Assembly: GCA_020832345.1 (NCBI GenBank)
Contig: JAFIEY010000207.1
Location: forward strand, 1 to 38,785
Direction: 5' to 3'
Origin: Cryomorphaceae bacterium
Lineage (GTDB): Bacteria; Bacteroidota; Bacteroidia; Flavobacteriales; Schleiferiaceae
Length of the DNA stretch: 38,785 nt
Positions 1-38,785 of the stretch are shown piece by piece. The notes under the pieces were generated by a model, which did not search any database, was not told the origin of the DNA, and saw only the letters and a program-made list of their open reading frames with translations. Position numbers and translations under genes: made by a program. Position 1 is the first letter of the stretch, and the number at the start of each line of letters is the position of its first letter.

Positions 1-140
1 GTCCACTCTAAAAAGGATGATATCAATCAAAATCGACGCGGAGGGGATTTTTGAACCGGAGCTAACCAGCTGTTAGTGAGGATTCAAAAATCTACCGACA
101 AGGAAGATTTTGGCAGAAAGGGACTTTTTAGAGCAGACTC
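1..140 (+). mobile_element. MITE-A copy 1 (long form, left end cut by window)
   Basis: Palindromic repeat, missing the first two bases (GA) because the window begins inside it. The left end reads GTCCACTCTAAAAAGGATGA and the right end GACTTTTTAGAGCAGACTC; the reverse complement of the right end matches the left end at 15 of the first 17 positions. The arms continue through AAAATC and GATTTTTGAA to a central CTAACCAGCTGTTAG, so the whole unit can fold into one long imperfect hairpin. It is followed after 14 bp (which include the palindrome AATTTTAAAATT) by copy 2. Confidence 0.85.
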
Positions 141-154
141 AGAATTTTAAAATT

Positions 155-210
155 GAGTCCACTCCCAACATGGAAAATTTTAGCAGAAAAGGACTTTTCG
201 AAGCAGATTC
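155..210 (+). mobile_element. MITE-A copy 2 (short deletion form)
   Basis: A 56-bp version that keeps only the two ends: it begins GAGTCCACTC and ends GGACTTTTCGAAGCAGATTC, with TTTTAGCAGAAA between. The middle of the long form is missing. It is more diverged than the neighbouring copies and has no visible target duplication of its own; its right neighbour is the left target duplication of copy 3. Confidence 0.7.
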
Positions 211-217
211 AAGTCTT

Positions 218-352
218 AGTCCACTCCAAAAAGGATGATTTCAATTAAAATCGATGGGATTTTTGAACCGCAGCTAACTAGTTGTTAGTGAGGATTCAAA
301 AATCTACCGACAAGTAAGATTTTAGCAGAAAGGGACTTTTTGGAGCAGATTC
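218..352 (+). mobile_element. MITE-A copy 3, flanked by AAGTCTTA direct repeats
   Basis: Full-length copy starting (T)AGTCCACTCC and ending GGAGCAGATTC, with the central CTAACTAGTTGTTAG near-palindrome. It is flanked by AAGTCTTA at 211-218 and again at 353-360. That direct repeat is the expected footprint of an insertion. The right-hand repeat contains the stop codon (358-360, minus strand) of the phosphoesterase gene, so the element landed exactly on that stop. Confidence 0.85.
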
Positions 353-357
353 AAGTC

Positions 358-843
358 TTAAAGGGTAATTAAATCTAAAGCCTTTACTTTTCCACCTTCC
401 AACGAAAACCGCATGGCAGTCCTATACTTTTGCCAACCTTGCTTACCGGCGGCGCCGGGGTTGAGGTGCAAGTGTTTATATTTTTGATCAAACCCGGCCT
501 TGACGATATGGGAGTGGCCACAAATAAATAAATCCACCGGGTCATTGACAAATTGAGCGGAAATACCCGGAGCATATCGTTTGGGGTGACCTCCTATGTG
601 GGTAATCCAAACCCGGGTATCCTCCAAAATAAATTTTTGGTCTTTGGGATAAAGAGCTCGAACATCCTGGCCGTCAATATTGCCCCAAACCGCGCGAATG
701 GGAGCGATTTCGAGTAAGGGATCTAAGGTCTGAACAGGGCCAATATCGCCTGCATGCCAAATTTCATCAGCCTCTCGGGCAAATTTTAATAAGGCAGGAT
801 CTAAGAATCCATGGGTGTCGGAAAGTAAAAGAATTCGTTTAAT
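358..843 (-). CDS. YfcE/MJ0936-type metallophosphoesterase, apparent ATT start
   Basis: Calcineurin-like phosphoesterase of the small YfcE/MJ0936 family, a metal-dependent phosphodiesterase; the cellular substrate is not evident. All metal-ligand motifs are present when read from 843: SDTHG (residues 8-12), HAGDIG (30-35), GNID (54-57), THIGGH (81-86) and GHSH (109-112), followed by LNPGA. The 161-residue length is normal for the family. The family N-terminus is usually MKRILLLSDTH; here the aligned first codon is ATT (841-843) and no ATG, GTG or TTG occurs in frame between it and an upstream stop at about 907. The first conventional start is a TTG at residue 73, which would delete half of the active site. 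A TACATTTG -7 box at 869-876 puts transcription start close upstream of the ATT. The gene is divergent from truA. Family assignment is firm; the start codon is inferred. Confidence 0.85.
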   Translation of the reverse strand: MKRILLLSDTHGFLDPALLKFAREADEIWHAGDIGPVQTLDPLLEIAPIRAVWGNIDGQDVRALYPKDQKFILEDTRVWITHIGGHPKRYAPGISAQFVNDPVDLFICGHSHIVKAGFDQKYKHLHLNPGAAGKQGWQKYRTAMRFSLEGGKVKALDLITL

Positions 844-868
844 GTCGGTGGCTTTTGGGTTAACTTTG

Positions 869-876
869 CAAATGTA
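869..876 (-). promoter_or_regulatory. -7 box TACATTTG for the phosphoesterase gene
   Basis: Matches the Bacteroidota -7 consensus TAnnTTTG on the minus strand, 25 bp upstream of the inferred ATT start. No convincing -33 TTG is seen at the usual 19-bp spacing. Its position argues that the in-frame codons upstream of the ATT are not translated. Confidence 0.4.
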
Positions 877-928
877 ATAGACGAATGTACGCCGACGATT
901 ATTAAACTAAAAAACGATTCGGGGATAA

Positions 929-1687
929 ATGACCGACATTACTCAAAGATATTTTATGCATTTTGCGTATCACGGTGGCAACTATCACGGATGGCAATTT
1001 CAAAAAAATGCCCACAGTGTTCAGGCTGAACTGGAATCTGCACTTCAAACCATTTTGCGGACAGAAATTCGCCTCGTGGGGGCAGGGCGAACAGATTCGG
1101 GTGTTCATGCGCGAACCATGTATGCCCATTTTGATGAAAAGGAAATAACCAATACCCAAAAGCTGACGCACCAACTCAATGCACTCCTGCCAAATGATGT
1201 TTCGGTTTTTTCAATTAAACCCGTCAAACCCGATGCGCATTGCAGATTTGACGCGATTTCCAGGACGTATCACTATCGACTTCACTTCGGAAAAAACCCG
1301 TTTTTACAAGGTTTGAGTTATCGACATTATTCTAAACTGGATTATGATGCGATGAATCGGGCAGCGCTACTTTTGCACGGACAAAAAAACTTTCGTGCCT
1401 TTGAAAAATCCAGAGCACAGGAAAATACGGGAATATGCAACGTTACCGAAGCTGAGTGGAAAATTGTCGAAGACGAATGGGTTTTTGTCATTACGGCCAA
1501 TCGATTTTTGCGAAATATGGTTCGCGCCATTGTGGGTACACTTTTAGATGTCGGGATGAACAAAATTCAACCGGAAGATGTAAAAACAATTATTGATTCA
1601 CAAAATAGAACGCATGCTGGAACATCTGTCCCCGCGCACGGTTTATACTTGGTGAAGGTGATATATATGGACGACATTTTTATATGA
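929..1687 (+). CDS. truA: tRNA pseudouridine(38-40) synthase TruA
   Basis: Converts uridines 38, 39 and 40 of the tRNA anticodon stem-loop to pseudouridine. The catalytic motif GAGRTDSGVHA is at residues 51-61 with the nucleophile Asp56. The N-terminal YHGGNYHGWQ, the RTYHYRLHFGKNPF stretch and the C-terminal NRFLRNMVRAIVGTLLDVG segment are all as in the family. Length (252 aa) is normal. The ATG start gives the expected N-terminus. It overlaps the following ABC exporter gene by 4 bp (ATGA), implying translational coupling, and is divergent from the phosphoesterase. The order phosphoesterase, truA, ABC exporter is one I recall from other Flavobacteriia. Confidence 0.97.
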   Translation: MTDITQRYFMHFAYHGGNYHGWQFQKNAHSVQAELESALQTILRTEIRLVGAGRTDSGVHARTMYAHFDEKEITNTQKLTHQLNALLPNDVSVFSIKPVKPDAHCRFDAISRTYHYRLHFGKNPFLQGLSYRHYSKLDYDAMNRAALLLHGQKNFRAFEKSRAQENTGICNVTEAEWKIVEDEWVFVITANRFLRNMVRAIVGTLLDVGMNKIQPEDVKTIIDSQNRTHAGTSVPAHGLYLVKVIYMDDIFI

Positions 1688-3450
1688 GTAAAAAAGAAAA
1701 AAAGCGCATTTTTGACCTGAAACTTCTGCGCAAATTAATGGTCTATATCAAACCCTACCGGAAAATTTTCTGGGGTGCGTTATTCTTTACCACGGTTTTG
1801 GCCGGCCTCACAACAGCCCGTCCGTTATTGATTCAATTTACGGTGGATGAATACGTCATCAAGGATCAAGATGCGACGATGTTGTGGTATTTTACACTTT
1901 TACTCATCGGTTTACTTCTAATCGAAACCCTGTTCCAGTTTGTGTTTATTTACCTGGCCAATCAGTTAGGGCAGAGCATTATTCGGGATATTCGGAAAGA
2001 TTTGTACCGAAAGGTCAACAGCTTTCGCCTCGCGTTTTTTGACCGCAGACCGGTAGGTACGTTGGTTACCCGAAATGTTTCTGATATTGAAGTCATCGCC
2101 AATATTTTTACCGAAGGACTATTGGTTATTTTTAGTGATTTGCTAAAAATTGTCGTGATTTTGGTTTGTATGTTCATCTTTATCGACATGCGACTGGTGT
2201 TGATTTCTCTTTCGGTTTTACCCCTTTTGTATTTGGCTACCCGGTGGTTTCAACTCTCCATCAAATCAACTTTCCAACAGGTGAGAAATGAGGTTTCTAA
2301 TCTCAATGCTTTCGTGCAAGAACGTTTGAGTGGAATTTCCATTGTCCAGCTCTTTAACAAGCAAAAGCGCGAATTTGAATCATTTAAGGTGATTAATGAT
2401 CGACATCGACAGGCCAATATTCGATCTATATGGTATTTTTCTATTTTTCTCCCAATTATTGAAGTATTATCTGCCATCGCAATTGGTTTGGCCGTGTGGT
2501 ATGGCGGATTAAATGCCGCTGCGGGTGGTGAAATTTCTTTGGGGGAGCTTATTGCGATTATATTTTTTGTCAATCTAATTTTCAGACCCTTGCGTCAACT
2601 TGCGGATCGGTTTAACACCCTGCAAATGGGTTTGGTAGCCGGAGAAAGGGTGATGAATATCCTAGACAATACTGAGGATGTAGAGCACGGTGGAAATGAA
2701 GTGCTGCCTCAGGTTAAGGGTCATATAAAGTTTGACAAGGTTTGGTTTGGTTATAATCCCGATGAAATGGTCATTCGAGATTTAAACTTTGAGGTGCAGC
2801 CCGGTGAAACACTAGCCGTTGTTGGGGCTACGGGTGCCGGAAAAACGACTTTGATTAGTTTATTGGCTAGATATTATCCATATCAAAAGGGAGTCATTTC
2901 CATCGATGGTCATGAGATTGAACGATTTACTTTAGATAGTGTGAGAAAGCATCTGGCCGTTGTTTTACAGGATGTGTTTTTGTTTTCCGACACTGTTTAT
3001 CAAAACATTACCATGGGAAATGATGTTGGTGAAAATGCCGTTCGTCAGGCTATTGAAGATATTGGGGTGGGACAATTTATCGATGAATTGCCGGGTGGCT
3101 TGCAGTTTGAAGTAGGAGAGAAGGGTGGAACTTTATCCGCCGGCCAACGACAAATTATCGCCTTTTTACGGGCCTACATAGCGAATCCCGAAATTCTCAT
3201 TTTGGATGAGGCTACGGCTTCATTGGACTCGCATTCGGAAACAGCCATCCAACACGCCATTGAAAAAATAACGGAAGGCAGAACCAACATTATAATTGCC
3301 CACAGATTATCGACCATTCGCAATGCCGATAAAATTTTAGTCATGGAAAAGGGCAGGGTGGTAGAGGAGGGAAATCACGATGAACTCCTCAAGCAAAACG
3401 GCGCTTATGCTCGTCTGTACGATATGCAATTCGCCGCTTACGAAGTTTAA
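1684..3450 (+). CDS. MsbA-like ABC exporter, permease and ATPase in one chain
   Basis: Half-size ABC exporter of 588 aa that should work as an inner-membrane homodimer. Residues about 15-320 hold six membrane helices with the usual intracellular coupling region; the nucleotide-binding domain follows. Walker A GATGAGKTT is near residue 381, the signature LSAGQRQ near 482 and Walker B ILILDEATASLDS near 505-517, with the switch histidine in IIAHRLSTI. A-loop FGYNPDE is present. The resemblance is to MsbA/LmrA-type lipid or drug exporters; the substrate cannot be told from sequence. It overlaps the truA stop codon by 4 bp and is followed 19 bp later by yaaA, so the three genes may share a transcript. 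Confidence 0.92.
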   Translation: MSKKEKKRIFDLKLLRKLMVYIKPYRKIFWGALFFTTVLAGLTTARPLLIQFTVDEYVIKDQDATMLWYFTLLLIGLLLIETLFQFVFIYLANQLGQSIIRDIRKDLYRKVNSFRLAFFDRRPVGTLVTRNVSDIEVIANIFTEGLLVIFSDLLKIVVILVCMFIFIDMRLVLISLSVLPLLYLATRWFQLSIKSTFQQVRNEVSNLNAFVQERLSGISIVQLFNKQKREFESFKVINDRHRQANIRSIWYFSIFLPIIEVLSAIAIGLAVWYGGLNAAAGGEISLGELIAIIFFVNLIFRPLRQLADRFNTLQMGLVAGERVMNILDNTEDVEHGGNEVLPQVKGHIKFDKVWFGYNPDEMVIRDLNFEVQPGETLAVVGATGAGKTTLISLLARYYPYQKGVISIDGHEIERFTLDSVRKHLAVVLQDVFLFSDTVYQNITMGNDVGENAVRQAIEDIGVGQFIDELPGGLQFEVGEKGGTLSAGQRQIIAFLRAYIANPEILILDEATASLDSHSETAIQHAIEKITEGRTNIIIAHRLSTIRNADKILVMEKGRVVEEGNHDELLKQNGAYARLYDMQFAAYEV

Positions 3451-3469
3451 CCAAAATCAAAATTAACGA

Positions 3470-4228
3470 ATGTCATTTGTCGCCATTTTATCACCAGCAA
3501 AGAGTTTAAACGAAAAAGTAGAGATGCCCGCCCAGTCGGAGCCTTTGTTTTTAAAAAAATCAGCTACGATAAATAAATCGTTGAAAAAGCTAGATCCGAA
3601 GGCGCTAATGGACTTGCAAAATATTTCCCAAAAACTTGCCGAGCTCAATGCCATGCGAAATCGGGATTGGTCTGTGGAAGCACATTCCGGTATCGGAACA
3701 CCGGCGCTCTTTACCTTTAGTGGGGATGTTTACCAGGGTATTGATGCAGAAACCCTTAATCCAGAGCAGGTGAAAATGGCTTCAGACCGCCTGTTGATCT
3801 TATCGGGATTATATGGTTTGCTTCGTCCCATGGATGCGATGTTGCCTTACCGTTTGGAAATGGGAACTAAATTTTCGGTTGGAAAAAATCCGGATCTATA
3901 TGCAATATGGCAAAAAGAAATCACAAAATTTATTAATTCATCATATAAGGATTGTACGCTGGTGAATTTAGCATCCGTTGAATACGCTTCTGCAATTGAT
4001 TTTAAAACCTTAAAACTTCCGGTTGTGGATGTTCAGTTTAAAGACTTCTCAAATGGCAAGTACAAGATTATTAGTTTTTTTGCAAAAAAAGCAAGGGGAT
4101 ATTTTGCCCGTTTTTTATTAAATCCCGAGGTGAAAACCATCGAACATTTACAGGCTTTTGATACAGATGGATATTTTTTCAGCGAAGCGGATTCTAATCC
4201 GAATAAATTGGTATTTTTGCGCGGATAA
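3470..4228 (+). CDS. yaaA: peroxide stress protein YaaA (DUF328)
   Basis: YaaA family protein, known in E. coli to limit damage from hydrogen peroxide by lowering intracellular free iron. The start MSFVAILSPAKSLN is the hallmark N-terminus; later family features are the SGLYGLLRPMDAMLPYRLEMGT stretch (in two conserved blocks near residues 113-135), NLASVEY and IISFFAKKARG near residue 195. Length 252 aa is typical. It lies 19 bp behind the ABC exporter gene. The C-terminal codons overlap a TATTTTTG -7 box that probably serves the next gene. Confidence 0.95.
   Translation: MSFVAILSPAKSLNEKVEMPAQSEPLFLKKSATINKSLKKLDPKALMDLQNISQKLAELNAMRNRDWSVEAHSGIGTPALFTFSGDVYQGIDAETLNPEQVKMASDRLLILSGLYGLLRPMDAMLPYRLEMGTKFSVGKNPDLYAIWQKEITKFINSSYKDCTLVNLASVEYASAIDFKTLKLPVVDVQFKDFSNGKYKIISFFAKKARGYFARFLLNPEVKTIEHLQAFDTDGYFFSEADSNPNKLVFLRG
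4212..4219 (+). promoter_or_regulatory. -7 box TATTTTTG for the first barrel gene
   Basis: TAnnTTTG match inside the last codons of yaaA, 42 bp before the ATG of the downstream barrel gene. No good -33 match at 19 bp. It would allow the barrel gene to be expressed separately from yaaA. Confidence 0.35.
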
Positions 4229-4261
4229 AATAAGCGATCAAAAAGCGCGTTATCTCAGTGT

Positions 4262-4933
4262 ATGCGGCATATTTTTTTTCTCGGTTTCTTCGGGATTTTA
4301 TTTTCCTCGGTTTCACTTTATGCACAAAAAACACCCCGGTATTCCGAATATGGTATTACCGCCGGAAATTTGGTGTACAGTGGACAATTTGCCATGGATA
4401 ATAGTATGGGAAATTGGTTGAAGGAAGGTGGTGGCCGCTTTGGTATTTTTCTTCGTCGAAGCATGGCGCCGTGGATTAACTTCGGACTGGAGGCCAATTA
4501 TGGCTGGTATTCTTTAAATGATGCAAATCACGGTAGAGTTCAACGGGGCGTGTCTGTACACACACAAGTTGTAAACGCAAATTTTGCTACAGAAATAATA
4601 TTATTGAAATATGGCAAATATCATTGGGCTAATACCTTTGCACCCTATTTGAAACTCGGTTTTGGAGGCAACTTTTTTTCCCCGGAAGTGGAAAATTTTG
4701 GAAACCTTAATTTTGAGGAAGTAAATGTACATCCTTATAGCTATCAAAGTATCAATGGTTTTTACGGTGTTGGGGTAAAATTTAGGACCTCCTATAAAAC
4801 CACCTTAGCGATTGAAGTTGTGTCTCATAATTCCGGAACCCGAAAAATGGGTGGAGTAGAGGCTATTGCTATCAATCCGCGAAATGATCGATACGGAAGT
4901 GTACTTATACATTTTTCTACTTTGATTTTCTAA
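4262..4933 (+). CDS. outer-membrane beta-barrel protein, first of a tandem pair (DUF6089-like)
   Basis: 223 aa with a signal peptide (hydrophobic residues 4-17, cleavage likely after SLYA near residue 21). The mature part alternates short aromatic-rich strands and ends in the aromatic stretch VLIHFSTLIF, the typical C-terminal strand of an outer-membrane barrel. It resembles the DUF6089-type small barrels of Bacteroidota, but I do not recognise a specific function. It is clearly paralogous to the next gene: shared blocks include GNxVYxGxF, DANHGRxxRGV, NAN and the final LIF. A role in the outer membrane is inferred only from signal peptide and strand pattern. Confidence 0.75.
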   Translation: MRHIFFLGFFGILFSSVSLYAQKTPRYSEYGITAGNLVYSGQFAMDNSMGNWLKEGGGRFGIFLRRSMAPWINFGLEANYGWYSLNDANHGRVQRGVSVHTQVVNANFATEIILLKYGKYHWANTFAPYLKLGFGGNFFSPEVENFGNLNFEEVNVHPYSYQSINGFYGVGVKFRTSYKTTLAIEVVSHNSGTRKMGGVEAIAINPRNDRYGSVLIHFSTLIF

Positions 4934-4951
4934 TAGTTTATGGTATGTTTG
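4921..4951 (+). promoter_or_regulatory. strong Bacteroidota-type promoter, TTTG-N19-TATGTTTG
   Basis: TTTG at 4921-4924, exactly 19 bp of spacer, then TATGTTTG at 4944-4951. This is the best match in the window to the two-part Bacteroidota sigma-A promoter. It lies across the stop codon of the first barrel gene and 34 bp upstream of the second barrel ATG, so the second paralog has its own promoter. Confidence 0.65.
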
Positions 4952-4985
4952 CTGTGTGCGATATTCATCTTAAAAAGCGCATTTG

Positions 4986-5663
4986 ATGCACAGGCTTTTA
5001 ATTTTAGTTGTGTTCCTAACCATGGTGAGAAGCGGTTTTGGACAATTTTTACCTACGAATTTCGAATGGGGTGTTTCGTTAGGCAATATGGTTTACAATG
5101 GTAATTTTACGCCAAATCCCGATTTTAATTCCCTAGTTTCTGAGCAAGGACCTCGTTTTGGTTTTTTTACGCGGTACAATATGCACCACAGGGTGAATTT
5201 TGGCGTTGAGGTAAATTACGGAAATTTCCACTTAGATGATGCGAACCACGGCAGACCTGAACGAGGTGTTCAAGTAACTACACACGTTTTTAATGCCAAC
5301 GCCGCTTTTGAATTACATTTGCTCGCCTATCGTCCCTATAAAAAGTTGAGAAAAGTTTACACCTTTTCTCCATACTTTAAATTTGGAGGTGGCATTAATT
5401 TTTTCAGTCCCGTTATGCGGGATTACGGAATGATAGATCTGGGAAATACCGCTTTATATCCATATAGTTACGCATCATTTAATGTCTTTGGCGGTGGTGG
5501 TCTGAAATTCCGTATTTCCAAAAAAAACAATCTTTCATTGGAAATGGTAATTCATCACGCAAATGCGAGGAATATGGCGGGAATTACCCCCAATCCAAAC
5601 CCTTCGCAATTTAGCGACTTTTACGGCGGGGCAATGATTCATTATACCTGGTTGATTTTTTAA
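4986..5663 (+). CDS. outer-membrane beta-barrel protein, second of a tandem pair (DUF6089-like)
   Basis: 225 aa from the ATG at 4986 (an in-frame TTG directly before it is the less likely start). N-terminal signal peptide of about 19 residues ending GFGQ. The mature protein follows the same plan as the upstream paralog: EWGVSLGNMVYNGNF, RFGFFTRYNM, DDANHGRPERGVQV, SPYFKFGGGINFFSP and a barrel-like C-terminus ending HYTWLIF. It has its own well-formed promoter at 4921-4951. The stop codon TAA (5661-5663) originally overlapped the stop of the convergent lysC gene; a MITE-A copy was inserted 5 bp after it. Function unknown; outer-membrane location inferred. Confidence 0.75.
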   Translation: MHRLLILVVFLTMVRSGFGQFLPTNFEWGVSLGNMVYNGNFTPNPDFNSLVSEQGPRFGFFTRYNMHHRVNFGVEVNYGNFHLDDANHGRPERGVQVTTHVFNANAAFELHLLAYRPYKKLRKVYTFSPYFKFGGGINFFSPVMRDYGMIDLGNTALYPYSYASFNVFGGGGLKFRISKKNNLSLEMVIHHANARNMAGITPNPNPSQFSDFYGGAMIHYTWLIF

Positions 5664-5668
5664 TTGCT

Positions 5669-5793
5669 GAGTCCACTATAAAAAGGATGATTTCAATCAA
5701 AATCGAGGGGATTTTTGAACCGGAACAAGTGAGGATTCAAAAGTCTATCGACAAGGAAGATTTTGGCAGAAAGGGACTTTGTAGAGCAGACTC
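5669..5793 (+). mobile_element. MITE-A copy 4, inserted into the 3' end of lysC
   Basis: 125-bp form lacking the central CTAACCAGCTGTTAG. It begins GAGTCCACTATAAAAAGGAT and ends GTAGAGCAGACTC, flanked by ATTGCT at 5663-5668 and 5794-5799, a 6-bp target duplication. Read on the minus strand it supplies the last 18 codons and the stop of lysC. It separates the convergent second barrel gene and lysC, and its hairpin could act as a two-way terminator (inference). Confidence 0.9.
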
Positions 5794-7044
5794 ATTGCTT
5801 GCGGCTATTTGCCAAACCTTTGGCGTTACCTGCTCCATTCTAACGACTTTCCCGGCTATAAGTGTTTTACGTGTTTCTTCAGTGTAATGCCTGATGGTAA
5901 ATAAACTAACATCTGGTATAAATTCAACATCGAATAGGCGTTCGAGTTCCTTCAGCACCAATGGCGTTATGACAGGATCATTATTAATACAAAACCTGGA
6001 ACTTACAGCAGAGTTCTGCATGAGATTGACCCGTACGCCCAACCTGTGGAAAATATCGTAAATCGCACTGAGGTTTTCCTCTACAATAAAAGCCAAATCT
6101 CGTGTACTGATTTTGATGATACCCTGTTCGGTTTTGCGGATAAAAATAGGTAGGGCAGGGTATAGGTCAACACCTTGACCTATGCAGGTGCCTTGGCTTT
6201 CAGGTTGTAAAAATGATTTAACACGAAGGGGTATGTTTTTTCTTTGAAGCGGCTGAATGGTTTTTGGGTGGATTACGGATGCACCGAAATACGCCAGCTC
6301 AATGGCTTCGCGATATGAGATTTGTTCAATTAGGGTAACGTTGTCAAATACCTTGGGGTCGCCATTTAGTATTCCCGGAACGTCCTTCCAAATACAAACA
6401 TCGTCGGCATTTATGGCATAGGCCACGATTGATGCGGTGTAATCTGAACCTTCTCTGCCGAGCGTGGTGGCGTGTAAATTGTCGTCCGAACCGATAAATC
6501 CCTGAATAACGTAGTTTTGATTGGGTTTTATGGTTTGCTGCAAAAGGGTTTCGGTAAAAGTCCAATTCACCCTGGCAAATCTGTGATTTGCGTCCGTCTT
6601 TATTAATTTTCTCGCATCAATCCAATGGTTTGTCCAACCCTGATCGTTGAGGTATGCAGAAATGATACGGGTGGATACAATTTCCCCGTAACTAACAATG
6701 CGGTCGTAATTGACATTATAATCGGGGTCAGGCCGACCGGAACAAATTAATCGAATTTGCGTGAAAACATGTGCAACCTCTTGATAAACTAGATGTTCTC
6801 TGTGAGGGAACAATGCCTCCATGACGGAAAGGTGATCGTCTTTTATTTTCTCTAAAATTTCTTGCCAACCATTTTCTTCCCGAAAAAAAGCCGCAACAAT
6901 TTGTTCCAGGGCATTGGTCGTTTTTCCCATAGCAGATACCACCACGACAATTGGATTTTCACCGTGAATACGCAATACGCGTTCAACATTTCTAACGCCT
7001 TCAGCATCTTTGACGGAAGCGCCCCCAAATTTAAAAACTCTCAT
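5737..7044 (-). CDS. lysC: aspartate kinase (monofunctional), C-terminus supplied by a repeat
   Basis: Phosphorylates aspartate, the first step toward lysine, methionine and threonine. The N-terminal KFGGASVKDA motif (residues 5-14), VVVVSAMGKTTNAL, the LGREGSDYTAS segment and VCIWKDVPGILNGDP are characteristic of the kinase domain; residues about 300-415 form the regulatory ACT region. It is monofunctional, with no homoserine dehydrogenase domain. The last 18 residues (from ESALQ to the end) plus the TGA stop come from a MITE-A insertion. Removing the element and one ATTGCT repeat restores an end at Ile-Ala-Ala-Ser-Asn-stop. The tail lies beyond the ACT region, so activity is probably kept. 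It follows lysA by 5 bp in an operon. Confidence 0.94.
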   Translation of the reverse strand: MRVFKFGGASVKDAEGVRNVERVLRIHGENPIVVVVSAMGKTTNALEQIVAAFFREENGWQEILEKIKDDHLSVMEALFPHREHLVYQEVAHVFTQIRLICSGRPDPDYNVNYDRIVSYGEIVSTRIISAYLNDQGWTNHWIDARKLIKTDANHRFARVNWTFTETLLQQTIKPNQNYVIQGFIGSDDNLHATTLGREGSDYTASIVAYAINADDVCIWKDVPGILNGDPKVFDNVTLIEQISYREAIELAYFGASVIHPKTIQPLQRKNIPLRVKSFLQPESQGTCIGQGVDLYPALPIFIRKTEQGIIKISTRDLAFIVEENLSAIYDIFHRLGVRVNLMQNSAVSSRFCINNDPVITPLVLKELERLFDVEFIPDVSLFTIRHYTEETRKTLIAGKVVRMEQVTPKVWQIAASNESALQSPFLPKSSLSIDF

Positions 7045-7049
7045 GGTGG

Positions 7050-8282
7050 TTAAAGTTCTATTTCTACCTGGTTGGCCAGCAAATCTTCAAAATTTTGCCT
7101 CTTGGTAATGAGGTAGTCTTTTCCTTTATGAATCAAAACTTCAGCGGGTTTTAACCGTGAATTGTAGTTTGAAGCCATGGTGTATAGGTAGGCTCCGGCA
7201 TTGTGAAAGCAAAGGATATCTCCTTCGCGAATTTCACTGATTCTGCGGTCCCAGGCAAAGGTGTCTGTTTCACAAATATATCCTACAACTGTGTAAACCC
7301 GGTCGTTGCCTTGCGGATTGCTGATGTTGGTGATGTGGTGGTAGGCATCGTAAAACATGGGGCGAATAAAGTGATTGAGTCCGGTGTCTATACCGGCAAA
7401 TACAGTTGCAGTGGTGTGTTTCACTACATTTACTTTGGCCAAAAAGAATCCACTTTCGGAAACGAGAAATTTACCGGGTTCAAATTCAATGGTCAATTTT
7501 TTTCCGTATTCTACAAAGAATGCTTCCATAAGCTCAGTCATTCTTTCACCCAAACGCTCTACGTCTGTGGAGAGGTCATCCGGTTTGTAGGGCACTTTAA
7601 AACCACTTCCGAAGTCTATGTAGTCGAGATTGGAAAATTGTCTGGCGCTTTCGAGCAAAAGTTCCGCCCCGTTGATAAATACATCAACATCGAGGATGTC
7701 GGAACCGGTATGCATGTGAATGCCGTTAACATGAATGCCGTAACTTTCAACAATGCGCTGTAAGTGGCGCATTTGATGTATTGAAATACCGAATTTAGAA
7801 TCGATGTGTCCGGTGCTGATTTTGGTGTTTCCCCCCGCCATAATATGCGGATTCATTCGTACACATACCGGATAGGTTCCGCCATAGGTATTGCCAAATT
7901 GCTCAAGAATAGAGAGGTTATCTATATTGATTCGAACGCCAAATTCTACCGCACGCTTAATCTCCTCAAAAGAAACGCAGTTGGGCGTAAAAATAATTTC
8001 TTCAGGTTTGAAGCCCGCGTGTAATCCGAGCTGAACTTCCTCAATAGAAACGGTATCAAGCCCTGCGCCCAATTGCCGGAAAAACCTCAAAACATTGATG
8101 TTAGACAATGCTTTGCAAGCGTAATTAATGTGAATGTCCAATTTGGAGAAAGCCCGTTTCAAGCGTTTGTACTGCTTTTCCATTTTGTCGGTTTGATAGA
8201 CATAAATAGGAGTGCCGTACTTTTGGCTCAGGTCTAAAAGTGACTGAGCATCAACTTGAAATGCTTTTTTTTGTTGTGACAT
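7050..8282 (-). CDS. lysA: diaminopimelate decarboxylase
   Basis: PLP-dependent decarboxylase that makes L-lysine from meso-diaminopimelate. The PLP lysine is Lys57 in NYACKAL. Other family marks are the HMHTGSD segment, DFGSGFKVPY, EFEPGKFLVSESG (family EPGR/EPGK), GYICETDTFAWDR with the active-site Cys, and FHNAGAYLYTMASNYNS near the C-terminus. Length 410 aa is normal. It is transcribed first in a lysA-lysC operon from a TACTTTTG -7 box at 8306-8313 and is divergent from the acyl-CoA synthetase gene. Confidence 0.96.
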   Translation of the reverse strand: MSQQKKAFQVDAQSLLDLSQKYGTPIYVYQTDKMEKQYKRLKRAFSKLDIHINYACKALSNINVLRFFRQLGAGLDTVSIEEVQLGLHAGFKPEEIIFTPNCVSFEEIKRAVEFGVRINIDNLSILEQFGNTYGGTYPVCVRMNPHIMAGGNTKISTGHIDSKFGISIHQMRHLQRIVESYGIHVNGIHMHTGSDILDVDVFINGAELLLESARQFSNLDYIDFGSGFKVPYKPDDLSTDVERLGERMTELMEAFFVEYGKKLTIEFEPGKFLVSESGFFLAKVNVVKHTTATVFAGIDTGLNHFIRPMFYDAYHHITNISNPQGNDRVYTVVGYICETDTFAWDRRISEIREGDILCFHNAGAYLYTMASNYNSRLKPAEVLIHKGKDYLITKRQNFEDLLANQVEIEL

Positions 8283-8305
8283 TTTACGCTTTAAATTTAG
8301 GGGCG

Positions 8306-8313
8306 CAAAAGTA
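8306..8313 (-). promoter_or_regulatory. -7 box TACTTTTG for lysA-lysC
   Basis: TAnnTTTG match on the minus strand, 24 bp before the lysA ATG. The stretch TACTTTTGCGCCCC is identical over 14 bases to the prs promoter at 17491-17504. No TTG at the exact -33 spacing. Confidence 0.5.
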
Positions 8314-8423
8314 CATCATACAACTTAATATTGCTCCGCTAAACAATGTGAAACAAAACACTTGCATATTCCAAATTTTTCCCCTTATTTTAACTTCTCA
8401 AACGCTAACAAAAATCTTCGACT

Positions 8424-10202
8424 ATGGATATGCCTACCCGTTTATTTGACTTTCCGCGCTTTCAGTTGGCAAACAAACCATTAAAGGTTTCCCTGGCGAC
8501 CAAGCAGGGCGGAAAATGGAATACTTTTTCCAGTCAAGAATATGTAGATTTAAGTGATAATTTATCTCTAGGTTTGATAGAAAAGGGGATTTTACCCGAT
8601 GATAAGGTGGTGATTATATCCACCAACAACCGCCACGAATGGAATATTTGTGATATTGGAATTCTTCAGTGTGGCGGCATTGATGTTCCGGTATATCCCA
8701 CCGCCAGCGAAGATGACTATGAATATATCTTTAATGAAGCAGAAGTCAAAATGGCCTTTGTTTCCGATCGGGAACTTTACGAAAAAGTAAAAAGGGTTCA
8801 ACCTAAGGTACCTACCCTTAAAGAGGTATTTATGTTTGATGAAGAAGATGGGATTCCCAATTGGAATGAGGTTTTAGCCCTCGGAGAAAAAAGCGACAAA
8901 AGAGATGAGTTGCAAAAAAGAATGGACGCAATTGACGCTCATGACCTTGCTACCCTTATTTATACTTCGGGTACAACGGGCCGACCAAAAGGTGTGATGT
9001 TGTCCCATAATAATATCGCCAGCAACGCTTTGGATTGTGCCGACCGTTTGCCTGATCCCACCGACGAAAGTGTTGCTTTGAGTTTCCTCCCTCTTTGTCA
9101 CGTATATGAGCGAATGCTGGTTTATCTATATTGTTTAAACAGCGTGAGTATTTATTACGCGGAATCCATGGAGACCATCGGAGATAATTTAAGGGAGGTT
9201 AGACCTACCATTTTCTCCGCTGTACCCAGATTACTGGAAAAAGTATTTGCAAAAATCATGGATAAAGGTGCTGCTTTATCCGGAGTTAAAAAGGGATTGT
9301 TTTTCTGGGCCGTTGGACTGGCGGAAGAATACGATATTCACGGAAAAAGTGCATTTTACAACTTTAAGCTGGGCATCGCTCGAAAACTGATTTTTTCCAA
9401 GTGGAAAGAAGCTTTGGGAGGACGAACACAAGCCATCGCTTCCGGTGCGGCTGGGCTGAACCCCAGACTTGCCCGGATTTTCTTAGCAGGTGGAATCAAT
9501 GTTCAGGAAGGATATGGACTAACAGAAACTTCACCCGTTGTGGCCGTAAATTGCCCGAAAAATGACGGCACCCGCATTGGAACGGTTGGAAGGGTAATCA
9601 GCAATGTCCGTGTGAAAATTGCCGAGGACGGCGAAATACTTGTCAAAGGTCCAAATTTGATGATGGGTTATTACAAACAACCCGAACTTACCTCGGCAGT
9701 TATTGACGAAGATGGTTGGTTTCATACCGGGGATATTGGTGAGTTTGTTGAAGGTCAGTATTTAAAAATTACCGATAGGAAAAAAGAAATGTTTAAAACC
9801 AGCGGTGGCAAGTATATCGCGCCGCAGCTGATGGAGAATATTTTTAAAGAAAGTAGATTTATCGAACAAATATTGGTCATTGGGGAAGGTAAAAAACACC
9901 CTGCAGCATTGGTTCAACCTGATTTTGAATTTTTAAGGAGTTGGTGTGAACGCAAAGAAATATCCGTGGATTCAAACTTAAAAATGATTGAAAACGAAAC
10001 GGTTATATCGCGTGTCAAGCAGGAAATTGACCATTACAACGAGCGTTTTGGCAATTGGGAAAAAATCAAGAAGATTGAACTCACCCCAGAACCCTGGTCA
10101 ATTGAAGATGGATTGCTGACGCCTACCCTCAAGCTCAAACGCAAAAACATCGAAAAGAAATATCAAGATTTAATCGAACGCATTTACCCCGAAGGGTTTT
10201 AA
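8424..10202 (+). CDS. long-chain fatty acid-CoA ligase (AMP-dependent synthetase)
   Basis: Activates long-chain fatty acids to acyl-CoA through an acyl-adenylate. The AMP-binding P-loop YTSGTTGRPKG starts at residue 180; GYGLTETSP is at 363-371; GWFHTGDIG and DRKKEMFKTSGGKYIAPQ follow, giving the complete adenylate-forming core. The 592-aa length, and the N-terminal TRLFDFP block, match the Bacteroidota FadD-like subgroup. No membrane segment is evident. The ATG at 8424 gives the family N-terminus; a second ATG two codons later is possible. It is divergent from lysA; the intergenic region has no clear TAnnTTTG on the plus strand. Confidence 0.93.
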   Translation: MDMPTRLFDFPRFQLANKPLKVSLATKQGGKWNTFSSQEYVDLSDNLSLGLIEKGILPDDKVVIISTNNRHEWNICDIGILQCGGIDVPVYPTASEDDYEYIFNEAEVKMAFVSDRELYEKVKRVQPKVPTLKEVFMFDEEDGIPNWNEVLALGEKSDKRDELQKRMDAIDAHDLATLIYTSGTTGRPKGVMLSHNNIASNALDCADRLPDPTDESVALSFLPLCHVYERMLVYLYCLNSVSIYYAESMETIGDNLREVRPTIFSAVPRLLEKVFAKIMDKGAALSGVKKGLFFWAVGLAEEYDIHGKSAFYNFKLGIARKLIFSKWKEALGGRTQAIASGAAGLNPRLARIFLAGGINVQEGYGLTETSPVVAVNCPKNDGTRIGTVGRVISNVRVKIAEDGEILVKGPNLMMGYYKQPELTSAVIDEDGWFHTGDIGEFVEGQYLKITDRKKEMFKTSGGKYIAPQLMENIFKESRFIEQILVIGEGKKHPAALVQPDFEFLRSWCERKEISVDSNLKMIENETVISRVKQEIDHYNERFGNWEKIKKIELTPEPWSIEDGLLTPTLKLKRKNIEKKYQDLIERIYPEGF

Positions 10203-10213
10203 CCACCACAATT

Positions 10214-10822
10214 ATGAAAGCTAAAATCAAACTACTCTTTTGCTTGCTTTTTGGGATTTACCAAATTCAAGCTCAAGTTGTCCATCAAGTAACCTTACAA
10301 GTCAATCAACCCCCAAAATTGTTTGCCCACGCGGGAAATGATTCGGCCTTTCTGATTGGCTCTGTTATCGATTTGGGCGAAATTCCCGCAGCCACGGGCG
10401 GAACATCACCTTATACTTATCAATGGAATCCCGGGTCTATGCTCGCTCCCGGAAGGGACACCATGGCCAATCCGGATTATGTGGTAATGCCGGTCATACA
10501 AACTTTTACCCTAACGGTAACCGATGACCGAAACTGTCAAGCCTTTGATTCTGTTACCGTCGATTTTTTTATGTCAAACAACTCCTTTAAAGACAAATCG
10601 CTGAAGGTATATCCGAATCCAGCTTCTGGTTCGGTCAGTGTTGAGCTTCACAAACCAAACGGAACACTTGAACTTTTTTCAATCGACGGGCGAATGTTAA
10701 AATCCGTCGAGGTGACTCAGTCGGTTATAAGTCTGGATATTACAGCACTTTCACGGGGAAGCTACCTACTTCATTATACAAGTGAAGGAAACAAGCAGAC
10801 CTTACGCATTCAAGTTCAGTAG
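10214..10822 (+). CDS. secreted protein with PKD/SprB-like repeat and T9SS type A sorting domain
   Basis: 202 aa, starting 11 bp after the acyl-CoA synthetase gene. Signal peptide of about 20 residues ending IQAQ. Residues 35-118 form an immunoglobulin-like (PKD/SprB-type) module with GGTSPYTYQWNPG and TFTLTVTDDRNC. Residues about 130-202 are a T9SS C-terminal sorting domain: KVYPNPASGSVSVEL, then GRML and a final GSYLLHY...LRIQVQ. The protein should cross the outer membrane by type IX secretion and have the C-terminus cleaved. No enzymatic domain is present; an adhesive or structural surface role is a guess. It is short for this class. Confidence 0.85.
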   Translation: MKAKIKLLFCLLFGIYQIQAQVVHQVTLQVNQPPKLFAHAGNDSAFLIGSVIDLGEIPAATGGTSPYTYQWNPGSMLAPGRDTMANPDYVVMPVIQTFTLTVTDDRNCQAFDSVTVDFFMSNNSFKDKSLKVYPNPASGSVSVELHKPNGTLELFSIDGRMLKSVEVTQSVISLDITALSRGSYLLHYTSEGNKQTLRIQVQ

Positions 10823-10849
10823 TTATTCCACCACATTACACATAAAATC

Positions 10850-11803
10850 ATGAAGATAAAAAATATACTAACCGTTCTCGGCATACTTGTCGGCGGTCAA
10901 ATTTTAGCGCAACAAAATATCCAAGCATTTTACGCCGATAGCTTACAAATTGAAGTGGATTCTGCCAGAGGGCAATTCCAGTGGCAAATATCCTACGACA
11001 GCATAAATTGGTCGCCAATTGCTGGACAACAAACGGTTGTTCTCAGTACCATTGCAGATTCCTTTCCTGCCTTTTTTCGATTGGAAATTACCGAAGGTTC
11101 GTGTGATCCGTGGTATTCCGAAGTTTTGCAGGTAAACGAAGCAACGGCGCTGGTATGTGGAGATAGTGTAAGTCATGGTTTTGTGGCAGGAATTACGCCT
11201 GATGGTTCCATAGCTTTTGCTTTTCGGACTTATACCACAGTGCAGGCAAACTGGCCCGGATTGGGTGGAAATAAATGCTGGACTAAAATGAATATCGGGG
11301 CTTTGGTTGAGGCAGATTCTGCCACCGACCCAAATCCGGATGCTGCCGGGTGGTATTTTCAATTTAACCGGAGTCAGGGTTATGCCCTTACGGCCACAGG
11401 AAGAATTCCCAATACAACTTGGATTAATCCCATCAATGAAAACCTCGATTGGCAGCCGGCAAACGATCCTTGTACACAGTATTTAGGCGGAGATTGGCGA
11501 ATTCCCACGCAAGCAGAGTGGAATGCCTTTCTCAATGCATCTACCGCCAACGGTGGGGTAGGCGGGCAAACCGGTCTCATAGCAGATGCCTTTGCTTCCA
11601 CACTAAAACTTCACGCCGGCGGGAATTTGAGTGGTGGGGATGGAAGTTCCGCCAACCTCGGAAATTGGGGACTTTTCTGGTCGGGAGTGCAAAACTCCAA
11701 TAACACGGCAGGATCATTTCGCTTTTCAGGTGTGGGTAGTTTCCCCGTTAATGCGACCAAAAACTTCGGTTATCCGGTTCGTTGCATTCTTGATACGCCG
11801 TAA
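10850..11803 (+). CDS. secreted FISUMP-domain protein
   Basis: 317 aa with a signal peptide ending ILAQQ near residue 21. The C-terminal half carries hallmarks of the Fibrobacter succinogenes major paralogous domain: CGDSVSHGF, CWTKMNIG, CTQYLGGDWRIPTQAEW, and a final FGYPVRCI. This fold is widespread in secreted Bacteroidota proteins and has no assigned reaction. Residues 22-110 resemble a short Ig-like segment (QWQISYDSINWSPI). No T9SS sorting domain follows. It is 27 bp downstream of the T9SS protein and may be co-transcribed. The stop TAA (11801-11803) overlaps the target duplication of MITE-A copy 5. Confidence 0.8.
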   Translation: MKIKNILTVLGILVGGQILAQQNIQAFYADSLQIEVDSARGQFQWQISYDSINWSPIAGQQTVVLSTIADSFPAFFRLEITEGSCDPWYSEVLQVNEATALVCGDSVSHGFVAGITPDGSIAFAFRTYTTVQANWPGLGGNKCWTKMNIGALVEADSATDPNPDAAGWYFQFNRSQGYALTATGRIPNTTWINPINENLDWQPANDPCTQYLGGDWRIPTQAEWNAFLNASTANGGVGGQTGLIADAFASTLKLHAGGNLSGGDGSSANLGNWGLFWSGVQNSNNTAGSFRFSGVGSFPVNATKNFGYPVRCILDTP

Positions 11804-11808
11804 TCTTA

Positions 11809-11944
11809 GAGTCCACTCTAAAAAGGATGATTTCAATCAAAATCTAGGGAGTTTTTGAACCGGAGCTAACCAGCTGTTAGTGAGGATTCAAAAGTCTATA
11901 GACAAGGAAGATTTTGGCAGAAAGGGACTTTTTAGAGCAGACTC
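11809..11944 (+). mobile_element. MITE-A copy 5, flanked by AATCTTA direct repeats
   Basis: 136-bp full form beginning GAGTCCACTCTAAAAAGGAT, with central GCTAACCAGCTGTTAG and ending TTTTTAGAGCAGACTC. A perfect 7-bp duplication AATCTTA flanks it (11802-11808 and 11945-11951). The left copy overlaps the stop of the FISUMP gene and the right copy contains the minus-strand stop of the DPP IV gene, so the insertion point was the junction of two convergent stops. Confidence 0.92.
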
Positions 11945-11948
11945 AATC

Positions 11949-14114
11949 TTATAAATTATCTTCCACAAACCGCGTCATCATCAAATATAGATGGAGGCGG
12001 GTAGGGCCACCGAAAATCCCGTGGTTTTTGTCGGGGTACATAAACTGCTCAAAGGGTTTGTTTTCCTCAACAAGTGCCTTGACCATCTGCATGGCGTTTT
12101 GCACGTGTACGTTGTCGTCGGCAGTCCCGTGGATGAGCAGGTATTTTCCCTTTAATTTTTTAGCATATTCTACGGGGGAATTATCATCATAACCCTCCGG
12201 ATTCTCTTGTGGCGTCCGCATATAGCGCTCGGTGTAAATGGTGTTGTAATACCTCCAGGTGGTCACAGGTGCAACGGCGATGGCCATTTTAAATAAATCA
12301 GCGCCACGGGTGATACAAAGTGAGGACATATACCCTCCGTAGCTCCAGCCCCAAATTCCAATGCGATCAGGGTCAATATAAGATTGTTTGCCCAACCATC
12401 GAGCGGCTTCCATTTGGTCAATAAGCTCATAATGACCAATTTGTTTGTACGTCACTTTTTTGAAATCCCTTCCACGCGCACCTGTGCCACGGTTGTCCAC
12501 ACAAACTACGATGTAACCTTTAGAAGCGAGGTGTTGGTACCAAAAGTGATTGAAGGGATCGTAGCTGTTTTTAACCATTTGGGAGCCTGGCCCACCGTAA
12601 ACAAACATCAAAACGGGGTATTTCTTTTTGGCGTTAAAATCGACGGGTTTTATCATGTATCCATTTAGACTAACTTTCTCGGTGGTGGTAAATGAGAAAA
12701 ACTCGGTGGTGCCCAATTGGAAGCTTTTTTCAATATGCTTTTTCACTTCGGCATTATCCTTTAACACCCGGATTTCCTTTCCTTCATTGTCATATAGGGC
12801 ATAGGAATTTGGATGGCCAACTCGACTGTAATTGTTGATGAAATACCTGCACTGCTTACTAAAACTAGCGCTATTCCACCCTTTTTCAGTGTGTAGCTCT
12901 GAAAGTGATTTTCCATTGAGTTTTACAGAATAAACCCCGCGCTCAGTGGGATGATCTTTGGCGGCTTGAAAAAATATGCGATCACTGTCCGGATGATAAC
13001 CATACAATGCGGTTACATCCCATTTTCCACTGGTAATTTGTTTTTGCTTTTTTTGACCAAAAATTTGGTACAAATGGTAATGTCCATCTTTTCCACTTAG
13101 GCGAATTAAACTCCCGTCTTCCAGAAAAAACTGATCGTCATCCATTTCAACAAAGGCATCATCCTTTTCGGTGTACCAAACCTCAATACTGCTTCTATCT
13201 GCATGGTAATTAAAAATTTTCAATTCGTTTTGGTGTCTGTTTAAGGTAAACAGCGCCAGTTCATTTTTACTGCGCCATTTGATTCTGCCAACATATTCAG
13301 GTTGGTTTTCAATGCCAATGGGTTTTGATTTGTGCGCGGCCACATCATAAATATGAATGCTGACCAATGCGTTTTCCTCTCCGGCTTTTGGATATTTAAA
13401 ACGTTCTTGTTCAGGATACAATCCGTCGCCATAAACATCCATTGAAAACTCCTTTACCGCACTTTCATCAAAACGGTAATAGGCGAGAAAGCGACCATCA
13501 GGGGACCATTCATACCCTTTGTCGAATTGGAATTCCTCTTCGTAAACCCAGTCTGTGGCCCCGTAAATGATGTGATTTTTCAACCCGTCATCGGTTAGCG
13601 CCTTTACCGATTGACGCTCCAGATTAAACAGGTATAAATTGTTGTTTTTGACAAAGGAAACAAAACGCGCATCTGGTGAAACGTTGGGCAATTGTACCTT
13701 TTCATGACTAATATGATGCAACATTCCAGTGTTTTTATCAAAAACATAAACGATGCTTTTGCTACTATATCGGTAAATGGATTCTTTTTCTGTAAAGAGT
13801 AAAATAAACCGCTCATCTGAGCTGATTTCGTAATCATCTATAACTGCATCAAACTCGTCCTTAATTAGGGCAGTGGAGAAAATGGTGTCCACCACATCGC
13901 CCGATTCATAACTGTGTTTCAGTATTATGGTTTGACGGTTGTGCATGGTGTGGGTAGAAAAATGTGCACCATCTTCCAATGACTTTAATCCGGAAACACC
14001 ACGCGCGAGAAACTGGTATTTTTCCCAAATATCTTCAACGGTAACAGCGCGTTTGCTTTGTGCATTTACAAATGTTGTGGTGCACAATAATAATAGGGCG
14101 AGGATAATTCTCAT
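11949..14114 (-). CDS. dipeptidyl peptidase IV family serine protease (S9)
   Basis: Secreted or periplasmic prolyl-specific aminodipeptidase. A signal peptide (MRIILALLLLCTTTFVNAQ) is followed by the beta-propeller domain and a C-terminal alpha/beta hydrolase. The nucleophile is Ser591 in GWSYGGY; the Asp is in HGTADDNVH (666/667) and His698 is in DKNHGI. The DPP IV double-glutamate motif that anchors the substrate N-terminus is present in DWVYEEEF (Glu192-194), which favours DPP IV over prolyl oligopeptidase. Length 721 aa is usual. It follows the T9SS plug-domain gene with a 2-bp gap and is surely in its operon. The stop codon lies inside the right target duplication of MITE-A copy 5. Confidence 0.93.
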   Translation of the reverse strand: MRIILALLLLCTTTFVNAQSKRAVTVEDIWEKYQFLARGVSGLKSLEDGAHFSTHTMHNRQTIILKHSYESGDVVDTIFSTALIKDEFDAVIDDYEISSDERFILLFTEKESIYRYSSKSIVYVFDKNTGMLHHISHEKVQLPNVSPDARFVSFVKNNNLYLFNLERQSVKALTDDGLKNHIIYGATDWVYEEEFQFDKGYEWSPDGRFLAYYRFDESAVKEFSMDVYGDGLYPEQERFKYPKAGEENALVSIHIYDVAAHKSKPIGIENQPEYVGRIKWRSKNELALFTLNRHQNELKIFNYHADRSSIEVWYTEKDDAFVEMDDDQFFLEDGSLIRLSGKDGHYHLYQIFGQKKQKQITSGKWDVTALYGYHPDSDRIFFQAAKDHPTERGVYSVKLNGKSLSELHTEKGWNSASFSKQCRYFINNYSRVGHPNSYALYDNEGKEIRVLKDNAEVKKHIEKSFQLGTTEFFSFTTTEKVSLNGYMIKPVDFNAKKKYPVLMFVYGGPGSQMVKNSYDPFNHFWYQHLASKGYIVVCVDNRGTGARGRDFKKVTYKQIGHYELIDQMEAARWLGKQSYIDPDRIGIWGWSYGGYMSSLCITRGADLFKMAIAVAPVTTWRYYNTIYTERYMRTPQENPEGYDDNSPVEYAKKLKGKYLLIHGTADDNVHVQNAMQMVKALVEENKPFEQFMYPDKNHGIFGGPTRLHLYLMMTRFVEDNL

Positions 14115-14116
14115 AT

Positions 14117-15412
14117 TTATCTATTGGATGGTTGTGATTGAAAATATTTGTAACCGACAAGACGATCGTAGCGGATGCCAATTTCACGGTGATAAACCAT
14201 TACGTGATAGGCGTTTTCAGTTTCCCAGTGGTTCCCTTCGGTAAAGTCAAGACTTGCGTGGTATTTCTGGCCATCCGGTGAAGGAATTGCGGTTACGTAT
14301 TGGTAATTATAATATCCTTGTTTGAGCAAGATTTTTCCCTGATAGGCAAATCGCTCCGGATTATAGGTCAGTTTAAATTCCTCCTGCAATTCCCAATTGC
14401 TAAGTTCACCAAAAACGTAAACATCACCGGGCAATCGGGTAGGACTTTCCAGGAAAAAATCTACGAGGGCATAGTCGGCGCTTAAATCGTAATTGGCAGC
14501 GTCCAACCGCCTCACTACGTACATTCCGTTTATATCGTCCCAATAAACGTAGGGGCCTTTAAATCGCAGTTGATCTATCGCGAGGAAAACATTAAATATG
14601 GAATCAATGTCAATTTTCCGAATGTTTTGGGTCAATACCATGAGGTTTTTGGTGTCAAAGAATCGGTATTCATTTCCGCCCGGAAAACTGTTTCCTTTAT
14701 CGCGTTCATAAACCATTTGATCGTTTTGAATGTATTGTGGCTCAAGGTTGGTAATGACCTTTGTCCAATCTTGATTTTGCAACACGGTAACTTTTATGTC
14801 ACGTGCAGGATCCGGAATGGTATATCCGGGGTGATTGATTCTAAAGTGCAATTGCTGATGGGTATTCATCCGGTCGAGTTCGGTGGGGCGACGAATAAAA
14901 CCCTCTATATTGGTAAATGATTCATACACCAAAAACCGTCTGGTAAGTACCGGATATTCTGCATTTTTCTCGAAAATGATAAGCAAGTAGTTTCCGCTTT
15001 TGGTGAATTTCATATCCTTGTTTGGCAGTCGCAATCGAAAATGCGAAAAAGGAACAAAAGTGTTGAATGAGTAGTCGAAATCCGAGAGAAAATATTCCTG
15101 GTAACCATCTATGTAATCCGACTTTCGCAAATCTGATGGTGTCCAGTCGGCATTGCAATGTACAATGGTATATTGATAATCGGATGCACCTTCATACATA
15201 TCGTCGAAGTGCAGTTCCACGCCACCACCATTTAGTCTTACAATTGGGAGATCAAGAGGGTTTTTAGAAGGATACATCCGAACCGTGCGAATTCCGTCGT
15301 AATAAACTTTATTAATGGGTGGGAACTTTTTGGGGTCATACTCAAATGCCTGCGAGAGGAGGGGAACGAGGATAATAAAAACGGTAAAAATACGAATACG
15401 CTTTACAAACAT
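14117..15412 (-). CDS. type IX secretion plug-domain protein (DUF5103)
   Basis: Bacteroidota-specific protein of the DUF5103 / T9SS plug family. The Flavobacterium johnsoniae Plug protein closes the SprA translocon pore on the periplasmic side when no cargo is engaged; the same role is inferred here. The chain has a signal peptide (MFVKRIRIF ... LLSQA) and family blocks near the N-terminus: YDGIRTVRMYPSKNPLDLPI, LHFDD, YTIVHCNADW and YFLSDFDYSFNTF. Start chosen at the ATG at 15412 (431 aa); an upstream in-frame TTG at 15430 overlaps a CATATTTG box that may be the promoter. It is immediately upstream of the DPP IV gene (2-bp gap). Confidence 0.88.
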   Translation of the reverse strand: MFVKRIRIFTVFIILVPLLSQAFEYDPKKFPPINKVYYDGIRTVRMYPSKNPLDLPIVRLNGGGVELHFDDMYEGASDYQYTIVHCNADWTPSDLRKSDYIDGYQEYFLSDFDYSFNTFVPFSHFRLRLPNKDMKFTKSGNYLLIIFEKNAEYPVLTRRFLVYESFTNIEGFIRRPTELDRMNTHQQLHFRINHPGYTIPDPARDIKVTVLQNQDWTKVITNLEPQYIQNDQMVYERDKGNSFPGGNEYRFFDTKNLMVLTQNIRKIDIDSIFNVFLAIDQLRFKGPYVYWDDINGMYVVRRLDAANYDLSADYALVDFFLESPTRLPGDVYVFGELSNWELQEEFKLTYNPERFAYQGKILLKQGYYNYQYVTAIPSPDGQKYHASLDFTEGNHWETENAYHVMVYHREIGIRYDRLVGYKYFQSQPSNR

Positions 15413-15569
15413 GCTTTTTGGGTTTTCCAAATATGAAGAAACAAACTGTGGTTAGAACTTTTCTAGTTGGGGCATAAAACGCAAATTTAAGACCAAATTG
15501 TATTTCCGACGGACAGAAAATTATATTAACAAACTTGCGCTTTCTAAAAAAACACTCAACGGTGGGTTG

Positions 15570-15577
15570 TAGTTTTG
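15570..15577 (+). promoter_or_regulatory. -7 box TAGTTTTG for the glycosyltransferase gene
   Basis: TAnnTTTG match overlapping the most upstream possible start codon (TTG at 15575). If it is the true promoter, translation must begin further down, for example at the TTG at 15602. No -33 match at 19 bp. Confidence 0.35.
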
Positions 15578-16708
15578 CCCAAACAAAAAAAACTGACGAA
15601 TTTGTTAGATGTCATTTACAACAATTCACTGCTTACGGTTGTATGCCTATTGTTTGGTATTCAGCTGTTTTTTGTGATTAGGATGCTGCGTTTTTCGCCA
15701 TTGCCCAAGAGAAAATTCGGAGAATTGTCTCCGGTTTCAGTAATTGTTTGTGGACGAAATGAAGCAGAAAACTGGCCGAAACTTTTAGCCGTATTGGAAG
15801 CACAGACCTATCCCGATTGTGAAATCGTGTTGGTAAATGATCGTTCGTCCGACGACTCCATACTTATTTTGGAGGCATTTGCCAAAAAACATCTGCACGT
15901 TCGTATTGTAGATGTTCAGGAAAATGACCATTTTAATATGGGGAAAAAATTTGCCTTGACTTTAGGTATAAAAGCGGCAAAAAATGAATTTTTGGTTTTT
16001 ACGGATGCAGATTGTATTCCCAATGATGCACTATGGTTGGAGCAAATGGTCAGCGGTTTTGCCCATGGCGATATCGTTTTAGGTTATGGAGATTATTATT
16101 CGGAAAAAGGTTTTCTCAATTCCTTGATTAGATGGGAAACCTTGCAATCTGCCATGTTGTGCTTTTCCGCAGCGCAAGCCGGGTACACTTACACGGCTGT
16201 TGGCAGAAATTTGGCATATACCAAATCACTGTTTTTTCGTGAAAAGGGATTTTCAAATCATATAAAAATTCCGATGGGCGACGATGACCTATTTGTCAAC
16301 CACGCAGCGCCAAAGGTTAAAGTAGGGTGGAGTATAGGCGAAAAAGCCAAAACGATGAGTCACGCGGCGGCGAATTGGAAGGATTGGTGGCATCAGAAAC
16401 GTAGGCACTTGGCGGCGAGTGGAATGTACCGAAAACAGAGCAAAATTGTTTTGGGGCTATACGGTATGAGTAAAGCCTTTTTTCACATCGGGGTTTTGGC
16501 CTTGTTGTTTACCCCACTTTATTATATAGGTATAGCTTTGTGGTTGTTTTACGCCCTTTTGCTGACGATTGCCGCCTGGCGTTTTGCAAAAATGTGGAAT
16601 CTGGGCAAACTATTTTGGTACGCACCATGGTTAGATGCTGTGCTTTTTAATCTTCAAGGGCTTATAATGCTCAACAACTTTTTTAAAGCCAAACCCAAAA
16701 CATGGTAA
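15575..16708 (+). CDS. membrane-anchored family 2 glycosyltransferase
   Basis: Inverting GT-A glycosyltransferase, up to 377 aa. One N-terminal membrane helix (about residues 18-37) precedes the catalytic domain: VSVIVCGRNEAENW, EIVLVNDRSSDDS, FTDADC (DxD motif near residue 144), GDDDLF and a QKRRH motif that stands in for the QxxRW of processive enzymes. Two or three membrane helices end the protein (about 300-365). The sugar and acceptor are unknown. The first possible start is TTG (15575); because it overlaps a -7 box, the TTG at 15602 may be the real one. The stop codon overlaps the rsmG start region, indicating coupling with rsmG. Confidence 0.88.
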   Translation: MPKQKKLTNLLDVIYNNSLLTVVCLLFGIQLFFVIRMLRFSPLPKRKFGELSPVSVIVCGRNEAENWPKLLAVLEAQTYPDCEIVLVNDRSSDDSILILEAFAKKHLHVRIVDVQENDHFNMGKKFALTLGIKAAKNEFLVFTDADCIPNDALWLEQMVSGFAHGDIVLGYGDYYSEKGFLNSLIRWETLQSAMLCFSAAQAGYTYTAVGRNLAYTKSLFFREKGFSNHIKIPMGDDDLFVNHAAPKVKVGWSIGEKAKTMSHAAANWKDWWHQKRRHLAASGMYRKQSKIVLGLYGMSKAFFHIGVLALLFTPLYYIGIALWLFYALLLTIAAWRFAKMWNLGKLFWYAPWLDAVLFNLQGLIMLNNFFKAKPKTW

Positions 16709-17349
16709 ACATGGAAAACACGATTATTGAAAAGTATTTCACCCTAACGGACAAGCAAAAATCCCAATTTGCGCAGTTGCCCGAATTGTATCAAACGTGG
16801 AATGCGGCCATCAATGTGATCAGTAGAAAGGATATGGACAATTTGATGGAAAGGCATATTTTGCACGCCCTTGCTATAGCGAAAGTCATTTCCTTTCCCG
16901 ACGGCAGCAAAATAATGGATATCGGAACGGGAGGAGGATTTCCCGGAATCCCTTTGGCAATCTTATTTCCCAACGCTCATTTTCACATGGTAGATTCCAT
17001 TGGGAAAAAACTTAAAGTAGTTGAAGCAGTAGCGGAAGCCTTGAATTTAAAAAATGTAACAACTGAACACAATCGGGCAGAAAAGGTCAAAGATCGCTAT
17101 CATTTTATTGTCAGTCGAGCGGTTACTTCATTTCCACAGTTTGAAAAGTGGATTCGCGGAAAGTTTCTCCCGGATCGCATTCACCCACATTTTTCTAATG
17201 GTTTATTTTACCTCAAGGGAGGTGATTTAAGAGAAGAATTGAAACCCTATAAAAAGCGGGTAAAATTGATTTCTGTTCAAAAATTTTTTCCACAGGTTTG
17301 GTTTGAGGGAAAGGTTGTCATGTATTACAGAGCCGGGGGGAAGAACTGA
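16702..17349 (+). CDS. rsmG: 16S rRNA (guanine527-N7)-methyltransferase RsmG
   Basis: Methylates G527 of 16S rRNA at N7 using S-adenosylmethionine. The SAM motif DIGTGGGFPGIPLAI begins at residue 73; HAEK-type blocks and VSRAVTSF near residue 134 match the family. Length 215 aa is normal. Two starts are possible, ATG at 16702 (overlapping the glycosyltransferase stop by 7 bp) and ATG at 16711. A 15-bp remnant of the right end of MITE-A begins on the first base after the stop codon. Confidence 0.95.
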   Translation: MVNMENTIIEKYFTLTDKQKSQFAQLPELYQTWNAAINVISRKDMDNLMERHILHALAIAKVISFPDGSKIMDIGTGGGFPGIPLAILFPNAHFHMVDSIGKKLKVVEAVAEALNLKNVTTEHNRAEKVKDRYHFIVSRAVTSFPQFEKWIRGKFLPDRIHPHFSNGLFYLKGGDLREELKPYKKRVKLISVQKFFPQVWFEGKVVMYYRAGGKN

Positions 17350-17364
17350 TTTTAGAGCAGACTC
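17350..17364 (+). mobile_element. MITE-A right-end remnant
   Basis: TTTTAGAGCAGACTC is identical to the last 15 bases of the full MITE-A element and starts directly after the rsmG stop. No left end is present nearby, so this is either the scar of a deleted copy or a chance match; the exact 15-base identity makes a scar more likely. Confidence 0.65.
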
Positions 17365-17490
17365 ATATTTTATAACCTCGCTTTAGTTGATACACCCCTT
17401 GCAATAGCAAAGTAAAATGGCATGTAACACAGTGAGATCAATCATTGAGGAATTATGGTGATTAATTATCAATTTTACATGGTTTTGTAT

Positions 17491-17498
17491 TACTTTTG
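17491..17498 (+). promoter_or_regulatory. -7 box TACTTTTG for prs
   Basis: TAnnTTTG match 25 bp before the prs ATG. The context TACTTTTGCGCCCC is the same 14 bases as at the lysA promoter. The rest of the 17365-17490 spacer holds no gene that I can see. Confidence 0.5.
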
Positions 17499-17522
17499 CG
17501 CCCCCCAAACGTCAAGTAATTC

Positions 17523-18455
17523 ATGGAAAAAGAAGCAAAAATTTTCGCCGGTCGCGGTTCTGTTCATTTGGCCGAAAAAATAGCTGAAAAGTACGGTGTT
17601 CCCTTAGGAAACGTTACTTTTACGCAGTTTAGCGACGGAGAATTCCAGCCAAGCTTTGAGGAGACAGTTCGCGGAGGACGCGTTTTTTTGGTGTGCTCTA
17701 CCCATCAGCCAAACGACAACCTGATGGAATTACTATTGATGATTGATGCGGCAAAACGAGCTTCTGCGAAACACATCACTGCGGTAATGCCCTATTTTGG
17801 ATACGCTCGTCAGGATCGAAAGGATAAAAGTCGTGTGCCCATTGGGTCCAAAATGATTGCCCAATTGCTTACAGCAGCTGGTGCTACCCGCGTAATGACC
17901 ATGGATTTACACGCTGATCAAATTCAAGGTTTCTTTGAAATTCCAGTTGATCACCTTTTTTCATCCGCGATTTTTGTACCGCACATCAAAAGCTTAGGGC
18001 TTAAAAACGTTACAATTGCTTCTCCCGATATGGGTGGAAGTAAGCGGGCACATAACTACGCTAAAATGGTTGGTGCCGAGGTCGTTATTTGCTACAAACA
18101 ACGCAAGGCAGCCAACGAAATAGAAAAGATGATGGTGATTGGTGACGTTCGTGATCGCCATGTTATTTTGGTTGACGACATGGTGGATACCGCCGGAACC
18201 CTTGCAACCGCAGCCAATATTATTAAAGCTGAAGGCGCATTAAGTGTCCGTGCTTATTGTACCCACGGCGTACTTTCCGGAAAAGCCATAGAACGCCTCA
18301 ACAATTCTGACCTCGAAAAACTCGTCATTACGGACACCATACCCAGGTCGCACCAAAGTGATAAAATTGAAGTATTGAGTGTGGCCTCACTTTTTGCCGA
18401 GGTTATGCACAATGTTCACCATCACGAATCCATCAGTAAACACTTTATCATTTAA
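17523..18455 (+). CDS. prs: ribose-phosphate pyrophosphokinase (PRPP synthetase)
   Basis: Makes 5-phosphoribosyl-1-pyrophosphate from ribose 5-phosphate and ATP, feeding nucleotide, histidine and NAD synthesis. The ATP/catalytic segment YFGYARQDRKDK is near residue 97, MDLHADQIQGFF near 127 and the PRPP loop VDDMVDTAGT near 217. Length 310 aa is normal for class I enzymes. It leads the conserved prs-rplY-pth cluster, from a promoter at 17491. Confidence 0.97.
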   Translation: MEKEAKIFAGRGSVHLAEKIAEKYGVPLGNVTFTQFSDGEFQPSFEETVRGGRVFLVCSTHQPNDNLMELLLMIDAAKRASAKHITAVMPYFGYARQDRKDKSRVPIGSKMIAQLLTAAGATRVMTMDLHADQIQGFFEIPVDHLFSSAIFVPHIKSLGLKNVTIASPDMGGSKRAHNYAKMVGAEVVICYKQRKAANEIEKMMVIGDVRDRHVILVDDMVDTAGTLATAANIIKAEGALSVRAYCTHGVLSGKAIERLNNSDLEKLVITDTIPRSHQSDKIEVLSVASLFAEVMHNVHHHESISKHFII

Positions 18456-18458
18456 CCC

Positions 18459-18507
18459 ATATCGGTAATTTACCTCTCCTCGTTGCCGATATTTTATTTT
18501 GAGGAGA
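18459..18507 (+). promoter_or_regulatory. candidate pseudoknot/attenuator in the rplY leader
   Basis: ATATCGGTAA (18459-18468) pairs with TTGCCGATAT (18483-18492) to form a 10-bp stem with one G-U pair, followed by TTTATTTT. Its 14-base loop contains TCTCCTC (18475-18481), which is the exact complement of GAGGAGA at 18501-18507. The two helices are in H-type pseudoknot order. The simpler reading is a prs terminator with partial read-through; the second pairing makes an L25 leader regulator possible. Confidence 0.45.
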
Positions 18508-18526
18508 ACAATTTAATTCAATTTAC

Positions 18527-19159
18527 ATGAACACAGTTTCAATCACAGCCCACAAACGCGAGCAGCTCGGAACAAAGTCTTCCAAAGAGTTGCGTCGTCA
18601 GGGAAATGTTCCCTGCGTCGTTTACGGAGGTGAGTCACCTTTGCACTTTCACGCATCGGTAGCCGACTTCCGCGACGTTATTTACACCCCAAACGTGTAT
18701 CGCTTGGAAGTTGACATCGATGGCAACAAAGTGCCCTGTGTCATCCAAGACATCCAGTTTCACCCGGTAACGGATGCAGTTCTTCACATTGACTTTATAC
18801 AGTTGGTGGACGGAGTTCCTGTTACCATGGAAATTCCCATTCGTCTTCTCGGAAATTCCCGTGGTGTGCGAAATGGTGGAAAAATGAAGCGTGTATTGCG
18901 CAAGCTTAAGGTTAAGGCTACACCCGAAAACCTTCCTGATTCCATCGATCACGATATCACTAACCTTCGTATTGGACAGTCTGTTCGCGTTAGCGACCTA
19001 ACAACTACCGGTTTTGAAATTGTCAATAGCCCATCAGCGGTTATCGTAAGTATCAAAACCTCTCGTGTTGCTGTTGATGATATTGACACGGATGAAGATG
19101 AAGGTGAGGAAACCGCAGCAGCTACTGAAGGTGGCGAAGAGACCAAATCTGAAGAATAA
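18527..19159 (+). CDS. rplY: 50S ribosomal protein L25 (general stress protein Ctc type)
   Basis: Binds 5S rRNA in the large ribosomal subunit. It is the long Ctc/TL5 form: an N-terminal L25 domain (residues 1-92, with REQLGTKSSKELRRQGNVPCVVYG) and a C-terminal beta domain (93-180, with RLLGNSRGVRNGGKMKRVLRKLKV). The acidic tail from residue 185 (Asp/Glu-rich) is common in Bacteroidota. 210 aa. It lies between prs and pth as in many bacteria, with a structured 71-bp leader that may hold a regulatory RNA fold. Confidence 0.96.
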   Translation: MNTVSITAHKREQLGTKSSKELRRQGNVPCVVYGGESPLHFHASVADFRDVIYTPNVYRLEVDIDGNKVPCVIQDIQFHPVTDAVLHIDFIQLVDGVPVTMEIPIRLLGNSRGVRNGGKMKRVLRKLKVKATPENLPDSIDHDITNLRIGQSVRVSDLTTTGFEIVNSPSAVIVSIKTSRVAVDDIDTDEDEGEETAAATEGGEETKSEE

Positions 19160-19171
19160 CCCATCTCCATT

Positions 19172-19744
19172 GTGAAGAAGTTTCTCATCGTCGGTTTGGG
19201 TAATATAGGCCCGGATTATGCAGAAACCCGTCACAATATCGGATTTAAAGTGCTGGATCGGCTTGCGAGTCGATCCGGCATTTCTTTTTCCAGTGCACGG
19301 TTGGCCGATAAAGCAGAACTTAGAGTTAAAGGTCGCTCCCTGATTCTAATTAAACCCACCACGTTCATGAATCTCAGCGGCAAAGCCCTAAGGTATTGGA
19401 TGGAGGAGGCAAAAATTCCCGTGGAGAATATATTGGTCATCGTGGATGATGTCGCCCTGCCATTTGCCCACTTGCGCCTTAAAATGAAAGGCAGCGACGG
19501 CGGTCATAATGGCCTTAAAAGTATTCAACAACTACTCGGACACAGCAATTATCCCCGACTGCGGGTAGGAATTGGCGGGGATTTCCCCAAAGGTGCGCAA
19601 GTGCAATATGTCCTTGGAAACTGGACTGATGAAGAAAGTAAGCAACTCGAAAAGCTCACCGAACACTGTGCAGATGCCATCGTGTCCTTTTGTCTTGCCG
19701 GGCCCGTAAATACCATGAATGCTTATAATGGCGCAGTGACCTAG
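19172..19744 (+). CDS. pth: peptidyl-tRNA hydrolase
   Basis: Releases tRNA from prematurely dropped peptidyl-tRNA. Family signatures: GLGNIGPDYAETRHNIGF with the catalytic His in the first 25 residues, KPTTFMNLSGKA, VDDVALPFAHLRLKMKGSDGGHNGLKSI and YPRLRVGIG. Length 190 aa is usual. It starts with GTG, 12 bp after the rplY stop; no better start is available because the core begins at residue 3. An intrinsic terminator follows at 19759-19787. Confidence 0.96.
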   Translation: MKKFLIVGLGNIGPDYAETRHNIGFKVLDRLASRSGISFSSARLADKAELRVKGRSLILIKPTTFMNLSGKALRYWMEEAKIPVENILVIVDDVALPFAHLRLKMKGSDGGHNGLKSIQQLLGHSNYPRLRVGIGGDFPKGAQVQYVLGNWTDEESKQLEKLTEHCADAIVSFCLAGPVNTMNAYNGAVT

Positions 19745-19758
19745 AAAAATTCAAATTG

Positions 19759-19787
19759 GTGGAAAAACTATTAGCTTCCACTTTTTT
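19759..19787 (+). terminator. intrinsic terminator of the prs-rplY-pth cluster
   Basis: GTGGAA (19759-19764) and TTCCAC (19776-19781) form a 6-bp perfect stem with an 11-base loop, followed directly by TTTTTT. It lies 15 bp after the pth stop codon. Confidence 0.65.
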
Positions 19788-19822
19788 AAGTGGGTATAAA
19801 AATGTATTTTCGCTAAAAATAT

Positions 19823-19964
19823 GATTCCACTCCAAAAATGATGATTTTAATGAAAATCGACGCGGAGGGGATTTTTGAACCGGAGATAACTGTCTGTTAG
19901 TGAGGGTTTAAAAACCTACTAACAAGAATGATTTTGGCAGAAAGGGACTTTTTATAGCAAACTC
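19823..19964 (+). mobile_element. MITE-A copy 6, in the yebC leader, flanked by AAATAT
   Basis: 142-bp full form beginning GATTCCACTCC and ending TATAGCAAACTC, with the central GATAACTGTCTGTTAG. Flanked by AAATAT at 19817-19822 and 19965-19970. It is more diverged than copies 1 and 5. It separates a degenerate -7 box (TATTTTCG, 19805-19812) from the yebC ATG, which lies 18 bp past its right end. Confidence 0.88.
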
Positions 19965-19982
19965 AAATATTAAAGACAAATA

Positions 19983-20696
19983 ATGGGAAGAGCATTTGAA
20001 TACCGTAAGGCGCGAAAATTTAAGCGCTGGGCCGCCATGGCTAAAACATTTACCCGGATAGGTAAAGAAATAACAATCGCGGCAAAAGAAGGTGGCCCCG
20101 ATCCCGAAGCAAATACCAGATTGCGGGCGGCCATACAAAATGCCAAAACGGCTAACATGCCCAAGGACAATGTGGAAAGGGCCATAAAAAAAGCCACCGA
20201 TAAAGATCAAGGCGATTATAAGGAATTGGTTTATGAAGGCTATGGTCCTCACGGAATCGCCATAATTATAGAAACAGCTACCGACAACCCCACCAGAACA
20301 GTGGGTAATATTCGCTCGTATTTTAATAAGTGTAATGGCAGTCTTGGAACTTCCGGTTCCGTTGAGTTTTTATTCGACCATAAATGCTATTTGCGGATTG
20401 CCGATGCCGGACAGGATTTGGAGGAACTCGAATTGGAACTCATCGATTATGGCGCCGAAGAGGTTTTTAGAGAAGAGGAAGAAAAGCAAATAGTCATTTA
20501 TGGTGAGTTTACTAATTTTGGTAACTTGCAAAAAGGACTCGAGGAATTAGGACTTGAAATTGTAAACAGCGGATTTGAACGCATCCCCACCATTACCAAA
20601 TCATTAAATGAAGAACAAACCGCAGAAGTGGATAAACTTCTTGAGCGAATAGAAGAGGACGATGATGTTCAAAATGTATTTCACACCATGGTGTAA
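19983..20696 (+). CDS. YebC/PmpR family protein (TACO1-like)
   Basis: Widely conserved YebC/PmpR protein, described as a DNA-binding regulator in some bacteria and, in TACO1-like members, as a translation factor easing ribosome stalling. The N-terminus GRAFEYRKARKFKRWAAMAKTF and the blocks GGPDPEANTRLR, NMPKDNVERAIKKA, YEGYGPHGIA and NKCNGSLGTSGSV (in 20-residue or shorter segments) are characteristic. Length 237 aa is normal. Its likely original promoter at about 19805 is now separated from the start by MITE-A copy 6, adding a hairpin-forming leader of roughly 150 nt. Confidence 0.94.
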   Translation: MGRAFEYRKARKFKRWAAMAKTFTRIGKEITIAAKEGGPDPEANTRLRAAIQNAKTANMPKDNVERAIKKATDKDQGDYKELVYEGYGPHGIAIIIETATDNPTRTVGNIRSYFNKCNGSLGTSGSVEFLFDHKCYLRIADAGQDLEELELELIDYGAEEVFREEEEKQIVIYGEFTNFGNLQKGLEELGLEIVNSGFERIPTITKSLNEEQTAEVDKLLERIEEDDDVQNVFHTMV

Positions 20697-20788
20697 ATGG
20701 CTAACAGACGCGTTTTAGGAATTTATTAAAATGATTTAATTGGTTGATATTGTAAATTAGCTGAAATGTTAATTTAAAATTCTCAACC

Positions 20789-21355
20789 ATGAAAAATTTA
20801 ATTCATCCATCCAAGGCATTACTTTTTCTATTTGCCTTTTTTATCACAATCTCAACATCGTGTTCCGAAGACGATGATGAAGAATTCTCACCAAATGGCG
20901 ACGACTATTTTATTTCATTTAATATTTCTGGAGACGTAACAGGCGAATTAGAAGGAAGCGCTGTAATGACTCAGGTAGAGCTTGCAGGAAATTATACACT
21001 TAGCATAAGTGGAAATGATTTTGAGGTAGAAGGTGAAGAAGAAAATCAAACGTTTAACATTCATTTTCGCAGAGGACCTGCGCCAAACGAATTTGAATCA
21101 CCCGAAGTGGGAACCTATATCATAGGATTACCGGCAGAAGCAGCAGCTGAAAATGGATTTTGGGTAAATTATTTCGATATTGATGGGGGAAGCTCTACTG
21201 AATACGGAACCGAAGACGTAAGTGGAACCATTGAAATAACCAATGTCACTGATGACTACATCGAAGGCACATTTGACTTTACGGCTGGAAGGACGGAAAA
21301 CGATCAAAACATTACAGTAACCAATGGTATTTTTAAAGCTCGTAATGGGTTGTAA
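20789..21355 (+). CDS. surface-type lipoprotein, function unknown
   Basis: 188 aa. The signal peptide ends in the lipobox STSC with the lipidated Cys at residue 25, followed by SEDDDEE; an acidic run right after the Cys is the known lipoprotein export signal that sends Bacteroidota lipoproteins to the cell surface. The mature protein is acidic and beta-rich with no domain that I recognise (segments such as GTIEITNVTDDYIEGTFDF suggest a small beta sandwich seen in other Bacteroidota lipoproteins). A terminator follows. It stands alone between yebC and the sigma factor gene. Confidence 0.8.
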   Translation: MKNLIHPSKALLFLFAFFITISTSCSEDDDEEFSPNGDDYFISFNISGDVTGELEGSAVMTQVELAGNYTLSISGNDFEVEGEEENQTFNIHFRRGPAPNEFESPEVGTYIIGLPAEAAAENGFWVNYFDIDGGSSTEYGTEDVSGTIEITNVTDDYIEGTFDFTAGRTENDQNITVTNGIFKARNGL

Positions 21356-21393
21356 AACAAATTGTTGTAGATTCAAGTTTATTTGAATTTTAT

Positions 21394-21419
21394 AAAGGAG
21401 CCTTCGGGTTCCTTTTTTT
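21394..21419 (+). terminator. intrinsic terminator after the lipoprotein gene
   Basis: AAAGGAGCC, loop TTCG, then GGTTCCTTT running into TTTTT. The stem has one G-U pair and a stable UUCG-type tetraloop. It lies 39 bp after the lipoprotein stop and 60 bp before the sigma factor gene. Confidence 0.75.
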
Positions 21420-21420
21420 A

Positions 21421-21451
21421 TTTATCTATGCAACCTTTCGCTATTACTTTG
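21421..21451 (+). promoter_or_regulatory. probable promoter of the sigma factor gene
   Basis: TTTA (21421-21424), 19-bp spacer, TTACTTTG (21444-21451): one mismatch in each half of the Bacteroidota consensus. It begins right after the preceding terminator and ends 28 bp before the ATG. Confidence 0.4.
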
Positions 21452-21479
21452 CATCTAAAGACCAGAAACCCCAAAGTGC

Positions 21480-22022
21480 ATGAGCCCGGAGGAACAGGAA
21501 AAAATCATTAAACAATGCGTGGCAGAAAACCCACTTGCGCAAAGGCAGCTTTACGAAGCCTATGCCGGTCGGTTGTATGCCGTTTGTTTGCGATACCTAA
21601 ATCACCGGGAAGATGCACAGGAAGCACTTTCCAATACGTGGATAAAAGTATTCGACAATATTAGCCGGTTTCGGTTTGAGAGTGCACTCAATACGTGGAT
21701 GACCAAAATTGCCGTGCGGGAATGCCTGATGATGCTGCGAAAAAAGAACGTGTTTTTTCAGTCGCTGAATGAGGATATAACCCAAGCAAATTACGTTTTG
21801 GAAAACCATAATGACGAAGTCGAGTACCTTCAACACATAATAGAATCGCTCCCGGTGGGGTTCCGAACAGTTTTTAATCTCTACGCAATAGAAGGCTATG
21901 GGCACAAGGAAATTGCCGAAATGCTGGGAATTTCTGAAAGTACCAGCAAAAGTCAACTCTCACGTGCCCGTAGCATTCTCAGAAAAAAGGTAGAACAAAA
22001 CGTCTTCAACTATGAAAGATGA
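21480..22022 (+). CDS. ECF-type RNA polymerase sigma factor
   Basis: 180 aa with region 2 (residues about 20-85, including LYAVCLRYLNHREDAQEAL and the TWIKVFDNISRF block) and region 4 (about 120-175, with a helix-turn-helix in GYGHKEIAEMLGISESTSKSQLSRARS). No region 3, as expected for ECF sigma factors. It overlaps the next gene by 11 bp, a typical arrangement with an anti-sigma factor or membrane partner. The target promoters are unknown. Confidence 0.93.
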   Translation: MSPEEQEKIIKQCVAENPLAQRQLYEAYAGRLYAVCLRYLNHREDAQEALSNTWIKVFDNISRFRFESALNTWMTKIAVRECLMMLRKKNVFFQSLNEDITQANYVLENHNDEVEYLQHIIESLPVGFRTVFNLYAIEGYGHKEIAEMLGISESTSKSQLSRARSILRKKVEQNVFNYER

Positions 22023-22731
22023 CCGATTAGATAAGTTTTTTCAAAAACGGCTGGAAAACCACGAGGTAGAACCGCCTCCCGGCCTTTTTGACGACATCCA
22101 ACGCAAACGCAAAAAGTCTTCGCGAGGCTTTAAACCTCAGTGGATAGCCGCGGCCATTGCGGCTTTGGTAACACTTACTTTGCCTTTTTACTTCGCTTCG
22201 GATGATGAACCGGAAATGGTATATACACCAAGAACTATTTTTCCTGTGATACAGGAGGATGAACCCCACACACCCTATCCAGTTCCCGATGTGAAGGTTG
22301 CCTCCTCAACTAAACAAGCGCCACAAAAGCAAATCCAACAGAAATCGGTTCAAGTGCAAAATTCTAAACCGGATTATTCCAAAGATTTAGCTAATGATTT
22401 GGCATACATCGACCAGATGGCCAAACAATCCAAAAGGGAAGGTGCTGTACTGGCCTTTGAAGCTGATCTGAAGTTGTACGAAGAAGAATTGCTCGACCGC
22501 TATCTCACCAGTTTGGAAATTGAAGTTATTGCCGAAGGGTTAAACTTAAAATCTGAAAATATGGCGCTTGAAGAATCTAAAAACTCCATTGGGCCACTGG
22601 TTCGCAAGTTTTTCCACCCGGATTATTATATCACCGTGGAAAGTGTGCAGCTTCCCAGTATTCCCTTGCCGGGAATTGGCGAGAAAAAAGAAAAGCAACA
22701 GACCAACACTGATTCCCCCGAAAAAGATTAA
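22012..22731 (+). CDS. single-pass membrane protein, candidate anti-sigma factor
   Basis: 239 aa. Residues 1-40 are charged and probably cytoplasmic (DKFFQKRLENHEVEPPPGLFDDI, then a basic RKRKK run); one membrane helix spans about 43-62; the remainder is a Pro/Gln/Lys-rich stalk and a short periplasmic domain. There is no recognisable zinc anti-sigma motif. The short cytoplasmic head with xPPxxLxxxI and the 11-bp overlap with the sigma gene fit the Bacteroidota pattern of membrane anti-sigma partners; this function is inferred from context. The barrel gene follows 60 bp later. Confidence 0.7.
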   Translation: MKDDRLDKFFQKRLENHEVEPPPGLFDDIQRKRKKSSRGFKPQWIAAAIAALVTLTLPFYFASDDEPEMVYTPRTIFPVIQEDEPHTPYPVPDVKVASSTKQAPQKQIQQKSVQVQNSKPDYSKDLANDLAYIDQMAKQSKREGAVLAFEADLKLYEEELLDRYLTSLEIEVIAEGLNLKSENMALEESKNSIGPLVRKFFHPDYYITVESVQLPSIPLPGIGEKKEKQQTNTDSPEKD

Positions 22732-22791
22732 AAACTGTTTTTGTTAAAAAAAAAACCATTGTTAACCATCTTCTCGATAAAAAAATTTACC

Positions 22792-24495
22792 ATGAAAAAA
22801 ATACTCATTCTATTGATTTCCACACTTTCCTTTAGTGGAATGCATGCGCAGCAGAACGATATTTCTGAAACGTATAAGGAACAAATTCGCAAGGTTTATC
22901 AACTTTTAGAAGAGGGCATACTCACCGAAGAGCAAGCTCAACAAGATATTGAAGAAATTAAGAGCAGTGCTAAAAGTGAAATGAAAGCCAGGATTCGCAG
23001 AGATGAAGTGGTTAAACATTCTGCCAAGGAAGCTGTGGTTTTTTGGGTTCAGTTAGAAGATGCTGAAGACGAAGAAAGATCACAGGCTGTTATTAAATAT
23101 GATACGCTTTATGCGGATTCAATTGACGCCAAACTAGAGGTTTTTAAACAGTCGGCCATCAAAGATTTTTCCAATGGAGGAGAGGTAAATGCACGTGCCG
23201 GGTATTATCTCCGGGGTAGGTCATATTTGTTGTTTGAAAAAGTCGATGAGATGATCCTCGCCTCAGGTGTGACGCAAATTCAAAAACAGGATAAGCAAAA
23301 AAGTTCACTAACCGAAGACATTTACCTCATTCGGATTTGGGTAAAGGGTAAAGGTGAAAAAGGTAAATATACCTATGAAGAAACCCGGGAAATGACCAAA
23401 CTGGAAGCCGGAAAGCGCATCAACAAAATGCGCGAAGAGGTACGACAAAAAGTCACTGATGAAAAAGACCCCAATGCAGGAAAAATTAAAAGTGGGATGG
23501 ATGTAATTCATAAAGTCACCGAACCGCAGCTTACTAAACAACAACTTGAAGACACAGGCCTTTATCACGTAAAAATCAAGGTGAAAGGAGAGGGGTACAA
23601 AGGCTGGCTTTCGCAAAATAGATACTATGAGAACCGATCAAAAGAAGACACCTTGACCCTTGCACAAGCCGATTCTACCTTAAAGGCCATGCGCGTAATT
23701 GTTCACAACAATCTTCGCAAACGAAAGGTAAAACCACAAAGCATTAGTATATCCGATGATTTGGATATTATTGCAAGGGTAAATTTGGAATCTAAAGAAG
23801 GTGCTGGAATTGCAAAAGACGATGGTGACAAAGTAAAAATTAAAAAGGGACAAAGTACCTACATAAGTCTTGAATCAAAAAAGCGCAATGAATCCTATCG
23901 CTTGATGGCTTCTTTGGGCTTGGGATTGTCTTGGCTGGTAAATGAAAATGGATCCTTGTACCAACCCGCTCAAAACAGTTTTTGGAATTATTCCAGTCAG
24001 GTCGGCTTTCGTTTTGAATGGCAATTTGCACGCCCTTTATTTTTAAGTCTAGGAGTGAATTATGTCAACCAACGCTTTAATAGCCAAGAAAATCATTATT
24101 ATGTTCAAACAGCAGACGAAACGCGTTTTGAAGCATTTCCCAATAATGAGGAGTTACACAGATCCAATATGAGCATGGACTTTATCGACGGCCAATTTGG
24201 ATTGGGAGTCAACTTTGGAAAAAAATACTTTATTAAGGGTCTTGAGATTGGGGCTTTTGGCGGAACCCATTTGCTCACTACGCAGCGGTTGCGATACGGT
24301 ACCAGAGAACTGCGATTTAACGAGCGTCAACGCGGATCATTTAATCAGCAGACTTACAGGTATGGCGCTTATATTGATTTTAAAATGGGGGATGGGTGGT
24401 CTCACCGGTTTTATTCAACACTCAATCAAGTGTTTAGTCCGGGAATGGCTGATCAAAATTTTATTGCCGGATACATGTTGATTTTGAATTTTTAA
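22792..24495 (+). CDS. outer-membrane barrel protein with repeated N-terminal module
   Basis: 567 aa from the ATG at 22792 (an in-frame TTG at 22741 would add 17 residues before the signal peptide). Signal peptide MKKILILLISTLSFSGMHAQ. Residues about 20-370 hold a helical segment and then at least two related modules of about 50 residues: YLIRIWVKGKGEKGKY with EMTKLEAGKRINKM, and YHVKIKVKGEGYKGW with TLTLAQADSTLKAM. The C-terminal 190 residues alternate aromatic beta strands and end YMLILNF, as in outer-membrane barrels. No family recognised. Its place behind a sigma factor and a membrane partner suggests a shared envelope function (inference). Confidence 0.72.
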   Translation: MKKILILLISTLSFSGMHAQQNDISETYKEQIRKVYQLLEEGILTEEQAQQDIEEIKSSAKSEMKARIRRDEVVKHSAKEAVVFWVQLEDAEDEERSQAVIKYDTLYADSIDAKLEVFKQSAIKDFSNGGEVNARAGYYLRGRSYLLFEKVDEMILASGVTQIQKQDKQKSSLTEDIYLIRIWVKGKGEKGKYTYEETREMTKLEAGKRINKMREEVRQKVTDEKDPNAGKIKSGMDVIHKVTEPQLTKQQLEDTGLYHVKIKVKGEGYKGWLSQNRYYENRSKEDTLTLAQADSTLKAMRVIVHNNLRKRKVKPQSISISDDLDIIARVNLESKEGAGIAKDDGDKVKIKKGQSTYISLESKKRNESYRLMASLGLGLSWLVNENGSLYQPAQNSFWNYSSQVGFRFEWQFARPLFLSLGVNYVNQRFNSQENHYYVQTADETRFEAFPNNEELHRSNMSMDFIDGQFGLGVNFGKKYFIKGLEIGAFGGTHLLTTQRLRYGTRELRFNERQRGSFNQQTYRYGAYIDFKMGDGWSHRFYSTLNQVFSPGMADQNFIAGYMLILNF

Positions 24496-24635
24496 TAGAA
24501 GCTGTAATTTTTTTCCCATCTGTAACACCAATGGTACAAATATCAAATTCAATAACCCAGTGAAGTCTCTGCAAGGATTCTGAAAAATAAAATTTACTTA
24601 GAATCCACGCAGATGCCTTTTTACCAAACCCAATT

Positions 24636-26108
24636 ATGCTACAATTGATCAAACATTCCTTTTTGGCAGCCATCCGCCGGCGATTTAAGCGCGGAGAATG
24701 GGGCTTAAAGTTATTGCTTGGATTTCTGATCATGTACTTTGGCGTCGCATTTTTCCTTTTGGGGTGGTTGGTATTGCCAGAATTGGCAAAACAAAATATA
24801 ACGGATTCGGTTTCCGCAATTGATTTGAGCGCCCGGTTTATCATTTTCTATGTTGTATCGGATATTCTCATGCGCTTCTTTTTCCAGCCCGCATCATCGG
24901 TTGAATTGCGACACTATGTGCTCCTTCCCATTTCGTATCGAAAATTAATTCATTACATGATGGGGCGCTCGATGTTTAATTTCTTCAACCTCTTGGCCCT
25001 CTTAATAATTTTACCCTTTGCCTATAAACTCATTTTGCCAAATCACGGCGCATTGACCACGAGTTTTTGGCTTTTTGGATTCCTTTCAATCCTGGTTGGA
25101 AACACACTTATTTCCGCATATTTTAAAAGGTTATTTGCCGGAAATTTTCGCGCAGCCATCCTTATGATTGTTGTCGTTATCGGTATTTTTGCTGTTGAGT
25201 TAATTGAAGGTGTATCTTCATTGCACATTTCCGAAAAGGTATTTGGATTTGTATTTTCCGGCCCCTTAGCCATTGCTTTATTAGCTTTTCCCGTGTTGGG
25301 CTATCTCCTTCAACATCGCTTTTTGATGCAACATCGATATGCTGAACAATGGCAGGAATCCGGCGAGGATCAGAGGTTTTGGAATCTTTTGGAATTTTCT
25401 GCAAAAGGGAAAGTTTCTGCTCTGGTCGCCAACGAATGGAATTTAATGATTCGTCACAAAAGAACCCGAACACTTCTTTTGTTTTCCAGCATTTTCCTTT
25501 TCTACGGAATGATTTTTTACAATAGAACCACCGGAGAAGGCAGCGCTATGGAAATATTTGTGGGCATTTTTATCACCGGTTTTGCCGCATTCAATTATGG
25601 CCAGTTTTTAGGCGCTTGGGAAGGTCGATATTTCGACGGAATTTTTTCCAGAAATATTTTTATAGAGGACTTCTACCGGGCTAAATTTCGCCTTTTGGCC
25701 GGACTTATGGGCTTTTCATATCTATTGTCATTGGTTTACGGATTTATGGAAATACGTTTAATTTATCTGCATACGGCTTGCTTTGCTTTTAACCTGGGTC
25801 TCAACAGTTTCCTGTTGCTATTCTTCTCTACTTATCAGCGAAAGCCGTTGGATCTCAGTGCCGGGAGTGCCTTCAATTATCAGGGCACCTCGGCTCTGCA
25901 GTTCCTCATCCTTATCCCATTGATTATTTTACCCATTTTTATTTATATCGCGGTGAAAATGTTTTTTGGCATGTATGCAGGCTACCTCGCGGTTGGTTTG
26001 GTTGGCTTGTTAAGTCTAGCTCTTTCACGCTTATGGATCAAGGGTGTTTCCGATAATTTCCGAGAAAAAAAATATGTCATGGCCGATGGTTTTAGACAAA
26101 AAGAATGA
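24636..26108 (+). CDS. DUF5687 family ABC transporter permease
   Basis: 490 aa, highly hydrophobic with about ten to twelve membrane helices and an N-terminus (IKHSFLAAIRRRFKRGEWG) typical of DUF5687 proteins. These are membrane components encoded next to an ABC ATPase in Bacteroidota; the substrate is unknown. The ATPase gene follows at 26238. MITE-A copy 7 lies between them: the TGA stop uses one base of the gene (26106) and the first two bases of the element. Without the element and one repeat the gene would still stop at the same codon. Confidence 0.85.
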   Translation: MLQLIKHSFLAAIRRRFKRGEWGLKLLLGFLIMYFGVAFFLLGWLVLPELAKQNITDSVSAIDLSARFIIFYVVSDILMRFFFQPASSVELRHYVLLPISYRKLIHYMMGRSMFNFFNLLALLIILPFAYKLILPNHGALTTSFWLFGFLSILVGNTLISAYFKRLFAGNFRAAILMIVVVIGIFAVELIEGVSSLHISEKVFGFVFSGPLAIALLAFPVLGYLLQHRFLMQHRYAEQWQESGEDQRFWNLLEFSAKGKVSALVANEWNLMIRHKRTRTLLLFSSIFLFYGMIFYNRTTGEGSAMEIFVGIFITGFAAFNYGQFLGAWEGRYFDGIFSRNIFIEDFYRAKFRLLAGLMGFSYLLSLVYGFMEIRLIYLHTACFAFNLGLNSFLLLFFSTYQRKPLDLSAGSAFNYQGTSALQFLILIPLIILPIFIYIAVKMFFGMYAGYLAVGLVGLLSLALSRLWIKGVSDNFREKKYVMADGFRQKE

Positions 26109-26161
26109 GTCTGCTCTAAAAAGTCCCTTTCTGCAAAAATCATCCTTTTTAGAATGGACTC
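26107..26161 (-). mobile_element. MITE-A copy 7 (55-bp end-to-end form), flanked by AAGAAT
   Basis: Starts GAGTCTGCTCTAAAAAGTCC and ends CATCCTTTTTAGAATGGACTC, that is, the right end joined to the left end, in reverse orientation. Internal sequence between the two AAATC blocks is missing. AAGAAT direct repeats lie at 26101-26106 and 26162-26167. It forms a hairpin between the permease gene and its ABC ATPase and may dampen read-through. Confidence 0.9.
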
Positions 26162-26237
26162 AAGAATGATAAGTTGTCTTTGCAAAAAATGTCAAAAAAT
26201 TAAAAGTGTAAAGCTTTTTTAAAATCACCAAAACAGG

Positions 26238-26948
26238 ATGAACGAAATATATCTAAAAATTGATTCCGCGGTAAAAAACTACGGAAAAAACGAAGTGCTA
26301 AATATCCCGTCGCTGGAAATAAAGCGGGGCGCATGTTTCGGTTTGGTTGGAAATAATGGTGCGGGTAAAACAACGCTTTTCCGGGCAATTCTCGATTTGA
26401 TTCAATTGGATAATGGAAAAGTGCTTTCCAAGGATATTCAGGTAGATCAAAAAGAAGAATGGAAGCGGCATACTGGATCGTTTCTGGATGAGGGTTTTCT
26501 CATCGACTATTTGCGTCCGGATGAATTTTTTTCCTTTGTAGGACTTACCCATGGTATGGAAAAAACTGCGGTTGCCGAACAATTAGAGGTGTTTGAACCG
26601 TTTTTTAAAGATGAAATTTTAGGCCACAAAAAGTATATCCGGGATTTGTCTAAGGGCAACCAAAAGAAAGTGGGAATTGCCGCAGCCTTTCTGGGTCAAC
26701 CGGAAATAGTATTGCTCGATGAACCGTTTGCCAATCTGGATCCGTCGAGCCAATTTCAATTGCGGGAAATCATAAAAACCCTGTCCAAAGAGCGGGATAT
26801 TACCATGCTAATTTCCAGTCACGATCTCACCCACGTAACGGATGTTTGTTCCAGAATTGTGATTTTGGAAAAGGGGAAAATGGTTAAAGACCTACAGACA
26901 AACCCCCAAACGCTTCAAGAATTGGAAACTTTTTTCCAAACGATTTAA
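26238..26948 (+). CDS. ABC transporter ATP-binding protein, partner of the DUF5687 permease
   Basis: 236 aa single nucleotide-binding domain. Walker A GNNGAGKTT at residues 38-46; signature-like LSKGNQKK; Walker B IVLLDEPFANLDP; switch His in LISSHDLTH. Energises transport with the DUF5687 membrane protein encoded upstream. The two genes are 129 bp apart only because MITE-A copy 7 and flanking sequence intervene. Direction and substrate are unknown. Confidence 0.92.
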   Translation: MNEIYLKIDSAVKNYGKNEVLNIPSLEIKRGACFGLVGNNGAGKTTLFRAILDLIQLDNGKVLSKDIQVDQKEEWKRHTGSFLDEGFLIDYLRPDEFFSFVGLTHGMEKTAVAEQLEVFEPFFKDEILGHKKYIRDLSKGNQKKVGIAAAFLGQPEIVLLDEPFANLDPSSQFQLREIIKTLSKERDITMLISSHDLTHVTDVCSRIVILEKGKMVKDLQTNPQTLQELETFFQTI

Positions 26949-26952
26949 GTTG

Positions 26953-26960
26953 TATGTTTG
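26953..26960 (+). promoter_or_regulatory. -7 box TATGTTTG for the small hydrophobic ORF
   Basis: Exact TAnnTTTG match 36 bp upstream of the small ORF and 4 bp after the preceding ABC gene. No TTG at the exact -33 position. Confidence 0.4.
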
Positions 26961-26996
26961 ACAAGTAATTTTTAACTCACCAAAAAATCAAATTTT

Positions 26997-27074
26997 ATGA
27001 CACTAATTGCTCTATTTTTAATCTTTGTAATCTCCTTCTTAGTGCAGTTTGTCACCAGACTTTTTTTATCATAA
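26997..27074 (+). CDS. possible small membrane peptide, 25 aa
   Basis: ATG to TAA, 25 codons, encoding a peptide that begins MTLIALFLIFVISF and ends with RLFLS. Almost all residues are hydrophobic, with one Gln, one Thr and one Arg near the C-terminus, so it would form a single membrane helix. It has a -7 box 36 bp upstream and lies between an ABC ATPase and a second ABC set. No homology can be judged at this length. It could be chance in an AT-rich spacer; membrane microproteins that bind transporters do exist in other bacteria. Confidence 0.35.
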   Translation: MTLIALFLIFVISFLVQFVTRLFLS

Positions 27075-27258
27075 GAATCAATTTGTAATTTCTTTTTTAG
27101 TTTTTGGCCATCGTTCAATTCAGCAATTGTTCGTCAGGGGAGGGGGCGTGGATAAATGAATGTGATTTTTGGCTGTAACTTTAATTTTGAGTCCTTCCTT
27201 CAGGTAAAGAGAAATAGCGATTGAACTTTTTTACAGGGATAAATACATTTTTTCATTC

Positions 27259-28131
27259 ATGAAACTAATTATCAACCAGCTTAATAAGCAATATAGCAAC
27301 GGGGTAAAGGCTTTACATAATGTAAGTCTGACCATAGAAAAAGGCATGTTCGGTCTTTTGGGGCCAAATGGCGCCGGCAAATCCTCCCTTATGCGAACCT
27401 TGGCGACTTTACAGGAAGCAGATAGCGGATCGGTATTTCTCGGGGACATTGATGTTTTGCAACAAAAACACGAAGTGCGCAAAGTGTTGGGTTACCTGCC
27501 TCAGGAGTTTGGGGTTTATCCACGGTTTTCCGCTGTTGATTTACTGCATCATTTGGCCATTCTCAAAGGATTTGAAAATGCTGCGCAACGTTCGGAAATG
27601 GTCGATTACCTATTGCAAAAAGTCAACCTTTACGAACACCGAAAAAAGTCGGTTAGTGCTTATTCCGGGGGGATGCGACAAAGGTTTGGTATTGCCCAGT
27701 GTCTTATTGGCGACCCGAAATTGGTCATAGTGGATGAACCCACTGCGGGTTTAGATCCCGGCGAAAGAAACCGGTTCTATAATATTCTCAGCGAAATAGG
27801 CGAGCAAACCATCGTGATTCTATCCACACATATCGTACAAGATGTTCGCGAACTCTGTACGCAAATGGCCATTATGGATGAAGGAAGCGTTTTGTTTAAT
27901 GGCTCAACCGATGAAGCTTTGAAATTGGTCACCGGAAAGGTATTTGAAAAAAGTTTAGAAAAATCTGAACTCGAAGCATATCAAGAGAAATATCAGGTCA
28001 TTTCAAATAAGCTAATCGGAGGTAAGCCCAGTATTCACGTGTTTTCCGAAACTTCAATCAACGGTGGATTTTTTAAGGCAGAAGCTACCTTGGAGGACGT
28101 TTTCTTTGCCAAGATCAACGGATTGATTTAA
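27259..28131 (+). CDS. ABC transporter ATP-binding protein, partner of the permease-peptidase fusion
   Basis: 290 aa. Walker A GPNGAGKS at residues 35-42, Q-loop GYLPQEFG, signature YSGGMRQR, Walker B LVIVDEPTAGLDP and switch His in LSTHIVQD. About 70 C-terminal residues form an extra domain common to ABC-2 ATPases. It is 20 bp upstream of the very large permease/M1 peptidase gene and surely in its operon. Confidence 0.93.
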   Translation: MKLIINQLNKQYSNGVKALHNVSLTIEKGMFGLLGPNGAGKSSLMRTLATLQEADSGSVFLGDIDVLQQKHEVRKVLGYLPQEFGVYPRFSAVDLLHHLAILKGFENAAQRSEMVDYLLQKVNLYEHRKKSVSAYSGGMRQRFGIAQCLIGDPKLVIVDEPTAGLDPGERNRFYNILSEIGEQTIVILSTHIVQDVRELCTQMAIMDEGSVLFNGSTDEALKLVTGKVFEKSLEKSELEAYQEKYQVISNKLIGGKPSIHVFSETSINGGFFKAEATLEDVFFAKINGLI

Positions 28132-28151
28132 CCCATTTTGCCAGATTAACC

Positions 28152-31100
28152 ATGTGGAAGTTTATACGTTACGAATGGAAATATTGGATCCGCACACCGA
28201 TGTTGTGGATTTTTCTTTTGATAAATAGTCTTCTAATTTTCGGCGCGACTACATCCGATCAAATCATTGTTGGGGGCGCTGTGGGCAATGTGTTTAAAAA
28301 CGCCCCAACCGTGATTCAAAATTACTACGGTGTTCTTTCGCTTATTGGATTGCTGATGACCACGGCCTTTATGAATGCCACAGCAAACCGGGACTTCGGC
28401 ACCGGAATGTACCAGTTTGTTTTCAGCTCTCCCATTAAAAAGCACGAATATTTCTTTGGTAAATTTATTGGCGCACTTACCATTTCCATGATCCCATTTT
28501 TAGGTGTTTCCATTGGCGTTCTTATTGGATCTGAAATGCCGTGGGTAAACCCGGATCGATTTGGTCCAATTTTGTGGTCCGGACATATTCACGGGTTTTT
28601 AGCCTTTGCCGTTTTTAATACCTTTATTGCCGGCGTAATTCTCTACGGTTTGGCAGTGGTTTTCCGCTCTTCTATCGTTTCCTTTATCGGTGCAATGGGC
28701 ATACTTGTGCTCTATGGCTTAAGTGAAGGCTATGTAGATGATATCGAGCGGGAATGGTTGGCGAACTTATTAGACCCATTTGGATTCCACCCATTTTCAA
28801 CACTTTCAAAATATTTTACCGTTGAGGATACCAATACGTTGGCCGTTCCATTAGTGGGTCAATTTCTCTTCAACAGATTGGTATGGGCCGGTTTGGCCTT
28901 ATTGATTTTATTTGGACTTTATTACAGGTTTTCATTTTTCACTAAAAAGGAAAAATCCCGAAAAACGGTTGCTGCCAAACCAACACCAATCAAGGCGATT
29001 TTCAAGCCCAAAGCTGTTAAACCGCGTTACGGATTTTCGTTGCGAACCTTTTTTCACCTAATATTATTTGAAACCAAAGCTGTCATTAAAAATCCGACTT
29101 TCATCATTATTTCTGTCATCGGACTCGTGTTGCTTATCATTGATCTTACAAGCTTTACCGGAGCTTATGGCACAACCCGATACCCGGTAACCTACAGTGT
29201 TGTGGACAGCATTCAGAGTAATTTTTACATTTTCACCATCGCCATTATTACCTTTTATACCGGGGTTTTGGTTTGGAAAGAAAGGGATGTGAAGTTTGAC
29301 GAAATTCAGGATGTAACATCTGTTTCTTCGGGTAAATTGCTGATAGCTAAAATCTTCGGCTTGCTTCTGGCCATCGAATTGCTTTTTGTCTTTACCATCT
29401 TGTTTGGCGTCATCGCGCAATTGATGTTTGGCTATACGCGATTTGAACTTCCGGTTTACTTCTGGAAAATCATGGTGATCGATGGATTAAAATTTTCCTT
29501 CCTCATTGTTATTGCAATGTTTATTCATTTCCTGATCAACAATAGATACATCGGGTATTTTGTTTTTATCATTTTTATTGTTGTGAATTCCTTTATCTGG
29601 TCTGTCCTTCAGGTCAATTCCAATATGCTGGATTTTGGTTCTATCCCAACGGGTATTTATTCGGATATGAATGGGTTTGGACCATTTGTTCCAGGGATAT
29701 TTTGGTTTGGGCTGTATTGGACACTTTTTTGCGGAATTTTGGTCATGCTGATGTACGGTTTTTTTATTCGCGGTGTTGAATATCGATTTGGAAAGCGCCT
29801 TGCAATTGCCGGACAGCGCATAAAAAAACAAGCTGTATGGGGAATTATGGTACTTGTGCTCTTTTTGATGTGTGGCAGCTGGGTTTATTACAATACCAAG
29901 ATTTTAAATCCCTATTTCTCTGGAAAAGAAATAGAGAATTTCCGGGAGCAATACGAGCTAAAGTACAAACAATACGAGGGAATTCCCCAGCCAAGGTATA
30001 TTTCTTTGGATTTCTTTATTGACATATTTCCCTATCAACGGGATTTAATGGTTAGGGCTGAAACCAAAATCGTCAACAAACACGATTTACCCATTGAGGA
30101 ACTACATTTTGTTTTACCCGCCATGCCCGACACGGTGGAAATAGAAATTCCGGGCGCTGTTCTTCGTTTGAATGATCATGAATTGCGGTATCGCATTTAC
30201 GACCTTAAAACCCCAATGAATCCGGGTGACACCTTGTCCATGCTGGTGCGCAGTGAGAAAATAACCCGGGGTTTTGAAAACTACGTAAAGGTTACATCCA
30301 TTACCCAAAATGGTACATTTTTTAACAATGGCGACTTTATGCCCGTGTTTGGCTACAGCAGGGATCGGGAGTTGACCGACAAAAACAAGCGCAAGAAAAA
30401 GGGATTGCCCGTTCGGAAGCGAATGGCACAACTCGACGAAAATGATTTGGTAAATCGCGCAAACACGTATATTTCCCAGGATGCAGATTGGGTGGAAGTA
30501 ACCACCACCATTAGCACGGCAGCAGATCAAATTGCTGTGGCACCCGGTAGTTTGGTTTGGGAAAAAACCGAAGGGGACAGAAGGATTTTCCATTATACCC
30601 TCGATCACAAATCGATTAATTTTTACGCTTTTATTTCGGCGAAATACGAAGTTGCCCGTGAGCGTTGGAACGATATTGATTTTGAGGTTTACTATCATCC
30701 CGATCACAGTTATAATGTGCCCAACATGCTGAGAAGTATGCAAAAATCCCTCGAATACTTCACGGAAAATTTTGGTCCATATACGCACAAACAGTGTCGG
30801 ATCATTGAATTTCCCCGTTATGCTTCTTTTGCCCAGGCATTTCCGGGAACCATGCCCTATAGCGAAGGTATTGGTTTTATTACGGATTTGAGGAATGTAA
30901 CTGAGGATGATATCGATTTGGTTTATTACGTCGTTGCCCACGAAATGAGCCACCAATATTGGGCACATCAACTCATTGGTGCAGATATGGCCGGCTCCGT
31001 GATGATGAGTGAAAGTTTTTCCCAATACGCTGCCCTTATGGTCATGGAAAAAGCCTATGGTCGCGATAAGATGAAGAAGTTTTTGAAATATGAAATGGAT

Positions 31101-31727
31101 GGTTATTTGCGGGGAAGAGGTTTTGAACGACTGGGTGAACGTCCACTTTCGGAAGTTGAAAATCAAGGATATATTCATTATCAAAAGGGTAGCGTGGTCA
31201 TGTATTATCTCAAAGAAATGATTGGTGAATCGGCCTTAAATCGCGCCCTGGCCAGTTTGATCGAAGATTACGGGTACAGTGAGCCGCCATATCCAACTTC
31301 ACTTTCGGCTTTACGTGCATTTCGCGCGGAAACCCCCGATTCGCTTCAGTACCTCATCGACGATTTATTTGAAAATATCACATTGTTTTCCAATAGAGTA
31401 GAAGAGGCCTATTGGGAAAAACAAGGCGATGAATATTTGGTCACCTTCAATACGGTAAGTGAGAAGTTTTACGCTGACACATTGGGAAAAGAAACCAGTG
31501 TACCCTTGGATGATTACATTGATATCGGAATATTTGGGTTTACCGAAAATAAAAAAGTTTTGGGCAAACCGTTAAAATACAAACGTGTAAAAATTAACCA
31601 AAAAGAAAATACCTATTCCTTTCTGGTTAAGGAAAAGCCGCAACACGTAGGCATTGATCCGTATAATTATTTGGTGGATAGAATTCCTGAGGACAATGTG
31701 AAAAAGGTTTTTGAGTTTTCGGATTGA
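28152..31727 (+). CDS. ABC-2 permease fused to an M1-family aminopeptidase
   Basis: 1191 aa. Residues about 1-600 carry two sets of ABC-2-type membrane helices (near 15-275 and 320-600). Residues about 610-1190 form an M1 zinc aminopeptidase-like domain: HEMSH at 930-934 and a third zinc ligand Glu954 in MSESFSQYAAL, giving HExxH-X19-E, one residue longer than the classical X18 spacing, as I recall for this fused family. A GTMPYSEGIGF stretch stands where classical enzymes have GxMEN. The peptidase domain should face the periplasm. A link between transport and peptide cleavage is inferred from the fusion; no substrate is known. It is co-transcribed with the ATPase upstream. Confidence 0.9.
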   Translation: MWKFIRYEWKYWIRTPMLWIFLLINSLLIFGATTSDQIIVGGAVGNVFKNAPTVIQNYYGVLSLIGLLMTTAFMNATANRDFGTGMYQFVFSSPIKKHEYFFGKFIGALTISMIPFLGVSIGVLIGSEMPWVNPDRFGPILWSGHIHGFLAFAVFNTFIAGVILYGLAVVFRSSIVSFIGAMGILVLYGLSEGYVDDIEREWLANLLDPFGFHPFSTLSKYFTVEDTNTLAVPLVGQFLFNRLVWAGLALLILFGLYYRFSFFTKKEKSRKTVAAKPTPIKAIFKPKAVKPRYGFSLRTFFHLILFETKAVIKNPTFIIISVIGLVLLIIDLTSFTGAYGTTRYPVTYSVVDSIQSNFYIFTIAIITFYTGVLVWKERDVKFDEIQDVTSVSSGKLLIAKIFGLLLAIELLFVFTILFGVIAQLMFGYTRFELPVYFWKIMVIDGLKFSFLIVIAMFIHFLINNRYIGYFVFIIFIVVNSFIWSVLQVNSNMLDFGSIPTGIYSDMNGFGPFVPGIFWFGLYWTLFCGILVMLMYGFFIRGVEYRFGKRLAIAGQRIKKQAVWGIMVLVLFLMCGSWVYYNTKILNPYFSGKEIENFREQYELKYKQYEGIPQPRYISLDFFIDIFPYQRDLMVRAETKIVNKHDLPIEELHFVLPAMPDTVEIEIPGAVLRLNDHELRYRIYDLKTPMNPGDTLSMLVRSEKITRGFENYVKVTSITQNGTFFNNGDFMPVFGYSRDRELTDKNKRKKKGLPVRKRMAQLDENDLVNRANTYISQDADWVEVTTTISTAADQIAVAPGSLVWEKTEGDRRIFHYTLDHKSINFYAFISAKYEVARERWNDIDFEVYYHPDHSYNVPNMLRSMQKSLEYFTENFGPYTHKQCRIIEFPRYASFAQAFPGTMPYSEGIGFITDLRNVTEDDIDLVYYVVAHEMSHQYWAHQLIGADMAGSVMMSESFSQYAALMVMEKAYGRDKMKKFLKYEMDGYLRGRGFERLGERPLSEVENQGYIHYQKGSVVMYYLKEMIGESALNRALASLIEDYGYSEPPYPTSLSALRAFRAETPDSLQYLIDDLFENITLFSNRVEEAYWEKQGDEYLVTFNTVSEKFYADTLGKETSVPLDDYIDIGIFGFTENKKVLGKPLKYKRVKINQKENTYSFLVKEKPQHVGIDPYNYLVDRIPEDNVKKVFEFSD

Positions 31728-31738
31728 GAGAAATAAAT

Positions 31739-31746
31739 TATCTTTG
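31739..31746 (+). promoter_or_regulatory. -7 box TATCTTTG for the TPR gene
   Basis: Exact TAnnTTTG match 9 bp before the TPR gene ATG, just after the stop of the permease-peptidase gene. A TTTTTG run lies 25 bp upstream, longer than the ideal 19 bp. Confidence 0.4.
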
Positions 31747-31755
31747 ACAATAAAA

Positions 31756-33540
31756 ATGCGACGAACCATTTTCTTGATTTGCATTTGTTTGTCCGGTTTG
31801 ACCATGTCCGGTCAAAATTTTGAATTTTATAAAACCTACGGCGATTCTCTTATAAAACTAAAGGAATATGCCAAACTAATTGAATTTTTTGAAGGAGAAA
31901 TAAAAAAATATCCCGAAAACGATACAATTTGTCAGTATTTGGGTTTGTTCTATTTCAATAATAAACAAATAGAACAAGCTGTAAAAAATCTTAAAAAAGC
32001 CATTTTCCTAAACCCTGAATGTATCAATTGTTATACAAGTCTGGCATCAATTTACGCAACTCAAAGAGATTTTGAAAAAGCCATTCAATACGCAGATACA
32101 GCGATTGATTTGGACAAAAAGAGCGGGGATCCTTTGGCTTTGCGAGCAAGAATTCACAATTTAAATGGAAATACATTTTATGCTAAAATGGATTTTAATA
32201 AAGCATTTCGCAAAGAAATAAAAAATCCTCAATCATACATTTGGCATGCAAAGTTTAATAATCAACAGGGTTTTAGCGTATCAGCTATAAGCAATCTTGA
32301 AAAGGCCATATCCATGGATTCCACGCTGATTGAGGCTAGAATAGAATTGGCGATGATTCATTTTTATAGCGGTCATTTTGAAGATGTCATTTCTGAAATA
32401 AATACCGTATTAAAACACGACAAAGAAAATGCAATGGCCTACAATATTTTGGCAACTGCATATAAAGAGCTCCAGGATTTTGAAACCTCGGAGGAATTAT
32501 TTAATTTGGGTATTGATTATGCCGATTCCAGTGAATTACACATGCTGCTTTACAATCGAACATCTCTATATCACAGCATGGAGGATATGGAACGCAAATG
32601 TGCGGATTTAAACAGTTTAATTGTGCTATCCGAAAGCGGTTGGATAAACGACACCAATTTGACGCGTCAAAATGAAATCGAAGCAAATGCCTTTTGCGAC
32701 AGTAATTTTCAGGAGTATTTTTATCAGCGGGGAATAGCTGCTTATAATTTGTCACAATATGAGGAAGCCATAAATTGGTATAAAAAAGGACTAAATCGCT
32801 TTCCCGATAGTTATTTGACCTTATCATTTTTGGGCAATGCATATTACAAAAACAACCAATTTGATGAAGCGCTGGCTGCGTATTATGAAGTTTTGAAAAA
32901 TGCAGAAAAGATGAAAATTGAAATTCGGCAAAATGAAAGAGCGCGATTTATGGACAATGTTGATTTTTATTACAATGGAAACTTAGCGCAAGTTCATCAA
33001 TTTACCGCAGAATGTTTATTGTACATCAATAAGCCGGAGGAAGCTTTGGCTCATGCAAATAGTGCACTCTCTATTTCACGCGATATACCAGATTTAAAAG
33101 ATTTGGGATTTTTTTATACCAGAGGCCTTGTCAACCTAATGCTGATGCGATTTCAAGAAGCCATTGCGGATTTTAATGCCGATTTGGAAACGAGAGAAAA
33201 TCCCGAAGCCAAAATTTATCGAGCCATTGCTAGAATGAGCCTTTTGGGCAATATCAACAAACAGGCAAAAAATATAAACCCTTTGGAGGGGGTTGATCAA
33301 GATTGGTTTAAAAGTCGAAAGGCCATTACAGATGATGCGGATTTACTGATTATCGAAAGGAGTCTGGAAGATTGTAACGAGGTCATCGAAAAATACCCCG
33401 AATACGCTCATGCATATTACAACAGAGCGTTGATAAAATATTTTACCAAATCTGGAGACCATTGTCCCGATTTGATTTTAGCCAAAAAATTTGGGCAAGA
33501 AATTAATGAAAATCACACTTTAAACTGTGATTTGGATTAA
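31756..33540 (+). CDS. exported tetratricopeptide repeat protein
   Basis: 594 aa from the ATG at 31756, which begins the signal peptide MRRTIFLICICLSGLTMSGQ; a longer frame from TTG at 31711 would overlap the preceding gene and bury the signal. The mature protein has many TPR units with the usual W/L/G/Y/A/F/A/P spacing, for example AVKNLKKAIFLNPECINCY, AIQYADTAIDLDK, AINWYKKGLNRFPDSY and ALAYYEVLK-like segments. TPR arrays bind other proteins; partner unknown. Its base composition is more AT-rich than its neighbours. The stop TAA (33538-33540) is part of the TAAGTA duplication made by MITE-B. Confidence 0.85.
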   Translation: MRRTIFLICICLSGLTMSGQNFEFYKTYGDSLIKLKEYAKLIEFFEGEIKKYPENDTICQYLGLFYFNNKQIEQAVKNLKKAIFLNPECINCYTSLASIYATQRDFEKAIQYADTAIDLDKKSGDPLALRARIHNLNGNTFYAKMDFNKAFRKEIKNPQSYIWHAKFNNQQGFSVSAISNLEKAISMDSTLIEARIELAMIHFYSGHFEDVISEINTVLKHDKENAMAYNILATAYKELQDFETSEELFNLGIDYADSSELHMLLYNRTSLYHSMEDMERKCADLNSLIVLSESGWINDTNLTRQNEIEANAFCDSNFQEYFYQRGIAAYNLSQYEEAINWYKKGLNRFPDSYLTLSFLGNAYYKNNQFDEALAAYYEVLKNAEKMKIEIRQNERARFMDNVDFYYNGNLAQVHQFTAECLLYINKPEEALAHANSALSISRDIPDLKDLGFFYTRGLVNLMLMRFQEAIADFNADLETRENPEAKIYRAIARMSLLGNINKQAKNINPLEGVDQDWFKSRKAITDDADLLIIERSLEDCNEVIEKYPEYAHAYYNRALIKYFTKSGDHCPDLILAKKFGQEINENHTLNCDLD

Positions 33541-33543
33541 GTA

Positions 33544-33688
33544 GTGTCTGTCTATAAAGGTCCGATAGCTTCGTTATGCTCAGTTGAATATCCAGTCATT
33601 TACTTCAGTAAAATCCCTGATATTCAACGGTCACAAGCCTCGATCTCGAACTTTCTAGAGCAGCCACTATGACTTTATGGACAAGCTC
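33544..33688 (+). mobile_element. MITE-B, flanked by TAAGTA direct repeats
   Basis: 145-bp element with imperfect terminal inverted repeats: left GTGTCTGTCTATAAAG, right reverse complement GAGCTTGTCCATAAAG. Inside it GTTGAATATC (33577-33586 region) pairs with GATATTCAAC, and TTTACT with AGTAAA, so a nested hairpin is formed. TAAGTA occurs at 33538-33543 and 33689-33694 as target duplication; the left copy includes the stop codon of the TPR gene. It carries no ORF of note and is unrelated to MITE-A in sequence. Confidence 0.75.
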
Positions 33689-33709
33689 TAAGTATTGGAA
33701 TAATCATAC

Positions 33710-33717
33710 TATCTTTG
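33710..33717 (+). promoter_or_regulatory. -7 box TATCTTTG for the AAA ATPase-RloB pair
   Basis: Exact TAnnTTTG match 16 bp before the ATPase ATG and 21 bp after MITE-B. The usual -33 position falls at the MITE-B boundary, so the insertion may have altered the upstream half of this promoter. Confidence 0.45.
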
Positions 33718-33733
33718 TGCAAACGCTTTTTTC

Positions 33734-34984
33734 ATGTTAATTCAGTTTTCTACCAAAAACTATAAAATTTTCCGACAACGCACCACGATGAGTTTGGTGG
33801 CTTCCGAATTTGTGGAGTACCAAACTGCCCCTCAAAACGTAAGCGAACGCAACACGCATAGTTTACGGATATTGCGCAGCGCGGTGATCTACGGAGCCAA
33901 CGCCAGCGGAAAGAGCAAGTTTTTGGAAGCCCTTATCACCATGCGGAAATTGGCCATTGGCTCATCCAAAGATGGCCAGAAAGGAGATCTCATTCCCGTA
34001 GAGCCATTCCTTTTACATCCAAATGCGAGGTCTGCACCTAGCGAATTTGAAGTGGTTTTCTACCACAATGGTTGTCAATACCGTTACGGGTTTGAAGCAG
34101 ATAATAAAAAAGTTCACGCAGAGTGGTTATATGTAAAAGAGAAAAAACGAGAAATTGAAATTTTTTTCCGGGAAGAACAATCTTTTGAAACCCATAAAAA
34201 GAAGTTTTCCCGCGGATCCATGATTGTAAAAGAGGATATGGTTCGGGACAATGCGCTGATGCTTTCCGTGGCATCACAGTTTAATGATCCCATTTGCCGC
34301 CAGGTTTTGGACTGGTTTCAATGTATCGAAATGATTGGGGATATTTCTCAGCCGGAATTTAGGGCAAATGCCATTGAGAAAATAAAAAGTGCTGCCGGAA
34401 AAAAGGTTTTCGTGGATTATTTAAAACGGGCAGACTTTGGCATTCAAGGTTTAGAACTCATGGAAATGAAAGACCATAATTCCGTCGGACAAACCAGTGT
34501 TCTCACTTTGCGCGAGGGTTTTGACGATGAAGGCAAACCCACGCCCCAACTCTTTTCCCTACAGGACGACGAATCGGAGGGTACCAAAAAGTACTTTTAT
34601 CTTCTGGGGCCGGTATTGGATGTTTTAGATACCGGAGGATTACTTATTGTAGATGAACTGGATGCCAAGCTTCACCCCAATTTGGTGGAAAAACTGGTTT
34701 CGACATTCCACTCAACCAAAAAGAATCCCAAAAATGCCCAGTTGATTTTTAACACGCACAACACCAACCTTCTGCACGCAGGGGTTTTTCGACGCGATCA
34801 GGTGTGGTTTGCAGAGAAAAACCGAAAAGGCGAGGGCAGACTGTATTCATTGTCGGATTTTGAGCGAAATAAAAGCTTCGATTTTCAGGATTTTGAATCC
34901 AGTTACATCATGGGACGGTTTGGCGCAATTCCCTGCCTCGACGATTTTGATTTCGGTGTGGAGGAAGAGGAATTACACGGATAA
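33734..34984 (+). CDS. RloA/AbiLi-like AAA ATPase of a two-gene defence system
   Basis: 416 aa ABC-like AAA ATPase (AAA_15/AAA_21 type). Walker A GANASGKS at residues 54-61 in the N-terminal region after FSTKNYKIFRQRTTMSL; a signature-like SEGTKKYF near residue 283; Walker B GGLLIVDELDAKLHP near 300-315; and FNTHNTNLL after it. The coding pair with RloB, 12 bp downstream, matches AbiL/RloAB-type abortive infection systems, in which the ATPase is thought to sense infection or control the RloB nuclease-like partner. The phage trigger is unknown. Function is inferred from family and gene pairing. Confidence 0.88.
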   Translation: MLIQFSTKNYKIFRQRTTMSLVASEFVEYQTAPQNVSERNTHSLRILRSAVIYGANASGKSKFLEALITMRKLAIGSSKDGQKGDLIPVEPFLLHPNARSAPSEFEVVFYHNGCQYRYGFEADNKKVHAEWLYVKEKKREIEIFFREEQSFETHKKKFSRGSMIVKEDMVRDNALMLSVASQFNDPICRQVLDWFQCIEMIGDISQPEFRANAIEKIKSAAGKKVFVDYLKRADFGIQGLELMEMKDHNSVGQTSVLTLREGFDDEGKPTPQLFSLQDDESEGTKKYFYLLGPVLDVLDTGGLLIVDELDAKLHPNLVEKLVSTFHSTKKNPKNAQLIFNTHNTNLLHAGVFRRDQVWFAEKNRKGEGRLYSLSDFERNKSFDFQDFESSYIMGRFGAIPCLDDFDFGVEEEELHG

Positions 34985-34996
34985 TGATATTTCAAT

Positions 34997-35698
34997 ATGA
35001 GTAAAGCCCATTCCAAAAAACACCAACAACGAAGGCAGGGGCCACCTTTGGGTCGTCCGGCACCATATATAAAAGAGCGTCCCACCATTCTTATTGTCTG
35101 TGAAGGAAAGAATACGGAACCTTCGTATTTTAATAAATTCCGGGTAAGTTCGGCGTCGGTACGTTCGGTGGGCGAGGGGTACAACACTACGTCTTTGGTT
35201 GAGCGGGCAAAAGCCTTATCCAATCGAAAATGGTTTAGGAAAAAAGGTAAACAATTCGATCAGGTTTGGTGCGTTTTTGATGCAGACATCGATCCGGAGC
35301 ATCCCCGGCAAGCGGAAAAATTTAATGATGCGATAACCCTGGCCGAACAGTATGGTTTTCGGGTTGCATACTCCAATCAGGCGTTTGAGTATTGGCTGAT
35401 TCTGCATTTTGAAGATCATTTGGGGGAGCCCATGCACAGAAGCTTGTACAACGATCGCCTAAATGACCATTTACTGCCTTTTAATGTGGATTATGACGGT
35501 TTGAAATCCAAAAAAATCTCCGAGCGATTTTTTGCTCTGATGGAAGGTAAAGATCAAAAAACCAATACACACCGGGTGAAATTGGCCATAGAGCGAGCGC
35601 GGAAGATTTATAATACCTACGACCACAAAAATCCGGCAAATGAGGAGTCATCAACCACCGTTTTTCGGTTGGTAGAGGAACTTCTTCGCTATTCATAA
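34997..35698 (+). CDS. RloB family TOPRIM-like protein (AbiLii-like effector)
   Basis: 233 aa. The N-terminus is basic (HSKKHQQRRQG), followed by the RloB signature ILIVCEGKNTEPSYF near residue 31, the acidic VFDADID motif near 92 and SNQAFEYWLILHFEDH near 130. These fit a TOPRIM-like metal-binding core (Glu, then DxD). RloB proteins are found with an AAA ATPase in AbiL/RloAB-type phage defence loci and inside some restriction-modification islands. Nuclease activity is inferred, not shown. It is co-transcribed with the upstream ATPase. Confidence 0.9.
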   Translation: MSKAHSKKHQQRRQGPPLGRPAPYIKERPTILIVCEGKNTEPSYFNKFRVSSASVRSVGEGYNTTSLVERAKALSNRKWFRKKGKQFDQVWCVFDADIDPEHPRQAEKFNDAITLAEQYGFRVAYSNQAFEYWLILHFEDHLGEPMHRSLYNDRLNDHLLPFNVDYDGLKSKKISERFFALMEGKDQKTNTHRVKLAIERARKIYNTYDHKNPANEESSTTVFRLVEELLRYS

Positions 35699-35746
35699 TT
35701 TCTTTGGCGCATTATTTGACTTGACCTAACCCTAAAAAAAATCACC

Positions 35747-37654
35747 ATGATGTATCGAATATTGTTCTTTTCCATGTTGTCTATCGGACTATTTGCACAA
35801 ACCAATGTGCCGGTTAAAATTACCAAAGCCACCCTATATCCCGGTGCTGCTGAGGTCACCTTAGAGGGCAACTTCAATCTGGTTTCGGGGGTTCAAACAC
35901 TTATCGTAAAAGATATTCCCGGAGATATTTCCGAGGATGCCATCGTCCTCGATGGGGAGGGCAACTTTCAATTAACCGGAACACGATTGGTTACCCAGAG
36001 TCCATCTTTTTCGGGTATATTTTCCCAGCTCGATAAGGAGTTTGAGCAAATTGAAACCATCGACCGGGAAATTGAAGAAATGGAAAAAGAATTGGCGCTG
36101 ATTCGCAAGGAACGTGAAATGATGGACGAAAACCGGAAAATTGCCGGGGAGCAAACCTTAAATGCAGCCACTTGGCGAGAAGCCACAAAGTATTACCGGG
36201 AGCGCTTGGGTGAGTTGCAAAAACAAGAATACGATATTTTAGAAAAACACAGAAAAAAACGCGCCGACCGCTTTATTGTATTTGGAAAAACCGGTCAACA
36301 CCTTTTAAAATCTCATATTGAAACCCGAACACTTCATATCGATATAGAAGCCCCGCAGGCGGGAAAGGGAAAGATTATCGTTCGTTATATGAGTCACCGT
36401 GCCGGTTGGGCACCTTCTTATGAGGTCAGGGCGAGTTTTCCCGAACCGGCTTTGGAGTGGATTACGCAAGCTGAAGTATGGCAACTCACCGGACAGGATT
36501 GGAATAATGTAGATTTGACCTTTACCAGTGCAGAACCTACAAGTTATCAAAACATACCGGAAATTCCCGCATACCAACTGGGTAGAACTAAAACCCGCAG
36601 ACCTTGGCCACAATTACCCCATGGCGGAAGTACCGGAAATTTTACCGGAACTGTATTTCAATCGGGATCTTCATTTCCAATTGCCAATGTAAACATCGAT
36701 TTGCTAAATCGTTACGGGGATGTAATAAAAACCTATAAAACAAACGATCGGGGTCACTATTCTTTTGATTCGGAAGAGCCGGTGTACAATCTTCGCTTTT
36801 ATACCTGGAAATACCAAGTCACCACCTTAGGCGCAACCCCCAATCCACATTGGCAAGTGGTCAATCTCAATCTTGAAAAGCACGTCAGTAAGCAACTCGA
36901 TATGATGAATACTTTTGACTTTAGAAAACCCGGTATAGAATCTGATTTCGAAGAAATGTCATTTCGGGGTAGTCGTGCAGGTTCTTCTCCTGCCAGAGCG
37001 GATGATGTCATGATGAAGGTTTCAAAAATGAAACGTTCTAATCTGGAAATTGACCTTGATCCCGGCGCCATAACCTTTATGCCCAAAGGGAAAATAAGTT
37101 TACCATCCTCACAAAATATCCGCACCATTCCACTTCGTCAGGAAAAAATTACCGACGTGGATTATGTGCATACAGCGGTGCCCCGAATCGACCGGAAAGT
37201 ATATCTCACCGTTCGCATACCCAATGCCCACAACTTAGGTTTGCTTCCCGGAAACGCACGATTGTTTTTGGCCAATAGACAAGTTGGGAAAATGCCCATA
37301 ACACCTGAAGATATTAGTGATACCCTGCGTATTTCATTTGGGGAAGATCCCATGGTTAGCGCAGCGTATTTGCCAAAATTCCAGGAATCCTCAAAGCGGT
37401 GGTTCAGCAAAAAGGTAACGCAGGTAGTCGCTTATGAGTTAAAAGTAAACAACAACCGCAAGTCAACCCTAAACATGGTCGTTCGCGATCGCTTGCCGGT
37501 ATCTTCCTCTACTGATGTGACTGTAAAAGTACTAGAAATCAGTGATGCAAGCTATAACAATACCAATGGTGAATTGGAGTGGAAGTTTAAACTCGAAGGT
37601 GGAAGTGCCGTCAGACAGGTAAAATATGAAATTACTTTTCCTGCGGAGGAGTGA
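35747..37654 (+). CDS. DUF4139/DUF4140 domain protein (mucoidy inhibitor MuiA-like)
   Basis: 635 aa with a signal peptide (MMYRILFFSMLSIGLFAQ). Residues about 22-125 form the DUF4140 N-domain (VPVKITKATLYPGAAEVTLEG) ending in a coiled-coil stretch rich in Glu/Lys (about 95-145). Residues about 200-635 are DUF4139, beta-rich, with YMSHRAGWAPSYEVRA and TLNMVVRDRLPVSS. A carboxypeptidase-regulatory-like beta insert (NFTGTVFQSGSSFPIANVNI ... GHYSFD, residues about 300-345) interrupts it, as in many Bacteroidota members. Exported; role unknown beyond the family name. It stands 48 bp after RloB but is not evidently part of the defence pair. Confidence 0.88.
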   Translation: MMYRILFFSMLSIGLFAQTNVPVKITKATLYPGAAEVTLEGNFNLVSGVQTLIVKDIPGDISEDAIVLDGEGNFQLTGTRLVTQSPSFSGIFSQLDKEFEQIETIDREIEEMEKELALIRKEREMMDENRKIAGEQTLNAATWREATKYYRERLGELQKQEYDILEKHRKKRADRFIVFGKTGQHLLKSHIETRTLHIDIEAPQAGKGKIIVRYMSHRAGWAPSYEVRASFPEPALEWITQAEVWQLTGQDWNNVDLTFTSAEPTSYQNIPEIPAYQLGRTKTRRPWPQLPHGGSTGNFTGTVFQSGSSFPIANVNIDLLNRYGDVIKTYKTNDRGHYSFDSEEPVYNLRFYTWKYQVTTLGATPNPHWQVVNLNLEKHVSKQLDMMNTFDFRKPGIESDFEEMSFRGSRAGSSPARADDVMMKVSKMKRSNLEIDLDPGAITFMPKGKISLPSSQNIRTIPLRQEKITDVDYVHTAVPRIDRKVYLTVRIPNAHNLGLLPGNARLFLANRQVGKMPITPEDISDTLRISFGEDPMVSAAYLPKFQESSKRWFSKKVTQVVAYELKVNNNRKSTLNMVVRDRLPVSSSTDVTVKVLEISDASYNNTNGELEWKFKLEGGSAVRQVKYEITFPAEE

Positions 37655-38070
37655 TTTTTAAATTGATTGGTTTAATTGAATAGAGGGAGGGTTTTGGTTG
37701 CTCTTGTGCCCTGAGCTAAAGCACAGGGCAATTATTTCGGACGCTCCTTACCCACAGGTTAAAACCTAGGGCAATTATTTCGGGCGCTCCTACGGAGCTA
37801 GTAGGTGATGATTTGGGGTAAATAAAAGTGCAGGGTAGGGTATTTAGTCGCTCCTTACCCCAGATTAAAACCAAGGCCAATTATTTCGGACGCTCCTAAG
37901 GAGCTAGTAGGTGAGGTTTTGGGATGAATTAGAGTGCCGTAGGCACGATCTAAATAATTGCCCCGAGCTTTAGCTCGGGGATTAAGGGATTAATCAAATC
38001 CCCATAAGCTCCGTAGGAGCGTCCGAAGATTAAAGTTATTTTAATATATTTGTAACCAAAATCCTGCATT
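37655..38070. repeat. REP-like hairpin cluster in a 416-bp spacer
   Basis: Six short perfect inverted repeats: TGCCCTG/CAGGGCA (37707-37730); GCTCC/GGAGC at 37786-37798, 37892-37904 and 38008-38020; GTGCC/GGCAC (37934-37946); CCCCGAGC-TTTA-GCTCGGGG (37961-37980). The phrase AATTATTTCGG(A/G)CGCTCC occurs three times on the plus strand and its complement (GGAGCGTCCGAA) once before the transposase fragment. This is the layout of REP/BIME sequences beside a REP-associated tyrosine transposase. No gene is visible here. Confidence 0.75.
38045..38052 (+). promoter_or_regulatory. -7 box TATATTTG before the transposase fragment
   Basis: Exact TAnnTTTG match 18 bp upstream of the TTG start of the transposase fragment. 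No -33 element at the expected distance. Confidence 0.35.
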
Positions 38071-38265
38071 TTGTCAAATACATACTCAAAGTTGTATGCT
38101 CATGCAGTTTTTGCAGTTAAGTATAGAGCAGTACTTATTGATCCAAAGTGGGAATCAGATCTACATCGTGTAATGGCAAACCTGTTCAGTGAAGTAAAAT
38201 CTAAAGCTATGATTGTTAATGGGATTGAAGACCATGTGCATTGTTTGTTTTCTTTTAAACCATGA
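38071..38265 (+). pseudogene. IS200-like / REP-associated Y1 transposase, 5' fragment
   Basis: 64 residues starting at TTG (MSNTYSKLYAHAVFAVKYR) and containing NGIEDHVHCLF, whose HVH is the HUH metal-binding motif of Y1 (IS200/IS605) transposases. The family length is about 140-180 aa and the catalytic Tyr lies further downstream, so the fragment is inactive. The reading frame is cut at a Lys-Pro codon where MITE-A copy 8 begins (GAGTCC at 38264), which supplies the TGA stop. No 3' part of the gene is found on the far side of the element within the window. Adjacent REP-like hairpins suggest it was a REP-associated transposase. Confidence 0.85.
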
Positions 38266-38388
38266 GTCCACACCAAAAAGAATGATTTCAATCAAAATCG
38301 AGGGGAATTTTGAACCGGAGCAAGTGAGGGTTCTAAAAACTATCGACAAGGAAGATTTTGGCAGAAAGGGGCTTTTTGGAGTGGATTC
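38264..38388 (+). mobile_element. MITE-A copy 8, truncating the transposase gene
   Basis: 125-bp form of the same subtype as copy 4 (no central CTAACCAGCTGTTAG). Begins GAGTCCACACCAAAAAGAAT and ends TTTGGAGTGGATTC. No direct repeat is found at its borders (AAACCAT on the left, GGTTATA on the right), so sequence to its right was probably lost or rearranged after insertion. Confidence 0.85.
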
Positions 38389-38444
38389 GGTTATATTTTT
38401 TGGTGGTGATGCTTTTTACCTCAACTCAAAAAAAAACTTATGTG

Positions 38445-38785
38445 TTTTCTATGTGCCTATGTGGTAAAAAAAGAACCGCGAAGTGGTTTCCCAAACCACA
38501 TAGACACATAGAGCACATAGAAGTTCACATAGGGTTATTATAAAACGCTAAGTTTTTTAACCACAAAGGAGACGCAGAGTTTCGCAAAGCGTTTTTCTAT
38601 AAAAACTTATGTTTTCTATGTGCCTATGTGGTAAAAAAAGAACCACTTCGTGGGTCCCAACCACATAGACACATAGAGCACATAGAAGTTCACATAGGGT
38701 TATTATAAAACGCTAAGTTTTTTAACCACAAAGGAGACGCAGAGTTTCGCAAAGCGTTTTTCTATAAAAACTTATGTTTTCTATG
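38445..38785 (+). repeat. 166-bp tandem repeat, two units plus start of a third (cut by window)
   Basis: Unit 1 is 38445-38611, unit 2 is 38612-38776, and the third begins at 38777 and runs off the window. Each unit has CTATGTGCCTATGTGGT facing ACCACATAGACACATAG (16 of 17 complementary), repeated CACATAG words, and a second inverted pair AAACGCT/AGCGTTT around AACCACAAAGGAGACGCAGA. Units are nearly identical except in the hairpin loop. Similar ACCACAAAGG and CACATAG repeats are common in Bacteroidota intergenic regions. No ORF is supported. Confidence 0.85.

Follow-up and report, generated by a model that had tools for sequence, protein, structure and literature searches.

A MITE insertion at overlapping convergent stop codons has very probably extended an aspartate kinase by 18 residues

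In the analysed window (the whole stretch of DNA, 38,785 nt), the aspartate kinase gene lysC (5737-7044, − strand) and a gene for an outer-membrane beta-barrel protein (4983-5663, + strand; DUF6089, PorG-like and below the PorG cut-off) converge on a 125-nt MITE copy (5669-5793, + strand), which differs at 3 positions from the consensus of 20 sampled 125-nt copies. The terminal inverted repeats of this copy are 17 nt long and imperfect (left, 5669-5685, + strand; right, 5777-5793, − strand), with the family consensus GAGTCYRCTCYAAAAAG. On either side of the element stands one copy of the target-site duplication ATTGCT (5663-5668 and 5794-5799). The first base of the left duplication doubles as the final base of the barrel stop codon; the barrel gene ends TGG TTG ATT TTT TAA on the + strand, its last residues ...YTWLIF and its stop lying outside the element.

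The lysC frame enters the element at its very first base, i.e., the first base of the right terminal repeat on the − strand. The junction DNA reads ...ATAGCCGCAAGCAAT followed directly by GAGTCTGCT..., the second part starting with the first base of the element, and the protein now ends ...QIAASN followed by ESALQSPFLPKSSLSIDF. Translation of the lysC frame on the − strand places the 18 tail codons wholly inside the element (5793 down to 5740) and the stop codon TGA at 5739-5737, such that tail and stop together span 5737-5793 (− strand) and LysC has 435 amino acids, compared to 417 in the reconstructed pre-insertion gene. The initial annotation, according to which the frame runs into the repeat and gains 18 residues and a stop, matches the DNA base for base, with the right coordinates. 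A peptide spanning the LysC stretch IAASNESALQSPFLPK would mean that the tail is made. When the element and one ATTGCT are removed, the − strand reads GCC GCA AGC AAT TAA (...AAS-N-TAA), where the TAA is the complement of 5660-5662. The accompanying claim, that this deletion restores an AASN-TAA end overlapping the TAA of the barrel gene, agrees with the exact reconstruction: both stops fall in the TTAA at 5660-5663, the barrel stop TAA at 5661-5663 on the + strand and the former lysC stop TAA at 5662-5660 on the − strand (reconstruction by eye). For the site as reconstructed, rather than seen in a sister strain, overlap of the presumed pre-insertion convergent stops of the two genes within TTAA is confirmed.

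By its sequence features, the element is a non-autonomous, high-copy MITE. In the 4.03-Mb genome, the pattern of the right end (at most 2 mismatches) has 491 matches (250 + 241), compared to 0 for the reversed control, and the repeat density is about 1 per 8 kb. Many dispersed copies were found, mostly in length classes of about 55, 84, 125, 131, 136 and 142 nt, with no transposase gene inside and with the 17-nt consensus ends on both sides, mismatches being present. Among 75 distinct copies (20-nt flanks), 38 have a perfect 6-nt target duplication, whereas the flank pairs, shuffled 500 times, gave a mean of 1.8 and a maximum of 8; duplications of 5 nt were found in 4 copies, of 7 nt in 1, and of 4, 8 or 9 nt in none. 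With ATTGCT on both sides, a high-copy family and 6-nt duplications far above the shuffled flanks, the insertion with target duplication that had been proposed for this locus is well supported. The 20 sampled 125-nt copies lie at distances of 1 to 13 from their consensus. Of the 60 genomes searched at E 0.001, 5 contain family matches, namely, the own genome, G002 (3 matches), G003 (8), G009 (at least 15, with 14 of 89 candidates scored) and G054 (one weak match). No mention of this family by name was found in the literature searched, which was covered in part. Copies of the 142-nt class (e.g., L069:318-459) carry an open stretch, ATG ATT TCA ATC AAA ATC GAC GCG GAG GGG ... (by eye), which could be the remnant of a lost protein gene.

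The LysC protein was searched for in 60 genomes, the own genome included, of which 57 matched. We read the LysC end to the stop at 29 loci, one per other genome and the best of the search, with 27 further matching genomes lying outside this set. The tail is present in 0 of these 29 relatives, in which LysC is 411-424 residues long from the match start (query residue 1 or 2). The three nearest relatives end close to the reconstructed AASN end: LysC has 417 residues from residue 2 in both G002 (...AVSNE) and G001 (...AVSGG), one residue past the reconstructed end in each case, and 416 residues in G003 (...AAK). A scan of 23 named lysC loci, including a second copy in G003, shows that all stop 414-430 codons after the match start, without the tail; among the named records, the nearest are metagenome assemblies that bear the label Cryomorphaceae or Flavobacteriales. 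The initial annotation had called for an alignment of LysC from relatives lacking the repeat, and the tail is absent from both of these sets, which partly overlap. A tblastn match in G002 (locus L136) to query residues 2-435 resembled a conserved tail and was rejected: the stop lies 417 codons after the match start, the score of the alignment beyond it is reached by 43% of 1000 tail shuffles, and in BLASTP, the portion preceding the stop aligns no further than query residue 418. There remains a small chance that the ancestral protein ended in E, as the closest relative ends SNE and the tail also begins with E, although the GAG codon of the latter derives from the element end. Besides lysC itself, a search of the own genome with LysC gave six weak matches, each of which touches the C-terminus of the query; two of them (C156:4866-4934 and C99:11891-11968) overlap known repeat copies.

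The exact empty lysC-barrel site was sought in the genomes of the relatives and not found. In the congeners G001 and G002, the neighbour after lysC is a different gene (by eye), the barrel homologue being on a separate contig. In G015, lysC faces a distant barrel gene (26% identity) in convergent orientation across a gap of 94 bp and lacks the tail, an arrangement that is suggestive, no more, of an old lysC-barrel neighbourhood. Comparison of the lysC loci for repeat remnants gave scores of at least 30 solely at the own locus and at L049 (G009, contig C177), where a relic of the repeat family lies shortly after the lysC stop (34 nt aligned, score 38, 0 of 500 shuffles above 25). LysC ends normally at L049, which belongs to a different genus from the own genome, and the relic probably stems from an independent insertion at this gene end.

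LysC is identified as an aspartate kinase by TIGR00657 (269.1 bits, cut-off 208.7) and also matches PF00696 (154.5 bits); the score for NF006570, the lysine-sensitive aspartokinase 3 equivalog, is 271.3 bits, below the cut-off of 455. The predicted LysC fold, modelled from 23 sequences with a mean pLDDT of 88.9, resembles aspartokinases over their length (e.g., 2j0x_B, TMq 0.79; 3c1n_C, 0.84), including E. coli AK III with lysine. The last strand of the model comprises residues 410-417, and residues 420-435 have pLDDT below 50; no other sequence in the structure alignment covers the tail, and this alone reduces confidence in that region. The reconstructed enzyme of 417 residues is therefore predicted to end already with the last strand, and the tail is predicted to be disordered. 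The earlier placement of the tail after an allosteric ACT region holds for its position behind the regulatory region; the name ACT comes from the predicted fold and the structure matches, given that Pfam at E 0.001 names the kinase domain and reports no ACT family for LysC. Directly upstream of lysC lies a decarboxylase gene (7050-8282) with domains of the diaminopimelate/ornithine-decarboxylase type, which probably makes lysC the second gene of a pair. Most likely, as the model would suggest, the extension that closes this lysA-lysC-like gene pair is tolerated and near-neutral.

We further surveyed the stop codons around 110 copies, which lie in the window and 40 stretches from the own genome; the sample comprises 805,834 bases, comes mostly from long contigs and is non-random, and only ORFs of at least 100 amino acids were counted as genes. 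A gene 3′ end lies within 40 nt of the edge or inside the element in 48 of the 110 copies. With each gene end counted separately, the stop has its final base at offset −5 in 9 cases, −4 in 4 and +2 in 6. Only two genes among the 110 copies take more of the element into their frame: lysC, with 57 nt, and a 128-aa ORF at L084, with 22 nt. One of the 110 copies is located inside an ORF (118 aa, L117). The target resembles TAA-W-NN-W-TTA, and in 36 perfect sites away from gene stops, the frequencies of A at position 1 and T at position 6 are both 0.94. Because these far sites share their motif with 22 perfect near-stop sites (TAA at −1 to 1 in 25 of 72 vs. 16 of 44 sides), the target preference appears to go beyond a mere shadow of stop codons. 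Stops at −5 or −4 were found in 11 of the 110 copies (expected 3.0%, binomial tail 5 × 10−4; the lysC copy is counted here via its barrel side), at −3 to +2 in 12 (expected 1.9%, 2 × 10−6), and at −40 to −6 in 24 (expected 10.7%, 6 × 10−4), where the expectations were taken from the far-site motif and are lowered by missed small genes, and the classes were picked after viewing the data. The excess of stops at insertion edges is accordingly indicative only, and part of it seems to be general near gene 3′ ends and unspecific to the stop itself, since the −40 to −6 class is in excess as well. In 5 of the 6 cases with a junction TGA (+2), at least 5 of the 6 duplication bases are kept, and the pre-insertion codons are TGA, TAA, TAA, TAA and TAG; the sixth case has no duplication and the pre-insertion codon TAT. 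Loss of gene-truncating insertions accounts for the stop pattern at least in part.

We then read the three frames into the element from both ends of each of the 110 copies (220 ends), with T assumed throughout as the last base of the duplication. The first frame meets an immediate TGA in 208 of the 220 ends, and the second stops after 4 codons in 90 ends (median 7), whereas in the third, the stop comes after at least 18 codons, or there is none within the element, in at least 187 ends. The lysC stop started one base past the duplication, which is why this gene reads the third frame. In the frame of lysC, the 125-nt consensus encodes ESALKSPFLPKSSLSIDF and a stop, which differs from the lysC tail by one residue, indicating that the tail is generic to the family. 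It is conceivable, although we consider it doubtful, that the family is tuned to gene ends in a kind of ‘soft landing’, in which the target carries a stop for each strand, the GA at the start of the element rebuilds TGA whenever the first T of a stop is hit, and the second frame commonly stops after a few codons. If this were true, some 490 copies could build up with few altered proteins, and lysC would be the exception of one frame.

Taken together, these findings make it very probable that insertion of a MITE at overlapping convergent stops extended LysC by 18 residues, most likely with a near-neutral outcome. A non-autonomous MITE, mobilised in trans by a presumed transposase, would have landed in TTTTTTA-ATTGCT-TGCGG, at the overlapping stops of lysC and the barrel gene, and duplicated 6 bp, the family apparently favouring A at position 1 and T at position 6 of the target, with TAA/TTA at its borders. 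The barrel stop would have survived, being before or within the duplication; elsewhere, the last T of the duplication and the GA would make TGA. The lysC stop, one base later, would have been displaced whole, leaving lysC to read the longest-open frame of the element end, 18 codons to a TGA, in a tail that follows the last ACT-like strand and is probably unstructured. That the junction itself is false, with the repeat joining the wrong flanks in assembly, is very improbable: there are about 490 copies, many of them highly identical, several contigs including this one start inside a copy, and the barrel gene is not beside lysC in the congeners, but the identical 6-nt duplication on both sides is rare in shuffled flank pairs, both genes read exactly across the reconstructed site, and the right flank alone yields the tail even if the left flank were false.

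The tail might also be retained for an effect on the feedback or stability of LysC, through the ACT-ACT interface or the dimer. Its direct attachment to the last ACT-like strand of the model, and an intact frame in an element that departs from the consensus at just 3 of 125 bases, would be consistent with such a role, which we nevertheless regard as improbable given that the tail is predicted to be disordered and is the generic end of the family, one residue from ESALKSPFLPKSSLSIDF; moreover, it is known from one genome only, which precludes a measure of selection. Somewhat less improbable, albeit still unlikely, is an effect at the RNA level, whereby a hairpin at the end of the lysC mRNA and, on the opposite strand, after the barrel gene would alter termination or mRNA stability, the tail being incidental. 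Compared with dinucleotide shuffles, the element has the more favourable folding on both strands (z = −3.40 for the lysC strand, matched by 1 of 200 shuffles, and z = −2.40 for the opposite strand, matched by 4 of 200), and the proximity of gene 3′ ends in 48 of the 110 sampled copies points in the same direction. However, such folding is expected from terminal inverted repeats alone, and no Rfam family reaches its gathering score in 5000-6500. The preferred reading remains a near-neutral extension by insertion.

A search of the own genome for four transposase families found PF01609 at 6 loci and PF13751, PF13586 and PF00872 at 0, and no autonomous element with the same ends was found among these families. 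End-like matches near the 6 PF01609 loci occur at L091 only, where a MITE copy lies about 1.2 kb from the domain, together with one weak match (at most 3 mismatches). This locus, the best DDE_Tnp_1 locus, at the start of contig C96, was rejected as the partner, its own ends being different (CAGGGCA..., by eye). A scan of 35 relatives with the terminal-repeat pattern gave matches in 7, and no transposon was recognised at these matches or at unpaired ends of the sampled stretches.

MITE-supplied C-termini have already been published, and lysC adds a case. EnhC is another kind of protein than LysC and is not known to be a biosynthetic enzyme. In the Dugway strain, the last 33 EnhC residues are ascribed to QMITE2, with the stop immediately downstream, in the available part of PMC5896051; as in LysC, the C-terminus is MITE-derived, in another organism and from another element. 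The RU-1 enterobacterial repeat fused to the amidase ECA3499 is, as far as the consulted portion of its description goes (Delihas 2007, PMC2759123), a small mobile repeat that, like that at lysC, took away the normal stop of a conserved enzyme and added C-terminal residues past its conserved domain; RU-1-type repeats make TA duplications there, in contrast to the 6 bp and the GAGTCYRCTCYAAAAAG ends of the lysC family. MITEAba12, in the excerpts at hand from PMC6382973, is IS-derived and about 113 bp long, and one copy fuses 31 bases to the 3′ end of a gene and provides the stop; it differs in its 9-bp duplication and known partner IS, and the protein concerned is 398 residues shorter than its counterpart in another strain, whereas LysC is 18 residues longer. 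Correia/NEMIS, RUP and RPE, by their description in the sections consulted of a review (PMC2229807), resemble the lysC MITE in high copy number and small size, some with gene-fused open frames. Joint preservation of stops by target and repeat end was not met in the consulted parts of these four papers, the literature being covered in part. What the sampled copies suggest as new here is a target motif combined with mostly surviving nearby stops, which are preserved ahead of or inside the duplication or re-formed as TGA by its final T and the GA of the element. The locus offers a base-resolved case of a mobile repeat altering the end of a core metabolic enzyme, and the sampled copies suggest why altered ends are rare here: target and repeat end jointly tend to preserve stops.

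Further repeats were observed in the window. A 55-nt short form at 26107-26161 keeps the TGA stop of the ORF at 24636-26108 at the same place, and the copy at 11809-11944 separates two convergent ORFs whose stops are 5 nt and 4 nt away from it. Within 1-352, the contig starts inside a copy, and two more copies, of 56 nt (155-210) and 136 nt (217-352), come after it; contigs C13, C18 and C66 likewise start inside copies, and the repeat thus seems to break the assembly. Two other repeat families are present at 37709-37980 and 38443-38785, with 80-nt units that have nearby inverted arms and a unit at about 165-nt spacing. The own genome (G000) has 4.03 Mb, compared to 2.3-2.6 Mb in four congeners, and about 490 repeats of about 115 nt each would account for some 1.4% of it.
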